Source: Myxococcaceae bacterium
GTDB taxonomy: Bacteria > Myxococcota > Myxococcia > Myxococcales > Myxococcaceae
Assembly (NCBI GenBank): GCA_025459425.1
Contig: JALOQF010000009.1
Span: 1 to 45,290, forward strand
Direction of reading: 5' to 3'
Length of the DNA: 45,290 nt
This document shows, in pieces, positions 1 to 45,290 of the stretch. Within the stretch, counting starts at the first letter, position 1. Every line of letters begins with the position of its first letter. The notes under the pieces are model-generated. The model had not been told where the DNA came from, searched no databases, and saw nothing but the letters and a program-made list of their open reading frames with translations. The position numbers and the translations under genes were made by a program.

Positions 1-60
1 GGCCCTGGCGCGGCTGGGCTGAGGGGCCCGGCCAGTCAGTGGATGGTTCGAGAAAACCGT

Positions 61-72
61 GGTTGATCAACC
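61..72. promoter_or_regulatory. 12-bp perfect palindrome upstream of the czc operon
   Basis: GGTTGATCAACC reads the same on both strands and lies 73 bp before the ATG of the first efflux gene. A perfect palindrome in the leader of a metal-efflux operon could bind a dimeric repressor or activator, but no regulator gene is visible within the window's left edge and no clear -35/-10 pair is seen. The operator role is inference only. Confidence 0.3.
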
Positions 73-145
73 CAGCCTCGTCGTTACTGAAGATGCTTCA
101 TCGCGTCATCGACGCACAACTGGCTGATTTTTCTACGAAAGCAAC

Positions 146-1372
146 ATGACCGTGCGTGTGGTGTGTCAGGGCCTGGTGCTGTTGGTGAGCGGAGCAGCCG
201 CGGCGGCGCCGCTGTCGCTGTCTCAGGCGCTCGAGCGGGCCGCGTCGAGCGCGCCCGAGGTGCAGGTGGCGGCGCGGGTGCTCGACGAGGCCGAGGCCAC
301 CCGCGTGGGCGCGGGCATCTTCCTGCCCACCAACCCACGCCTCTTCGTCGACTACCGCCGGCTGGCCTTCAGCGCGCCGATGGACCCACTCAACGGCTAC
401 AACCTGGGCGTCGACGGCACCCTCGAGGTGAGCGGCGCCGGCTTCGCGCGCGTCGAAGAGGCCAGCCGCCGCGTCTCGTTGGCGCAGAGCGAGCTGCAGC
501 TGGCGCAGACGCTGGCGCGGGTGCGGGCCTGGCTGGCGTACGTCGAGGCCCAGGCGGCCACCGAGCGCGTGCGCATTCTGGAAGGAGCGCTGGCCACCGC
601 CCAGCGTGTCGAGAGCGCCTCGCGGGAACGGCTCAAGAATGGCGTCGCGGGAGAGCCCGACGTGGCCGCGGCCTCGCTCGAGGTGGCCAGCGTGCGCGCC
701 GAGCTCGAGGAGTCCCGTCGGCTCCAGGAAGCGGCCCGCGCCTCGCTGCGCCAGGTGCTCGACCTCCCGGCCGACGAGCCCATCGACGTCGAGCCCGCCT
801 TCCGCGAGCCCACCGACGTGGGCACGGAGGACGAGCTGGTGACGCGCGCCATCGACCGGCGGCCCGAGCTCGCCTCGGTGAAGGCGCGGCTGTCGTTGCT
901 CGAGACCATCGACTCGCGGCTGTTCCGTGAAGGCCTGCCCCGCCTCTCGTACAACCTCGGCTTCGACGCCGCGCCGGCCTCTCCGGTGTTCGGGTACGCG
1001 GGCCTGGGCGTCGAGCTGCCGGTGCAGCGCAACCAGGGCCCGAGGGCCGTGGCGCAGGCGCAGCGCGAGACCGAGCGCGTGCGCCTCGAGACCGAGCTTC
1101 GCCGCGTGCGCCGCGACGTCGCCGCCACCCGCAAGAGCTACCTCTCGCGCCTCTCGCAGCTGGGCACCCTGACGAAGGACGCCGTGCCCGCCGCCGAGCG
1201 CAACGAGGACCTCGTCGAAGAGGGCTGGAAGGCCGGCCGCTTCGACATCTTCCGTCTCACCGCGGCCACCCGCGAGCTCAACCGCGTTCGACGTGAGCGG
1301 CTCGAGACCCTGCTGTCGGCCTGGGCCGACTACGTCGAGTTGCAGCGCGCCTCCGGAGGACTGACCCCATGA
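146..1372 (+). CDS. TolC-family outer-membrane factor of an RND efflux system (CzcC-like)
   Basis: A 408-residue outer-membrane channel subunit, expected to form the trimeric exit duct of a tripartite metal pump. A signal peptide is visible at residues 1-21 (hydrophobic VLLVSGAAAAA ending before APLSLSQALERA), and the LSLSQALERA start of the mature chain is typical of OEP/TolC proteins. The rest is two long heptad-rich helical halves with many Glu/Arg and Ala residues, as in the OEP repeat. The length fits CzcC (about 400-420). The ATG at 146 is the first start that gives a signal peptide. Its stop overlaps the adaptor gene by 4 bp (ATGA), which indicates translational coupling and one operon with the adaptor and pump. 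Substrate is not readable from this subunit. Confidence 0.88.
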   Translation: MTVRVVCQGLVLLVSGAAAAAPLSLSQALERAASSAPEVQVAARVLDEAEATRVGAGIFLPTNPRLFVDYRRLAFSAPMDPLNGYNLGVDGTLEVSGAGFARVEEASRRVSLAQSELQLAQTLARVRAWLAYVEAQAATERVRILEGALATAQRVESASRERLKNGVAGEPDVAAASLEVASVRAELEESRRLQEAARASLRQVLDLPADEPIDVEPAFREPTDVGTEDELVTRAIDRRPELASVKARLSLLETIDSRLFREGLPRLSYNLGFDAAPASPVFGYAGLGVELPVQRNQGPRAVAQAQRETERVRLETELRRVRRDVAATRKSYLSRLSQLGTLTKDAVPAAERNEDLVEEGWKAGRFDIFRLTAATRELNRVRRERLETLLSAWADYVELQRASGGLTP

Positions 1373-2562
1373 GCACCGACACCCTGCCCCCGCCCACCAA
1401 CGTCCCGCAGATGAAGAAGTGGCCCGTCATCATCGGCGGCACGCTGCTCTCGCTCATCGTCGTCGTCGCCGTGCTGCGCCAGGGCGGCGATGCCCAGGCC
1501 GCCGCGGCGCCCACCGACGGCACCACCCGGGGCACGCCCTACCTCGACGGCGACTCGATTCGGTTCTCGAAGGACTTCGAGACGCGCGAGCGCATCACCT
1601 TCGCGCCGGCCCGCGACGAGCTGCTGACGCCGGCGCTCCAGGTGACGGGCGCGGTGACGTACGACGCGCGGCGCGTGGCCGCCATCGGCGCCCGCATCGA
1701 CGGCCGCATTCGCACCCTGTCGAAGGTCGAGGGTGAAGACGTGAAGGCCGGTGAGGCGATGGCCGAGCTCGAGTCGGTCGAGCTGGGCAAGGCGCAGGCC
1801 GAGGTGATGAAGGTGCGCGCCCGCGAGAAGGTGGCCAAGCTCGACGAGGAGCGCGAGCGGCGGCTGGCCGACGCCAAGGTGTCTCCGGAGCGCGACGCGC
1901 AGTTCGCCCGGGCCAACGCCGAGGCCCTGACGGCCGAGCGCGTGGCGGCCGAGAAGTCCGTCGAGGCGCTGGGCGGGTCGGTCGACGGCGAGCTGGGCAT
2001 TCTGCGCCTGCGCGCGCCCCTCACCGGCCGCATCGTCGAGTCGAAGGTGAAGCGCGGCGAGACCGTCGAGCCCTCCGACACGCTCTTCGTGGTGGCCGAC
2101 CTGTCGAAGGTGTGGGTCGAGCTGTCGGTGTTCGAGCGCGACCTGCCCGCGGTGCGCGAGAGCGACGAGGTCGAGATTCGCCTGCCCTCGGCGCGGCAGG
2201 TGAGCATCAAGGGCACCATCGCGCACGTCAGCGAGGTCATCGACCCCGAGACGCGCAGCGCGCACGTGCGCGTCGAGGTCGACAACAAGGAAGGCCTGCT
2301 GCGGCCGGGCCTCTCGGTGCTGGGCGTCATTCACGCCTCGGGGCCGCGCGAGTCGCGCCTGGTGGTCCCCCGCTCGGCCATCACCCGCATCGATGGCAAG
2401 CCCACCGTCTTCGTGCAGGTCGGCGAAGGCGTCGTCGAGCCCCGGCAGGTCGAGCTCGGGCCCGAAGACACCGACGACGTCGCGGTGCTCAAGGGCCTCA
2501 AGGCTGGCGAGAAGGTCGTGACCGGCGGCGTGCTGGCGCTCAAGGCCGAAGTCTTCCGCTAA
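1369..2562 (+). CDS. RND efflux periplasmic adaptor (CzcB/CusB-like membrane-fusion protein)
   Basis: A 397-residue periplasmic adaptor that joins the inner-membrane pump to the TolC channel. An N-terminal anchor is visible at about residues 17-38 (VIIGGTLLSLIVVVAVL). It is followed by a barrel-sandwich (lipoyl-like) half with AAIGARIDGRI, a Glu/Lys/Arg-rich helical hairpin at about 135-195, the second lipoyl half with LRLRAPLTGRIVESKVKRG, the beta-barrel (VWVELSVFERDLPAV) and a membrane-proximal domain. The order matches HlyD_D23/CzcB proteins. It overlaps the channel gene by 4 bp and is followed by the pump gene after about 60 bp. No His-rich metal-binding N-terminus, as found in some CzcB proteins, is present. 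Confidence 0.9.
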   Translation: MSTDTLPPPTNVPQMKKWPVIIGGTLLSLIVVVAVLRQGGDAQAAAAPTDGTTRGTPYLDGDSIRFSKDFETRERITFAPARDELLTPALQVTGAVTYDARRVAAIGARIDGRIRTLSKVEGEDVKAGEAMAELESVELGKAQAEVMKVRAREKVAKLDEERERRLADAKVSPERDAQFARANAEALTAERVAAEKSVEALGGSVDGELGILRLRAPLTGRIVESKVKRGETVEPSDTLFVVADLSKVWVELSVFERDLPAVRESDEVEIRLPSARQVSIKGTIAHVSEVIDPETRSAHVRVEVDNKEGLLRPGLSVLGVIHASGPRESRLVVPRSAITRIDGKPTVFVQVGEGVVEPRQVELGPEDTDDVAVLKGLKAGEKVVTGGVLALKAEVFR

Positions 2563-2625
2563 GTCGATTCATCCCTTCGAAAATCCCGGTCGCTCCGGGG
2601 CCGCGTGGTGGTGATCCCCCCGGCC

Positions 2626-5600
2626 ATGCTCGAAGCCCTGGTGTCGATGTCCATCCGGTACCGCATCGCGGTCGCCGGCGCGCTGGCCGCCCTGCTCCTC
2701 GGCGGCTTCTTCGCGATGCGCGCGCTCCCCATCGACGCGCTGCCCGACGTGTCCACCGTGCAGGTGACGGTGCTGACCGAAGCGCCGGGCCTGTCACCCG
2801 TCGAGGTCGAGCGCATGGTGACGGCGCCGGTCGAGCTGGCCTTCAACGGCCTGCCGCGCCTCATCGAGCTGCGGAGCCAGTCGAAGCCGGGCCTCTCGCT
2901 CATCACCATCGTCTTCGAAGACGGCATGGACGTGTGGTTCGCCCGCCAGCTGGTGGCCGAGCGGCTGCGCGAGGTGAGCGTCGACCTGCCCGCGTTCGTG
3001 CCTCCGCCGCAGCTGTCGCCGGTGTCGACGAGCCTCGGTGAAATCTTCACCTTCACCATGAAGTCGACGACGGGCGACCACTCGCCGATGCAGCTGCGCA
3101 CGCTGCTCGAGTGGGAAGTGATTCCCAAGCTGCGCGCGGTGCCCGGCGTCATCGAGGTGGTGGGCATCGGCGGCGAGCTCAAGCAGTACCAGGTGGTGAC
3201 GACGCCGGAGCGCCTCAAGTCGTACGGCGTCACCCTGTCGGCGCTCAAGGAGTCGCTCGAGGCGTCCACCTCGTCGGTCGGCGGCGGCTACGTCGAGCGC
3301 ACCGGCGAGTCGTTGCTGTTGCGCGGCAACGGCCTGCTCGCCTCGGAAGAAGACATCGGCAACGTGGTGGTGCGCGGCGGCGAGCAGCGGGTGCTGGTGA
3401 AGCAGGTGGCCGACGTGAAGGTGGCGCCGGCGCTGCGGTACGGCGTGGCCACCCGCGACGGCGAGGGCGAGGTGGTGTCGGGCACGGTGATGATGCTGCT
3501 GGGCGCCAACAGCCGCGACGTGGTGAAGCGGGTGAAGGAGCGCGTCGACCTCGTGCAGCGCGGCCTGCCGCCGGGCGTGGTGATGGAGGCCATCTACGAC
3601 CGCGCCGACTTCGTCAACCGCGTGGTGGCCACGGTGGTGAAGAACCTGCTCGAGGGCGCGCTGGTGGTGCTCATCGTGCTCGCGCTCTTCCTCGGCAGCC
3701 TTCGCGGCGCCATCGCGGTGGTGCTGGGCATTCCCGCGTCGATGACGGTGGCGCTCTTCGGCATGCACCTCTTCGGCGTCACCGGCGACCTCATGTCCCT
3801 GGGCGCCATCGACTTCGGCTTCCTCGTCGACGGGCCCATCGTCATCCTCGAGGCCATCATGGCGGCGATGGCGGGCAAGGCCTTCCTCAAGAAGAAGGAC
3901 GAGCTGAACGCCTTCACCGCCTCGGCCTCGTCGGTGGCCCGGCCGGTGGCCTTCTCGGTGGCCATCATCATGCTGGTGTACCTGCCGCTGCTGGCGCTGC
4001 AGGGCGTCGAGGGGAAGATGTTTCGCCCGATGGCCACGGTGATGGCCTGCGCGCTGTTCGGCGCGCTCGTGTACTCGGTCGTCTTCTTCCCGGGCGTGCT
4101 GGCGCTGGTGATGCCGCCCCCGAAGGACGACGGGCCGCGCTGGCTGACGTGGCTCAAGCACCGCTACGAGGCGGTGCTGCCGCGGCTGCTCGCGTACCGG
4201 GTGCCGCTGGTGGTGGCGATGGTGGTGCTGCTCGTCGTCTCGATGCAGACGCTGCTGGCCCAGGGCGCCGACTTCGTGCCGCGCATCGACGAGGGCGACC
4301 TGGTGGTGACGATTCGGCGCGCGCCCTCGGTGGCGCTGTCCGAGTCGCGGCGGCTCGACCTCGACGCCGAGCGCATCTTGAAGAAGTTCCCCGAGGTGGT
4401 GACGGCGGTGGGCTTCACCGGCCGCGCCGAGCTGGCGTTCGACCCGCGCGGCTTCGAGGCCACCGACATGCTGGTGCACCTGGTGCCCAAGGAGCAGTGG
4501 AAGACGGGCAGCGACCTCGACGACCTGGCGCTCGCCTTCAAGCGGGCCATCGAAGACGAGGTGCCCAACACCTTCGTGTCCATCAGCCAGCCCATCGAAG
4601 ACCGCACCAACGAGCTCATCTCGGGCAGCCGCGCCGACGTGGCCATCAAGATTCTGGGGCCCGACCTCGACACCCTGGTGAAGCTGTCGAACCAGGTCGG
4701 CGACGTGGTGCGCGAGGTGCGCGGCACTGGAGACCTGCGCGTCGAGCGCATCATGGGCCTGCCCGCGCTGTCCTTCACGCCGGACCGGGAGCGGCTGGCG
4801 CGCTACCACGTCGAGCTCGACGAGGCCTTCGAGGTCATCGAGGCGGCGCGGGTGGGCGCGAAGGTGGGCACCATCTACGACGGGCCCCGGCGGTACGACC
4901 TGCGCGTGGTGGTGCCGCCCTCGGTGGTGTCGAAGGAAGGCATCGCCGACATGTTCGTCGAGACGAACGACGGCGAGCTGGTGAAGCTGGGCGAGCTGGG
5001 CACCATCGACGAGACCGAGGGCGCGGTGAACGTGCGCCGCGAGAACTTCGAGCGCCTGGTGCGCGTCGAGGTGAACCTGCGCGGCCGCGACCTCGTGTCG
5101 TGGGTCGAAGACGCGCGGGCGAAGGTGGCGAAGGAAGTGCCGCTGCCGACCGGCTACACCATGACGTGGGGCGGCCAGTTCGAGAACTTCGAGCGCGCGC
5201 AGGCGCGGCTCGCCATCGTGGTGCCGCTGGCGCTCCTCATCATCTTCTCGATGCTGGTGCTCACCTTCGGCTCGGTGCGGCTGGCCGGCGCCGTCTTCAC
5301 CCTGGTGCCGCTCGCCCTCATCGGCGGCGCGGTGGGCCTGCTGGCGCGCGGCATGAACTTCTCGATTCCCGGCGCGGTGGGCTTCATCGCGCTGGCCGGC
5401 GTGGCGGTGCTCAACGGCGTGGTGATGACGACCGACGTGCGCAAGGCGCTGGCGGCGGGCATGCCGCTGGTGAACGCGGTGGTGCACGGCGCGGCGCACA
5501 CCTTGCGGGCCGTGTTGACGACCGCGGCGGTGGCGGCGCTCGGCTTCGCGCCGATGGCCATCTCGACGGGCGCGGGCTCCGAGGTGCAGCGCCCGCTCGC

Positions 5601-5778
5601 CACCGTCGTCATCTTCGGCATCGTCGGCGCCACGGTGCTGATGCTGGCGGTGTTCCCCGGCATTCTGCTGATGATGCTCAAGGGCTACCGGCCGGGCGCC
5701 GCGAAGGAAGAAGACGACGAGGAGCGGCCGGCCGATGCAGACGTGCCCGTGCCGGCCCAGGCGAAGCCCGCGAGCTGA
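2626..5778 (+). CDS. CzcA/CusA-family heavy-metal RND efflux pump
   Basis: A 1050-residue inner-membrane proton/cation antiporter of the HME-RND family, the motor of the tripartite pump. The proton-relay motif in TM4 is intact (AIDFGFLVDGPIVILE: Asp, Asp six residues on, Glu seven further), which marks the HME subgroup. The protein shows the usual TM1, large periplasmic loop, TM2-6, second periplasmic loop and TM7-12 plan, with a short acidic C-terminal tail. I chose ATG 2626 because MLEALVSMSIRYRIAV matches the family's N-terminus; an in-frame GTG at 2605 would add seven residues. Whether it exports Zn/Co/Cd or Cu/Ag cannot be decided without aligning the Met/Asp substrate positions. Last gene of the operon. 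Confidence 0.93.
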   Translation: MLEALVSMSIRYRIAVAGALAALLLGGFFAMRALPIDALPDVSTVQVTVLTEAPGLSPVEVERMVTAPVELAFNGLPRLIELRSQSKPGLSLITIVFEDGMDVWFARQLVAERLREVSVDLPAFVPPPQLSPVSTSLGEIFTFTMKSTTGDHSPMQLRTLLEWEVIPKLRAVPGVIEVVGIGGELKQYQVVTTPERLKSYGVTLSALKESLEASTSSVGGGYVERTGESLLLRGNGLLASEEDIGNVVVRGGEQRVLVKQVADVKVAPALRYGVATRDGEGEVVSGTVMMLLGANSRDVVKRVKERVDLVQRGLPPGVVMEAIYDRADFVNRVVATVVKNLLEGALVVLIVLALFLGSLRGAIAVVLGIPASMTVALFGMHLFGVTGDLMSLGAIDFGFLVDGPIVILEAIMAAMAGKAFLKKKDELNAFTASASSVARPVAFSVAIIMLVYLPLLALQGVEGKMFRPMATVMACALFGALVYSVVFFPGVLALVMPPPKDDGPRWLTWLKHRYEAVLPRLLAYRVPLVVAMVVLLVVSMQTLLAQGADFVPRIDEGDLVVTIRRAPSVALSESRRLDLDAERILKKFPEVVTAVGFTGRAELAFDPRGFEATDMLVHLVPKEQWKTGSDLDDLALAFKRAIEDEVPNTFVSISQPIEDRTNELISGSRADVAIKILGPDLDTLVKLSNQVGDVVREVRGTGDLRVERIMGLPALSFTPDRERLARYHVELDEAFEVIEAARVGAKVGTIYDGPRRYDLRVVVPPSVVSKEGIADMFVETNDGELVKLGELGTIDETEGAVNVRRENFERLVRVEVNLRGRDLVSWVEDARAKVAKEVPLPTGYTMTWGGQFENFERAQARLAIVVPLALLIIFSMLVLTFGSVRLAGAVFTLVPLALIGGAVGLLARGMNFSIPGAVGFIALAGVAVLNGVVMTTDVRKALAAGMPLVNAVVHGAAHTLRAVLTTAAVAALGFAPMAISTGAGSEVQRPLATVVIFGIVGATVLMLAVFPGILLMMLKGYRPGAAKEEDDEERPADADVPVPAQAKPAS

Positions 5779-5889
5779 GTGGCGCACACGACAGGCTGCG
5801 TGCATCACGTGGAAACGACTCGCCACGGGCCACTCCAGGCTCGCGGCACGCTCGTCGGAGCCGTGGGACGCCCTCACGCGCGGTGAGTT

Positions 5890-5907
5890 TCCATGCAGTC
5901 GCATGGA
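5890..5907. promoter_or_regulatory. hip operator-like palindrome, copy 1
   Basis: TCCATGCAGTCGCATGGA: a 7-bp inverted repeat, TCCATGC / GCATGGA, with a 4-bp spacer, 18 bp in all. It is the most distal of three copies upstream of the HipB-like gene. The length equals that of the E. coli HipB operator (TATCC-N8-GGATA, 18 bp), although the sequence differs. Confidence 0.65.
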
Positions 5908-5950
5908 GTTCGGCCACGCAAGCCCCGACTGCAGGCCCGCAGGACGCTTC

Positions 5951-5968
5951 TCCATGCGTTCGCATGGA
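5951..5968. promoter_or_regulatory. hip operator-like palindrome, copy 2
   Basis: TCCATGCGTTCGCATGGA: arms identical to copy 1, with the spacer changed from AGTC to GTTC. It begins exactly 61 bp after copy 1. Conserved arms with a free spacer argue for a protein-binding site rather than a chance duplication of a longer stretch, since the DNA between the copies is unrelated. Confidence 0.65.
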
Positions 5969-6011
5969 ATGAGCCTTCTCGCCCGCTGAAGTCCGCCCTG
6001 TGACGCTCATT

Positions 6012-6029
6012 TCCATGCAGTCGCATTGA
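6012..6029. promoter_or_regulatory. hip operator-like palindrome, copy 3, overlapping the putative -35
   Basis: TCCATGCAGTCGCATTGA: one change in the right arm (GCATTGA instead of GCATGGA), again exactly 61 bp after the previous copy. Its right end overlaps a possible -35 hexamer (TTGATT, 6026-6031), so occupancy would block RNA polymerase. This is the arrangement expected for autorepression by the downstream HipB-like protein. Confidence 0.65.
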
Positions 6030-6054
6030 TTTTTTGTCGGCAGGTGGCTCAAAC
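6026..6054 (+). promoter_or_regulatory. Putative hipBA promoter
   Basis: TTGATT (6026-6031) and TCAAAC (6049-6054) are separated by 17 bp. The -35 is a good sigma-70 match, the -10 poor (3 of 6). Transcription would start at or just before the ATG at 6062, giving a leaderless or near-leaderless hipB message. The low-GC run around 6026-6036 stands out in this GC-rich DNA. Confidence 0.35.
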
Positions 6055-6061
6055 TCCTCGC

Positions 6062-6379
6062 ATGTCATCGAAATCCAGCCGAGCGGCTGGACGTTCCAGG
6101 CGCGCTCGGACGCTGCAGACCGCGGAGCACCCCAGCTGGGCGACGGCGCTCGCGACCGAGGTACGCCGTCAGCGGAAGGCGCTTCGGCTCACACAGCTCG
6201 AGTTGGCAGCGCTCGCCCGGTGTGGGCCCGACTTCCTGTACGACGTGGAGAACGGCAAGCCGACCTTGCGCCTCGACAAGCTGGTCGGGGTTCTCGAGGT
6301 GCTGGGGCTCCGGCTGGCCCTCGGCCCCGGCCCGGGCGGATTGGCGGTCGTGAGTTCAGGCGAGGGCCGACGCTCGTGA
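6062..6379 (+). CDS. hipB: HipB-like XRE-family antitoxin / autorepressor
   Basis: A 105-residue DNA-binding protein with an XRE (cro/CI) helix-turn-helix at about residues 33-80: LRLTQLELAALARC for helices 1-2, then DFLYDVENGKPTLRLDKL for the recognition helix and the following turn, and VLEVLGLRLAL, as in HipB. The basic N-terminus (about 20 residues of Ser/Arg/Lys) is an extension relative to E. coli HipB. I start it at ATG 6062; a TTG at 6026 is in frame but lies inside operator 3. AGGTGG (6042-6047) is 14 nt upstream and is only a weak ribosome-binding site. The stop overlaps the toxin start by 4 bp (GTGA), so the pair is translationally coupled. Expected to neutralise HipA and repress its own promoter through the three upstream palindromes. 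Confidence 0.85.
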   Translation: MSSKSSRAAGRSRRARTLQTAEHPSWATALATEVRRQRKALRLTQLELAALARCGPDFLYDVENGKPTLRLDKLVGVLEVLGLRLALGPGPGGLAVVSSGEGRRS

Positions 6380-7614
6380 CGAGGCCTTCGGCACGCGAGG
6401 TCGAGCAGGTCGCCGTCTTTCGGAACGCAGAACGGGTCGGCACCCTCGAGCGCACCGCGCATGGCTCGCGCTTCGAATACGACGCCGACTTCTTCGAGCG
6501 CCACCGGGCGCTTCCGGGAGGCATCGCGCGTCACCTGCCCTACGCCCGTCGAACGACCGAGACCCACGGCGTCAACCTGCATCCCTACTTCGCCGGACTC
6601 TTGCCAGAAGGACTCCGCCTGCGGGCGATGGTGGCCCGGCTCAAGACCTCGGAGGACGACCTCTTCTCCCTGCTCGTCGCAGCCGGGAACGACTGCGTCG
6701 GAGACCTCTTCGTCGTGCGTGCAGGCGAACGGCCCTCGCTGGACGAAGAGACGCTCGTCGTCTCGCACGAGGCCTCGTTCGCCGAACTCTGGGCGAAGAC
6801 GCTCGAGGCCGACACCCACCCGCTGGTCTCGGGCGTTCAGGACAAGCTGTCACCTTCGCTGATGACGCTGCCGGTGCGCACCCGGGGGAGGCGGTGGCTC
6901 CTCAAGCTGAGCCCACCCGACACGCCAGAGCTCGTCGACAACGAGTTCTTCTTCATGCAGCTCGCGGCGAAGTGCCTCAAGAGCGTCGCGCGGGTCGAGC
7001 GGGTTCACGATCGCACCGGAGTGGCGGGGCTGTTGGTCGCGCGCTTCGACCGCGTCCGCGACTCGAGCGGGAGGTGGGTGGGCGTGCATCAGGAAGACGC
7101 GTGTCAGCTCCTCAACCGCTACCCGGCCGACAAGTACCGGCTCTCGACGAAAGAGCTCTTCCAGGCGCTCGAGGTCTGCGACGCGCCCGTCGTGGCCCGT
7201 CTGCGGCTCATCGAGCTCATCGCCTACAGTTACCTCATCGGCAACGGCGACCTTCACGGGAAGAACGTGAGCGTCGGGGCGCAGGGCGGCGTCACCCAGC
7301 TCACCCCCGCGTACGACCTGTTGACGACGCGGCCGTACGGCGACAAGCGCCTCGCGCTCCCCGTCGAAGGGCGCGACGACAACCTGAAGCGGCATCACCT
7401 CGTGGCGCTCTCCGAGCGCTTCGGCATCGCAGAGGCCGCCGTCGCCCCACGGCTCGACGCCCTCTGCTCGCAGGTGGAAGCGGCCGTGCCCATGCTGTCG
7501 ACCATCGGGCTCGACACGACCCGAACGAAGACGCTGTCGGACCTCCTGCTGAAGCGGGTCGACGACCTTCGCGCGCCCCACCCCGGCGTCAGCCGACGTG
7601 GCCGAGCGCGGTGA
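6376..7614 (+). CDS. hipA: HipA-like serine/threonine kinase toxin
   Basis: A 412-residue HipA-family kinase; E. coli HipA is 440 residues and phosphorylates glutamyl-tRNA synthetase. The N-terminal subdomain carries FAGLLPEG, the conserved LLPEG of HipA. SGVQDKLS near residue 152 corresponds to the autophosphorylated Ser-150 loop (SIAGAQEK in E. coli). Kinase motifs follow: LVARFDR, HQEDACQLL, the catalytic loop GNGDLHGKN (Asp about 292, Asn about 297), and LTPAYDLL (metal-binding Asp about 314). All key residues are present, so the toxin should be active. It starts at GTG 6376 in a 4-bp overlap with hipB; an upstream open frame from 6034 runs through hipB and is not real. Its 3' end overlaps the convergent permease gene by 26 bp. 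Confidence 0.9.
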   Translation: MTRPSAREVEQVAVFRNAERVGTLERTAHGSRFEYDADFFERHRALPGGIARHLPYARRTTETHGVNLHPYFAGLLPEGLRLRAMVARLKTSEDDLFSLLVAAGNDCVGDLFVVRAGERPSLDEETLVVSHEASFAELWAKTLEADTHPLVSGVQDKLSPSLMTLPVRTRGRRWLLKLSPPDTPELVDNEFFFMQLAAKCLKSVARVERVHDRTGVAGLLVARFDRVRDSSGRWVGVHQEDACQLLNRYPADKYRLSTKELFQALEVCDAPVVARLRLIELIAYSYLIGNGDLHGKNVSVGAQGGVTQLTPAYDLLTTRPYGDKRLALPVEGRDDNLKRHHLVALSERFGIAEAAVAPRLDALCSQVEAAVPMLSTIGLDTTRTKTLSDLLLKRVDDLRAPHPGVSRRGRAR

Positions 7615-8893
7615 CGGGCTTGAGCCGCGCCGCCATCATCGCCGGCACCAGCGAGATGCCCGTCACCACCGCCGTGATGAACGTCACCGCGATGGCCGTC
7701 CACCGGGCCGTGGGCACCACCACCAGCGTCTCGGACAGCAGCACGAACTGAACGCTCTGCGGCAACGTCACGCCCGCGCGCGTCAGCAGCACCGACAGCA
7801 GAAGCCCCACGAGGCTCCCGGCCAGCGTCGCGAGCAGCCCCAGCAGGAAGCCCTCGGCGAGGAACATCGCCAGCACGCTCGTGCGCTGCATGCCGATGGC
7901 GCGCAGCGCTCCAATCTCACGCGTGCGGCCGCGCACCGAGATCCACATGACGATCATGATGCCCACCCCGATGATGGCAAGCAGCACCACCGCGAGGATG
8001 AACGAGAGCGCGCTCATCAAGTCGACCGTCCACGCGATGAAGTTCACCTCGTCGTGCCAGGTCGTCAGGTCGAGCCGCTGCCCGGTCCACCCCTCGCGCG
8101 AGACGTTCTCGAACTTGAAGAAGAAGGCGCGCGGGTCTTCCGGCAGCACCTGGTAGCCCGCCGCGGTGAGCGACTCGCGCAGCCGGCCCTGCAGGCGCTT
8201 CACCTCGTCGAGGTCGGCCGTCGGCAGGTAGATCTGCAGCGCGCCGGTGGTGTCGTCGTTGAGCTGGTAGAGCTTCTGGAGCGCCTTCGCGTTCATGAAG
8301 CACGAGAACTGGCTCATCATGCCGAGGTTCTTCGCCACGCCCACCACCGTGAGGTCGACGGTGTTGTTCACGCCGCGCGTCGTCGGCGCCGACACCGTCA
8401 CCGCGTCGCCGACCCGCACCTCGAGCCGCGAAGCCTGCTCCTCGAAGAGCACCACCGAGTTGGGCTTCGAGAGGTCGGCCAGCGAGCCCTCCTTCAGCTT
8501 CAGCACGGACGCGAGCCCGCGCTCGTCCTCGACCGAGACGCCAGCGAGCCCGATGAAGGTCGAGCCCTGGTCGCTCACGACCTTCGCGTAGCCACGGCCG
8601 CGCGAGACGACGTACTTCGCCTCGGGCACCGCCTTCGCCACCACCGCGCGCAGGGCGTTCGCCTTCGTCACCACCGGCGCCGCCTGCCCTGCCGTCACCT
8701 TGAAGAAGCCGGCCACGTTGAGGTGCCCCGACATGAGCGTCGTCGAGGCCTCGATGAGCGAGCGGTTCATGCCCTCGGCCACGCCCAGCATCAGCACGAG
8801 GAGCGCCGAGACGAAGCCGATGGCGCCGCCCAGCACGCCGGTGCGGGTGCGGGCCTGCCACAACGAGAGCAACGCGATTCGAAAGAGCATCAT
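7589..8893 (-). CDS. FtsX/MacB-type ABC transporter permease (434 aa)
   Basis: An inner-membrane permease of the FtsX/LolC/MacB group. TM1 lies at about residues 17-40 (LGGAIGFVSALLVLMLGVAEGM), followed by a periplasmic MacB_PCD-like domain of about 230 residues. Three C-terminal TM segments carry the FtsX signature, including GRTREIGALRAIGMQRTSVLAMF, which is the coupling-helix region facing the ATPase. It starts 4 bp after the stop of the larger permease upstream, so the two are co-transcribed and probably form a heterodimer. No ATP-binding subunit is found nearby. Members of this class extract lipoproteins (LolCE), export macrolides or peptides (MacB) or control cell-wall hydrolases (FtsX); the neighbours favour an envelope role. 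Confidence 0.85.
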   Translation of the reverse strand: MMLFRIALLSLWQARTRTGVLGGAIGFVSALLVLMLGVAEGMNRSLIEASTTLMSGHLNVAGFFKVTAGQAAPVVTKANALRAVVAKAVPEAKYVVSRGRGYAKVVSDQGSTFIGLAGVSVEDERGLASVLKLKEGSLADLSKPNSVVLFEEQASRLEVRVGDAVTVSAPTTRGVNNTVDLTVVGVAKNLGMMSQFSCFMNAKALQKLYQLNDDTTGALQIYLPTADLDEVKRLQGRLRESLTAAGYQVLPEDPRAFFFKFENVSREGWTGQRLDLTTWHDEVNFIAWTVDLMSALSFILAVVLLAIIGVGIMIVMWISVRGRTREIGALRAIGMQRTSVLAMFLAEGFLLGLLATLAGSLVGLLLSVLLTRAGVTLPQSVQFVLLSETLVVVPTARWTAIAVTFITAVVTGISLVPAMMAARLKPVTALGHVG

Positions 8894-8897
8894 GGCG

Positions 8898-11240
8898 TCA
8901 CTCCGTCGCCTGCATCGCCGTGACGGGAGACACCCGCGTCGCCAGCCACGTGGGGAAGATGACGGCGAGCAGGCTCACCACCATCGTCACGACGAGCGCC
9001 ACCACCACGCCGCTCGCGCTCAGCTCGGGCCGCAGCACCGGGCCCGAGAAGAAGAAGTACAGCTCGTCGCGGAAGGCCGGAATGCCCCGCGCCGCCAGCG
9101 CCTTCACCACGCCCGCGCCCACCGCCGCGCCCAGCAGGCCGAACACCACCGACAGCACCGCCGTCTCGACCAGCACCATGGCCGTCACGAAGCGCCGCTG
9201 GGCGCCGATGGCGCGCAACGTGCCGATGGTCTGCGTGCGCTGCAGCGTCGCCACCGTCATGCCCAGCGTCACCACGATGAGCGCCACGAAGGCGAAGGCC
9301 GCCACGATGAAGAGGAGCGCGAGGCGGAAGAAGTCCACCGACTTGCCGATGAAGCCCGACGCGGCCTGCCAGCTCACCACGAAGACCGCCGGCCGCGCGC
9401 TGCGCACCAACGCGCTCACCGTCTGCACGTCGTCGGCGGTGAGCGACGGGCGCTCGGCCCGCACGGCCTCGAGCAGGGCCACCAGGGCGGCGCTGGTGCG
9501 AGGCTGGCTTCCCGAGAGCCGCTCCCGCTCGAGCGCCACGGCCCGCGAGAGCGTCATCGACACCATCGGCGGCAGGCGGCCCGAGCCGAGCACCTGCGCG
9601 GCGGCTTCGACGGCCTTCGCGTCGGCGGGGCCCTTCGTCGCCGCGAGCCGGTCTTCGAGCTCGCCGAGGGTGCGCGAGACGGCCTCGTCGGAGCCGTCCT
9701 TCAGCAGCACCGCCGCGTGCAGCACCACGCCCTTCTTCGCCTCGGCCGGGTCGAACGTGTCTTCCTGCTTCTTCACCGGCGCGCCGGCGCGCTCGTCGGC
9801 GATGACGGCGGCCTTCGTGTCGACGACGACGGTGGAGGTGTCTCCGAAGAGGGCCGCTTCGGCGTCGTCGCGGCTCACCTCGGCGGCGCCGACCTGCGCC
9901 TTCATGGCGTCGGCCTCGGCCTTCGCCTCGGCGCTCACGATGCCGTAGAGGTCGCGGAAGCTCGCCAGGTCGATGAGGGTGTTGACGCCCGCGAGGGGAG
10001 ACTTCTCGAGGCCGCGCAGCTCGAAGATGCCGTACAGCGTGAGCGTCACCGTCGAGGCCGAGCCGGTGCGGGCGAAGCTCCGCAGCGTGAGCCGGTCGCC
10101 CACCTTCGCCCGGTAGAGCGTCAAGAGCGGCGCCAGCTCGGCGTAGAAGAAGCGGTAGCGCGCGTCGAAGGTCTCGTCCGTCACGCCGAAGAAGGCCTCG
10201 AGCAGCGCCGCGAGGTCCGGGTCCGTTCGCCCCAGGTGCTGCTGCAGCGCCGCCACCGCCTTCGCCGTGGCCAGGCCGTCGAGCTGGAGCACGATTTCCC
10301 GCGTCTGCGACTGGTTCTCGCGCACGAAGCGCCTCAGCTCCGCGTCACCCTCGTCCGACAGGCGGCGGCCCGCGGCGCGCGCGTCACGAATCTTGTCGAG
10401 CCTGCGCGCGTTCTTGAGCTTGAAGTACTCCTCGTAGACGAAGCTCGGCAGCAGGATGCCGCGGCGGCCCTCGGGCACCGCCGTTCCCGACACGAGCTGC
10501 ATGCGGGGAAACCGCGCCTGGAACGCGCCCAGGTCCGTGCCCAGGCAGCGGAAGAACAGCAGGTCGGCGTCGGCCACCAGCGGCGCCACCCGGTTCTCGA
10601 GCAGCTCGAGGTGGCCGAACGGGTCGTCGTCGAACGAGGCCCAGAAGGCGTCGGTCGAAGCCGTGGCGACCGCCTCGAGCTGGGCGGGCTCGAGCGTCGA
10701 GCCGTCCGACAGCTCCTTCTCGGTCTCGAGGTCCTTCCCCAGCACGCCGACGATGTTGCGCATGTGCCGAACGAGGCTGTCGGCTCTGGTGCGGAACTCG
10801 TCGTCGGCGAGCTTCGGGCCCTCGCCCCGCTGCGCGCGGTAGAGGTCGCGCAGCTTCTCGAGCGTGACGTCGATGGTGTTGCCCGACATCACCTGCGCGG
10901 TGGTGCCGCCCATCGGCACCACGGCCGCGACGTTGGGGTGCGCCGTCAGCGTCGCCTCGAGCGCGGGGAAGTCCTCGAGCGGCGCGAGCTCCGAGTCGGT
11001 GCCGTCGAACTTGCCGTACACCTCGAGCGGGTCCTTCGAGCGGGCGGCGTAGACCTGCAGGTTGCCCGTCACCGAGTCGACGATGCTGCGCGAGAGCGAG
11101 CCGTCGAGCGTCGAGAACAGCGAGCCGCCCACCACCAGCAGCGCGGTGCCGAACAGCAGCACCGAGCCGACGAAGACGTTGAGCAGGCTCGAGGTGATGT
11201 TCGCCAGCGCGATGCGCACGAGGATGACGAAGGAGCCCAT
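8898..11240 (-). CDS. Large FtsX-family ABC permease (780 aa) with an expanded periplasmic domain
   Basis: Partner of the downstream permease. Starting at ATG 11240 (MGSFVILVRIALANITSSLL), TM1 lies at about 20-40. A periplasmic region of roughly 580 residues follows, almost three times that of LolC or MacB and rich in charged helices. Three C-terminal TM segments include TQTIGTLRAIGAQRRFVTAM, the FtsX coupling motif, and the chain ends with VSPVTAMQATE, also typical. An in-frame upstream extension (to 11384) would run into the outer-membrane gene and lacks coding character. Order on the minus strand is Omp85-like gene, this gene, second permease, with gaps of 40 and 4 bp. The extra periplasmic mass is unusual and might reach an outer-membrane partner. 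Confidence 0.82.
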   Translation of the reverse strand: MGSFVILVRIALANITSSLLNVFVGSVLLFGTALLVVGGSLFSTLDGSLSRSIVDSVTGNLQVYAARSKDPLEVYGKFDGTDSELAPLEDFPALEATLTAHPNVAAVVPMGGTTAQVMSGNTIDVTLEKLRDLYRAQRGEGPKLADDEFRTRADSLVRHMRNIVGVLGKDLETEKELSDGSTLEPAQLEAVATASTDAFWASFDDDPFGHLELLENRVAPLVADADLLFFRCLGTDLGAFQARFPRMQLVSGTAVPEGRRGILLPSFVYEEYFKLKNARRLDKIRDARAAGRRLSDEGDAELRRFVRENQSQTREIVLQLDGLATAKAVAALQQHLGRTDPDLAALLEAFFGVTDETFDARYRFFYAELAPLLTLYRAKVGDRLTLRSFARTGSASTVTLTLYGIFELRGLEKSPLAGVNTLIDLASFRDLYGIVSAEAKAEADAMKAQVGAAEVSRDDAEAALFGDTSTVVVDTKAAVIADERAGAPVKKQEDTFDPAEAKKGVVLHAAVLLKDGSDEAVSRTLGELEDRLAATKGPADAKAVEAAAQVLGSGRLPPMVSMTLSRAVALERERLSGSQPRTSAALVALLEAVRAERPSLTADDVQTVSALVRSARPAVFVVSWQAASGFIGKSVDFFRLALLFIVAAFAFVALIVVTLGMTVATLQRTQTIGTLRAIGAQRRFVTAMVLVETAVLSVVFGLLGAAVGAGVVKALAARGIPAFRDELYFFFSGPVLRPELSASGVVVALVVTMVVSLLAVIFPTWLATRVSPVTAMQATE

Positions 11241-11280
11241 GGCGCCGCGGACCTTAGCGGCGGCCCTCGCACGATGCTCG

Positions 11281-12750
11281 TCAACGAATGGCGAACCGGT
11301 CGGTCGACGAGAAGAACTGGAACACGCCGAACGCGAAGCCCACCTGCGGGCGCCCACCGACGAGGGTGACGGCGACGTCGGCACGCAGGCCCGTGCGCAG
11401 CATCTTCGGCACCAGCAGGCGCACGCCGAGCCCCGCGCTCAACAGCCCCCTCGTCTCGAGCGACTCGGTGCGCACCACCGCGCCGTCGACGAAGGCCGCC
11501 GGCACCACCGCGAACCAGGTCGAGTCGAACACCACGGCGCGCAGCTCGGCGTTGCCCAGGAGGAACTGCTCCGTGCGCACCGAGGAATCGTCGAAGCCGC
11601 GGATGAGGTCGAGCCCGCCCAGGTAGAAGCGCTGCTCCGTGGGCGCGGCCGTCGACAGGCCGAGCTGGCCGCGCAGGGCGAGGTTGAAGCGCTCGCCCAG
11701 CATGACGAAGCCCAGGCCCTCGACGAGCGACTGCACGTAGAGCGGTGACGTCGCGTCGGTGGTGACGCCGATGGAGGTGCGCACCTCGAGCGACGCGCCC
11801 CGCTCGCGCAGCCGAACGGTGTCGATGCGGCCCATGCGCAAGGAAGGGTGAATCAGCACGCCCCTCAGGTTCTGCGGCAACCGCGCCTCACCCACGAGCG
11901 GCGCCGAGTACTCGTCCTGGAAGGCCTCGACGCGCAGGCCGAAGAGGAAGAGGTCGTCGAGCTCGCCGAGCACGTCGACGAGGCCCTGGAGCCGCCGCCG
12001 CGTGTACTCGGGCCGCGGGCGGAAGAGCCACTCGACCTGCGCCAGCCCGGTGAGGCGCTTGCCGAAGAGCCGCGGATCGCGGAACCACACCTGGCCACCG
12101 TTGAAGGCGAGGAAGCGCTCGTAGCGCAGGCCCCACTCGAGGAAGCGGCCGAGGAAGTTGGTGTCGTTGAGGCCCAGGCGCACCCACGCGGCGCCGCCGC
12201 CGATGCCGAAGCTGAAGAGCGGGTTGAGCGAGAAGCGCTCCTCGAGCTCGACGACGGCGACGACGCCTTCGGGCCGGCGCTCGAGGCGGCCGTCGACGCG
12301 GCTGAAGAGGCCACAGTTCCACAGGCGGGTGAGGCCGAGGCTCCACTGCGTGGCCGTGACGGTGCCGGGGAGCTCGAGCTGCAGCTCGCGCAGCGCGACG
12401 AAGGGCTTCGTCCACGAGAGGCCCTCGAGCTCGACACGCTCGACCCGGAGCGGAAGGGCTTCGGCTTCGACGCGCTCGTACGCAGAGCCAGCGTCAGGCA
12501 CGAGCCCTCCGTCCTGCGGATCGCCGTTCAGCGCTCCTTTGGTGAAGCGGCCTCCATCGACGGGTTCGCCGCTCGGCGGCGCATCGGTGAAGCGCCCTGC
12601 GTCTTCGGGCAGGCCGGTGTCGGCGCTCCCAATCGTGACCTCCGAGGACGCAGGGGCCGCGTCGGGCGCTCCCACCGAGGGCCACGCGCTCCCGCCGTCG
12701 GAGGACGGGGTGAGGGCGGTGAGGGTGAGGACGAGCGCGGGGGCCAGCAC
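11281..12750 (-). CDS. Omp85/BamA-TamA-like outer-membrane protein
   Basis: A 489-residue outer-membrane beta-barrel. The N-terminus is a signal-like segment (APALVLTLTAL) followed by a low-complexity linker with a repeated DGGRFT motif (about residues 45-85). A single POTRA-like domain spans about 95-175 (VERVELEGLSW ... LWNCGLFSRVDG). The rest is an alternating beta-barrel ending ...FQFFSSTDRFAIR. The L6 signature of Omp85 is present: FYLGGLDLIRGFDDSS near residue 375, containing the conserved RGF. A GTG at 12750 is the first usable start. Canonical BamA has five POTRA domains and about 800 residues, so this is a short member, perhaps a dedicated assembly or export pore. The two permeases follow it in the same direction after 40 bp. 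Confidence 0.8.
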   Translation of the reverse strand: MLAPALVLTLTALTPSSDGGSAWPSVGAPDAAPASSEVTIGSADTGLPEDAGRFTDAPPSGEPVDGGRFTKGALNGDPQDGGLVPDAGSAYERVEAEALPLRVERVELEGLSWTKPFVALRELQLELPGTVTATQWSLGLTRLWNCGLFSRVDGRLERRPEGVVAVVELEERFSLNPLFSFGIGGGAAWVRLGLNDTNFLGRFLEWGLRYERFLAFNGGQVWFRDPRLFGKRLTGLAQVEWLFRPRPEYTRRRLQGLVDVLGELDDLFLFGLRVEAFQDEYSAPLVGEARLPQNLRGVLIHPSLRMGRIDTVRLRERGASLEVRTSIGVTTDATSPLYVQSLVEGLGFVMLGERFNLALRGQLGLSTAAPTEQRFYLGGLDLIRGFDDSSVRTEQFLLGNAELRAVVFDSTWFAVVPAAFVDGAVVRTESLETRGLLSAGLGVRLLVPKMLRTGLRADVAVTLVGGRPQVGFAFGVFQFFSSTDRFAIR

Positions 12751-12804
12751 GGACGGGGCGCTGTAGCCCGGGCCGAAACCCGATGTCTGCCTCTGAAGCG
12801 CCGC

Positions 12805-13299
12805 TCAGCGCACGGCGTCGCCGACCGGGAGGCGCGCGTTCATCGCGGTCGCGAGCTCACCGAGCGCCGAGAGGTCTTCGAGGCCGCTCTCGAGAAACAC
12901 CCACCGCTGGCTCCCGCTCGCCTCGAGCAACACCTGCGGGTTCCCCATGCCGAAGTCGGCCCAGTCATCATCCTCGATTTCGACACTGGCGCGCGTCCCC
13001 AAAGGGAGCGCCCGTCGCCGCGCCACGCCGCCAAGGACCCTGAACTCGAGCCTCGCGGAGCCCCGCTCAATCACCACCACGCGCACCAGCCGGAGGCGCA
13101 GCCACAGCACGAAGAAGCCCAGGCCAGCCAGAAGCAGCGCAACCCACCCTGACGACGAACGCCAGACGCTCAGACCTGACGCCGCCCACGAAGCGAGCGC
13201 CAACATCCCGCAGGTGTTCCAGGCGTCGTGCTCTGTCGCCTCGAACTCCACCCGTCCATCTGCCGAGAGGCGGAACGACGCGGGAGGCCGGCGAAACAT
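12805..13299 (-). CDS. Small membrane protein with two TM segments and a PH-like C-terminus, function unknown
   Basis: A 164-residue protein that I cannot assign. After about 25 residues of a short beta-rich start (FRLSADGRVEFEATEHDAW), two hydrophobic segments follow at about 30-45 and 50-68. A soluble domain comes next with RLVRVVVIERGSARLEFRVLGG and alternating strands. The shape resembles bacterial PH-domain membrane proteins. Its ATG (13299-13297) overlaps the stop codon of the large lipoprotein gene upstream by one base (TGATG), so translation is coupled to that gene. The 54-bp gap to the Omp85-like gene leaves room for read-through. Confidence 0.7.
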   Translation of the reverse strand: MFRRPPASFRLSADGRVEFEATEHDAWNTCGMLALASWAASGLSVWRSSSGWVALLLAGLGFFVLWLRLRLVRVVVIERGSARLEFRVLGGVARRRALPLGTRASVEIEDDDWADFGMGNPQVLLEASGSQRWVFLESGLEDLSALGELATAMNARLPVGDAVR

Positions 13300-16200
13300 C
13301 AGAAGCAGGTCGTGGCGTAGTCGACCGTCAGCGTCTGCCCCGGCTGCGGCGTGGTGTTCGGCTGGAACCGCACGCTGTTCGAGGCCGCGTCGTACATGTA
13401 CGTCGACGGCGGCGCCGGCTGTCCGTTGATCAGCACGTTGATGCCGCCCTGCGACTGGTCCGGCGTGTTGGTGAGGAAGAACTGCGTGCGGAACCCGAAC
13501 GCCGTGCGGCCGAGGCCCTGGAGCGCCGCCGCCCAGTTCGTGTTGCAGATCTCTTCACGCACGCCGCCGGTGCGGGTGATGAGCGAGGTGTAGCGCGTCG
13601 CCTGGCCCGGCGAGTCGTAGGAGCAGCCCGACGGCGCCGTCGGCAGGAACGGCCCGATGACCGAGAAGGTGAACCTGGACAGGTTCGAGAAGCCCTTCAC
13701 GTTGATGAGCAGGTTCTCGTAGTAGCTCACCGGCTGGTTCGACTGGTCGCCGGCGTCCGAGACCACCACGACCGCGAGGTTCGCGTCGGGCCGCACGAAG
13801 CCCGCGTTCGCGCCCGCGATGTTGGGCGACGTGAGCGCACGCGTCGCGCCCTCGAACGCCTGCTCCGTGGCCGACCCACTCGTTCCCACCCGCACGAGGT
13901 TCGAGAAGTGCGACTGCACGTTGGGCGTCGTGTTGGTGAGGAAGCGGCCTCCGGCGCCCGTCGTGCGCAGCACGCCGTTCTGGGACACGTCCGTCGTGGT
14001 GACGCCAATCTGGTAGTCGACGTTGGCCGTCACCGCGTACTGAATGAACGAGCTGAAGTTGTTCGAGAGGCTCAGCTGCTTGTCGAACATCGAGCCCGAG
14101 TCGTCGATGACGAGGAGGATGTCGGCGCGCGGCTGGCGGTCCTGCTGGAACGTGTCCGTCTGCCGGCCCGTCACGTCGCCCCGGCCCTGAATCGCCACCA
14201 GGTACTGCACCTGCTGGCCCGACTGCGTCACGTCGAGGCCGATGGCGCCCGAGTCGGTGCCGAGGTCGAGCGGCGAGTAGCGCACCTGGAGCGTCAGCGG
14301 CATCGAGCCCTGGCTCAGCGTGAGCCCGCCCGCGGGAATGAAGGGGCTCTGCACCAGGAAGAACTCGGGGCACGGCTGGTTGCCGGGGCACTGCGGGCCG
14401 CCCGCCGACTGCCCGGCCGGCGCCTGCATCGTCACGCCCCGAATGGTGATGGGGCTCGAGCACGTGTTGTAGACGGTGATGGTGCGCGTCGGACTCGAGC
14501 AACGCATGCCCGGTGGAGGCACCGTGCGCACCGAGCCGAAGTCGAGCGGGTCGGGCGTCGCGGTGATGCACGACGGGCCCACCGAGGTGCGCAGGTCGAT
14601 GCGGCCCATCGGGTTGGTGGGGTTCGTCACGTTGAACGTCACCGCGCCCGCCAGCGTGGTGAGCGTCGCCGGCGCCGGGCCCCGCGGAGCCACGCGCAGC
14701 ACGAGCTGCCACGACTCCTGCGCCCGCAGCTCCTTCTCCATCGGCGGCGTGCCCACGAAGCTGTAGGCCGGGTCGGACCCCGCCGCGAGCGCGAAGTTCG
14801 AGAGGAAGCAGCTGTCACCGCGGCCCGTCGAGAGGTTCTGAATCGTGACCGGCACGTCCTTCGTGGTGCCCGCCGGCACGATGCCGAAGTTCACGAGCTG
14901 CGGCGTCACCCGGTAGTTGCACGGGGGCAGAATCTGCACCGCCGCCGTCACCTGCAGCGTCACCGTCGGCTCCGCGCCGTCGTTCGAGTGAATGAGAATC
15001 TCGGCGGCCTTCATGCCCGAGGTGCGCGGGAGCAGGCTCACCTGCAGCGTCACCTCGTTCTGCCCCGTCACCGGCCGCAGCCCCTGCCGCGAGTCGTACG
15101 AGCTCGCCAGCGAGAGGGTGAACTCTCCAGCCTGGGTGTCGGCGTTGGCCGGGCGAATCTCGAACATCGGCATCTGGCCCGGCGTGCCGGCCATGTCGAC
15201 CTTCCCGAGCAGCAGGTTGAACGACGCGTCGGCCATCGTCGGCGCCACGCCCACGTTCTGCACGCTGATGCGGCGGGTCACCGGCACCGGGTTGCCTTGG
15301 AAGAAGGGCACCGCGCCGAAAGCCACCTGCGGCCGCGGGTTGACCCGAATCTTCGGGCCACCGCCGGTGCACTCGAGCGAGATGGTGCCGCGCGGCGTCT
15401 TGCGCAGGCCGGTGTCGAACGACAGCGTGCCGGAGCGGTTGCCCAGCATCGCCGGCGAGCAGGCCACCTTCATCCTCGTCGGCACGCTGCCCGGCGCGAT
15501 GACGAGCTTCGTGTCGTCGGCGCCCATCGGCACCACGTGCGCGTAGTCCTGCGCGCTCGACACCGCGATGTTCCTCAGCTCGATGGGGGCCATCGCCGAG
15601 TTGGTGAAGACGACCTCCATCTCCTTGTCGAAGCCGGGCGACACCAGGCCGAAGCGCAGGTTCGTCGGCGTCCACGTCAGCACGTCTTCGACGCCGGTGC
15701 CCTTCACCGTCACCGTGATGGCCTCACACGAGGGGCCCGCGCCGGCCAGCTTGATGGTCGTCTCGTAGTTGCGCTGCTCGGTGGGGCTGAAGGTGAAGTT
15801 CACCGTCGTCTGGCCCATCGCCGCGACCGGCACCTTGCCCACCTGGGTGTTGGCGCCGAACCCGAAGGCCGCGGCGTCGCCACCCTCGAAGCGGCCGACG
15901 TCGGCCTCGGTGGCCTGCATGGTGGTGTTGTTGAACGTGAAGGGCACCGAGAACGTCTCGCCCACCGGCACGTTGCCGAGGTTGATGATGCGGGGCAGCT
16001 CGCACGCGCCCAGCTCGCCCTTCGCCGTCAGCGTCACCAGCGCCGTGTTGGTCTCGTCGGTGGCGCCGTCGGCGTACAGGCGCAGCTTCGCGAAGTACGA
16101 CGAGCGGCCGGCCTTCGGGGTGAACGTCACCACGTACGGCACTTCTTCCGACGCCGTCAGCGTGCGGGCCTCGAACTCGACGCTCCACGCCGCGTCCGGC

Positions 16201-16499
16201 TTCACCAGCGGCGCGATGGACACCTCGTCACCCTCGATGGGCGCGATGGCCGTCAGCGTCAGCGGGCCGGTGCCGACGTTCTTCGCCACGATGACGGCCG
16301 TGCGGCGATCGCCCACCAGCGCGTAGCCAAAGTCGTACTTCGCGTCGCGGTCCACCACCCGCTTGAACTCCGCGTCCTGCCACACGATGGCCAACTCGCC
16401 GGGCGACGCTTTGACGCCGGGCCCGCGGCCGCGACACCCATCACAGGCAGACAGGGCAGCGAGAACGACCGCAACCGAGACGAGTGACTTCATGTGCAT
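13299..16499 (-). CDS. Choice-of-anchor-D / VWA-domain surface lipoprotein (1066 aa)
   Basis: A very large exported lipoprotein. A lipobox (LSAC, Cys about residue 19) follows a short signal. Several immunoglobulin-like choice-of-anchor-D (ASPM-SPD2-Hydin) modules follow, recognisable by recurring phrases such as FGYALVGDRRTAVIVAKN, INLGNVPVGETFSVPF, VNFGIVPAGTTKDVPV and LDFGSVRTVPP. Near residue 796 a von Willebrand A domain starts with an intact MIDAS, DDSGSM, and later VVVSDAGDQS. It should bind a divalent metal and a protein ligand outside the cell. I start at ATG 16499, with GGGAG seven bases upstream; ATG 16493 (third codon) is possible. It is first in a coupled pair with the small membrane protein and may lead the envelope run down to 7589. 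Confidence 0.88.
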   Translation of the reverse strand: MHMKSLVSVAVVLAALSACDGCRGRGPGVKASPGELAIVWQDAEFKRVVDRDAKYDFGYALVGDRRTAVIVAKNVGTGPLTLTAIAPIEGDEVSIAPLVKPDAAWSVEFEARTLTASEEVPYVVTFTPKAGRSSYFAKLRLYADGATDETNTALVTLTAKGELGACELPRIINLGNVPVGETFSVPFTFNNTTMQATEADVGRFEGGDAAAFGFGANTQVGKVPVAAMGQTTVNFTFSPTEQRNYETTIKLAGAGPSCEAITVTVKGTGVEDVLTWTPTNLRFGLVSPGFDKEMEVVFTNSAMAPIELRNIAVSSAQDYAHVVPMGADDTKLVIAPGSVPTRMKVACSPAMLGNRSGTLSFDTGLRKTPRGTISLECTGGGPKIRVNPRPQVAFGAVPFFQGNPVPVTRRISVQNVGVAPTMADASFNLLLGKVDMAGTPGQMPMFEIRPANADTQAGEFTLSLASSYDSRQGLRPVTGQNEVTLQVSLLPRTSGMKAAEILIHSNDGAEPTVTLQVTAAVQILPPCNYRVTPQLVNFGIVPAGTTKDVPVTIQNLSTGRGDSCFLSNFALAAGSDPAYSFVGTPPMEKELRAQESWQLVLRVAPRGPAPATLTTLAGAVTFNVTNPTNPMGRIDLRTSVGPSCITATPDPLDFGSVRTVPPPGMRCSSPTRTITVYNTCSSPITIRGVTMQAPAGQSAGGPQCPGNQPCPEFFLVQSPFIPAGGLTLSQGSMPLTLQVRYSPLDLGTDSGAIGLDVTQSGQQVQYLVAIQGRGDVTGRQTDTFQQDRQPRADILLVIDDSGSMFDKQLSLSNNFSSFIQYAVTANVDYQIGVTTTDVSQNGVLRTTGAGGRFLTNTTPNVQSHFSNLVRVGTSGSATEQAFEGATRALTSPNIAGANAGFVRPDANLAVVVVSDAGDQSNQPVSYYENLLINVKGFSNLSRFTFSVIGPFLPTAPSGCSYDSPGQATRYTSLITRTGGVREEICNTNWAAALQGLGRTAFGFRTQFFLTNTPDQSQGGINVLINGQPAPPSTYMYDAASNSVRFQPNTTPQPGQTLTVDYATTCF

Positions 16500-16521
16500 G
16501 ACCGGGCTCCCTTTGTCCGAC

Positions 16522-16535
16522 AGGTGCGCTCACCT
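16522..16535. promoter_or_regulatory. Inverted repeat AGGTG-N4-CACCT in the leader of the VWA lipoprotein gene
   Basis: AGGTGCGCTCACCT, a 5-bp inverted repeat with a 4-bp spacer, lies 22 bp before the lipoprotein start, immediately upstream of its ribosome-binding site. It could be an operator or a small leader hairpin. No clear promoter hexamers are seen beside it. Short GC-rich inverted repeats are common by chance in this DNA. Confidence 0.2.
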
Positions 16536-16656
16536 ACGACAAGGTGGGTTATCGGATCCAGCCCCCCACCAGGTGTGCGCATTCGACAGACACCCGCTGA
16601 CTGCGAGGTGTGCAGAACCATTCACCCGGCCTGGTTTTCTCGAGACGTGAGAGTCG

Positions 16657-17193
16657 TCAGACGACGATGCCCGTCCACCGCGAGACCCACTTCGTGGGGG
16701 TGAACGGGGGAATGGGGCGGGCGGTCAACAGCGGAGCGCCAGTCGTCCAATACGAGCGAAACGGCCGGCGCGTGCCAGTCCGGTAGAAGTCGAGCAGGTA
16801 GGCGAGGTCGCACGCCGCATAGTCGGCGAGCCACTGGTCGAGGTGGGTGACGCCCGCGTCGTGGAAGAGCTGGAGCGAGTACTCGCAGGCCTCGCGCTCG
16901 TAGGCGATGAGGCGCGCGACGAGGGCCTCGGACGGGTTCGGGTAGAGCCGGTAGCCGAGCTCACGCGCGTCGGCCGAGGTGTTCCACTGCACGGTGTGGC
17001 CGAACAGGTGCGCGACGATGAAGACCGCGCTCTCGATGTCTTCGTCGTAGTCGACGTGAATCTCGGCGCCGTCGAGGTCTCCGGTGAACGGGTTCGGCAC
17101 GTCGCGCACGCGCACGGGAATGCCGTAACGCTCCTCGATGTGGCGCTCGAGGCGGTTGAAGACGTCGTGGAGGCTCACCGCGCCGGACTCCAC
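16657..17193 (-). CDS. Unknown protein with a degenerate zinc-protease-like HxxxH motif
   Basis: A 178-residue soluble protein without a signal peptide. The segment VFIVAHLFGHTVQW (about residues 78-91) looks like the HExxH helix of small metallopeptidases such as ImmA/IrrE, and YEREACEYSLQLF about 30 residues on resembles their third-ligand helix (ExxA). The catalytic Glu of HExxH is however replaced by Leu (HLFGH). It may therefore bind a metal without cleaving peptides, or the likeness may be fortuitous. No function is assigned. It follows the multi-pass membrane protein gene by 43 bp on the same strand, so the two probably form one transcript. Confidence 0.7.
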   Translation of the reverse strand: MESGAVSLHDVFNRLERHIEERYGIPVRVRDVPNPFTGDLDGAEIHVDYDEDIESAVFIVAHLFGHTVQWNTSADARELGYRLYPNPSEALVARLIAYEREACEYSLQLFHDAGVTHLDQWLADYAACDLAYLLDFYRTGTRRPFRSYWTTGAPLLTARPIPPFTPTKWVSRWTGIVV

Positions 17194-17236
17194 CAGAGAC
17201 CGCCCGCGCGAACCACCCCGCAGCGCCGGCGGCTCC

Positions 17237-17869
17237 TCACCGCTTGCGCAGCGCGAGGACGAGCGGCAGCCCCACCGCCGGGAGCAGGCCCCACCACGCC
17301 AACGCCGGCTGGCCCCGCACCCTCGCCTCTTCGCGCGCGAGCAGCGCCGCGGCCAGACAGCACGCGACGAAGTCGAACGACATCACGAAGGGAAACTGCT
17401 GCGTGCGGAAGAGCTCGAGGAAGCCGCCCACGTCCTGGGTCACGAACAGCCCCACCAGCGCCAGCGCCGCGACGACGAGCGCGACCGCCAGCCACCGGCT
17501 CGCGAGCCCCCGGAGCCACCAGGTGTCGGCCTGACGCCGCGGCAGGTTCCACCGCCGCAGCACCAGGTACGGCAGCAGCACGAAGGCCCCCAGCGCGAAG
17601 CTGCCGAGCACGAAGGGCCACTTCGGCACCTTCTGGGCCGTCGCGTCGAAGGCGAGCAGCGCGAGGAACGCCATGGGGAAGACCCCCATCAGGTTGAAGA
17701 GCGCGAACAGCGACAGGTTCACGCCCTCGAGCCGGCCCGTCATCATCTGGACGATGACGGCGTTGGTGTCGGGGCTGGCCGGCGGTGACGCGAGGAAGGC
17801 CACCGCCAACAACGAGCTCCAGAGAACCAGCGACGCGACGCGCTCGAAGGACATGGCGGCCTGCTTCAC
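17237..17869 (-). CDS. Multi-pass membrane protein of unknown function
   Basis: A 210-residue protein with about six hydrophobic segments: near residues 12-28, 50-72, 85-106, 120-140, 160-178 and 192-206. The segment FVMSFDFVACCLAAALLARE, with an Asp inside an otherwise apolar helix, is its most distinctive feature. I do not recognise a transporter signature. It is the first gene of a probable two-gene transcript with the HLFGH protein, and lies divergently, 90 bp away, from the first small lipoprotein gene. Confidence 0.7.
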   Translation of the reverse strand: MKQAAMSFERVASLVLWSSLLAVAFLASPPASPDTNAVIVQMMTGRLEGVNLSLFALFNLMGVFPMAFLALLAFDATAQKVPKWPFVLGSFALGAFVLLPYLVLRRWNLPRRQADTWWLRGLASRWLAVALVVAALALVGLFVTQDVGGFLELFRTQQFPFVMSFDFVACCLAAALLAREEARVRGQPALAWWGLLPAVGLPLVLALRKR

Positions 17870-17959
17870 CGCTGGGCGGGTTCTCCGCCACTTCTTTCTT
17901 CGTCTGAGCGGCTGACGAAAGAGCCACCCGCGCGCCCCGTACGCGCGTAGTGTCGCGCG

Positions 17960-18397
17960 GTGCCTCGCCTCTTCCTGCTCGGCCTCGTGCTCGTCTCAAT
18001 TGGCTGTCGGCACCTGCCCCGGCAGGACGAAGTCGTGAACGACGACGTGCGGTCGGCCTCGGAGCTGGTGGCCGACGCGTTCGTCGCCGACCTCAAGACC
18101 CACCCGGAGCTGCCGCCCGCGTTCACCTCGCCGGACGCCCACGCGGCCTACCGTCGCGGCCTCGAGAACGACTTCGCGCGCGCCAACGGCGCTGATCAGA
18201 GCACCATCGGCCCCGGCCTCGCGCAGGCCATCGAGGCGCTCGGGCCAACGCCGGCGCAGAAGCAGCTCATCGCCATCTCGGCGCAGCGCGCGGGCGCGGC
18301 GTCCTTCGGGACGTTCGAGCTCGGCGCGACCTTGAGGCCCTTCGTGGGCCGGCTCATCCACATCCTCATCTCGTTACCGTTCTACCTGCTCAAGTAG
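17960..18397 (+). CDS. Small lipoprotein, copy 1 of a paralogous pair
   Basis: A 145-residue lipoprotein of unknown function. The signal MPRLFLLGLVLVSIGC ends in a lipobox (SIGC), followed by RHLPRQDEVVNDD. The core LKTHPELPPAFTSPDA, then YRRGLENDFARA and IGPGLAQ, is nearly identical to the protein at 19265-19711; the C-terminus ends in a hydrophobic segment (LIHILISLPFYLLK). The start is GTG 17960, the only one that gives a signal peptide. Resemblance to the second copy extends over the whole length, which indicates a duplication that now brackets the EVE-domain gene. Confidence 0.75.
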   Translation: MPRLFLLGLVLVSIGCRHLPRQDEVVNDDVRSASELVADAFVADLKTHPELPPAFTSPDAHAAYRRGLENDFARANGADQSTIGPGLAQAIEALGPTPAQKQLIAISAQRAGAASFGTFELGATLRPFVGRLIHILISLPFYLLK

Positions 18398-18750
18398 GCC
18401 GTCGACGGGTGGCGTCCCGCGGCTTTGAGCTCGTCCCGACGCTCAGGCCCATCACGCCCCAGCCTCACCAGAAGAGCGTTGCGCTTCACGCAGAGCTGCG
18501 GAACCTGCAGGCACTCTTCAACGACGACGCGGGGCGGCGGCTCGCCGGGTTCGAGCGCGAAGGTGCCAGCCGAACCTCCGAGCCTGCGCCACGCTCGTCG
18601 TCTGGATGAACGGGTTCCCCGTCTTTGGCCCTCGTCCTCGCTGCGGGTGCGCTGGGCGTCGATGGGGCCCTCGCGCGTGCACCGCACGATGGACCGGGCC
18701 GGCGCGGCTGCTGACAGGGGGCTGTCACGCCTCTGGCCGACGCTGACGCG
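18398..18750. other. Gene-free stretch between lipoprotein copy 1 and the EVE gene
   Basis: About 350 bp with no convincing gene on either strand. Open frames exist but have no signal, domain or ribosome-binding site. I see no repeat or strong hairpin in it. Confidence 0.5.
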
Positions 18751-19215
18751 ATGACGACCAACAAACGACCGAAGGTGTGGATTGGGGTGATCTCTCGCGC
18801 GCACGTGGAGCGCGGCGTCGCCGGCGGCTTCACCCAGGTATGCCACGGCCGGCGCGCGCCGCTGGCCCGCATGCACCCGGGCGACTGGTTCATTGCCTAC
18901 TCGCCGACGACCGAGCTCGGTGGCGGCGTCCGGCTGCAGGCCTTCACGGCGCTCGGCCAGGTGCGCGACGACGTCATCACCCAGGTGGACCTCGGCGGCG
19001 GGTTTCGCCCCTTCCGCCGCGCCATCGACTGGGTCCCGGTGCGTCCCGTCGAGCTCGAGGCCGTGCGGGCCTCGCTCGAGTTCGTGCGCGACGGCGGTTG
19101 GGGCCTCGAGGCGCGGCGCGGACACTTCGAGGTGTCCACCCGCGACGGCGAGGTGCTTCGTGACGCGATGCTCGGCAGGAGCCCCTCGGCGGGCGTCGAT
19201 GCGTCCACGCCATGA
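18751..19215 (+). CDS. EVE-domain protein (UPF0310 family)
   Basis: A 154-residue PUA-superfamily protein. The EVE signature spans nearly the whole chain: WIGVISRAHVERGVAGGFTQ at the N-terminus, then MHPGDWFIAYSPTTELGGG and FTALGQVRDD. EVE domains bind modified bases (such as 5-methylcytosine in DNA or modified RNA), with an aromatic cage; W10 and the W/Y of GDWFIAYSP are candidate cage residues. Stand-alone members are of uncertain role, sometimes linked to restriction of modified DNA. Here it has no nuclease or McrBC-type neighbour. Its ATG is 18751, and it sits between the two paralogous lipoproteins on the same strand. Confidence 0.85.
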   Translation: MTTNKRPKVWIGVISRAHVERGVAGGFTQVCHGRRAPLARMHPGDWFIAYSPTTELGGGVRLQAFTALGQVRDDVITQVDLGGGFRPFRRAIDWVPVRPVELEAVRASLEFVRDGGWGLEARRGHFEVSTRDGEVLRDAMLGRSPSAGVDASTP

Positions 19216-19264
19216 AGGGCCAAGCGAGAACGCGGCGCTGGCGCCCCGGGTAGAGTCACGGTTC

Positions 19265-19711
19265 ATGAACCGTTCGTTCGTCGTCTGCGGCGTCGTCTTC
19301 GCGCTCGTCGGCTGCCGGCACGTGCCGACGCGCAGTGACGTGGTGACGAACGACGTGACCGCCGCCTCGGACGTGGTGGCGGGCGCGTTCCTCGACGAGC
19401 TCAAGACCCACCCCGAGCTCCCGCCTGCGTTCACCTCGGCCGAGGCGCGCGACGCCTACCGCCGCGGCCTCGAGAACGACTTCGCCCGCGCCAGCGGCGT
19501 CGACCCGGCCAGCATCGGCCCTGGCCTCGCGCAGACCGTGCAGGCGCTCGAGCCGACCGAAGACCAGAAGAAGATCATCTTCCTCTCCGCGGAGCGCGCG
19601 GCCGCCATCTCGATGGGCGTGCTCGAGTTCGGCGTCGCCATCGCGCCTTTCGTGTTCCAGGTCGCGAAGATCCTCATCCAGCTGCCCCTGGCCATCTTCC
19701 ACGTGAAGTAG
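19265..19711 (+). CDS. Small lipoprotein, copy 2 of a paralogous pair
   Basis: A 148-residue lipoprotein of unknown function. The signal peptide MNRSFVVCGVVFALVGC ends in a lipobox (LVGC), followed by RHVPTRSDVVTNDV. The block LKTHPELPPAFTSAEA ... YRRGLENDFARASG ... IGPGLAQ matches copy 1, with the C-terminus again hydrophobic (ILIQLPLAIFHVK). Absolutely shared positions (Cys-Arg-His after the signal, the HPELPPAF motif) suggest a conserved function rather than drift. It is the last gene before a convergent stop with the PDZ protein gene. Confidence 0.78.
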   Translation: MNRSFVVCGVVFALVGCRHVPTRSDVVTNDVTAASDVVAGAFLDELKTHPELPPAFTSAEARDAYRRGLENDFARASGVDPASIGPGLAQTVQALEPTEDQKKIIFLSAERAAAISMGVLEFGVAIAPFVFQVAKILIQLPLAIFHVK

Positions 19712-19772
19712 GCGAGCCCCGTGGGCCTCGTCGCAACACCGCGAGGGCGGCCAAGCCCTGCTGAACCCGAAA

Positions 19773-19787
19773 GCGCTCGCGGAGCGC
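19773..19787 (-). terminator. Weak terminator candidate between convergent genes
   Basis: GCGCTC-N3-GAGCGC forms a 6-bp GC stem. Read on the minus strand it is followed by TTTC, a poor U-tract. It lies just beyond the stop of the PDZ protein gene. Plausible as an intrinsic terminator, but short. Confidence 0.3.
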
Positions 19788-19793
19788 CGCCGC

Positions 19794-21623
19794 TCACCGA
19801 ACGACGCGTCGACGGGTGACCGTCACACGCTCGAGCGCCCCACCCTGGCGCTGCACCTCGAGCAGCACCTGGCTGCCTTCGGCGCCCCGAATGCGCTCGA
19901 TGCTGCCCGCAAAGCCAAGGGTCGAGGCCCGCTGCCCATCGATGCTCACCACGACGTCGCCGACGACGAGCCCGGCCTCGGCCGCGCCACCGCCCGGCAC
20001 CAGCGTGTCGAACACCAGCCCATCGCGCACCGCCTTCAGCACCGCGCCGATGCCGACCAACTCGAGCTGGGGCGCTCCACCATCGGGGACGGGCGCGAGG
20101 TCGAGCTCGAGCGGGCCGACCGCGCCGCGCGCCGGGAACTCCACCGAGGTGAGCCGCGCGTCGTGCCCATCGGCCTCCACCAGCACCGAATGCAGCCCGG
20201 GAGGAAGCCCCGAGAGTCGAAAGCGCCCATCGGCCTCGGTCCGCGCGAGCGCCGCGGCGCCCAGGGTCGAGCCCTCGGCGCGCTCGAGCGAGAGGCGCGC
20301 ACCGGGCAGCGGCCGGCGGTCGAGGCGATCGACGACTCGGCCCGTGAGCGTCGCGCCCTCATCCAGCGTCACGTCGAGCCGCTGCGGCACCTCGGCGCGA
20401 AGCGTGACTCGTGCTGGAGACGACGGCGCCAGGCCCGGCGCGGCGACGACGACCTCGACTGGCCCCTCTGGCAGCACCACTTCGAACTGGCCATCGGGGT
20501 GCACCACGTGCCGGGGCCGGAGCTCGACGCCCTCGATGGCCCCGACGAGGCGGCGCACCAGCAACGCGAAGCTCTGCACCGGTCGCCCCGCGCCGCTCGT
20601 CACCCGGCCCGCGAGCCGCGCGCTCGACGAGAGCCGCAGCACGACCGGCTCGCCCGACGTCTCGACGGGCAGCGACGCACGCGCACCGAGGTTCGCCTCG
20701 AGCACCCAGGGGCCAGCGCCCTCGACCGTCGCTTCGAACGCGCCTGCCTCGTCCGCTTCGACCGCCGCCACGGGCGAGGCTGCGTCACCACCGAGTCGTA
20801 CGCGAACGAGTGCCCCTGCCACGCCTGCGTCCAGCGCGTCCACCACCACGCCGCGCAGGGTGCCGTCGCGCGCGCCACCATCGACCCGGCGAAGGAGCAC
20901 GATGACGAGCTCACCCGACACGAGGTCCTTCGCGTCCAGCAGCAGCCGCCGCGTCGTGAAGCCCTCGCGGCTGAGGACCACCAGCGCGCCCTCGAAGCCC
21001 TCGCACTCGAACCGCCCCGCCGCGGTCGAGGTCGCGACGACGCGCGGAGGCTCCGTCGCCGGGCCCAGGGAGATGACGGCACCTTCGACGGCCTCGCCGG
21101 CCTCGTCCCTGACCGAACCCCGAAGCCGTTGGAGCGGCTCGAGCGCGAGCACCAGGTCGGTCGCGCACACGCCCTCGACGAGCACCACCTCGATGGGAGC
21201 CCCGTCGCGCTCCGGCCGGAACGCCGCGAAGCCAGGCAGCGCCACCTCGGCGAGTGACAGCCGCCCCTCGGCCGGCGCGAAGAGCTCGAACGCCCCCTCG
21301 GCGCCGCTGGTGGCGGACATGACGCCGGCGAACGTCGAAGCGCTGACGGTGGCTCCCGAGAGGCCGGCGCCGGTGCGCGCGTTCACCACGCGCCCCTTGA
21401 GGCACACGCGGCCCGTGGTGGGCGTGACGATGGCCGTCGGAAACGTCTGGCCGTGACTCGACAGCGTGGTGCGCGGCGCTGACAGCGCTGGAGGCCCCGC
21501 GTCTGGAAGTCTCAACCTGGGCGTTGCCACCGGCGGCGGCGACGAGTCGAGCAGCCACAGCCCAACCAGCAGGAGCAGCCCGAGGACCGAACCGAGTGCC
21601 GCCCAGCGGCGAAGCGGAGTCAC
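19794..21623 (-). CDS. Carboxypeptidase-regulatory-like repeat protein with C-terminal PDZ domain
   Basis: A 609-residue protein with an N-terminal signal anchor (about residues 11-25, LGSVLGLLLLVGLWLL) and a Pro-rich linker. It is then built of several CarboxypepD_reg-type beta-sandwich repeats, recognisable from phrases such as CLKGRVVNARTGAGLSGATV, LRGSVRDEAGEAVEGAVI, LRGVVVDALDAGVAGALV, LAGRVTSGAGRPVQSF and LTGRVVDRLDRRPLPGARL. The last 90 residues are a PDZ domain (GAAEAGLVVGDVVVSIDG). The arrangement suggests an extracytoplasmic scaffold anchored in the inner membrane; no catalytic domain is visible. Myxobacteria carry many such proteins of unknown function. Confidence 0.83.
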   Translation of the reverse strand: MTPLRRWAALGSVLGLLLLVGLWLLDSSPPPVATPRLRLPDAGPPALSAPRTTLSSHGQTFPTAIVTPTTGRVCLKGRVVNARTGAGLSGATVSASTFAGVMSATSGAEGAFELFAPAEGRLSLAEVALPGFAAFRPERDGAPIEVVLVEGVCATDLVLALEPLQRLRGSVRDEAGEAVEGAVISLGPATEPPRVVATSTAAGRFECEGFEGALVVLSREGFTTRRLLLDAKDLVSGELVIVLLRRVDGGARDGTLRGVVVDALDAGVAGALVRVRLGGDAASPVAAVEADEAGAFEATVEGAGPWVLEANLGARASLPVETSGEPVVLRLSSSARLAGRVTSGAGRPVQSFALLVRRLVGAIEGVELRPRHVVHPDGQFEVVLPEGPVEVVVAAPGLAPSSPARVTLRAEVPQRLDVTLDEGATLTGRVVDRLDRRPLPGARLSLERAEGSTLGAAALARTEADGRFRLSGLPPGLHSVLVEADGHDARLTSVEFPARGAVGPLELDLAPVPDGGAPQLELVGIGAVLKAVRDGLVFDTLVPGGGAAEAGLVVGDVVVSIDGQRASTLGFAGSIERIRGAEGSQVLLEVQRQGGALERVTVTRRRVVR

Positions 21624-21666
21624 GCGAGGAAGTGTCTCCGAACGTTCGCGCCCGGCGAACCCGATT

Positions 21667-22560
21667 CTACGCCCTGGGCTTCGACAGCTCGTCGACGAGG
21701 TCGAGCACCTGCCCGTAGTTCGACAGGCTCCGGGTGGGCTTCACCGTCTGCGCGCCCGACTCGAAGACGCTCGCCACGTGCCGGCGGGTGATGGCGTTCG
21801 ACGAGATGATGTCGAGCCGCTCGCGGTACTCGGGCGGCACGTAGGTGCCGTACTCGGCCCAGGCGTCGTGGCAGCCAACCTCCTGGGCGATGGCGATGTC
21901 CTTCTTCACCGAGTCGCCGATGACGAGCACTTCATCGGGCCGCATGCCGTAGGTGGTGAGGATCTTCTTGAGGCCCGCCGGGTTGGGCTTCTCGTAGTCG
22001 CGCGGCAGCTCCACCACCGCGCAGGCGGCCTGGTACGCGCCCTTCTCCTGCTTGAGCTTGATGTCCGGCGCGACGAGCGCCTCACCGTCGGGCCCCGCCG
22101 GAAACGTGAAGCCCGGCATCGTGTACATCGAGGTGAGCAGCACGTCGAAGCCCAGGCGCCGCGCGCGCTGCTCGGCCGGGTTCCGCGGCGCGTCGGTGAG
22201 CGCCACGACGGGAATGCGGCGCTCTTTGAGCGCGGTGAGCGTCTCGGTGACGCCCTTGTAGGGCCTCAGGTACTTGCGCCGGGCCTCTCCGAAGGCTGCG
22301 CGCGCGGGCTCGATGATGAGCTTGTCGAACGAGCCGAAGTCACCGAACTCCTGGAAGATGGCCGATTCCTGCAGGGCGAACGGGTACTCGTTCGACTCGT
22401 ACTTCGTGTAGACGGCCTTGAGGGCTTGCACGACGCGAATCCGGGGCCACTTCGTCGCCGTCACCACCGTCTCGACCATCGCCTCGACGGCGGGGACGAT
22501 GTAGTCAATCCACGAGTACAGTGTGTTGTCCATGTCGGTGACGACGAGACGAATGCCCAT
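21667..22560 (-). CDS. HAD-superfamily hydrolase (phosphatase-like)
   Basis: A 297-residue cytoplasmic hydrolase. Motif I is at the very N-terminus (TDMDNT, residues 8-13: nucleophile Asp9, acid/base Asp11). Motif II is ALTDAP, the motif III Lys is in EKPNP, and motif IV is VIGDSVKKDI (about 211-220). All four are intact, so it should be an active phosphotransferase or phosphatase. A helical cap of about 90 residues sits between motifs I and II. The substrate is unknown; sugar phosphates or nucleotides are common. The start is ATG 22560; a longer open frame upstream runs antisense to the TPR gene and is not used. It is divergent from the TPR gene across 57 bp. Confidence 0.88.
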   Translation of the reverse strand: MGIRLVVTDMDNTLYSWIDYIVPAVEAMVETVVTATKWPRIRVVQALKAVYTKYESNEYPFALQESAIFQEFGDFGSFDKLIIEPARAAFGEARRKYLRPYKGVTETLTALKERRIPVVALTDAPRNPAEQRARRLGFDVLLTSMYTMPGFTFPAGPDGEALVAPDIKLKQEKGAYQAACAVVELPRDYEKPNPAGLKKILTTYGMRPDEVLVIGDSVKKDIAIAQEVGCHDAWAEYGTYVPPEYRERLDIISSNAITRRHVASVFESGAQTVKPTRSLSNYGQVLDLVDELSKPRA

Positions 22561-22617
22561 GAGGCGGCCCTCAAAGCGCAGCAGCGTCACGTTGTCACCC
22601 CTCGCGAAGAGGCCCTG

Positions 22618-23364
22618 ATGCTGCTGCGCGCCCTGCCTTCGGCCCTCGTCTTCGGAGGCGCCCTCGTCGCGATTCTGGGCACGGGGCTGTCGGTGCCCGT
22701 CCGTTTTACCGTGCTGCTGGGTGCCGTCGCCGCCGCGTTCATCGCCGTCATCGTGCGCGGCCGAAGCGCGAACGCCGACGCCCTCGACGGCATCGCCAAG
22801 CTGAACCAGGGCCGCTTCTCGGAGGCTCTGGCGGCCTTCGAGCGGGGCCTCGCGCGCTTTCCCCAGTCGAACGCCCTCGTCTTCAACAGCGGGGTGGCGC
22901 TGCTGTCGATGTGGCGGGTGGCCGAGGCCGACGCCGCGTTCTCGAAGGCGGCGGGCATGAAGCTCGCGCGCCTCACCTTCGACGTCACGCAGATGCTCGA
23001 GCCGCAGCGGGCACTGGTGGCGGCGCTCCTGGGGCGCGGAGACGAAGCCCGCGGCCACCTCGCGTCGTGTGAGCGCCTGGGCCTGGCGCGCGCAGCCCAG
23101 GTGCTGCTGGCGCGGGCCGTGCTCGCGGTGCGCGCGGGCGACTTCGCCGAGGGCCGCCGGCAGCTGGGCGTCTATGAGGTGCGCCTGTTGGGTGGCCCTC
23201 CGCGTGGCCTCGCCGACGCGCTGGCCGCCTGGTGCGTGGAGCAGACGACGGGGGAGCGCCGCCACGTCGACCGCCTCGCCCTCTTCGGCGAAGCCGGCCC
23301 CGACACCCTTCGTGGCCTCTGGCCCGAGCTGGCCGACTTCCTCGACCGCGCCCCCGCCGCCTGA
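22618..23364 (+). CDS. Membrane-anchored TPR-like protein
   Basis: A 248-residue protein with two hydrophobic segments at the start (about residues 5-23 and 30-45, VLLGAVAAAFIAVIV). A helical repeat domain follows: GIAKLNQGRFSEALAAFERG fits the TPR consensus, followed by VFNSGVALLSMWRVAEADAAF and a third unit around AQVLLARAVLAVRAGDFAEG. It would place a protein-interaction domain at the inner membrane. GAAGAGG lies just upstream of ATG 22618 and supports that start; the open frame continues upstream to 21466 only because of GC bias. No clear partner is known; it precedes the MopE-like lipoprotein gene by about 95 bp on the same strand. Confidence 0.75.
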   Translation: MLLRALPSALVFGGALVAILGTGLSVPVRFTVLLGAVAAAFIAVIVRGRSANADALDGIAKLNQGRFSEALAAFERGLARFPQSNALVFNSGVALLSMWRVAEADAAFSKAAGMKLARLTFDVTQMLEPQRALVAALLGRGDEARGHLASCERLGLARAAQVLLARAVLAVRAGDFAEGRRQLGVYEVRLLGGPPRGLADALAAWCVEQTTGERRHVDRLALFGEAGPDTLRGLWPELADFLDRAPAA

Positions 23365-23458
23365 CGAGCCCGCGGCCGCCGTTGCACCCTGACGCCCGGC
23401 CATGTGTTCCCGTGTGGTGACATTCCCTTCCAAACGGTTTTCGGCGACAAGGGGCCGC

Positions 23459-26008
23459 ATGTCGCGCGTCCTGCCCCCGCTCCTCGTCCTCGTCGTCACC
23501 GCGCTGGTGCCAGCGTGCACCTGCCAACCCCGCCGGCCGGTGATGGAGACGCTGAAGGAAGAGGGCGAGGCCTGCCAGGCCGACGACGCCTGCAAGACGG
23601 GCCTGTGCGACGGGCTGCCCTCGGTGTGCGTGCGCAAGTGCTCGACGGGCTGTCTGGCCGAAGAGGTGTGCACCCAGCTGACGCCGGGGCGCTTCAGCTG
23701 CCAGCCCGACCAGCGGCGGCTGTGCCAGACGTGCCAAATCGACGCCGACTGCCCCTACCCGGCCGACAAGTGCATCGTCGTCAACGGAGAGAACGTGTGC
23801 GGCCGTGACTGCGCCTTCGACCAGTCGTGCCCGTCGGGGTACGTCTGCGTCAACGGCCGGGGCACCGATGGGCAGTCGAAGGTGCAGCAGTGCTCTCCGA
23901 TGGTGGCGAGCTGCGCCTGTCTGGCGCGCGGAGACCTGATGCAGCCCTGCGCGACGGCCAACGACGCCGGCGTCTGCATCGGCCTCAAGACGTGCGACCT
24001 GGTGGCCAACGCGGTGACGTGCAACGCCAGGACGCCGGCGCCCGAGGCGTGCAACGGGCAGGACGACGACTGCGACGGCATGGTGGACGAGGACGCCTCG
24101 CTGGTGACGTGCGGCGTGGGCGCGTGCCAGCGCACGGTGAACACCTGCACCGACGGCGGCACCGTGGCCTGCGTGCCGGGGCAGCCGACGATGGAGCTCT
24201 GCAACAACGTCGACGACGACTGCAATGGCACCGTCGACAACGGCTTCCAGGTGGACGACGACGTGAACAACTGCGGTGGGTGCGGCGTGGTGTGCGCGCT
24301 GCCGAACGCGACGCCGGTGTGCACCTCGCGCATGTGCCGCGTGGGCATGTGCAACGCGGGCTTCGGCAACTGCGACGGGCAAGACCCCAACGGCTGCGAG
24401 ACGAACACCCAGACGAGCGCGATGCACTGCGGTCAGTGCGGGAACTCGTGCATGCGGCCCAACTCGACGGCGACCTGCGTGGCGGGAGCGTGCCAGTTCC
24501 AGTGCGCGCCGAACTTCTACGACTTGAACGGCGACCCGTCGGACGGCTGCGAGTACGCGTGCACGTTCACCTCGATGACCGACCTGCCGGACTTGAACTT
24601 CGTCGACGCGAACTGTGATGGCATCGACGGCGAGGTGATGCGCGGCGTGTTCGTCTCGACGGCGGGCAACGACGCCAACCCGGGCACGCGGCAGCAGCCG
24701 AAGGCGACGCTGGCGGCGGCGCTGACGACGGCGGCGACGACGAGCAAGCGCGACGTGTACGTGGCGCAGGGCACCTACGCGGGCCCGCTGCAGCTCCTCG
24801 GCGTGTCGGGGCTCAACGTGGCGGGCGCGTACCACCCGACGACGTGGCAGCGCGCGACGACGAACCAGGTCGTGGTGCAGGGCGGCGCGAAGGCGCTCGA
24901 GCTCGATGGGTCGAACCAGGTGCTGGTGCAGTCGATGCGCTTCGAGGGCGGCCCCGGAGCGCCCTCGGCGTACGGCGGCTTCATCGTCGAGTCGCAGAAC
25001 GTGCGGCTCGAGGCGGTGGAGCTGCGCGCGGGGAATGGCGCCGATGGCGCTGACGGCGCGCCGGGACAGCCGGGCACCCCGGGCCAGCCGGGTCAGAGCG
25101 GCGGATCGGGCTGCTCGAGAGACCCCAACTTCACCCCGCAAGGGTTCGTGTGTCTGCTCGGGCTCGGGTTCTGTTCGCAGCCACGGGCCGGGAACGGAGG
25201 CACCAGCGCGTGTGGGTTTCCCGGAGGCGTTGGAGGGACGCCTACGTTCGGCGTCGCATCCCCCGGCGGGAGTCCCGGCAGTGCCGCACCGAATGGCACG
25301 GGGTCCGGAGGTCTCGGTGTCAGCGGCACCATCGGCGCAGGGCCTGCTCCCGGGCCAGCGAATGGCGGGCCAGGTGCTGCAGGCTCGACCGGGAGCAATG
25401 GCGCGGGCGCCGGCGCCTCAGCTTTCAACAACCTGGGCTTCGTCCCCGCAAGTGGCCAGAGCGGAACCAACGGCACCGCCGGGCGCGGCGGAGGCGGTGG
25501 CGGCGGTGGCTGTGGCAACCAGTTCATGTTGTCCAACATCACGTGTCAGACCTTCGGCAGCGGAGGAGGAGGAGGCGGCGGCGGCGGCTGTGGAGGAAAC
25601 GGTGGTGGTGCAGGCGGTGGTGGTGGGGCGTCCGTCGGCTTGTTCCTCTTCAACTCCACCGTCTCGGGCCAGGGTGTCGTCATCGTCGCCGGGAACGGTG
25701 GCCGAGGTGGGAACGGAGGCATGGGAGGCACGGGCGGCCTCGGCGGCTCTGGTGGTGCGTCGCCCCACGGCGGCTCGGCGCAGGGCAACGCGTGTGTTGG
25801 CGGGGTCGGCGGCGCGGGTGGACTCGGAGGCGCGGGCGGCCACGGCGGGGCCGGATCAGGCGGCGCGGTCTACGGCATCGTGCGCAACAACGGCTCGACG
25901 TGGTCGCCGACGGGTGGCTCCATCAACCGTGGCACGCCGGGCGCAGCAGGGACGTCTCCGGGCAACGGCGGGCAGATGGGCGCGACGGGCGTGCAGCTGA
26001 CGTTCTGA
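23459..26008 (+). CDS. MopE-like, Cys-rich then Gly-rich exported lipoprotein
   Basis: An 849-residue surface lipoprotein. A signal peptide ends in a lipobox (VPAC). Residues about 25-370 are Cys-rich; they include two MopE-type putative metal-binding motifs (CNGQDDDCDGMVDED near 198 and CNNVDDDCNGTVDN near 248) and a Cys-Gly-rich stretch. About 397-500 resembles DUF1565 (FVSTAGNDANPGTRQQPKAT), the start of a parallel beta-helix. From about 526 on the chain is collagen-like or Gly-rich (GAPGQPGTPGQPGQSGG, runs of 7-8 Gly). In the Gly-rich part codon choice shifts toward GGA/GGT, unlike the rest of the gene. I start at ATG 23459 rather than the upstream in-frame ATG 23402. Likely a cell-surface or secreted adhesive protein; calcium or copper binding is possible by analogy with MopE. 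Confidence 0.82.
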   Translation: MSRVLPPLLVLVVTALVPACTCQPRRPVMETLKEEGEACQADDACKTGLCDGLPSVCVRKCSTGCLAEEVCTQLTPGRFSCQPDQRRLCQTCQIDADCPYPADKCIVVNGENVCGRDCAFDQSCPSGYVCVNGRGTDGQSKVQQCSPMVASCACLARGDLMQPCATANDAGVCIGLKTCDLVANAVTCNARTPAPEACNGQDDDCDGMVDEDASLVTCGVGACQRTVNTCTDGGTVACVPGQPTMELCNNVDDDCNGTVDNGFQVDDDVNNCGGCGVVCALPNATPVCTSRMCRVGMCNAGFGNCDGQDPNGCETNTQTSAMHCGQCGNSCMRPNSTATCVAGACQFQCAPNFYDLNGDPSDGCEYACTFTSMTDLPDLNFVDANCDGIDGEVMRGVFVSTAGNDANPGTRQQPKATLAAALTTAATTSKRDVYVAQGTYAGPLQLLGVSGLNVAGAYHPTTWQRATTNQVVVQGGAKALELDGSNQVLVQSMRFEGGPGAPSAYGGFIVESQNVRLEAVELRAGNGADGADGAPGQPGTPGQPGQSGGSGCSRDPNFTPQGFVCLLGLGFCSQPRAGNGGTSACGFPGGVGGTPTFGVASPGGSPGSAAPNGTGSGGLGVSGTIGAGPAPGPANGGPGAAGSTGSNGAGAGASAFNNLGFVPASGQSGTNGTAGRGGGGGGGGCGNQFMLSNITCQTFGSGGGGGGGGGCGGNGGGAGGGGGASVGLFLFNSTVSGQGVVIVAGNGGRGGNGGMGGTGGLGGSGGASPHGGSAQGNACVGGVGGAGGLGGAGGHGGAGSGGAVYGIVRNNGSTWSPTGGSINRGTPGAAGTSPGNGGQMGATGVQLTF

Positions 26009-26020
26009 TCAACACGCGAG

Positions 26021-26055
26021 GACCGGCCTGACGGACTCGCACGGTCAGGTTGGTC
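26021..26055. terminator. Hairpin downstream of the MopE-like gene
   Basis: CCTGAC (26027-26032) pairs with GTCAGG (26044-26049), and GACC (26021-26024) with GGTC (26052-26055), around an 11-base loop. It begins 12 bp after the stop codon. There is no U-tract, so it could be a transcript-stabilising hairpin instead of a terminator. Confidence 0.3.
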
Positions 26056-26242
26056 CCGCCGGTCTGTGAAGATTGCCGTGGCCTCCATCGCCCTGTCGCG
26101 GCCTTGTCGGCGGAGCCGTGCGCAAGCCGATGCACGGGCGGCTCCACGCGTTCGATGTCTCGCCATCTCCTGGTCGACTGGGCGCCCGAGCGGCGCGGCC
26201 TGCGCTGTCTGCTCGAGCGCGTGGAGTGCGCTCCCCAGCGTC

Positions 26243-26312
26243 GTCCACCTGTTGACGGTTTTGGTCAACCAGTTGACGTCAACCTGTTGACCAAAACCGT
26301 CAACACGTGGAC
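26243..26312. repeat. 70-bp nested palindrome, copy A
   Basis: A palindrome centred between 26277 and 26278 with only 3 mismatched pairs of 35. Its blocks, left to right, are GTCCAC (26243), GTTGAC (26251), GGTTTTG, GTCAAC (26264), GTTGAC+GTCAAC (26272-26283), GTTGAC (26286), CAAAACC, GTCAAC (26299) and GTGGAC (26307). Three smaller inverted repeats are thus nested in the large one: two GTTGAC-N7-GTCAAC units and a central GTTGACGTCAAC. GC-rich flanks (to about 26228 and 26327) share CTCCCGGAGC-like sequence with copy B. Copy B at 37023-37092 is inverted relative to this one. Confidence 0.85.
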
Positions 26313-26463
26313 ACGCTCCGGGAGGCGGGGGCCCCGGCGAGCGCCTGGCGCGTTGAGTTCGTCGCGCGAGGGCCCCGGGTTTTCCGAGTGGAGCACCGCC
26401 ACGACTGGTGAGACCAACCGGCCGTCGACGCGGCAATCATCGGGGACCGGCCCGAGGACCGTT

Positions 26464-26804
26464 CCGCACGTGCGTCTGGCCTCAGAGCTCGGCTTCGGCC
26501 CCATCGACCCGCGCATCACGCCGCACCTTCGTCTGGCCTCGGAGCTCGGCTTCGGCCCCATCGACCCGAGCACCATGCCGCACCTTCGTCTGGCCTCAGA
26601 ACTCGGCTTCGGCCCCATCGACCCACGCATCACGCCGCACCTTCGTCTGGCCTCGGAGCTCGGCTTCGGCCCATCGACCCGCGCACCACGCCGCACCTTC
26701 GTCTGGCCTCGGAGCACGGCTTCATCCCCATCGACCCGAGCACCGTGCCGCACGTTCGTCTGGCCTCGGAGCACGGCTTCACCCCCATCGACCCGAGCGA
26801 CCGG
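26464..26804. repeat. 57-bp tandem repeat, six units
   Basis: Direct repeats start at 26464, 26521, 26578, 26635, 26691 and 26748. All units are 57 bp except the fourth, which is 56 bp. The unit contains CTTCGTCTGGCCTCGGAGC and GGCTTCGGCCCCATCGACCC. Because 57 is divisible by 3, one plus-strand frame reads a 19-residue repeat (PHLRLASELGFGPIDPRIT), but the 1-bp deletion in unit 4 breaks it. It lies about 150 bp after palindrome A. It is not a CRISPR, as units are contiguous without spacers. Confidence 0.88.
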
Positions 26805-27365
26805 TGGGCGCGACACGGTCGACGAGCGGGCCGACTTCCAGCGTCGCCTCATCCACGCCTCGACGGCGCGGGCGACTCCCCCGGAGAAGGAGGGGCTGAC
26901 ATGGCCGAACGCACGCGAGAACGACGCCGTCGCGCCACCCCCAATCCAGGAGACCGACCTCGGCGCGGTGTCGACATCGCCATCAGTCCCCGCGACGTCA
27001 CAGGCGACGGACCGCGTCGCCCCCGAAGCCACGTCCGCGTGCACCGCAGCGTCGCTCATCGGCCGGAGCCGGGCAGGGGCTGAACCTTCACCACCCATGA
27101 AATGACCGGCCGAACGGGCTCGACAGGCCGCGCGATTCGGGCGACCACCGCGCCCTCCCGAGGCTTCGGAGCCCCCAGGCGCCCCTCGCTCCCACAGGCC
27201 ACCGCGGCCAGGAACCGCTGGCGCCGCACGCCGCGGGAGTCCCCCGATGTCCTTCGACGCAAGCGCCGAGCTGCCGAGGCCCGTTCACCGCGCGGGAGAA
27301 GCCGCCCAACCGACGGCCACCCAAGCGCACGTCACCCGGGCGTGAGGGCTGCGGCCACAGCCCAC

Positions 27366-27404
27366 AAAGGAAACGGCCCGCCATCCGTGAGGATGACGAG
27401 CCGT
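27366..27404 (-). terminator. Intrinsic terminator of csp
   Basis: Read on the minus strand, 27404-27391 (ACGGCTCGTCATCC) pairs with 27386-27373 (GGATGGCGGGCCGT) across a 4-base loop (TCAC): 14 pairs, two of them G-U, followed by TTTCCTTT. It lies 27 bp beyond the csp stop codon. The G-U pairs make the stem stable only in the csp sense, which supports its orientation. Confidence 0.85.
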
Positions 27405-27430
27405 CGTGTCGCAAAGCAGTTCAGCCGGAC

Positions 27431-27634
27431 TTAGACCGGACGAACGTTCTGCGCCTGCAGGCCCTTCGGGCCCTTCGCCACGTCGAACTCCACCTTCTGG
27501 CCTTCCTGCAGGGTGCGGAAGCCCTGAACCTGAATCGCGGTGTGGTGGCAGAACACGTCGTCCCCGCCGCCGTCCTGCGCGATGAATCCAAAGCCCTTCG
27601 CATCATTGAACCACTTCACGGTACCAGTCGCCAT
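27431..27634 (-). CDS. csp: Cold-shock protein, CspA family
   Basis: A 67-residue single OB-fold RNA/ssDNA-binding protein. RNP1 is intact (KGFGFI) and the N-terminus [13 protein letters not shown] is canonical. RNP2 reads DVFCHHTAI instead of the usual DVFVHFSAI, with Val to Cys and Phe to His changes; I associate this form with myxobacterial Csps. The C-terminus [13 protein letters not shown] is normal. It is transcribed away from livM. About 200 bp separate it from the livM start, enough for the long structured leader that csp messages often carry, but I cannot prove one. A strong terminator follows. Confidence 0.95.
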
Positions 27635-27842
27635 CGTCTGCTTTCAGTGTTCCCGGCGCATTCAGTTGCGCCGGTGCGCGGATTGATCTGCGCAGGCGCC
27701 CTCCTACACGGGTTCGGGCACGCACACCAGCCACCCCACCCAACTTTCGCAACCCCCTGACTTCCCGATGACACGAGCGCTCGGAAGCGGCTGCATTCCC
27801 GGGTGGCGTCATGGTGGCGCTGGTGTAGACGCCCCGACCTGC

Positions 27843-28910
27843 GTGAAGTCCTTCCTGCCCGTCGTCGCCGCCACGGTGGTGCTCGCGGTGCTGCAGCTGC
27901 TGCTCGGCACCTCGGAGTACTTCGTGTACCTCACCTCGCTCGTCGGGGTGAACGTGGTGCTGGCGGTGTCGCTCAACATCATCAACGGCATGACGGGCCA
28001 GTTCAGCATCGGGCACGCGGGCTTCATGGCGGTGGGCGCGTACGTGGCGGGCACCACCTCGCTGATCCTCAAGGACGATCAGCTCTCGTTCCTCCCGCCG
28101 GCGGTGTCAGACCAGCTCTTCCTGCTGCTGGCGTTGCTGCTGGGCGGAGGGACGGCGGGGCTCTTCGGCTTCCTGGTCGGCCTGCCGAGCCTGCGGCTGC
28201 GCGGCGACTACCTGGCCATCGTCACGCTGGGCTTCGGAGAGATCATCCGCGTGGTCATCCAGAACTCCGACGGCCTGTCGAAGTCGCTGGGAGCGGTGCC
28301 CGGGCTGTCGCTGGTGGGCAGCTTCGTGGGCAAGTTCGGCGGAGCGCTCGGCGTCTCGGGCGTGCCCCAGCGGTCGACCTTCTTCATGGTGTGGTTCTGG
28401 GTCTTCGTGCTGGTGCTGCTGGCGCGCCGGCTGGCGGACTCGTCGCACGGCCGGTGGCTCAAGGCGATTCGGGAAGACGAGGTGGCGGCCGAGGCGATGG
28501 GCGTCGACACCACGAGCTACAAGGTGCGGGCCTTCGTGGTGTCGAGCTTCTTCGCGGGCATCGCGGGCGGGCTGTTCGCGCACTTCGTGCCCATCATCAA
28601 CCCGGGCTCGTTCACCTTCGTGAAGTCGATGGAGGTGGTGGTGATGATCGTCGCCGGCGGGCTCGGCAGCACCACGGGCGCCATCGTGGCGGCGGTGTTC
28701 CTCACGCTGCTCCCCGAGGGCCTGCGCTCGCTCTTCCTGCAGCTCGGCGGCGGCGACGCGTCGCTGGCGCAGAAGGTCGACCAGGTGCGCATGCCCATCT
28801 ACGGCGTGCTGCTGGTGCTCATCATGCTGACGCGCAGCCAGGGGCTGTTCGGCACGCACGAGGCGTGGGACCTGTGGAAGCGCCGGAAGCCCGCGGAGGC
28901 GAAGGCGTGA
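27843..28910 (+). CDS. livM: Branched-chain amino acid ABC transporter permease LivM
   Basis: A 355-residue inner-membrane permease. It contains the LivM core LAVSLNIINGMTGQFSIGHA followed by FMAVGAYVAG, the LRLRGDYLAIVTLGFGEIIR motif that contacts the ATPase, and IREDEVAAEAMGVD in the cytoplasmic loop. About ten TM segments are visible. I prefer GTG 27843 because the hydrophobic N-terminus begins right there; ATG 27768 is an alternative that adds 25 unconvincing residues. It overlaps livG by 4 bp. The usual partner LivH and a periplasmic binding protein are absent from both sides, so they must be encoded elsewhere or LivM may work with a distant LivH. Confidence 0.9.
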   Translation: MKSFLPVVAATVVLAVLQLLLGTSEYFVYLTSLVGVNVVLAVSLNIINGMTGQFSIGHAGFMAVGAYVAGTTSLILKDDQLSFLPPAVSDQLFLLLALLLGGGTAGLFGFLVGLPSLRLRGDYLAIVTLGFGEIIRVVIQNSDGLSKSLGAVPGLSLVGSFVGKFGGALGVSGVPQRSTFFMVWFWVFVLVLLARRLADSSHGRWLKAIREDEVAAEAMGVDTTSYKVRAFVVSSFFAGIAGGLFAHFVPIINPGSFTFVKSMEVVVMIVAGGLGSTTGAIVAAVFLTLLPEGLRSLFLQLGGGDASLAQKVDQVRMPIYGVLLVLIMLTRSQGLFGTHEAWDLWKRRKPAEAKA

Positions 28911-29782
28911 GCGCGCCGCTGCTCGAGGCGAAGAAGGTGTCCATCCGCTTCGGGGGCCTCAAGGCCCTCACGGACTTCTCGCTGACGCTGTCACGCGGTG
29001 ACTTGAAGGGCCTCATCGGCCCCAACGGCGCGGGCAAGACGACGGCCTTCAACGTGCTCACCGGGGTCTACGCGCCGACCGAAGGCGAGGTCGTCGTCGC
29101 CGGCGAGCGGGTGAACGGCAAGCGGCCCTTTCAGATCAACCGGCTCGGCGTCGCGCGCACGTTCCAGAACATTCGCCTCTTCAAGCAGCTCACCGCGCTC
29201 GACAACGTGCGCATCGCGATTCTGCCCGAGACGAAGCGGTGGTTCGACGCGGGCCGGGTGCAGGCCCTCAAGCGGGGCAGCGGCGTGCAGCGCGCGTTGG
29301 GAGCGGCGCTCGACGCGACGGACAACTACCGCGACTGGTGGCGCGCCTTCCTGCGCACGCCGGGCTTCCTCGCCGAAGAGGCGGTCGTGACGGCGAAGGC
29401 CGAGGAGCTCTTGTCGGTGATGGGCCTGTCGCACCGAAAGGACGAGCTGGCGTCGTCCTTGCCGTACGGCGAGCAGCGCCGCCTCGAGATGGCGCGGGCG
29501 CTGGGCACGAAGCCGAACGTGCTGCTGCTCGACGAGCCGGCCGCGGGCATGAACACCCGCGAGAAGGCCGACTTGATGGTGCTCATCCGCCAGCTGCGCG
29601 ACCAGTTCCAGGTGGGCATTCTCGTCATCGAGCACGACATGAAGCTGGTGATGGGCATCTGCGAACACCTGACGGTGCTCGACCACGGCGAGACCATCGC
29701 CTCGGGTGACCCGGCGCTGGTCCGCAAGGACGCGAAGGTCATCGAGGCCTACCTCGGAGAGGCGCCCGCCCATGTCGCCTGA
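28907..29782 (+). CDS. livG: Branched-chain amino acid ABC transporter ATP-binding protein LivG
   Basis: A 291-residue ATPase. Walker A is GPNGAGKTT, the signature region is SLPYGEQRRLEMARAL (the LivG form with YG instead of LSGG), Walker B is VLLLDEPAAGMN, and the switch His is in VIEHDMKLV. An insert of about 40 residues after the Q-loop (between FQNIRLF and the signature) is longer than in E. coli LivG (255 residues) and includes a Trp-rich segment (NYRDWWRAF). Translation starts at GTG 28907, overlapping the livM stop (GTGA). Hydrolyses ATP to drive branched-chain amino acid import. Confidence 0.93.
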   Translation: MSAPLLEAKKVSIRFGGLKALTDFSLTLSRGDLKGLIGPNGAGKTTAFNVLTGVYAPTEGEVVVAGERVNGKRPFQINRLGVARTFQNIRLFKQLTALDNVRIAILPETKRWFDAGRVQALKRGSGVQRALGAALDATDNYRDWWRAFLRTPGFLAEEAVVTAKAEELLSVMGLSHRKDELASSLPYGEQRRLEMARALGTKPNVLLLDEPAAGMNTREKADLMVLIRQLRDQFQVGILVIEHDMKLVMGICEHLTVLDHGETIASGDPALVRKDAKVIEAYLGEAPAHVA

Positions 29783-30518
29783 GGCGCTCGGCAAACGGCC
29801 TCCGCGCGAGGGGCTGCTCGAGGTCGACGACCTCTTCGTCAGCTACGGCCCCATCGCGGCGCTCAAGGGCGTGACGCTCTCGGTCGGCCAGGGCGAGGTG
29901 GTGGCGCTCATCGGCGCGAACGGCGCCGGCAAGACGTCGACGCTGCGCGCGGTGAGCGGCCTGGTGAAGCCGGCCAAAGGCGCGGTGCGGTTCAAGGGCC
30001 AGGCGCTCACCGGCCTCAAGGCGAACCAGGTGGTGGCGAAGGGCCTCGCGCATGCGCCGGAAGGGCGCGGCATCTTCCCGAACCTCACGGTGCAGGAGAA
30101 CCTCGACCTCGGCGCCTGGCTGCGGAAAGACGGCGACGCCATCGCGGGCGACCTCGAGAAGTGCTTCTCGCTCTTCCCGCGGCTGAAGGAGCGCCGGGCC
30201 CAGCTCGCCGGCACGCTCTCGGGCGGAGAGCAGCAGATGCTGGCCATCTCGCGCGCGCTCATGTCGCGGCCGACGCTGCTGCTCCTCGACGAGCCGTCCT
30301 TAGGCCTCGCGCCGCAGGTGACGCAGACCATCTTCCGCATCCTGAAAGACGTGAACGCCCAGGGCATGTCGATTCTGCTCGTCGAGCAGAACGCGCACCT
30401 CGCCCTGGGCCTCGCGCACTGGGCCTACGTGCTCGAGACCGGCACCCTCGTGCTGCAGGGCACCGGCCAGGAGCTGCTCGCCAGCGAGGCCATTCGCAAG
30501 GCGTACCTCGGCGAATAG
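29772..30518 (+). CDS. livF: Branched-chain amino acid ABC transporter ATP-binding protein LivF
   Basis: A 248-residue ATPase, partner of LivG. Walker A is GANGAGKTS, then HAPEGRGIFPNLTVQENL (the Q-loop region typical of LivF), signature TLSGGEQQMLAISRAL, Walker B LLLLDEPSLGLAP and switch His-to-Gln type ILLVEQNAHLAL, which is normal for LivF. ATG 29772 overlaps the end of livG by 11 bp. The gene is last in the operon; its stop lies 9 bp from the convergent cytochrome gene, so terminators must be shared or absent; none is visible. Confidence 0.93.
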   Translation: MSPEALGKRPPREGLLEVDDLFVSYGPIAALKGVTLSVGQGEVVALIGANGAGKTSTLRAVSGLVKPAKGAVRFKGQALTGLKANQVVAKGLAHAPEGRGIFPNLTVQENLDLGAWLRKDGDAIAGDLEKCFSLFPRLKERRAQLAGTLSGGEQQMLAISRALMSRPTLLLLDEPSLGLAPQVTQTIFRILKDVNAQGMSILLVEQNAHLALGLAHWAYVLETGTLVLQGTGQELLASEAIRKAYLGE

Positions 30519-30527
30519 GCCCGCTCG

Positions 30528-32579
30528 TCAGAAGACGCCGGGGTTGTCATCGAGCGAGAGCAGGAAGTCGACGAGGTCGGCCTGCTCGCGCGCGGTGAAG
30601 CCGGTGGTGGCGTCGACGAAGAACTCGTGGCCCGAGCCGTCGAGGTTCTGCGGCACGAGCGAGGGCACCGCGCGGTTGCGGGCCACCACCTGCGCGCGCA
30701 GCCCCGAGTCCACCACGGCGCGCAGCGAGCCGCCGGCGTCGAGCGGCCGGAAGGCCGACAGCGTACCTGGAATGCCCAGGCCGTTGGGGTCGGCGACGGT
30801 GAACGAGCCATCGGCGTTGTACGTGAGCGCGCCCTGCGCCACTCCCGCGCCGCCGTCGTGGAAGTACGGCGCGGTGAGGAAGAGCGCCCGCAGCGACAGC
30901 GTCTTGTACCCGCCATCGCGCGTCACGAAGGGGAGCCGCGCAGGGTTGTCGGTGATGCCCGTGAGCGGCACGTTGAGCTCCCTCGCGCCCGCGCGCACCG
31001 GCACGCTCTCGTCGAACGCGAAGAGCTTCGGCGCCTGGAGCCGCCCATCCAACGCGAGGCGCGAGCGGGCGCGCGCGTCGTTCATGCGCAGCGCGGCGTT
31101 CGGGTGCACCTTGTTGTCGGTGAAGAAGGGCGCGGTGTGGCAACCGTTGCAGCCCGCGCGCAGGAAGACGCCGGCGCCACGCGAGACCGCTCCCGTCGAG
31201 AGCGCGCGCTGGTTGGCGGCCGTCTTGTTCGGCGGCGGCACCAGGCTGTCCTGGTACATCGCCATGGCGTTGGACCCGCGCAGGAAGCGGCCCGAGCCGA
31301 AGGTGAAGGCGCCCGTGTCGGGGCTCCAGAAGAGGCCGTTGAAGGTGGCCGCGGTGGGCTTGAGGTTCGGGTACGGCCCGGAGCCGGGCCCGATGACCTG
31401 CTTCTCGAGCTCGGCCGTGCGGGGGTCGGGCGCCACCGTGCGCAGCCAGTCTCCCGGCCGCACGGGCGTCGACGGCAGCCGCAGCGCCGGGTCGGTCGCG
31501 TTCTGCAGCAGAATGCCGTCGTACACCTGCGAGTCGATGTCGAGCAGCGCCGAGTCGAACGCGTTGGCGATGATGTTGACCTCGCTCGAGTGCACCGCGC
31601 TGGTGGCCGTCGACAACCCGCGGAACGGCCCCGCCTGGAAGGCACCGTCGAAGCCGAACTTGTTGAACGACCACGTGAAGACGTGCGGAATCTGCGTGGT
31701 GTTGCTGATGCGGTCGATGGAGCTCTCGAAGTGGCCGGGCGGCACCTGCAGCACCACGTCGTCGGCCGCGCGCTCGATCTTCTCGGGGTCGGGCAAGCGG
31801 GTGATGGCGCCGGTGCTGGTGATGACCTGCTTCCCGGTGCCGGCGGCGTAGAGCGCGGGGTCGGTCACGTTGATCGAGAGGCGGCCCACCGCCGAGGCGG
31901 TGTTCGGCGTGAGGGCCACCAGCGCCGCGGCGTTCAAGTCACCGTTGGGGATGCCGTCGAGCCGGCGGCCGTTCTCGTCGAGCGTCACGTGGCAGATGGC
32001 ACAGGTGATGTTGAAGTCGGGCCGCAGGCCCAGGGGAAGCAGCGCGCCAGCCTCGACGTCGAGGCCCGTGTCGAGCACCGTTCCCCGCGTGAGCACCGTG
32101 CTGCCCACCCGCAAATCCTTCAGCAGCTGAATGCGAAGGTTGGTCGTGTGCCGGCCATTCAACTGCGCGATGGCGATGATGAGCTCGGGGAGGATGAGCT
32201 CGAGCCCCTTCGAGAAGCCGAACACCCGCTGAAAGCCGAAGTTGTCACCCACCACGGCGTTGTCGAACACCAGCTTGCCCTCGGCGATGCCGAGCGAGGT
32301 GACGTGCACCATGCCGAGGCGCGCGTAGGCGTTGGGGTCGAAGGGGTTGAGGCCCGCCTGAAGCACGCGGGTGAAGGCCTGGCCCGCCGAGAGGCGCTGC
32401 CCGAAGAGGTCGTAGGTGTTGAGGGGCTGGGTCGGTGCGGGCGCGAGCAGGTCGGTCGCGGTCAGCGCTTCCCGGTTCACCGCGACCTGCGGCGCCGGCT
32501 CGTCGGGTTCTCCAGACACCGCCTGCCCACCACAACTCCACAGAACACCAGCCAACGACGCGACGAAGATTCCCCGCAT
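30528..32579 (-). CDS. Di-haem cytochrome c peroxidase-like lipoprotein
   Basis: A 683-residue exported cytochrome. The signal ends in a lipobox (LWSC). There are two c-type haem sites, CAICH (about residue 192) and CNGCH (about 476), and C-terminal features of MauG/CcpA-like proteins: LTAPYFHDGGAGV, a likely axial-ligand region, and LVDFLLSLDD. The domain of about 190 residues before the first haem has no assignment. ATG 32579 is preceded by GGAGG at optimal distance; an ATG at 32615 in frame is less likely. The function is probably periplasmic peroxide reduction or oxidation of a protein or metabolite; E. coli-type CcpA is only half this length. Confidence 0.8.
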   Translation of the reverse strand: MRGIFVASLAGVLWSCGGQAVSGEPDEPAPQVAVNREALTATDLLAPAPTQPLNTYDLFGQRLSAGQAFTRVLQAGLNPFDPNAYARLGMVHVTSLGIAEGKLVFDNAVVGDNFGFQRVFGFSKGLELILPELIIAIAQLNGRHTTNLRIQLLKDLRVGSTVLTRGTVLDTGLDVEAGALLPLGLRPDFNITCAICHVTLDENGRRLDGIPNGDLNAAALVALTPNTASAVGRLSINVTDPALYAAGTGKQVITSTGAITRLPDPEKIERAADDVVLQVPPGHFESSIDRISNTTQIPHVFTWSFNKFGFDGAFQAGPFRGLSTATSAVHSSEVNIIANAFDSALLDIDSQVYDGILLQNATDPALRLPSTPVRPGDWLRTVAPDPRTAELEKQVIGPGSGPYPNLKPTAATFNGLFWSPDTGAFTFGSGRFLRGSNAMAMYQDSLVPPPNKTAANQRALSTGAVSRGAGVFLRAGCNGCHTAPFFTDNKVHPNAALRMNDARARSRLALDGRLQAPKLFAFDESVPVRAGARELNVPLTGITDNPARLPFVTRDGGYKTLSLRALFLTAPYFHDGGAGVAQGALTYNADGSFTVADPNGLGIPGTLSAFRPLDAGGSLRAVVDSGLRAQVVARNRAVPSLVPQNLDGSGHEFFVDATTGFTAREQADLVDFLLSLDDNPGVF

Positions 32580-32739
32580 GTGTCCCTCCAGTCGGAGCGC
32601 TCCCCACGAGCGCACGGAGAGTGTTCACTGGCGTGCCCAGTACGATTCAAGGCGCCCAATGCGGGGGTGAGGCCCAGAGTTGCGCTGACCTGCGCACAGA
32701 GACACGGCTTCGCTGAATTGACGTCGACGAGCTTTCGCG

Positions 32740-33297
32740 TCAGGCCTTGTCCCAGCGAACCCGGTAGGTCGCCTCGCGGGGGCCCGAGGTCCCCGTGAGC
32801 TCGCAGCGCGCACCGCTGCCCCCGGCGACCCTCACGATGGTCTCGAAGATGCCCTCGTAATAGCCGTGGCAGCCGAGGTGGTCGTTGAGCCAGATGGACA
32901 CCTCGGTCGGCGTCTTCTCGTCGACGCGGGCCTCGGTGCAGTTGTCACTGGTGCGCAGGTTGCGCGTCATGCGCTTGAGCGTCCACAGGGGGCCCATGAG
33001 CCGCGCCGCCGCGTGGACCGCCCGGCCCAACACCGTCTCGACGTACCCTTCCACCACCAGCCGCCCCACCCCACGAAACGCAGGCTCGGTGCCCAGGTCG
33101 GGGAAGGCCAGCTTCGAGGTGACGTGGAGCGCGTCGATGAACTGGGCCCGCGTGTACGCCGGCAACATCTTCGCGAAGTCGATGCCGATGCCCTTGAAGG
33201 CCGGGTCGATGACGGAGGCCTCGACGCCGTGCTTGAGCAACGCCAACCGGAGCCCTTCGAGCGTGTTGCTGTAGACGAGCTCTTCAGGTTGCTTCAC
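32740..33297 (-). CDS. DUF2378 (TIGR02265) family protein
   Basis: A 185-residue member of the large myxobacterial paralogous family. Diagnostic features are the N-terminal ELVYSNTLEGL, LLPAYTRAQF in the middle, GYVETVLGRAVHAAARLMGP, and the RMTRNLRTSDNCTEARV block, followed by a C-terminal YEGIFETIVR and TYRVRW. Family function is unknown; many genomes of Myxococcota encode tens of copies. No signal peptide. It reads toward the cytochrome gene with a 160-bp gap. This gene is the best single taxonomic marker in the window. Confidence 0.85.
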   Translation of the reverse strand: MKQPEELVYSNTLEGLRLALLKHGVEASVIDPAFKGIGIDFAKMLPAYTRAQFIDALHVTSKLAFPDLGTEPAFRGVGRLVVEGYVETVLGRAVHAAARLMGPLWTLKRMTRNLRTSDNCTEARVDEKTPTEVSIWLNDHLGCHGYYEGIFETIVRVAGGSGARCELTGTSGPREATYRVRWDKA

Positions 33298-33382
33298 GGC
33301 GGCTGGAGTCTGGCGTCAACGACCTGCTTTCGCCAGCAAACAGGTGTCGACCAGTCGGGTCGGAGGCTTCCCTCCCGGAACA

Positions 33383-33616
33383 TCAGCGTGGCCGTTGGAG
33401 CGGCCAGCGCCCGCGCACGGCACGGTGGGTGAGGGCGGAGGCGACGAGGGCGACGAGCCACGAGCCCTCGCGCGGAACGCCCAGCGCCTGACAGGCCGCG
33501 TTGGCGCCGAACCAGGCGCCGAGCGTGACGGGAAGGGTGAGGAGCGAGGCGAGCGGCGAGGCAGAACGCGGCTCCGTCGGGCCATCAGAGGCCCAGCGCC
33601 TCACGCACCTGCGCAC
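33383..33616 (-). CDS. Possible small membrane protein
   Basis: A 77-residue open frame with two apolar stretches (LASLLTLPVTLGAWFGANAA and WLVALVASALTHRAV) between the DUF2378 gene and the oxidoreductase. It overlaps the oxidoreductase 3' end by about 32 bp; a start further inside would avoid this. No ribosome-binding site or family is recognised. It may be real, given the clean hydrophobic pattern, but could be chance. Confidence 0.35.
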   Translation of the reverse strand: MRRCVRRWASDGPTEPRSASPLASLLTLPVTLGAWFGANAACQALGVPREGSWLVALVASALTHRAVRGRWPLQRPR

Positions 33617-34211
33617 CCGTCATGTTCGAGTTCCACACCTTCGTGCCGAAGTCGAAGCGGGCCGAGGTGGCGATGTCTCCGACGAGAATGGGCTCGAAGC
33701 CGCCATCGAGCACGAGGCCCTCGGCCTTCTTCATCGCGCGCGCGTCGTTCCCCGCGAGGGGAATGCCCATGCGGCCCTCTTCGCGGTGCGCGGCGTCGGC
33801 GAGGTTCTTGAAGTGCACGGTGTTGAAGGCCTTCACCACCGACGACTTGGGCAGGCGCTTCTGCGTCCACCCGCCGGAGCCGTGGCCGAGCAGCTTCACC
33901 TCGTCGACGAGCGCGCCGTCACGCGCGGGGATGACGTTGTTCGCGTCGAGCACCAGCTTGCCGGCCAGCGGCGCGGCGAGGCGGTCGGCGAGCTCGGGCA
34001 TCGCCGAGAAGGGCACGCCGAGGAAGATGACCTCGGCCCACGCGGCCGTCTCGTCCACCGTCCCGCGGCTGGCGTTCGCGCCCACCTTCTGCACGAGGCC
34101 ATCGAGCGTCTCGGGGTGCCGAGACGAGAAGCGCACCTCGTGGCCGGCCTTCGCCCACAGCGTGCCCAGCGTGGAGCCCATCATTCCCGACCCGATGATG
34201 CCGATGCGCAT
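33585..34211 (-). CDS. NADPH-dependent F420/NADP-type oxidoreductase
   Basis: A 208-residue Rossmann-fold protein. The N-terminus MRIGIIGSGMMGSTLGTLWA is the GxGxxG dinucleotide motif; FSSRHPETL follows at the position that sets NADP preference (Ser/Arg). VIFLGVPFSAMPEL and VLDANNVIPARDG match the F420_oxidored family (pfam03807). KAFNTVHFKNLAD and PLAGNDARAMKKAEGL are further conserved blocks. It probably transfers hydride between NADPH and a small acceptor; F420 itself is not implied by this sequence. ATG 34211 is the natural start; a longer open frame upstream is not coding. It is divergent from the acyltransferase gene. Confidence 0.85.
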   Translation of the reverse strand: MRIGIIGSGMMGSTLGTLWAKAGHEVRFSSRHPETLDGLVQKVGANASRGTVDETAAWAEVIFLGVPFSAMPELADRLAAPLAGKLVLDANNVIPARDGALVDEVKLLGHGSGGWTQKRLPKSSVVKAFNTVHFKNLADAAHREEGRMGIPLAGNDARAMKKAEGLVLDGGFEPILVGDIATSARFDFGTKVWNSNMTGAQVREALGL

Positions 34212-34367
34212 GCCCTGCCCTTTCGTCCGACGTGGAGCCGCGCACCCTAGGCCGGCCGAGGTCGAAGGGGACCCGTCAAACGGCGTGGACGTCATGACGC
34301 CTTGAGCAAAACCCACGGCCGATACTTCGTGACGCGCCGATGACGAAAGGCGAGGACAGTGCTCCGC

Positions 34368-35171
34368 ATGAATCGCGTCGTGAACGTCTTCCGCTTCGTC
34401 GCCGGCTTCCTCGTCATCATGGTGATGACGCTCATCGTGATGGTGGCGGTGACGCTGATGCTGCCGTTCCGGGTGGCGCGCATCTACATCTGCAACTGGT
34501 GGGGCCACGTGGTGGGCCGCAGCATCGTCTTCCTCGCCGGCGTCACCCCGAAGGTGAACGGCTGGGAGCGCCTGAAGGGCTCGATGCCCGCCATCTTCGT
34601 GATGAACCACACCAGCACGCTCGACGCCTTCTCCGGCATCTGGATGTGCCCGTACGGCGGCTGCGGCGTGTTCAAGAAGGAGATCGTCAAGGTGCCGTTC
34701 TACGGCCAGCTCGCGTGGATGTCGGGGCACCTGCTCATCGACCGCGCGAACACCGGCAAGGCCGTCGAGACGCTGAAGGACATGGCGATCTTCATGAACA
34801 AGCACCGCCTCGGCATCTGGATCTTCCCCGAGGGCACGCGGAGCCGCGATGGGCGGCTGCTCCCGTTCAAGAAGGGCTTCGTGCACATGGCCATCGCCAC
34901 GGGCTTTCCCGTCGTGCCCGTCGTCGTGCACGGCGCGCACAAGAACTGGGAGAAGGGCACGTTCCTCGGCTTCAAGCCCATGACGATGAACGTCGACGTG
35001 CTGCCGCCCATCGACACGAAGGGCTGGAAGGAAGAGACGGCCGCCGAGCACGCACAGGCGGTGCATGACCTGATGGCCGCGCAGCTGGCGGACGATCAGA
35101 AGCCCGCGCCCGTGGCCCTCACGCCGGTGCTACCGCCGGTGGCGCCGGGCGCCGCGCCCGTGGTGCCCTGA
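34368..35171 (+). CDS. 1-acyl-sn-glycerol-3-phosphate acyltransferase (PlsC family)
   Basis: A 267-residue membrane acyltransferase. TM segments fill about residues 9-32 and 45-58. The catalytic NHTSTLD (HX4D) is at about 83-89, followed by KKEIVKVPFYGQL and the glycerol-phosphate-binding FPEGTRSRDG, then VPVVVHGAHK: all four PlsC blocks are there. The likely product is phosphatidic acid or another acylated lipid. Start: ATG 34368; GTG 34359, with AGGA four bases before it, is also possible. A Pro/Ala-rich tail of about 25 residues is atypical and overlaps the end of the convergent hydrolase gene by 76 bp. Confidence 0.88.
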   Translation: MNRVVNVFRFVAGFLVIMVMTLIVMVAVTLMLPFRVARIYICNWWGHVVGRSIVFLAGVTPKVNGWERLKGSMPAIFVMNHTSTLDAFSGIWMCPYGGCGVFKKEIVKVPFYGQLAWMSGHLLIDRANTGKAVETLKDMAIFMNKHRLGIWIFPEGTRSRDGRLLPFKKGFVHMAIATGFPVVPVVVHGAHKNWEKGTFLGFKPMTMNVDVLPPIDTKGWKEETAAEHAQAVHDLMAAQLADDQKPAPVALTPVLPPVAPGAAPVVP

Positions 35172-36040
35172 CCGTCGGTCAAGAAGCGCGTGAGCCGCTC
35201 GGCCATCCACGCGCGGAAGGGCGCCGTCGTCGGCGGGCTGTGCCGCACGTCCTTCAGCAGCTCGGACTCGACGGGCCCGCGGAACAGCGCGCGCGCCCGG
35301 GCCACCACCGCTTCACCTGGAAAGCTCAGGTCGCCGTCGGCCCCGATGACGAGCACGGGCGCCGTGAAGCCCGAGAACTCGTCGGGGCGCGCCAGCCTGG
35401 GGATGGTCATCTTCGAGGTGAAGGCCGTCATGGCGGTGCCGAGGTAGGGCGTCCAGTCGTCGTCGTGCGTGGTGAGCAGGTGCTTCGTCGCGGCGGCCAG
35501 GTTCTCGGGCGTCGGCTTCCGGCGGTAGCGCGTCATCGGCCAGAACACCTTGCTGAACCCGGCCCAGAGCGGGCCGGTGACGAGCCCGGCGGGCACCAGC
35601 AGCGCCAGGCGCTCGACGCGCCCGGGCGCGACGGCCGCGAAGCGCAACGCCGCGAAGCCACCCCACGACACCCCGATGACCGACGCGCGCGCGAGCGACA
35701 GTCCGTCCATCACCTCGGCGAGCCAGTGGCCGTAGTCGTCGGTCTTCGGCGAGGGCTGGGCGTCGGCGCTCTTCACCGACTGGCCGATGACGTCGACCGC
35801 GTGCACGCGGAAGTGCTTCGCCAGCCCCTCGAGCTCGCCGAGCAGGTGCGCCGAGCTGGCGAGGGCGCCGTGGAGCATCACCACGTCGGGAGCGCCCTTC
35901 GGGCCCGCGACGAGCACGTGCGTGTCACCGAAGCGCGTCGCGACCGTGCGGCGCTCGGTCGGCACCGTGAGCCGGGCGTGGAAGCGCTCGTACCAGTCGA
36001 CGAGCGCCTGCTTTCCTGCGGGAGACGTGAAGAGGCTCAT
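35096..36040 (-). CDS. Alpha/beta hydrolase
   Basis: A 314-residue serine hydrolase. MLHGALASSAHLLGELE provides the oxyanion-hole HG, GVSWGG the nucleophile elbow (Ser), GADGDLSFPGEA the acid (Asp), and DVRHSPP the catalytic His: the triad is complete. No signal peptide. The C-terminal 20 residues are low complexity (Gly/Thr/Ala) and lie antisense to the acyltransferase tail. The ATG overlaps the TetR gene stop by 4 bp, so the TetR protein and this enzyme are co-expressed and the regulator probably responds to the enzyme's substrate. The substrate is unknown; esters, lactones and haloalkanes are all possible. Confidence 0.87.
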   Translation of the reverse strand: MSLFTSPAGKQALVDWYERFHARLTVPTERRTVATRFGDTHVLVAGPKGAPDVVMLHGALASSAHLLGELEGLAKHFRVHAVDVIGQSVKSADAQPSPKTDDYGHWLAEVMDGLSLARASVIGVSWGGFAALRFAAVAPGRVERLALLVPAGLVTGPLWAGFSKVFWPMTRYRRKPTPENLAAATKHLLTTHDDDWTPYLGTAMTAFTSKMTIPRLARPDEFSGFTAPVLVIGADGDLSFPGEAVVARARALFRGPVESELLKDVRHSPPTTAPFRAWMAERLTRFLTDGQGTTGAAPGATGGSTGVRATGAGF

Positions 36041-36654
36041 GGCTTCCTCCTGGGGCTCAGACCCTCGAGGTGCTGCGCGAAGAGGGTCTCGGTGAAGGCC
36101 AGCGGCGTGGGCGTCGCGCCCTGCACCCAGCCGATGAGGGCGAAGTAGAAGAACGAGAGCCACGCGGCCGCGACGACGTCGGGCGACACCGAGCCGTCGA
36201 GCCGGCCGGCCTCGACCTCTCGCCGCGCCAGCTGCGCCACCGCCTGGTGCACCCGCTGCGCCTGCGCCACGAAGCCCTTCGCCCAGGTGCCCTCGGCGAA
36301 GAGGGACTCCTTGAGCAGCGTGCGCGAGAGCGCCGGGCGCTTCTGGTAGTAGCCGAAGACGGCGCTGCCGAGCGCCGAGGCCTCTTTCACGAGGGGCTTC
36401 GTGCCGATGCGCGCCAGCGCGCGGTCGAGCGTGACCTCGAGGTCGTCGAAGAGGGCCGCGTGCAGGAGCTCGCGCTTGTCGCCGAAGTGGTGGAGCACCG
36501 TGCCGGCCGAGACGTTCGCGCGCCGGGCGATGGAACGAACGTTGGCCGCTTCGAACCCGACCGCCTCGAACTCGTCGCGCGCGGCGGCCAGCACGGCCTC
36601 GCGGGTCGCTGCCTTCTGCTGAGCCCGGACCCCCGTTTCGCCAACCGCGTTCAT
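36037..36654 (-). CDS. TetR/AcrR-family repressor of the adjacent hydrolase
   Basis: A 205-residue regulator. A TetR helix-turn-helix lies at about residues 15-60: TREAVLAAARDEFEAVGFEA, then VRSIARRANVSAGTVLHHFG and KRELLHAALFDDL, all standard. The C-terminal ligand domain includes a Trp-rich pocket (WAKGFVAQA, FFYFALIGWVQG). ATG 36654 is inside a candidate operator. Its stop overlaps the hydrolase start (ATGA). Autoregulation of the TetR-hydrolase operon is inferred from this layout. Confidence 0.9.
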   Translation of the reverse strand: MNAVGETGVRAQQKAATREAVLAAARDEFEAVGFEAANVRSIARRANVSAGTVLHHFGDKRELLHAALFDDLEVTLDRALARIGTKPLVKEASALGSAVFGYYQKRPALSRTLLKESLFAEGTWAKGFVAQAQRVHQAVAQLARREVEAGRLDGSVSPDVVAAAWLSFFYFALIGWVQGATPTPLAFTETLFAQHLEGLSPRRKP

Positions 36655-36677
36655 TGAACTTGTTTAACCAAATGAAC
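36649..36677. promoter_or_regulatory. Candidate operator of the TetR-hydrolase operon
   Basis: GTTCATT (36649-36655) and AATGAAC (36671-36677) form an inverted repeat around the TetR start codon. Inside it TTGAACTTGTTTAA (36654-36667) is a second imperfect palindrome. The stretch is conspicuously AT-rich for this genome. Binding here would stop transcription of both genes. Which of the two palindromes is the real site is unclear. Confidence 0.5.
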
Positions 36678-37022
36678 CACGGCGAGTCAAGCTGAAGGGC
36701 TGCACCGGGGAGGTGTTCCTGTGGCGGAGGGAGCACGCCTCCATTCCGTCGGCCGCCTTCACCGAGCTGCAGGCCGTGGCCCGGCGACGTGCGCCAGCTG
36801 AAGAACATCCTCCAGCGTCGATGAGCGCTCGGCCAACGACGTGCAACGGAACTCCGTGAGGGGAACGCCCACGCGGACCGCGCTCCAGCTGGCGAGGCCC
36901 TGAAGTGAGGCCGTGGCGAGGTGGGCGCTCCGAGGCCTCGGGGGACGAAGGCGCGACAGGAATCCACCCTCGTCCGAAGCTCCATTCACCGAGGCGGGAG
37001 GGCGACTCGCTCCCCGGAGCGT
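36678..37022. other. Gene-free stretch left of palindrome B
   Basis: About 345 bp upstream of the TetR gene with no supportable gene; the short open frames have no start context or domain. The final 15 bp are the GC-rich flank of palindrome B. Confidence 0.5.
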
Positions 37023-37092
37023 GTCCACGTGTTGACGGTTTTGGTCAACAGGTTGACGTCAATGTGTTGACGGTTTCCGTCAACAGGTGGAC
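37023..37092. repeat. 70-bp nested palindrome, copy B
   Basis: Same block order and the same 70-bp length as copy A: GTCCAC (37023), GTTGAC (37031), GGTTTTG, GTCAAC (37044), GTTGAC+GTCAAT (37052-37063), GTTGAC (37066), GGTTTCC, GTCAAC (37079) and GTGGAC (37087). Read against the reverse complement of copy A, the first 40 bases and the last 16 are identical, and about 62 of 70 agree overall. The main difference is the second 7-base spacer, GGTTTCC here and CAAAACC in copy A, as if that spacer had been inverted. It lies between the TetR gene and the 3' end of the next hydrolase gene. Confidence 0.85.
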
Positions 37093-37176
37093 AGCTCCCG
37101 GGAGGCGACCTCCTCCCTCTGGACCGGCGCCTCGCCAGAGCGGTCGTGACGAGCGCGGACGCCTCGCCGTCCGGGC

Positions 37177-38247
37177 TCACTTCGTCACTCGAGGCTCCGG
37201 AGCGCCCCCCTCGCCCCCGCCTTGCCTCGAGGCTGCCCCGTCTCGCGCCTCCGTCCCTTCCCCGCCAACCTCTTCGAGGAACGCCACCATCGCCGCCGCC
37301 AGCTCGTCCCGCGCAGGCACCTCGAGCGGCAAATGACTCCCGTTCGAAAGCCGAACGAGCGTCTTCTCCCCTGCGAACCGCTCGAACGTCGGCAGACTCA
37401 ACGCAGTCGGCGTCCACGCATCGGCGCCCGGGTGCGCCAGCAACAGCGGCGTCGTCATCGCCTCGGGCTCGACGGCCGGAGGCGTTCGCCCCATCGAGCG
37501 CCAGAACCCGAACGGCATCGCCTTCGCGACGAACGGGTCCTTCCGATACTCCGCGAGCACCCCTTCGTCCGACGTCATCAAGTCGAGCGGAGCGACCCAA
37601 CTCAACGGAACCCACCACCCATCGAGCGCTCCACCCTTCCCCAACCCATCCGATAGCCGGGAGAGCGCGGGCGACGTCGCCACCTGCGCTCGCACCGCCG
37701 CTTCCCGCAGGTCGAGCAACGTCGTCACCATCACCCCATCGACGTCGCCGTTGCCCGCCGCGGCGTGCCACGCGAGCGTGCCGCCAATCGAGAGCCCACA
37801 CAGCACGACTCGACGACCCGTTCGTACACGCTCCTGCCGCACCACCTCGCGCACCACGTCGACCCACAGGCTCCACGTCAACGCGACCCTCGACGGCACC
37901 GTCGTCAGCCCGAAGCCAGGCAGATCGGGCGCCACCGACTCGTAGCCAGCGCGCGCCAACATCAAGCCGATGGGCGCCAACAGACGTCCGTGGCCACCGC
38001 CGCCATGCACCAGCACCACCAACACGTCCTTCGGCTGGGCCATCGGCCGGTGTCGGTCGAGGTGCACGTCGAGCCGCCCCACCGGCAGCCGCTCCTCGAC
38101 GATGGGAAACGCCGCGTCGTCACGCACTGCCTCGGGCAGTACGGCGTTCCACGCCACGACGTGGGGGTGCCCGGCGTACACGGCGGGCCGAACGGCAGCA
38201 CACCCAGCCGCCAGCAGCACGAGGAGGAGCAGCACCAGTCGCGTCAT
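37177..38247 (-). CDS. Alpha/beta hydrolase lipoprotein
   Basis: A 356-residue exported serine hydrolase. The signal MTRLVLLLLVLLAAGC ends in a lipobox. LVVLVHGGGGHGRLLAP contains the oxyanion-hole HGG, LCGLSIGG the nucleophile Ser, HPGADAWTP the Asp and GSHLPLE the His, so the triad is complete. A cap region of about 90 residues is rich in Trp (WWVPLSW). The C-terminal 30 residues are low complexity. It is divergent from a TetR gene across 46 bp, a classic arrangement for control by that regulator. Substrate unknown; membrane-anchored esterase or lipase is likely. Confidence 0.85.
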   Translation of the reverse strand: MTRLVLLLLVLLAAGCAAVRPAVYAGHPHVVAWNAVLPEAVRDDAAFPIVEERLPVGRLDVHLDRHRPMAQPKDVLVVLVHGGGGHGRLLAPIGLMLARAGYESVAPDLPGFGLTTVPSRVALTWSLWVDVVREVVRQERVRTGRRVVLCGLSIGGTLAWHAAAGNGDVDGVMVTTLLDLREAAVRAQVATSPALSRLSDGLGKGGALDGWWVPLSWVAPLDLMTSDEGVLAEYRKDPFVAKAMPFGFWRSMGRTPPAVEPEAMTTPLLLAHPGADAWTPTALSLPTFERFAGEKTLVRLSNGSHLPLEVPARDELAAAMVAFLEEVGGEGTEARDGAASRQGGGEGGAPEPRVTK

Positions 38248-38251
38248 GCAT

Positions 38252-38266
38252 CAGAGGTAGGCTCTG
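38252..38266. promoter_or_regulatory. Candidate TetR operator between divergent genes
   Basis: CAGAG-N5-CTCTG, an inverted repeat of 15 bp, lies in the 46-bp space between the hydrolase lipoprotein and the divergent TetR gene, 4 bp from the hydrolase start. A single site there could control both directions. Confidence 0.4.
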
Positions 38267-38293
38267 CTGACGCCCCTGGCGACTCACGTTCCC

Positions 38294-38947
38294 ATGCCCC
38301 GCCGCCGCCCCCTCAACCCACGGAAAACACCGCGCCAATCGCGCTCGCAGGCGACCGTCGACGCCATCGTCGAGGCGACCACTCAGCTTCTGCGCGAGTT
38401 CGGGCCGGACGGCACCACCACCGCGCGCATCGCCAAACGGGCCGGCACCAGCGTTGGCTCGCTCTACCAGTACTTCCCCACCCGCGAGGCCCTCGTGGCC
38501 GCCGTGGCCCAACGACACCTCGACGCACTCACTGCTGCGCTGGCCCGGGGCCTGGGGCCCGACGCCCTGACCGCTCCGCTGCATGACGTCGTTCACGCCC
38601 TCGTCACCGCCGCCGTCGAAGCCCACGCCCGCGACCCACGCGTGCACGCCGCCCTCGTGACCGAGCTCGCGCGCGCCGGAGCGACGGACTTCGCCGCCAC
38701 CACGCTCGAGCACCTCACGACGCTCGTCGAGGGCCTGCTCGTCGCGCGCGCCGACCTGCGCGTGCCAGACCCTCGCCTCGCCGCCTTTCTGCTCGTGCGC
38801 CTCGTCGACGGGCTCACGCACGCCGCCGTCCTCGACGCGCCCCACTGGCTGTCTCAGCCGGACTTCACCACCGAGGTGGTGCGCCTCATCGAGGCCTGGC
38901 TCTCGCACCATGCGCCTGCCGTCGGGAGCGCACCCGATGCGGGCTGA
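38294..38947 (+). CDS. TetR/AcrR-family regulator
   Basis: A 217-residue repressor. After a basic start (PRRRPLNPRKTPRQSRS), the helix-turn-helix is at about residues 20-68: VDAIVEATTQLLREFG, then ARIAKRAGTSVGSLYQYFP and REALVAAVAQRH. The Ala-rich C-terminal domain (about 85-205) binds the effector; FLLVRLVDGLTHAAVL is the dimer-forming helix. It is divergent from the hydrolase lipoprotein, its probable target. The third-residue Arg cluster is stronger than usual for the family. Confidence 0.9.
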   Translation: MPRRRPLNPRKTPRQSRSQATVDAIVEATTQLLREFGPDGTTTARIAKRAGTSVGSLYQYFPTREALVAAVAQRHLDALTAALARGLGPDALTAPLHDVVHALVTAAVEAHARDPRVHAALVTELARAGATDFAATTLEHLTTLVEGLLVARADLRVPDPRLAAFLLVRLVDGLTHAAVLDAPHWLSQPDFTTEVVRLIEAWLSHHAPAVGSAPDAG

Positions 38948-39108
38948 AGCAGACGCGCAGCAGGCCCGGCCCGACGACGCACGCACCGTCGAGCCCCTCC
39001 GCGGCCTGGCATCACACGGACCACTCTTCACGAGCGTGACCTCGTCGACGCACCCGGGGGCCGACGCCCTCGAAGCCGTCGCCGAGCACCGCGACCTCGG
39101 AGCTGCCC

Positions 39109-40347
39109 GTGTTCGCTGAGATCGTCGCCATTCCGCCCGACGCGCCCGACACGATGCGCCCGGGCGCGCGCTTCACCTTGCGCGAAGAGGCGCCGCTCCG
39201 CGTCGGCCGCTCGTCACGCTGCCGCCTTCAGGTCGACGTGCCTGCCGGCCAGGACCTGCTGGTGGGCATCCGCCACGGCTCGCCGCACGCGTGGACCGAG
39301 GTCGGCCTGCCGATTCCCGTCTCGCTCAGCGGCCGCACCATCGACATGGAAGTGTCATACCCACTCGTCGACGGTGACCACCTCGTCTTCTCCACCGGGC
39401 TGGTGCTCGCTGTGCGGGAGCAGCCCCTCGTCGTCGCGCGCGACGAGCGCCTCGAGCTCGGCCTCACCGACTCGCCCGACGATGCCAATGCGCTCGCCGT
39501 CTACCTCGACTTCCTCGAGGAGCGCGGCGACCCGCTGCGCCGCTGGCTCACCTCGGAGCACCGCAGCGTCGAGGCCGAACGGTTCTTCATGCTGGGCCCG
39601 CTGTCCGAGAGCGCGCGCACGCAGGCCGTGCAGACGACCTTCGACGCGCGCGGCTTCCTCTCGCACGTCACCATCGCCCGGCACGCGCTCGTGGGCACCC
39701 CGGGCCTGTTCTGGCACCTCGAGCTGCTCGCGCATCTCCCGGTCGCTCGGGTGCTCGAGCACCTCACCATCGAGCTCTTCGTAGGCACGGCGGCGAAGAC
39801 CGTCGTCGCGCCGCGCGGCACCCCGGGCTGGCCGAAGTCGCCGCCGGCCGACCTCGTCATCGCGCACGCCCTCGACGTGCTGGCCCGTGCCAGCTTCGCG
39901 AAGACGCTGCGCACCCTCTCGTTCGGCGTGGGGACCGTCGACGGCGAACTGCCAGCGGTGCCCGCGGGCGCGTTTCCACGCCTGCTCGACCGGCCGCTCG
40001 TCTCGTCACCGATGCGCGCCCAGCTCACGCTGGTCTCGGAGCCTGTCGAGGGGCTCCTCGCCCCGGCGAGCGTCGGCTGGACGTTCGCGCTCACGAGCGA
40101 AGTCCGGGTGGGCTCCGACGAACGCGCGCACCTGCGGCTGCGTGACTCGGCGGCGCCGCCGCTCGCGTGCCGCTTCGTGCGCCGAGACGAGGGCTGGCTG
40201 GTGCTCGCCGACGCCGCAGACGCCGAGACCCATCACCCGCGCCTGCGCGTCAACGGCCGTGAGACGACCCGCCGGGTGTTGAGCGCTGGTGACGAGGTGG
40301 AGCCGGTGCCCGGGCTCGTGCTCCGTTTCTCGCTGCTGCCCCGGTAG
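39109..40347 (+). CDS. FHA-like / TIGR02996-like domain protein
   Basis: A 412-residue cytoplasmic protein. Residues about 20-95 resemble a forkhead-associated domain (FTLREEAPLRVGRSSRCRLQ, with the R and S phosphothreonine-binding residues visible). About 115-150 is a TIGR02996-type segment (DSPDDANALAVYLDFLEERG), a short module common in Myxococcota and Planctomycetes. About 325-410 is a second FHA-like sandwich (SEVRVGSDERAHLRLRDSA). The middle is Leu-rich without assignment. GTG 39109 is used. The protein may read Ser/Thr-kinase phosphorylation. Its 3' end abuts the convergent ClpP-like gene by 12 bp. Confidence 0.7.
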   Translation: MFAEIVAIPPDAPDTMRPGARFTLREEAPLRVGRSSRCRLQVDVPAGQDLLVGIRHGSPHAWTEVGLPIPVSLSGRTIDMEVSYPLVDGDHLVFSTGLVLAVREQPLVVARDERLELGLTDSPDDANALAVYLDFLEERGDPLRRWLTSEHRSVEAERFFMLGPLSESARTQAVQTTFDARGFLSHVTIARHALVGTPGLFWHLELLAHLPVARVLEHLTIELFVGTAAKTVVAPRGTPGWPKSPPADLVIAHALDVLARASFAKTLRTLSFGVGTVDGELPAVPAGAFPRLLDRPLVSSPMRAQLTLVSEPVEGLLAPASVGWTFALTSEVRVGSDERAHLRLRDSAAPPLACRFVRRDEGWLVLADAADAETHHPRLRVNGRETTRRVLSAGDEVEPVPGLVLRFSLLPR

Positions 40348-40359
40348 GCTCGAGAGCAC

Positions 40360-40872
40360 TCACCGTCGTTTCGCCACCTCGTCGATGAGCCCGAACCGAA
40401 CGGCCTCGCTCGCGCCGAGCGACTCGGACTCACGACAGGCCTTCCGGATCCGGGTCGGCGACTGGCCCGTGGCCTGTGCAAAGCCGAAGGTCACTGCCCG
40501 CTCGAGTCGCTCGACCTCGGAAGTCGCAGCGGGCGTGGAAGCGACGAGGGGAACGAAGGACAGCCTCGACCGCTCGAGCGCGAAGCGCTGACCTTGTGCA
40601 CCGCTCGAGAGCACGAGCAGGGCCACGCCCGAGGCCTGCGTGAGGCACATCGTCGAGACGGGGACCTTCAGCGCTCGCATCGTGTCGCAGATGGCCAGGC
40701 TCGCCGTCACCGAACCGCCCACGGAGTCGACGTACAGGGTCAGCGCGCGTGTTTCGTCCTCGTGCTCGAGGAAGAGCATCTGCGCGATGACGAGGTTGGC
40801 GAGCTCGTCGTCGATGACCGTCCCCAGCATGACGATGCGGTCTCGCACGAGCCGCGCCTCGAAGTCGCTCAT
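40360..40872 (-). CDS. ClpP-family protein without catalytic residues
   Basis: A 170-residue ClpP homologue of nearly full length for the processed fold (ClpP is about 190-200). The fold landmarks are clear: VMLGTVIDDELANLVIAQML, TLYVDSVGGSVTASLAICD (oxyanion-strand GG), MCLTQASGVALLVLSSG, QRFALERSRLSF and ASEAVRFGLIDEV. The nucleophile Ser of ClpP (in GQAASMGA) aligns with Gly82, with Ser81 beside it. The catalytic His and Asp (in IHQP and ERDxFLSA) are lost; the only His in the protein is His37, far from the site. It is therefore predicted to be proteolytically dead, like the ClpR subunits of cyanobacteria and plastids. It is divergent from the repeat/ATPase gene by 93 bp. Confidence 0.85.
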   Translation of the reverse strand: MSDFEARLVRDRIVMLGTVIDDELANLVIAQMLFLEHEDETRALTLYVDSVGGSVTASLAICDTMRALKVPVSTMCLTQASGVALLVLSSGAQGQRFALERSRLSFVPLVASTPAATSEVERLERAVTFGFAQATGQSPTRIRKACRESESLGASEAVRFGLIDEVAKRR

Positions 40873-40965
40873 GGAACGTGTATGGAATCACCGAGACCGC
40901 GCAGCCTCCACTGGGTCGCACGTTCGGGGTGACGCCACTGTCTCGCGTCTGGCAGAAGGCGCGCC

Positions 40966-43900
40966 GTGCCGTCGTTCGTCGTTCGACTCCCAGATGCCCA
41001 GGCGCTCCGCCGGTTCGGCGAGGAGACGCGGGCGACACGCTCGTGCTTCGTCGCCACCGAGGCCGAGACGGACATGGGTGCCCTCCTGGAGCTCGAGGTC
41101 TCCGTCGGCGCTCGCCGGGTTGCGCTGCAAGCCGAGGTCTGTGGCCTCGAGGTGGACGCGACGGGAAGAGCCGGGCTGCGGGTCGCGCTCGAAGACGCGG
41201 CGCTCACGGCGTTGTCGGCCTTCGTCGAGGCCGTCGCTGGACCAGCGCCCACCCCACTCGACGAGGAGCCCACCACCAACCCAGACCTCCTTGCGCTGGG
41301 GCCAGTGCCCCTCACCGCGCCGCCGGCCGTGCGCCTCGACGCCAGTTGGCCCATACCGAGCGCGCCGCGACAGTCTTCCGGCGAGACGGCCGTTCGCATC
41401 GACGCCGCAGCGCCGGTGCCGAACTCACCACACCAGCCGTCCGGCGTGGCGCCAACGCTGCCGGCGCCCGGCATCCGCATCGACGCCGCGAGGCCCGTGC
41501 CGAGCGGGCGCTCCGAGACGACGCCAGCGCCGCAGGCGTCCGCCATTCGCATCGACGCTGCGCGGCCCGTCCCGAGCGCGCCACGACAGCCGTCCGAATC
41601 GACGCCAGCGCCGCAGCCGCCCGCTATCCGCATCGACGCCGCCCGGCCCGTGCCGAGCGCGCCCTCTGAGACGACACCAGCGCCGCAGGCGTCCGGCATT
41701 CGCATCGACGCCGCCAGGCCCGTGCCGAGCGCGCCACGACAGCCGTCCGAATCGACGCCAGCGCCGCAGCCGCCTGCCATCCGCATCGACGCCGCCAGGC
41801 CAGTCCCGAGCGCGCCGCGCCAGCCGTCCGAGACGACGCCAGCGCCGCAGCCGCCGGCCATTCGCATCGACGCCGCCCGCCCAGTCCCGAGCGCGCCCCC
41901 TGAGACGACACCAGCGCCGCAGGCGTCCGGCATTCGCATCGACGCCGCCAGGCCCGTGCCGAGCGCGCCCTCCGAGACGGCGCCAGCGCCGCAGCCGCCC
42001 GCGATTCGCATCGATGCTGCGCGGCCAGTCCCGAGCGCTCCCTCCGACACGACGCCAACGCCGCAGCCGCCCGCCATCCGCATCGACGCCGCCAGGCCCG
42101 TCCCGAGCGCGCCACGCCAGCCCTCAGAGACGACGCCAACGCCGCAGCCGCCCGCCATCCGCATCGACGCCGCCAGGCCCGTCCCGAGCGCGCCACGCCA
42201 GCCGTCCGAGACGACGCCTGCCCGCCTCGACGTCGCGGGGCGCCAGCCGGGCGCCGAGTCGTCGCCGCCTGCCGGCCCCCGCCCACCGAGCGTGACCAGC
42301 CCGCCGAGTGGCGTGGCCCGAGTCACGCGCCCAGACGGAACGGGCCTCACGCCCGCCTTCACGCCGATGGCCTCGACTCGGGCCACGGCACCCGATGGGC
42401 GCGTCGGCCGCCTGTCGGAGCTCAACGCCGCCCTCGGGTTTCCCCTCTCACCGCAGCGCCTCGCCCACGCCGAACACGTTCGCGCGCAGCTCCCCGAGGT
42501 GATGCCCATCGCGTGGCTGCTCGGCGTCGAGTTCGGGCGCTCGACCGACCCGCTCGCCTTCTCGACGCTCCTCTCGCTCTGCGTCGACGTCGCGGTGCCT
42601 CTGGGCGGCGCCCTCGACGTCTTCAGCCAGGCCTCTGCCGTCTTCGTCTTCTTCGGCCTCGGCTCCCAGGCGAACGCCGCGCTGGCTGCTGCCGAGCTGC
42701 GGGAGCGCCTCGAGCTGCTCGCCGACGGACAACCGGCGGCGCCCACGCTCAAGCTGGCGCTGACGGGCTCGCGGCTGCGCGCCGACCCCGACACCGGCGT
42801 CGAGGGTGATGGCCTGCAGTCGCTCCAGACGCTCCTGCGCCGTGCGACGGCCGGCCAGTGCCATGCCGCCCGCAACCTCGCGCTCGGCGTGAGCGACCTC
42901 GTCGAGTGGGCGCCCGCCAACGACGACATGCGCCTCGTCGGCCGACGCGCCGCGCCCATCAACCCGCCGGCGAGCGTCGGGCTCGAGCCGCTCCTCCGCC
43001 TTCTGGACACGCGCGTGCTCGGGCTCGAACGCGGCGCCGTCTCGCCCGTCGTCGTCACCGGCCCCCGGCGGTCTGGCCGCTCGCACCTCGCGCTCGAGTT
43101 CGCGCGTCGCGCGCACGCGCAGGGCTGCCTCGTCGCACACACCACGTCGCTCAAGGGTGACGGCCGCCCGCTCTCGGCCGTCGTCGAGCTGCTCTGCCAG
43201 GTGGCGCGGGTGCCCTTCGAGGCGCGCCACGCGGCGTTGGCCCCTGCGCTCGAGGCGCTCCGCGTCGCGCCGGAGCGTCGCCACGCCGCGCTGGTGCTGG
43301 CCGGCATCGAGCCGTCGCCCACGCCCTTCACGCCCAGACAGGTGACGGACGCGCTGCGCCTGGTGCTGGCCGACGTCGCCGACGGGCGCCGCCGCGTGCT
43401 CGTCTTCGATGGCCTCGACCACGCCGACGCCGAGAGCGCCCGCGCCTTCGTCGAGCTGTTCCGCACGCCACAGCCCCGCGAGCTGCTCGTCGGCCTGGCC
43501 TCACCCGAGCTCGCCGCCAGCCTCTCGCTCGACGCGACGCTCGGCGTCCCCACGCTCACCCTGGCCGAGGTCGACGCGCTGCTCACCGCCAGCCTCGGCA
43601 GCTCGCCCGTCGAGCTGCGCGACGTCCTCTTCGCGCGCTCCGGTGGGTACCCCGGCCTGGTGATGGAGCTGCTGCTCCTCACGGCGAGCCGGGGCGGGCT
43701 GCGGCCACGCGGCGAGACGCTCATGCTCGAGGGCACCGTACCGCTGGTGGCGCCGGCCGAGCTGCCACGCGCGCGGCTGCTCGCCGAGGGCACGCGGGTG
43801 GCGCGGCTCCTCGAGGTGGTGTGGCTGCTCGGAGACTTCGCCGAGAGCGCCACCGTCGCGCGGGTGCTGCCCGACGTCACCAACGCCGCCTGGCCACGCG

Positions 43901-44988
43901 CAGTGGCGGCGCGCTTTCTCATGGGGAACGAGGGGCGGGCCTCGCTGGTGCCCACCTTCGACGCGGTGCTGACGACGTTCTCGGGCACGGCGGCCGTCGC
44001 GGCCCGCTGCGCGGCGGCCATCGCAGCGACGGGCACCGACACCCTCGCGGGCCACGCGCGGGTGGCCCGCCTCCTCGAGCGCGCGAACGAGCCCTCTCGG
44101 GCCGGCGCCCAGTGGCGGCTGGTGGCGGAGCGGGCGGTCGCCGCGCGCGACCTGTTCCTCGCGGCGGTCGCGCAAGAGGGCATGGCCCGTGCGCTCGAGC
44201 GCCACCCGCAGAAGGAGTCGTCGGACATTCTCCCGCTCCGGCTCTCGGCGTTCGCGCGCGCGGCGTGCGCCCGGCTGGCCCTGCGCGACGTCGACGGCGC
44301 AGCCCACTGCGTCGCCGAGGGGCTCGCGGCCACGCCTCCGGGTCAACCGCCCGACGCCGAGCTCAGCCTGGCCGAGGCGCGGGTGCGCCGCGCGCAGGGC
44401 CGTGACGCCGAGGCGCGGGAGGCCCTCTCGGCAGCGCTCGCCGCGTCGAAGGGGCTGCCGGTGTACGCCGCGGCCCTCGCGGAGCTCGCGGAAGCGCACG
44501 AGCGCGCTGGAGACACCGTCAACGCCGAGGCTGCCTGGCACCAGGCGCTCGCCGGCGCAGAGGCGCTCGGCGCCCTCGGCCCGTGGTTGGGCGAGCTCGA
44601 CTTCCGCGCGCGCGTCGAGTCCCGCATCGGAGCGCTCTTCATCGGTCGCCAACAACATGGGCGGGCACGCACCTGGCTGGTGTCGGCTGCCGAGCGCTTC
44701 AAGGCCGCGGGCGCTCCACTCTACGCCTCGCGGGTGCTGGCCAACCTCGGCGCCCTCTCGGCGCAGGCGAGCGCGTGGACCGACGCCGAGAGCTGGTTTC
44801 GACAAGCGGCGACGACGGCCGAGGCCGGAGGCGACTTCCTCTTCCAGGCGAAGCAGCTCGTGTCGCTCGCCCGGGTGCTGGCGCGCTTGAATGACGCCTC
44901 GACGGCCGAGGTGGCGACGCAGGCGGCGAATCTGGCCGAGGCCCTCGAGTGGCCCGAAGGCGTCGCCGCCATGCGCGCGCTGCGGTGA
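40966..44988 (+). CDS. Large PilZ-like/proline-rich repeat/cyclase-like/ATPase/TPR protein
   Basis: A 1340-residue multidomain signalling protein. Residues 1-90 resemble a PilZ-type domain (GALLELEVSVGARRVAL, GRAGLRVALED). About 118-425 are a proline-rich repeat built on IRIDAARPVPS. About 510-650 resemble a class III cyclase domain in layout (LLGVEFGRST for FADxxGST, VFVFFGLGS), but the metal Asp residues are not retained. About 690-1000 is an AAA_16/STAND-like ATPase: P-loop GPRRSGRSH, with Arg where Lys is normal, and Walker B VLVFDGLD. From about 1045 to the end are Ala-rich helical TPR-like repeats. GTG 40966 has AGAAGG seven bases upstream. A scaffold or nucleotide-sensing role is plausible; no enzyme activity is claimed. 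Confidence 0.75.
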   Translation: MPSFVVRLPDAQALRRFGEETRATRSCFVATEAETDMGALLELEVSVGARRVALQAEVCGLEVDATGRAGLRVALEDAALTALSAFVEAVAGPAPTPLDEEPTTNPDLLALGPVPLTAPPAVRLDASWPIPSAPRQSSGETAVRIDAAAPVPNSPHQPSGVAPTLPAPGIRIDAARPVPSGRSETTPAPQASAIRIDAARPVPSAPRQPSESTPAPQPPAIRIDAARPVPSAPSETTPAPQASGIRIDAARPVPSAPRQPSESTPAPQPPAIRIDAARPVPSAPRQPSETTPAPQPPAIRIDAARPVPSAPPETTPAPQASGIRIDAARPVPSAPSETAPAPQPPAIRIDAARPVPSAPSDTTPTPQPPAIRIDAARPVPSAPRQPSETTPTPQPPAIRIDAARPVPSAPRQPSETTPARLDVAGRQPGAESSPPAGPRPPSVTSPPSGVARVTRPDGTGLTPAFTPMASTRATAPDGRVGRLSELNAALGFPLSPQRLAHAEHVRAQLPEVMPIAWLLGVEFGRSTDPLAFSTLLSLCVDVAVPLGGALDVFSQASAVFVFFGLGSQANAALAAAELRERLELLADGQPAAPTLKLALTGSRLRADPDTGVEGDGLQSLQTLLRRATAGQCHAARNLALGVSDLVEWAPANDDMRLVGRRAAPINPPASVGLEPLLRLLDTRVLGLERGAVSPVVVTGPRRSGRSHLALEFARRAHAQGCLVAHTTSLKGDGRPLSAVVELLCQVARVPFEARHAALAPALEALRVAPERRHAALVLAGIEPSPTPFTPRQVTDALRLVLADVADGRRRVLVFDGLDHADAESARAFVELFRTPQPRELLVGLASPELAASLSLDATLGVPTLTLAEVDALLTASLGSSPVELRDVLFARSGGYPGLVMELLLLTASRGGLRPRGETLMLEGTVPLVAPAELPRARLLAEGTRVARLLEVVWLLGDFAESATVARVLPDVTNAAWPRAVAARFLMGNEGRASLVPTFDAVLTTFSGTAAVAARCAAAIAATGTDTLAGHARVARLLERANEPSRAGAQWRLVAERAVAARDLFLAAVAQEGMARALERHPQKESSDILPLRLSAFARAACARLALRDVDGAAHCVAEGLAATPPGQPPDAELSLAEARVRRAQGRDAEAREALSAALAASKGLPVYAAALAELAEAHERAGDTVNAEAAWHQALAGAEALGALGPWLGELDFRARVESRIGALFIGRQQHGRARTWLVSAAERFKAAGAPLYASRVLANLGALSAQASAWTDAESWFRQAATTAEAGGDFLFQAKQLVSLARVLARLNDASTAEVATQAANLAEALEWPEGVAAMRALR
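41320..42235 (+). repeat. In-frame proline-rich repeat array inside the 1340-residue protein
   Basis: Twelve units, ten with the core IRIDAARPVPS and two diverged ones at the start (VRLDASWPIPS, VRIDAAAPVPN). Units come in two lengths, about 24 and 27 codons, differing by an inserted RQP triplet. The DNA is nearly identical between units even at third codon positions, which points to recent homogenisation or expansion. Each core is followed by an ETTPAPQ-type linker of Ser, Thr, Pro and Gln. Confidence 0.9.
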
Positions 44989-45290
44989 CGAATCGTCCGT
45001 CGGCGGCGACCCGGCTCTGGCAGGCATGGACACGGCCCACGACGAACTCGACCTGCGCCGCGTCGGCGACGAAGCGTGAGCGCCGCTCGCGCCACGATGG
45101 CGGGAGGCTCAGGGCCGCGCACACCATGGCCACCGCGGTGACAGCACCCAAACGCTGCCGCTCGACGGCTCCGGGCGGCGCAACGAGCACCATCCGCAGC
45201 GGCGACGCTCGCGAGGACGACCGACCGCGCCGTTGGACGAGGTGCGTCGACCCTGCCCGCAGGCGGCCAGGAGTGCGGCGATTGCAGGGT
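44989..45290. other. Right edge, no certain gene
   Basis: About 300 bp. On the minus strand at the extreme edge one frame reads AALLAACGQG, which resembles a lipobox and could be the start of a lipoprotein lying mostly outside the window, but it stops within about 60 residues and a second frame then looks more coding. Not enough sequence to call. Confidence 0.3.

Follow-up and report, generated by a model that had tools for sequence, protein, structure and literature searches.

A MITE- and BOX-like intergenic repeat family in uncultured Myxococcales, with a palindromic core that may be copied between its frames

Our study identified the 70-bp nested palindrome of a 45,290-nucleotide stretch of Myxococcaceae DNA (the window, by which we mean the whole stretch analysed) as the core of an element that spans about 300-350 bp in all. 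With a probability of roughly 0.6, we regard this family as a genus-restricted, non-autonomous, intergenic repeat of the MITE/BOX-like kind, whose palindromic core would have been copied between frames within the genome. The element is laid out as two inverted half-elements, each with a TIR-like end, an 18-mer box, a variable spacer and a G+C-rich arm, around a palindromic core that measures about 70-100 bp across elements. The frame is dispersed, its ends fall at similar positions in unrelated loci, one orthologous site is empty and two are shared, and its insertions are probably mostly old. The first-pass annotation had offered three guesses about the palindrome: that of a non-autonomous mobile element gains from the dispersal, the TIR-like ends, the empty site and the restriction to one genus; that of a binding site has been weakened; and that of a recombinase target found no direct support, while replacement of cores in place would suit a recombination-driven model. 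Our genus sample consists of seven genomes of uncultured Myxococcales (G000 to G006), all of them drafts or MAGs, and the window is contig C537 of G000, a draft of 8.41 Mb in 651 contigs that is about 90% complete.

Re-pairing of copy A reproduced the 32 of 35 pairs, the zero-length centre and the hexamers described in the first-pass annotation, which run in the order GTCCAC-NN-GTTGAC-N7-GTCAAC-NN-GTTGACGTCAAC-NN-GTTGAC-N7-GTCAAC-NN-GTGGAC. Copy B does share the length and the order, as stated there, but only 27 of its 35 positions pair and its central unit, GTTGACGTCAAT, is one base off. Both copies are intergenic, as had been claimed, each sitting between genes of a codon-usage prediction that we scripted ourselves. 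Six pairs of the form GTTGAC-N(0-30)-GTCAAC occur in the window, where shuffling gives 0.08 on average, and none of 100 shuffles reached six. The predicted RNA folds have z-scores of -10.4 for copy A and -9.4 for copy B, with equal stability in 0 of 200 shuffles, and a slightly longer stretch than the copy B element folds as DNA into a single hairpin with a z-score of -7.7. The features of both copies are collected in Table 1.

Table 1. Parts of the two elements in the window (positions are those of the window)
Feature	Position	Strand	Basis or remark
Copy A palindromic core, GTTGAC type	26243..26312	+	Pairing and alignment
Copy A left outer arm, G+C-rich, approximate	26223..26242	.	Alignment; exact ends putative
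Copy A right outer arm, G+C-rich, approximate	26313..26332	.	Alignment; exact ends putative
Tandem repeat of a 57-bp unit, 5.8 copies, separating the copy A core from the closest inward box	26464..26795	.	
Inward box, GCGCTCCGAAGCCTCGAG at 2 mismatches, to the right of the copy A centre at a distance of 897 bp	27157..27174	-	Assignment to copy A putative
Copy B whole element, 344 bp	36896..37239	.	Ends are the best match to the GGCTCT-like terminus; right end weakly placed
Copy B left box, 18-mer with 2 mismatches	36925..36942	+	
Copy B left arm, G+C-rich	37007..37022	.	Inverted pair 37007-37057/37058-37108
Copy B palindromic core, GTTGAC type	37023..37092	-	GGAAACC-left orientation is the minus strand
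Copy B right arm, G+C-rich	37093..37108	.	Inverted pair 37007-37057/37058-37108
Copy B right box, 18-mer with 1 mismatch	37188..37205	-	

The palindrome had been reported to occur twice; in the whole of G000 we count 21 copies. With three mismatches allowed, its pattern matched 18+18 times and the reversed control 0+0 times; a broader pattern followed by a covariance model brought the number of distinct cores to 21. Sixteen of these are of a GTTGAC type with GTCCAC/GTGGAC-like ends, and five are of a GGTGAC type with GTAAAC/GTTTAC-like ends. The GTTGAC-type cores have a direction, since in 15 of the 16 a GGAAACC-like loop faces a CAAAACC-like loop across the centre; copy A is the sole exception, with complementary side loops (GGTTTTG/CAAAACC) such as a template switch inside the palindrome might leave. 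The exact sequence GTTGACG-N5-CGTCAAC was never found outside elements in G000, and its wider form GKTGACG-N5-CGTCAMC occurs there exactly at 30 places, 24 in elements and 6 outside (GGTGAC or mixed). When one mismatch is allowed, the wider form is present at 164 places against 12 for the reversed control; most of the 164 lie outside elements.

None of the 21 cores overlaps a predicted gene. At the 19 copies with both neighbours known, ten gene pairs run in the same direction, five are convergent and four divergent, which is near the background of all neighbouring pairs in the G000 stretches examined (134 same, 39 convergent and 38 divergent). Forty-nine of 54 neighbour proteins from G000 and its relatives (37 from G000; five left out) were scanned against Pfam, the commonest families occurring in 3/49 each, and among these proteins and the 25 of 91 families listed no neighbour common to the copies is evident. 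The idea that the family consists of chance palindromes or is an artefact of assembly draws on the fragmentation of the drafts, in which contigs C186, C273, C289 and C336 of G000 end close to a box or core; we give it practically no credence, considering that neither the window count nor the genome-wide pattern was approached by its control, that the family is present in other genomes, and that two copies are orthologous.

Outward from the core, a G+C-rich arm is followed by an inward-facing 18-mer box, GCGCTCCGAAGCCTCGAG, which recurs across copies. At least one inward box lies within 300 bp of the core in 18 of the 21 G000 copies when up to four mismatches are allowed, the three without one being copy A, C336 and C379; for copy A, the closest inward box lies past the tandem repeat of Table 1. 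At the same threshold, the left box is found 133-150 bp from the centre in 12/21 copies and at 166-195 bp in three more, and the right box at 122-135 bp in only 7/21; the box units are themselves repeated in C306, C158, C162 and C186. It is important to note that weak boxes are no evidence alone, because counts at one or two mismatches approach those of the reversed control: for the 18-mer with up to two mismatches, G000 gives 47 matches and the reversed pattern 27. In the window, six matches with up to three mismatches compare with a shuffled mean of 2.33, and five of 100 shuffles reach six, so that the box is not significant there by itself; its significance lies in its placement beside cores and in its exact matches across the genus.

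The core is poor in G+C (51%) compared with the frame (74%) and the genome (71%) in G000. Alignments of paralogs in G003 and G004 span about 300-336 columns and their ends agree to within about 40 bp, and copy B measures 344 bp between ends placed by their match to a GGCTCT-like terminus (8/12 at the left and only 5/12 at the right, where placement is weak); these lengths, together with cores free of gene overlap, are as in MITEs. The inward 18-mer forms inverted terminal repeats around copy B and other paired copies, and many G000 copies are one-sided. Four of 20 paired elements scored at least 8/12 at both ends, and no shared run that could be a target-site duplication was seen in them; the null likewise gave none. 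Among the box sites listed, no inward box pair enclosing a long coding insert was noticed. The GGCTCT-like ends resemble termini of the ISL3 family; as no duplication was seen, we do not claim membership.

Between their fixed ends, the elements vary in their inner modules, and three-unit cores, one-unit cores or no recognisable core stand beside the same boxes. By reading, a single-unit core is present at G005:C441, G005:C268, G002:C437 and G002:C274, and the long palindrome is absent at G005:C77, G005:C275 and G002:C205 (at most 9-10 of 15 pairs), the second of which has another short hairpin, as judged by eye. Deletion between repeats within the palindrome would produce such shorter forms. 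Three further G005 places (C49, C81 and C153, in stretches L170, L184 and L187) show an AT-rich palindrome of 25-29 bp, like ATGGTTAGATAG(A/T)CTATCTAACCAT, at 94-170 bp from one good box and with the appearance of an operator; the palindrome in C81 has a mismatch in one arm. The second box at these three places is no better than chance, and we therefore do not count their palindromes as proven cores, only one box being above chance.

The structure that the core conserves was read from divergent copies, since the G000 copies, in which all hexamers are alike, fit one long hairpin as well as three small ones. In G003:C224, the side pairs agree with the long hairpin in 7+7 of 7 cases and with the small hairpins in 4+4 (14 against 8). 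Seven divergent copies from relatives were compared: that one clearly fits the long hairpin, two fit it slightly better (10 against 9 and 9 against 7), and four are ties. The long hairpin is thus preferred to a cloverleaf of three hairpins, though mainly through the single copy G003:C224. Changes on both sides affect 17 of its 35 pairs, a number also reached by 29 of 500 shuffles, and the covariation score of 0.195, against 0.082, was reached by none of 500; much of the paired change is one difference between the GTTGAC and GGTGAC types. These paired changes and the very stable folds could be expected if the palindrome acted in transcribed RNA, as a long hairpin on either strand serving as a processing signal, terminator or mRNA stabiliser in the manner of BIME or ERIC sequences. 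We find this reading very doubtful. Rfam yielded no family at its gathering score (the best, RsmW, had 18.2 bits against a gathering score of 52), convergent positions are not preferred, and template switching within a palindrome would also give symmetric arms. The view of the first-pass annotation that the palindrome is not a terminator agrees with the absence of any terminator-like site in 36650-37400, around copy B, and with a gene orientation near background; no promoter was seen either.

Further copies exist in related genomes, where their absence had been named as counting against the first-pass annotation. The exact 15-mer of the box, CTCCGAAGCCTCGAG, is present in six of the seven genus genomes at 51 sites (19 in G000, 13 in G003, 12 in G005, four in G002, two in G004, one in G001 and none in G006). 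Beyond the genus, it occurs in one of the 89 other family genomes searched, inside a coding frame. The reversed control of the 15-mer has three matches in G005 and one in a genome of another genus, and with one mismatch the excess is largely gone (37 in G000 against 28 for the reversed control). The single match in G001 has no palindrome in view and may be due to chance. The palindrome itself, in the form of model R1, has members in four of the seven genomes: 21 in G000, three in G002, and two each in G006 and G003. R1 is a covariance model that was built with the cloverleaf structure and applied to 150 first-look candidates per genome, and it missed several divergent members that the boxes revealed. 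A matS- or parS-like chromosome site, suggested by GTGAC/GTCAC, was also considered and was set aside on the 21 copies in G000 and the few or none in sister species.

Among named genomes, the exact palindrome pattern had 0 matches, and the box 18-mer was met in 36 stretches, 15 of which come from three MAGs; the remaining 21 are single matches without an inverted partner within 420 bp, although two of them (L202 and L225) lie so near the end of the stretch that a partner could escape notice. Copy B has no nucleotide match in plasmid and phage records, nor in an E. coli genome collection searched in a distant mode (E up to 1e-5), and two palindrome patterns have 0 exact matches in viral contigs. 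Among the papers listed from an open-access library, none dealt with such a repeat family in myxobacteria.

Comparison of orthologous sites shows that some insertions are shared between species. G002, the closest relative, carries copy B at the corresponding position, in a 593-column alignment of 74% identity that continues through the spacers into the next gene, and the C162 copy is likewise common to G000 and G002:C556 at an orthologous site. For the C115 copy, G003 (C181) has an empty site, with 187 bp between matching flanks against 664 in G000; a loss in G003 instead of an insertion in G000 is possible. G003 also lacks window positions 36696-39101, which include copy B, an alpha/beta hydrolase gene and a TetR gene, and has 11 bp between the flanking matches, and in G006 the hydrolase region lies elsewhere, without such a palindrome in the 6 kb examined there. 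At copy A, C64, C256 and C472, the relatives in which the flanking genes were matched do not have them side by side. As to elements being breakpoints of rearrangement, we make no claim, synteny being poor throughout the window region.

The evidence that core and frame evolve apart comes from comparing the two parts of the element. Within G000, the GTTGAC cores have a mean identity of 90% over 70 bp (120 pairs, lowest 80%), and their spacers can only partly be aligned; C95 and C529, for example, are 75% identical over 476 columns, yet by reading their core differs at one base. Between G000 and G002, the orthologous cores of copy B and C162 are identical at 56/70 and 55/70 positions, and the frame segments at 83/113, 123/176, 37/64 and 70/93 (58-75%, gap columns excluded). 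Copy B and C162 differ from the G000 consensus at 3/70 and 2/70 positions, and their G002 orthologs at 15 and 16. Part of this gap arises by construction, because the consensus includes both G000 copies and five positions differ in all three G002 copies. The rest of the gap suggests that maintenance or homogenisation of the core has been stronger in G000 than in G002.

Clearer cases are two orthologous sites of G003 and G004 with aligned surroundings that are 90-99% identical. At G003:C27/G004:C28, the frames agree at 68/93 and 75/83 positions and the core at 37/77; at G003:C205/G004:C9, the frames agree at 77/90 and 77/84 and the core at 34/77. Across both sites, the frame is thus 73-92% identical (the left value of 0.73 at one of them reflecting a degenerate box there) and the core 44-48%. 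At both, the core is of a GTCAGG type in G003 and of a GTAAAC type in G004. Since the orthologous frames are alike and the cores are not, core and frame have had separate histories at these two sites. Among paralogs, the three GTCAGG-type cores of G003 match at 68/73, 69/73 and 65/73 positions (89-95%) with frames 0.67-0.82 alike, and the two parts are barely decoupled in the pair of G004 paralogs compared (core 65/77, both frames 0.77). The contigs of G003 carry k141 names (the record being taken to be that of G003), against which shared stretches of about 75 bp are short; the risk of a misjoin at these sites is lowered, not removed. At the G003:C205 site (stretch L121, 7040-9690), two direct element copies flank about 2 kb with a 511-aa ORF that has no Pfam match, whereas G004 has one element only; the second G003 copy has lost the right part of its core.

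How such separate histories would arise can be outlined as follows. The frame may have been dispersed by a putative transposase acting in trans. The core would then be copied from frame to frame within a genome, giving paralogs with similar cores and orthologous frames with different ones, and the most likely route would be gene conversion between elements: the palindrome might extrude a cruciform or hairpin, whose breakage would provoke recombinational copying, with the frame arms supplying homology. Against this counts that conversion would have to act across 70-100 bp between frames that are 70-80% alike. Any effect on the host is probably incidental. As a more tentative extension, which we regard as possible and do not press, the core could be a protein-free selfish cassette, one core type sweeping the dispersed frames by biased gene conversion. 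Its extrusion and breakage would start repair from another element of the same genome, in the manner of a homing element that lacks an endonuclease gene, and from species to species older core types would give way to new ones.

The main rival reading, which we hold to be unlikely, is that the core is itself a small REP-like transposable palindrome that enters and leaves the centre of an older palindromic frame by means of a single-strand transposase. Coreless frames and single-unit cores exist, an unrelated AT-rich palindrome lies beside a box at the three G005 places, and the replaced segments stop near the palindrome ends at both G003/G004 ortholog sites; REP dimers inside larger target palindromes are moreover described in PMC3733652. 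However, deletion of the core would leave identical coreless frames, exact GTTGACG-N5-CGTCAAC does not occur outside elements in G000, as noted above, no transposase was noticed beside the core, and no unpaired GTAG/CGTC tag was found by eye in the alignments, in line with the earlier statement that this is not an ordinary REP.

We consider it improbable that the palindrome is a multi-dimer binding site for a putative sequence-specific protein, such as a regulator, nucleoid or segregation factor, whose repeated GTTGACG/CGTCAAC half-sites would be targets kept by selection. Variation is among the lowest at GACG, CGTC and the centre, two discrete core types coexist, and the one-mismatch half-site pattern far exceeds its control. 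The closeness of copy B and C162 to the G000 consensus, compared with their G002 orthologs, would also fit, given that constraint by a bound protein would likewise make the G000 cores alike. Nevertheless, orthologous sites carry different core types, G003:C224 has not kept the half-site repeat, gene orientation is near background, and R1 copies number 21 in G000 against three, two, two or none in relatives. Core switching, together with the lack of exact GTTGACG-N5-CGTCAAC outside elements, weakens this reading.

Small dispersed repeats of bacteria are usually treated as inserting once and then decaying, and here the centre and the frame differ in history at two orthologous sites. If the mosaic holds in complete genomes, the similarity of repeat copies need not date their insertion, and the family would offer a natural system on long palindromes that copy themselves through breakage and repair.

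Several known repeats may be compared with this family. ERIC/IRU repeats are imperfect palindromes, intergenic and MITE-like, and ours resembles them as an imperfect intergenic palindrome of MITE-like character; it differs in size, and the E. coli genome collection contains nothing that matches copy B. The abstract of PMC2759123 names a 127-bp RU-1. REPs of the GTAG/CGTC super-families are described in PMC3733652 as units of 20-40 bp with an unpaired GTAG or CGTC tag, palindromic and intergenic as ours are, and occurring as dimers or inside larger palindromes; unlike them, our family has CGTC paired in the stem and a unit about ten times longer, which places it outside that definition. With MITEs, as characterised in PMC10969869, it shares a length within 50-500 bp, inverted terminal repeats, an intergenic position, presence or absence between species and a core AT-richer than the genome (51% against 71% G+C); it departs from that description in its G+C-rich frame (74%), and neither a duplicated target site nor an autonomous partner was seen among the elements and box sites covered. 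BOX elements of Streptococcus pneumoniae and S. suis are presented in PMC3049150 as small interspersed repeats with TIRs, predicted stem-loops and slow turnover. Our elements share with them fixed end modules and inner modules variable in number or kind, whereas the hosts are different, the likeness is one of description, and the myxobacterial inner module is a long palindrome that differs between species at orthologous sites. By analogy, the family would seem to work like BOX elements and MITEs.

Some minor observations concern the surroundings of the elements. Tandem arrays adjoin some other cores besides copy A (70 bp at C306, 66 bp at C336 and 121 bp at C472), and elements may be hot spots for tandem duplication. 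In G000:C186 (stretch L080, 8118-8451), box units follow one another at a spacing of 127 bp and the contig end closes with a fold-back, which is probably an assembly artefact; a close relative is found in C162. Window positions 41389-42225, in or near large ORFs, hold a long and degenerate tandem repeat, its periods being 72-153 bp. Upstream of the element in G000:C158 lies the gene (stretch L032, 1164-2693) of a glycine-rich protein of 509 aa, whose Cys-containing, hydrophobic and Arg-rich tail resembles a MYXO-CTERM sorting signal.
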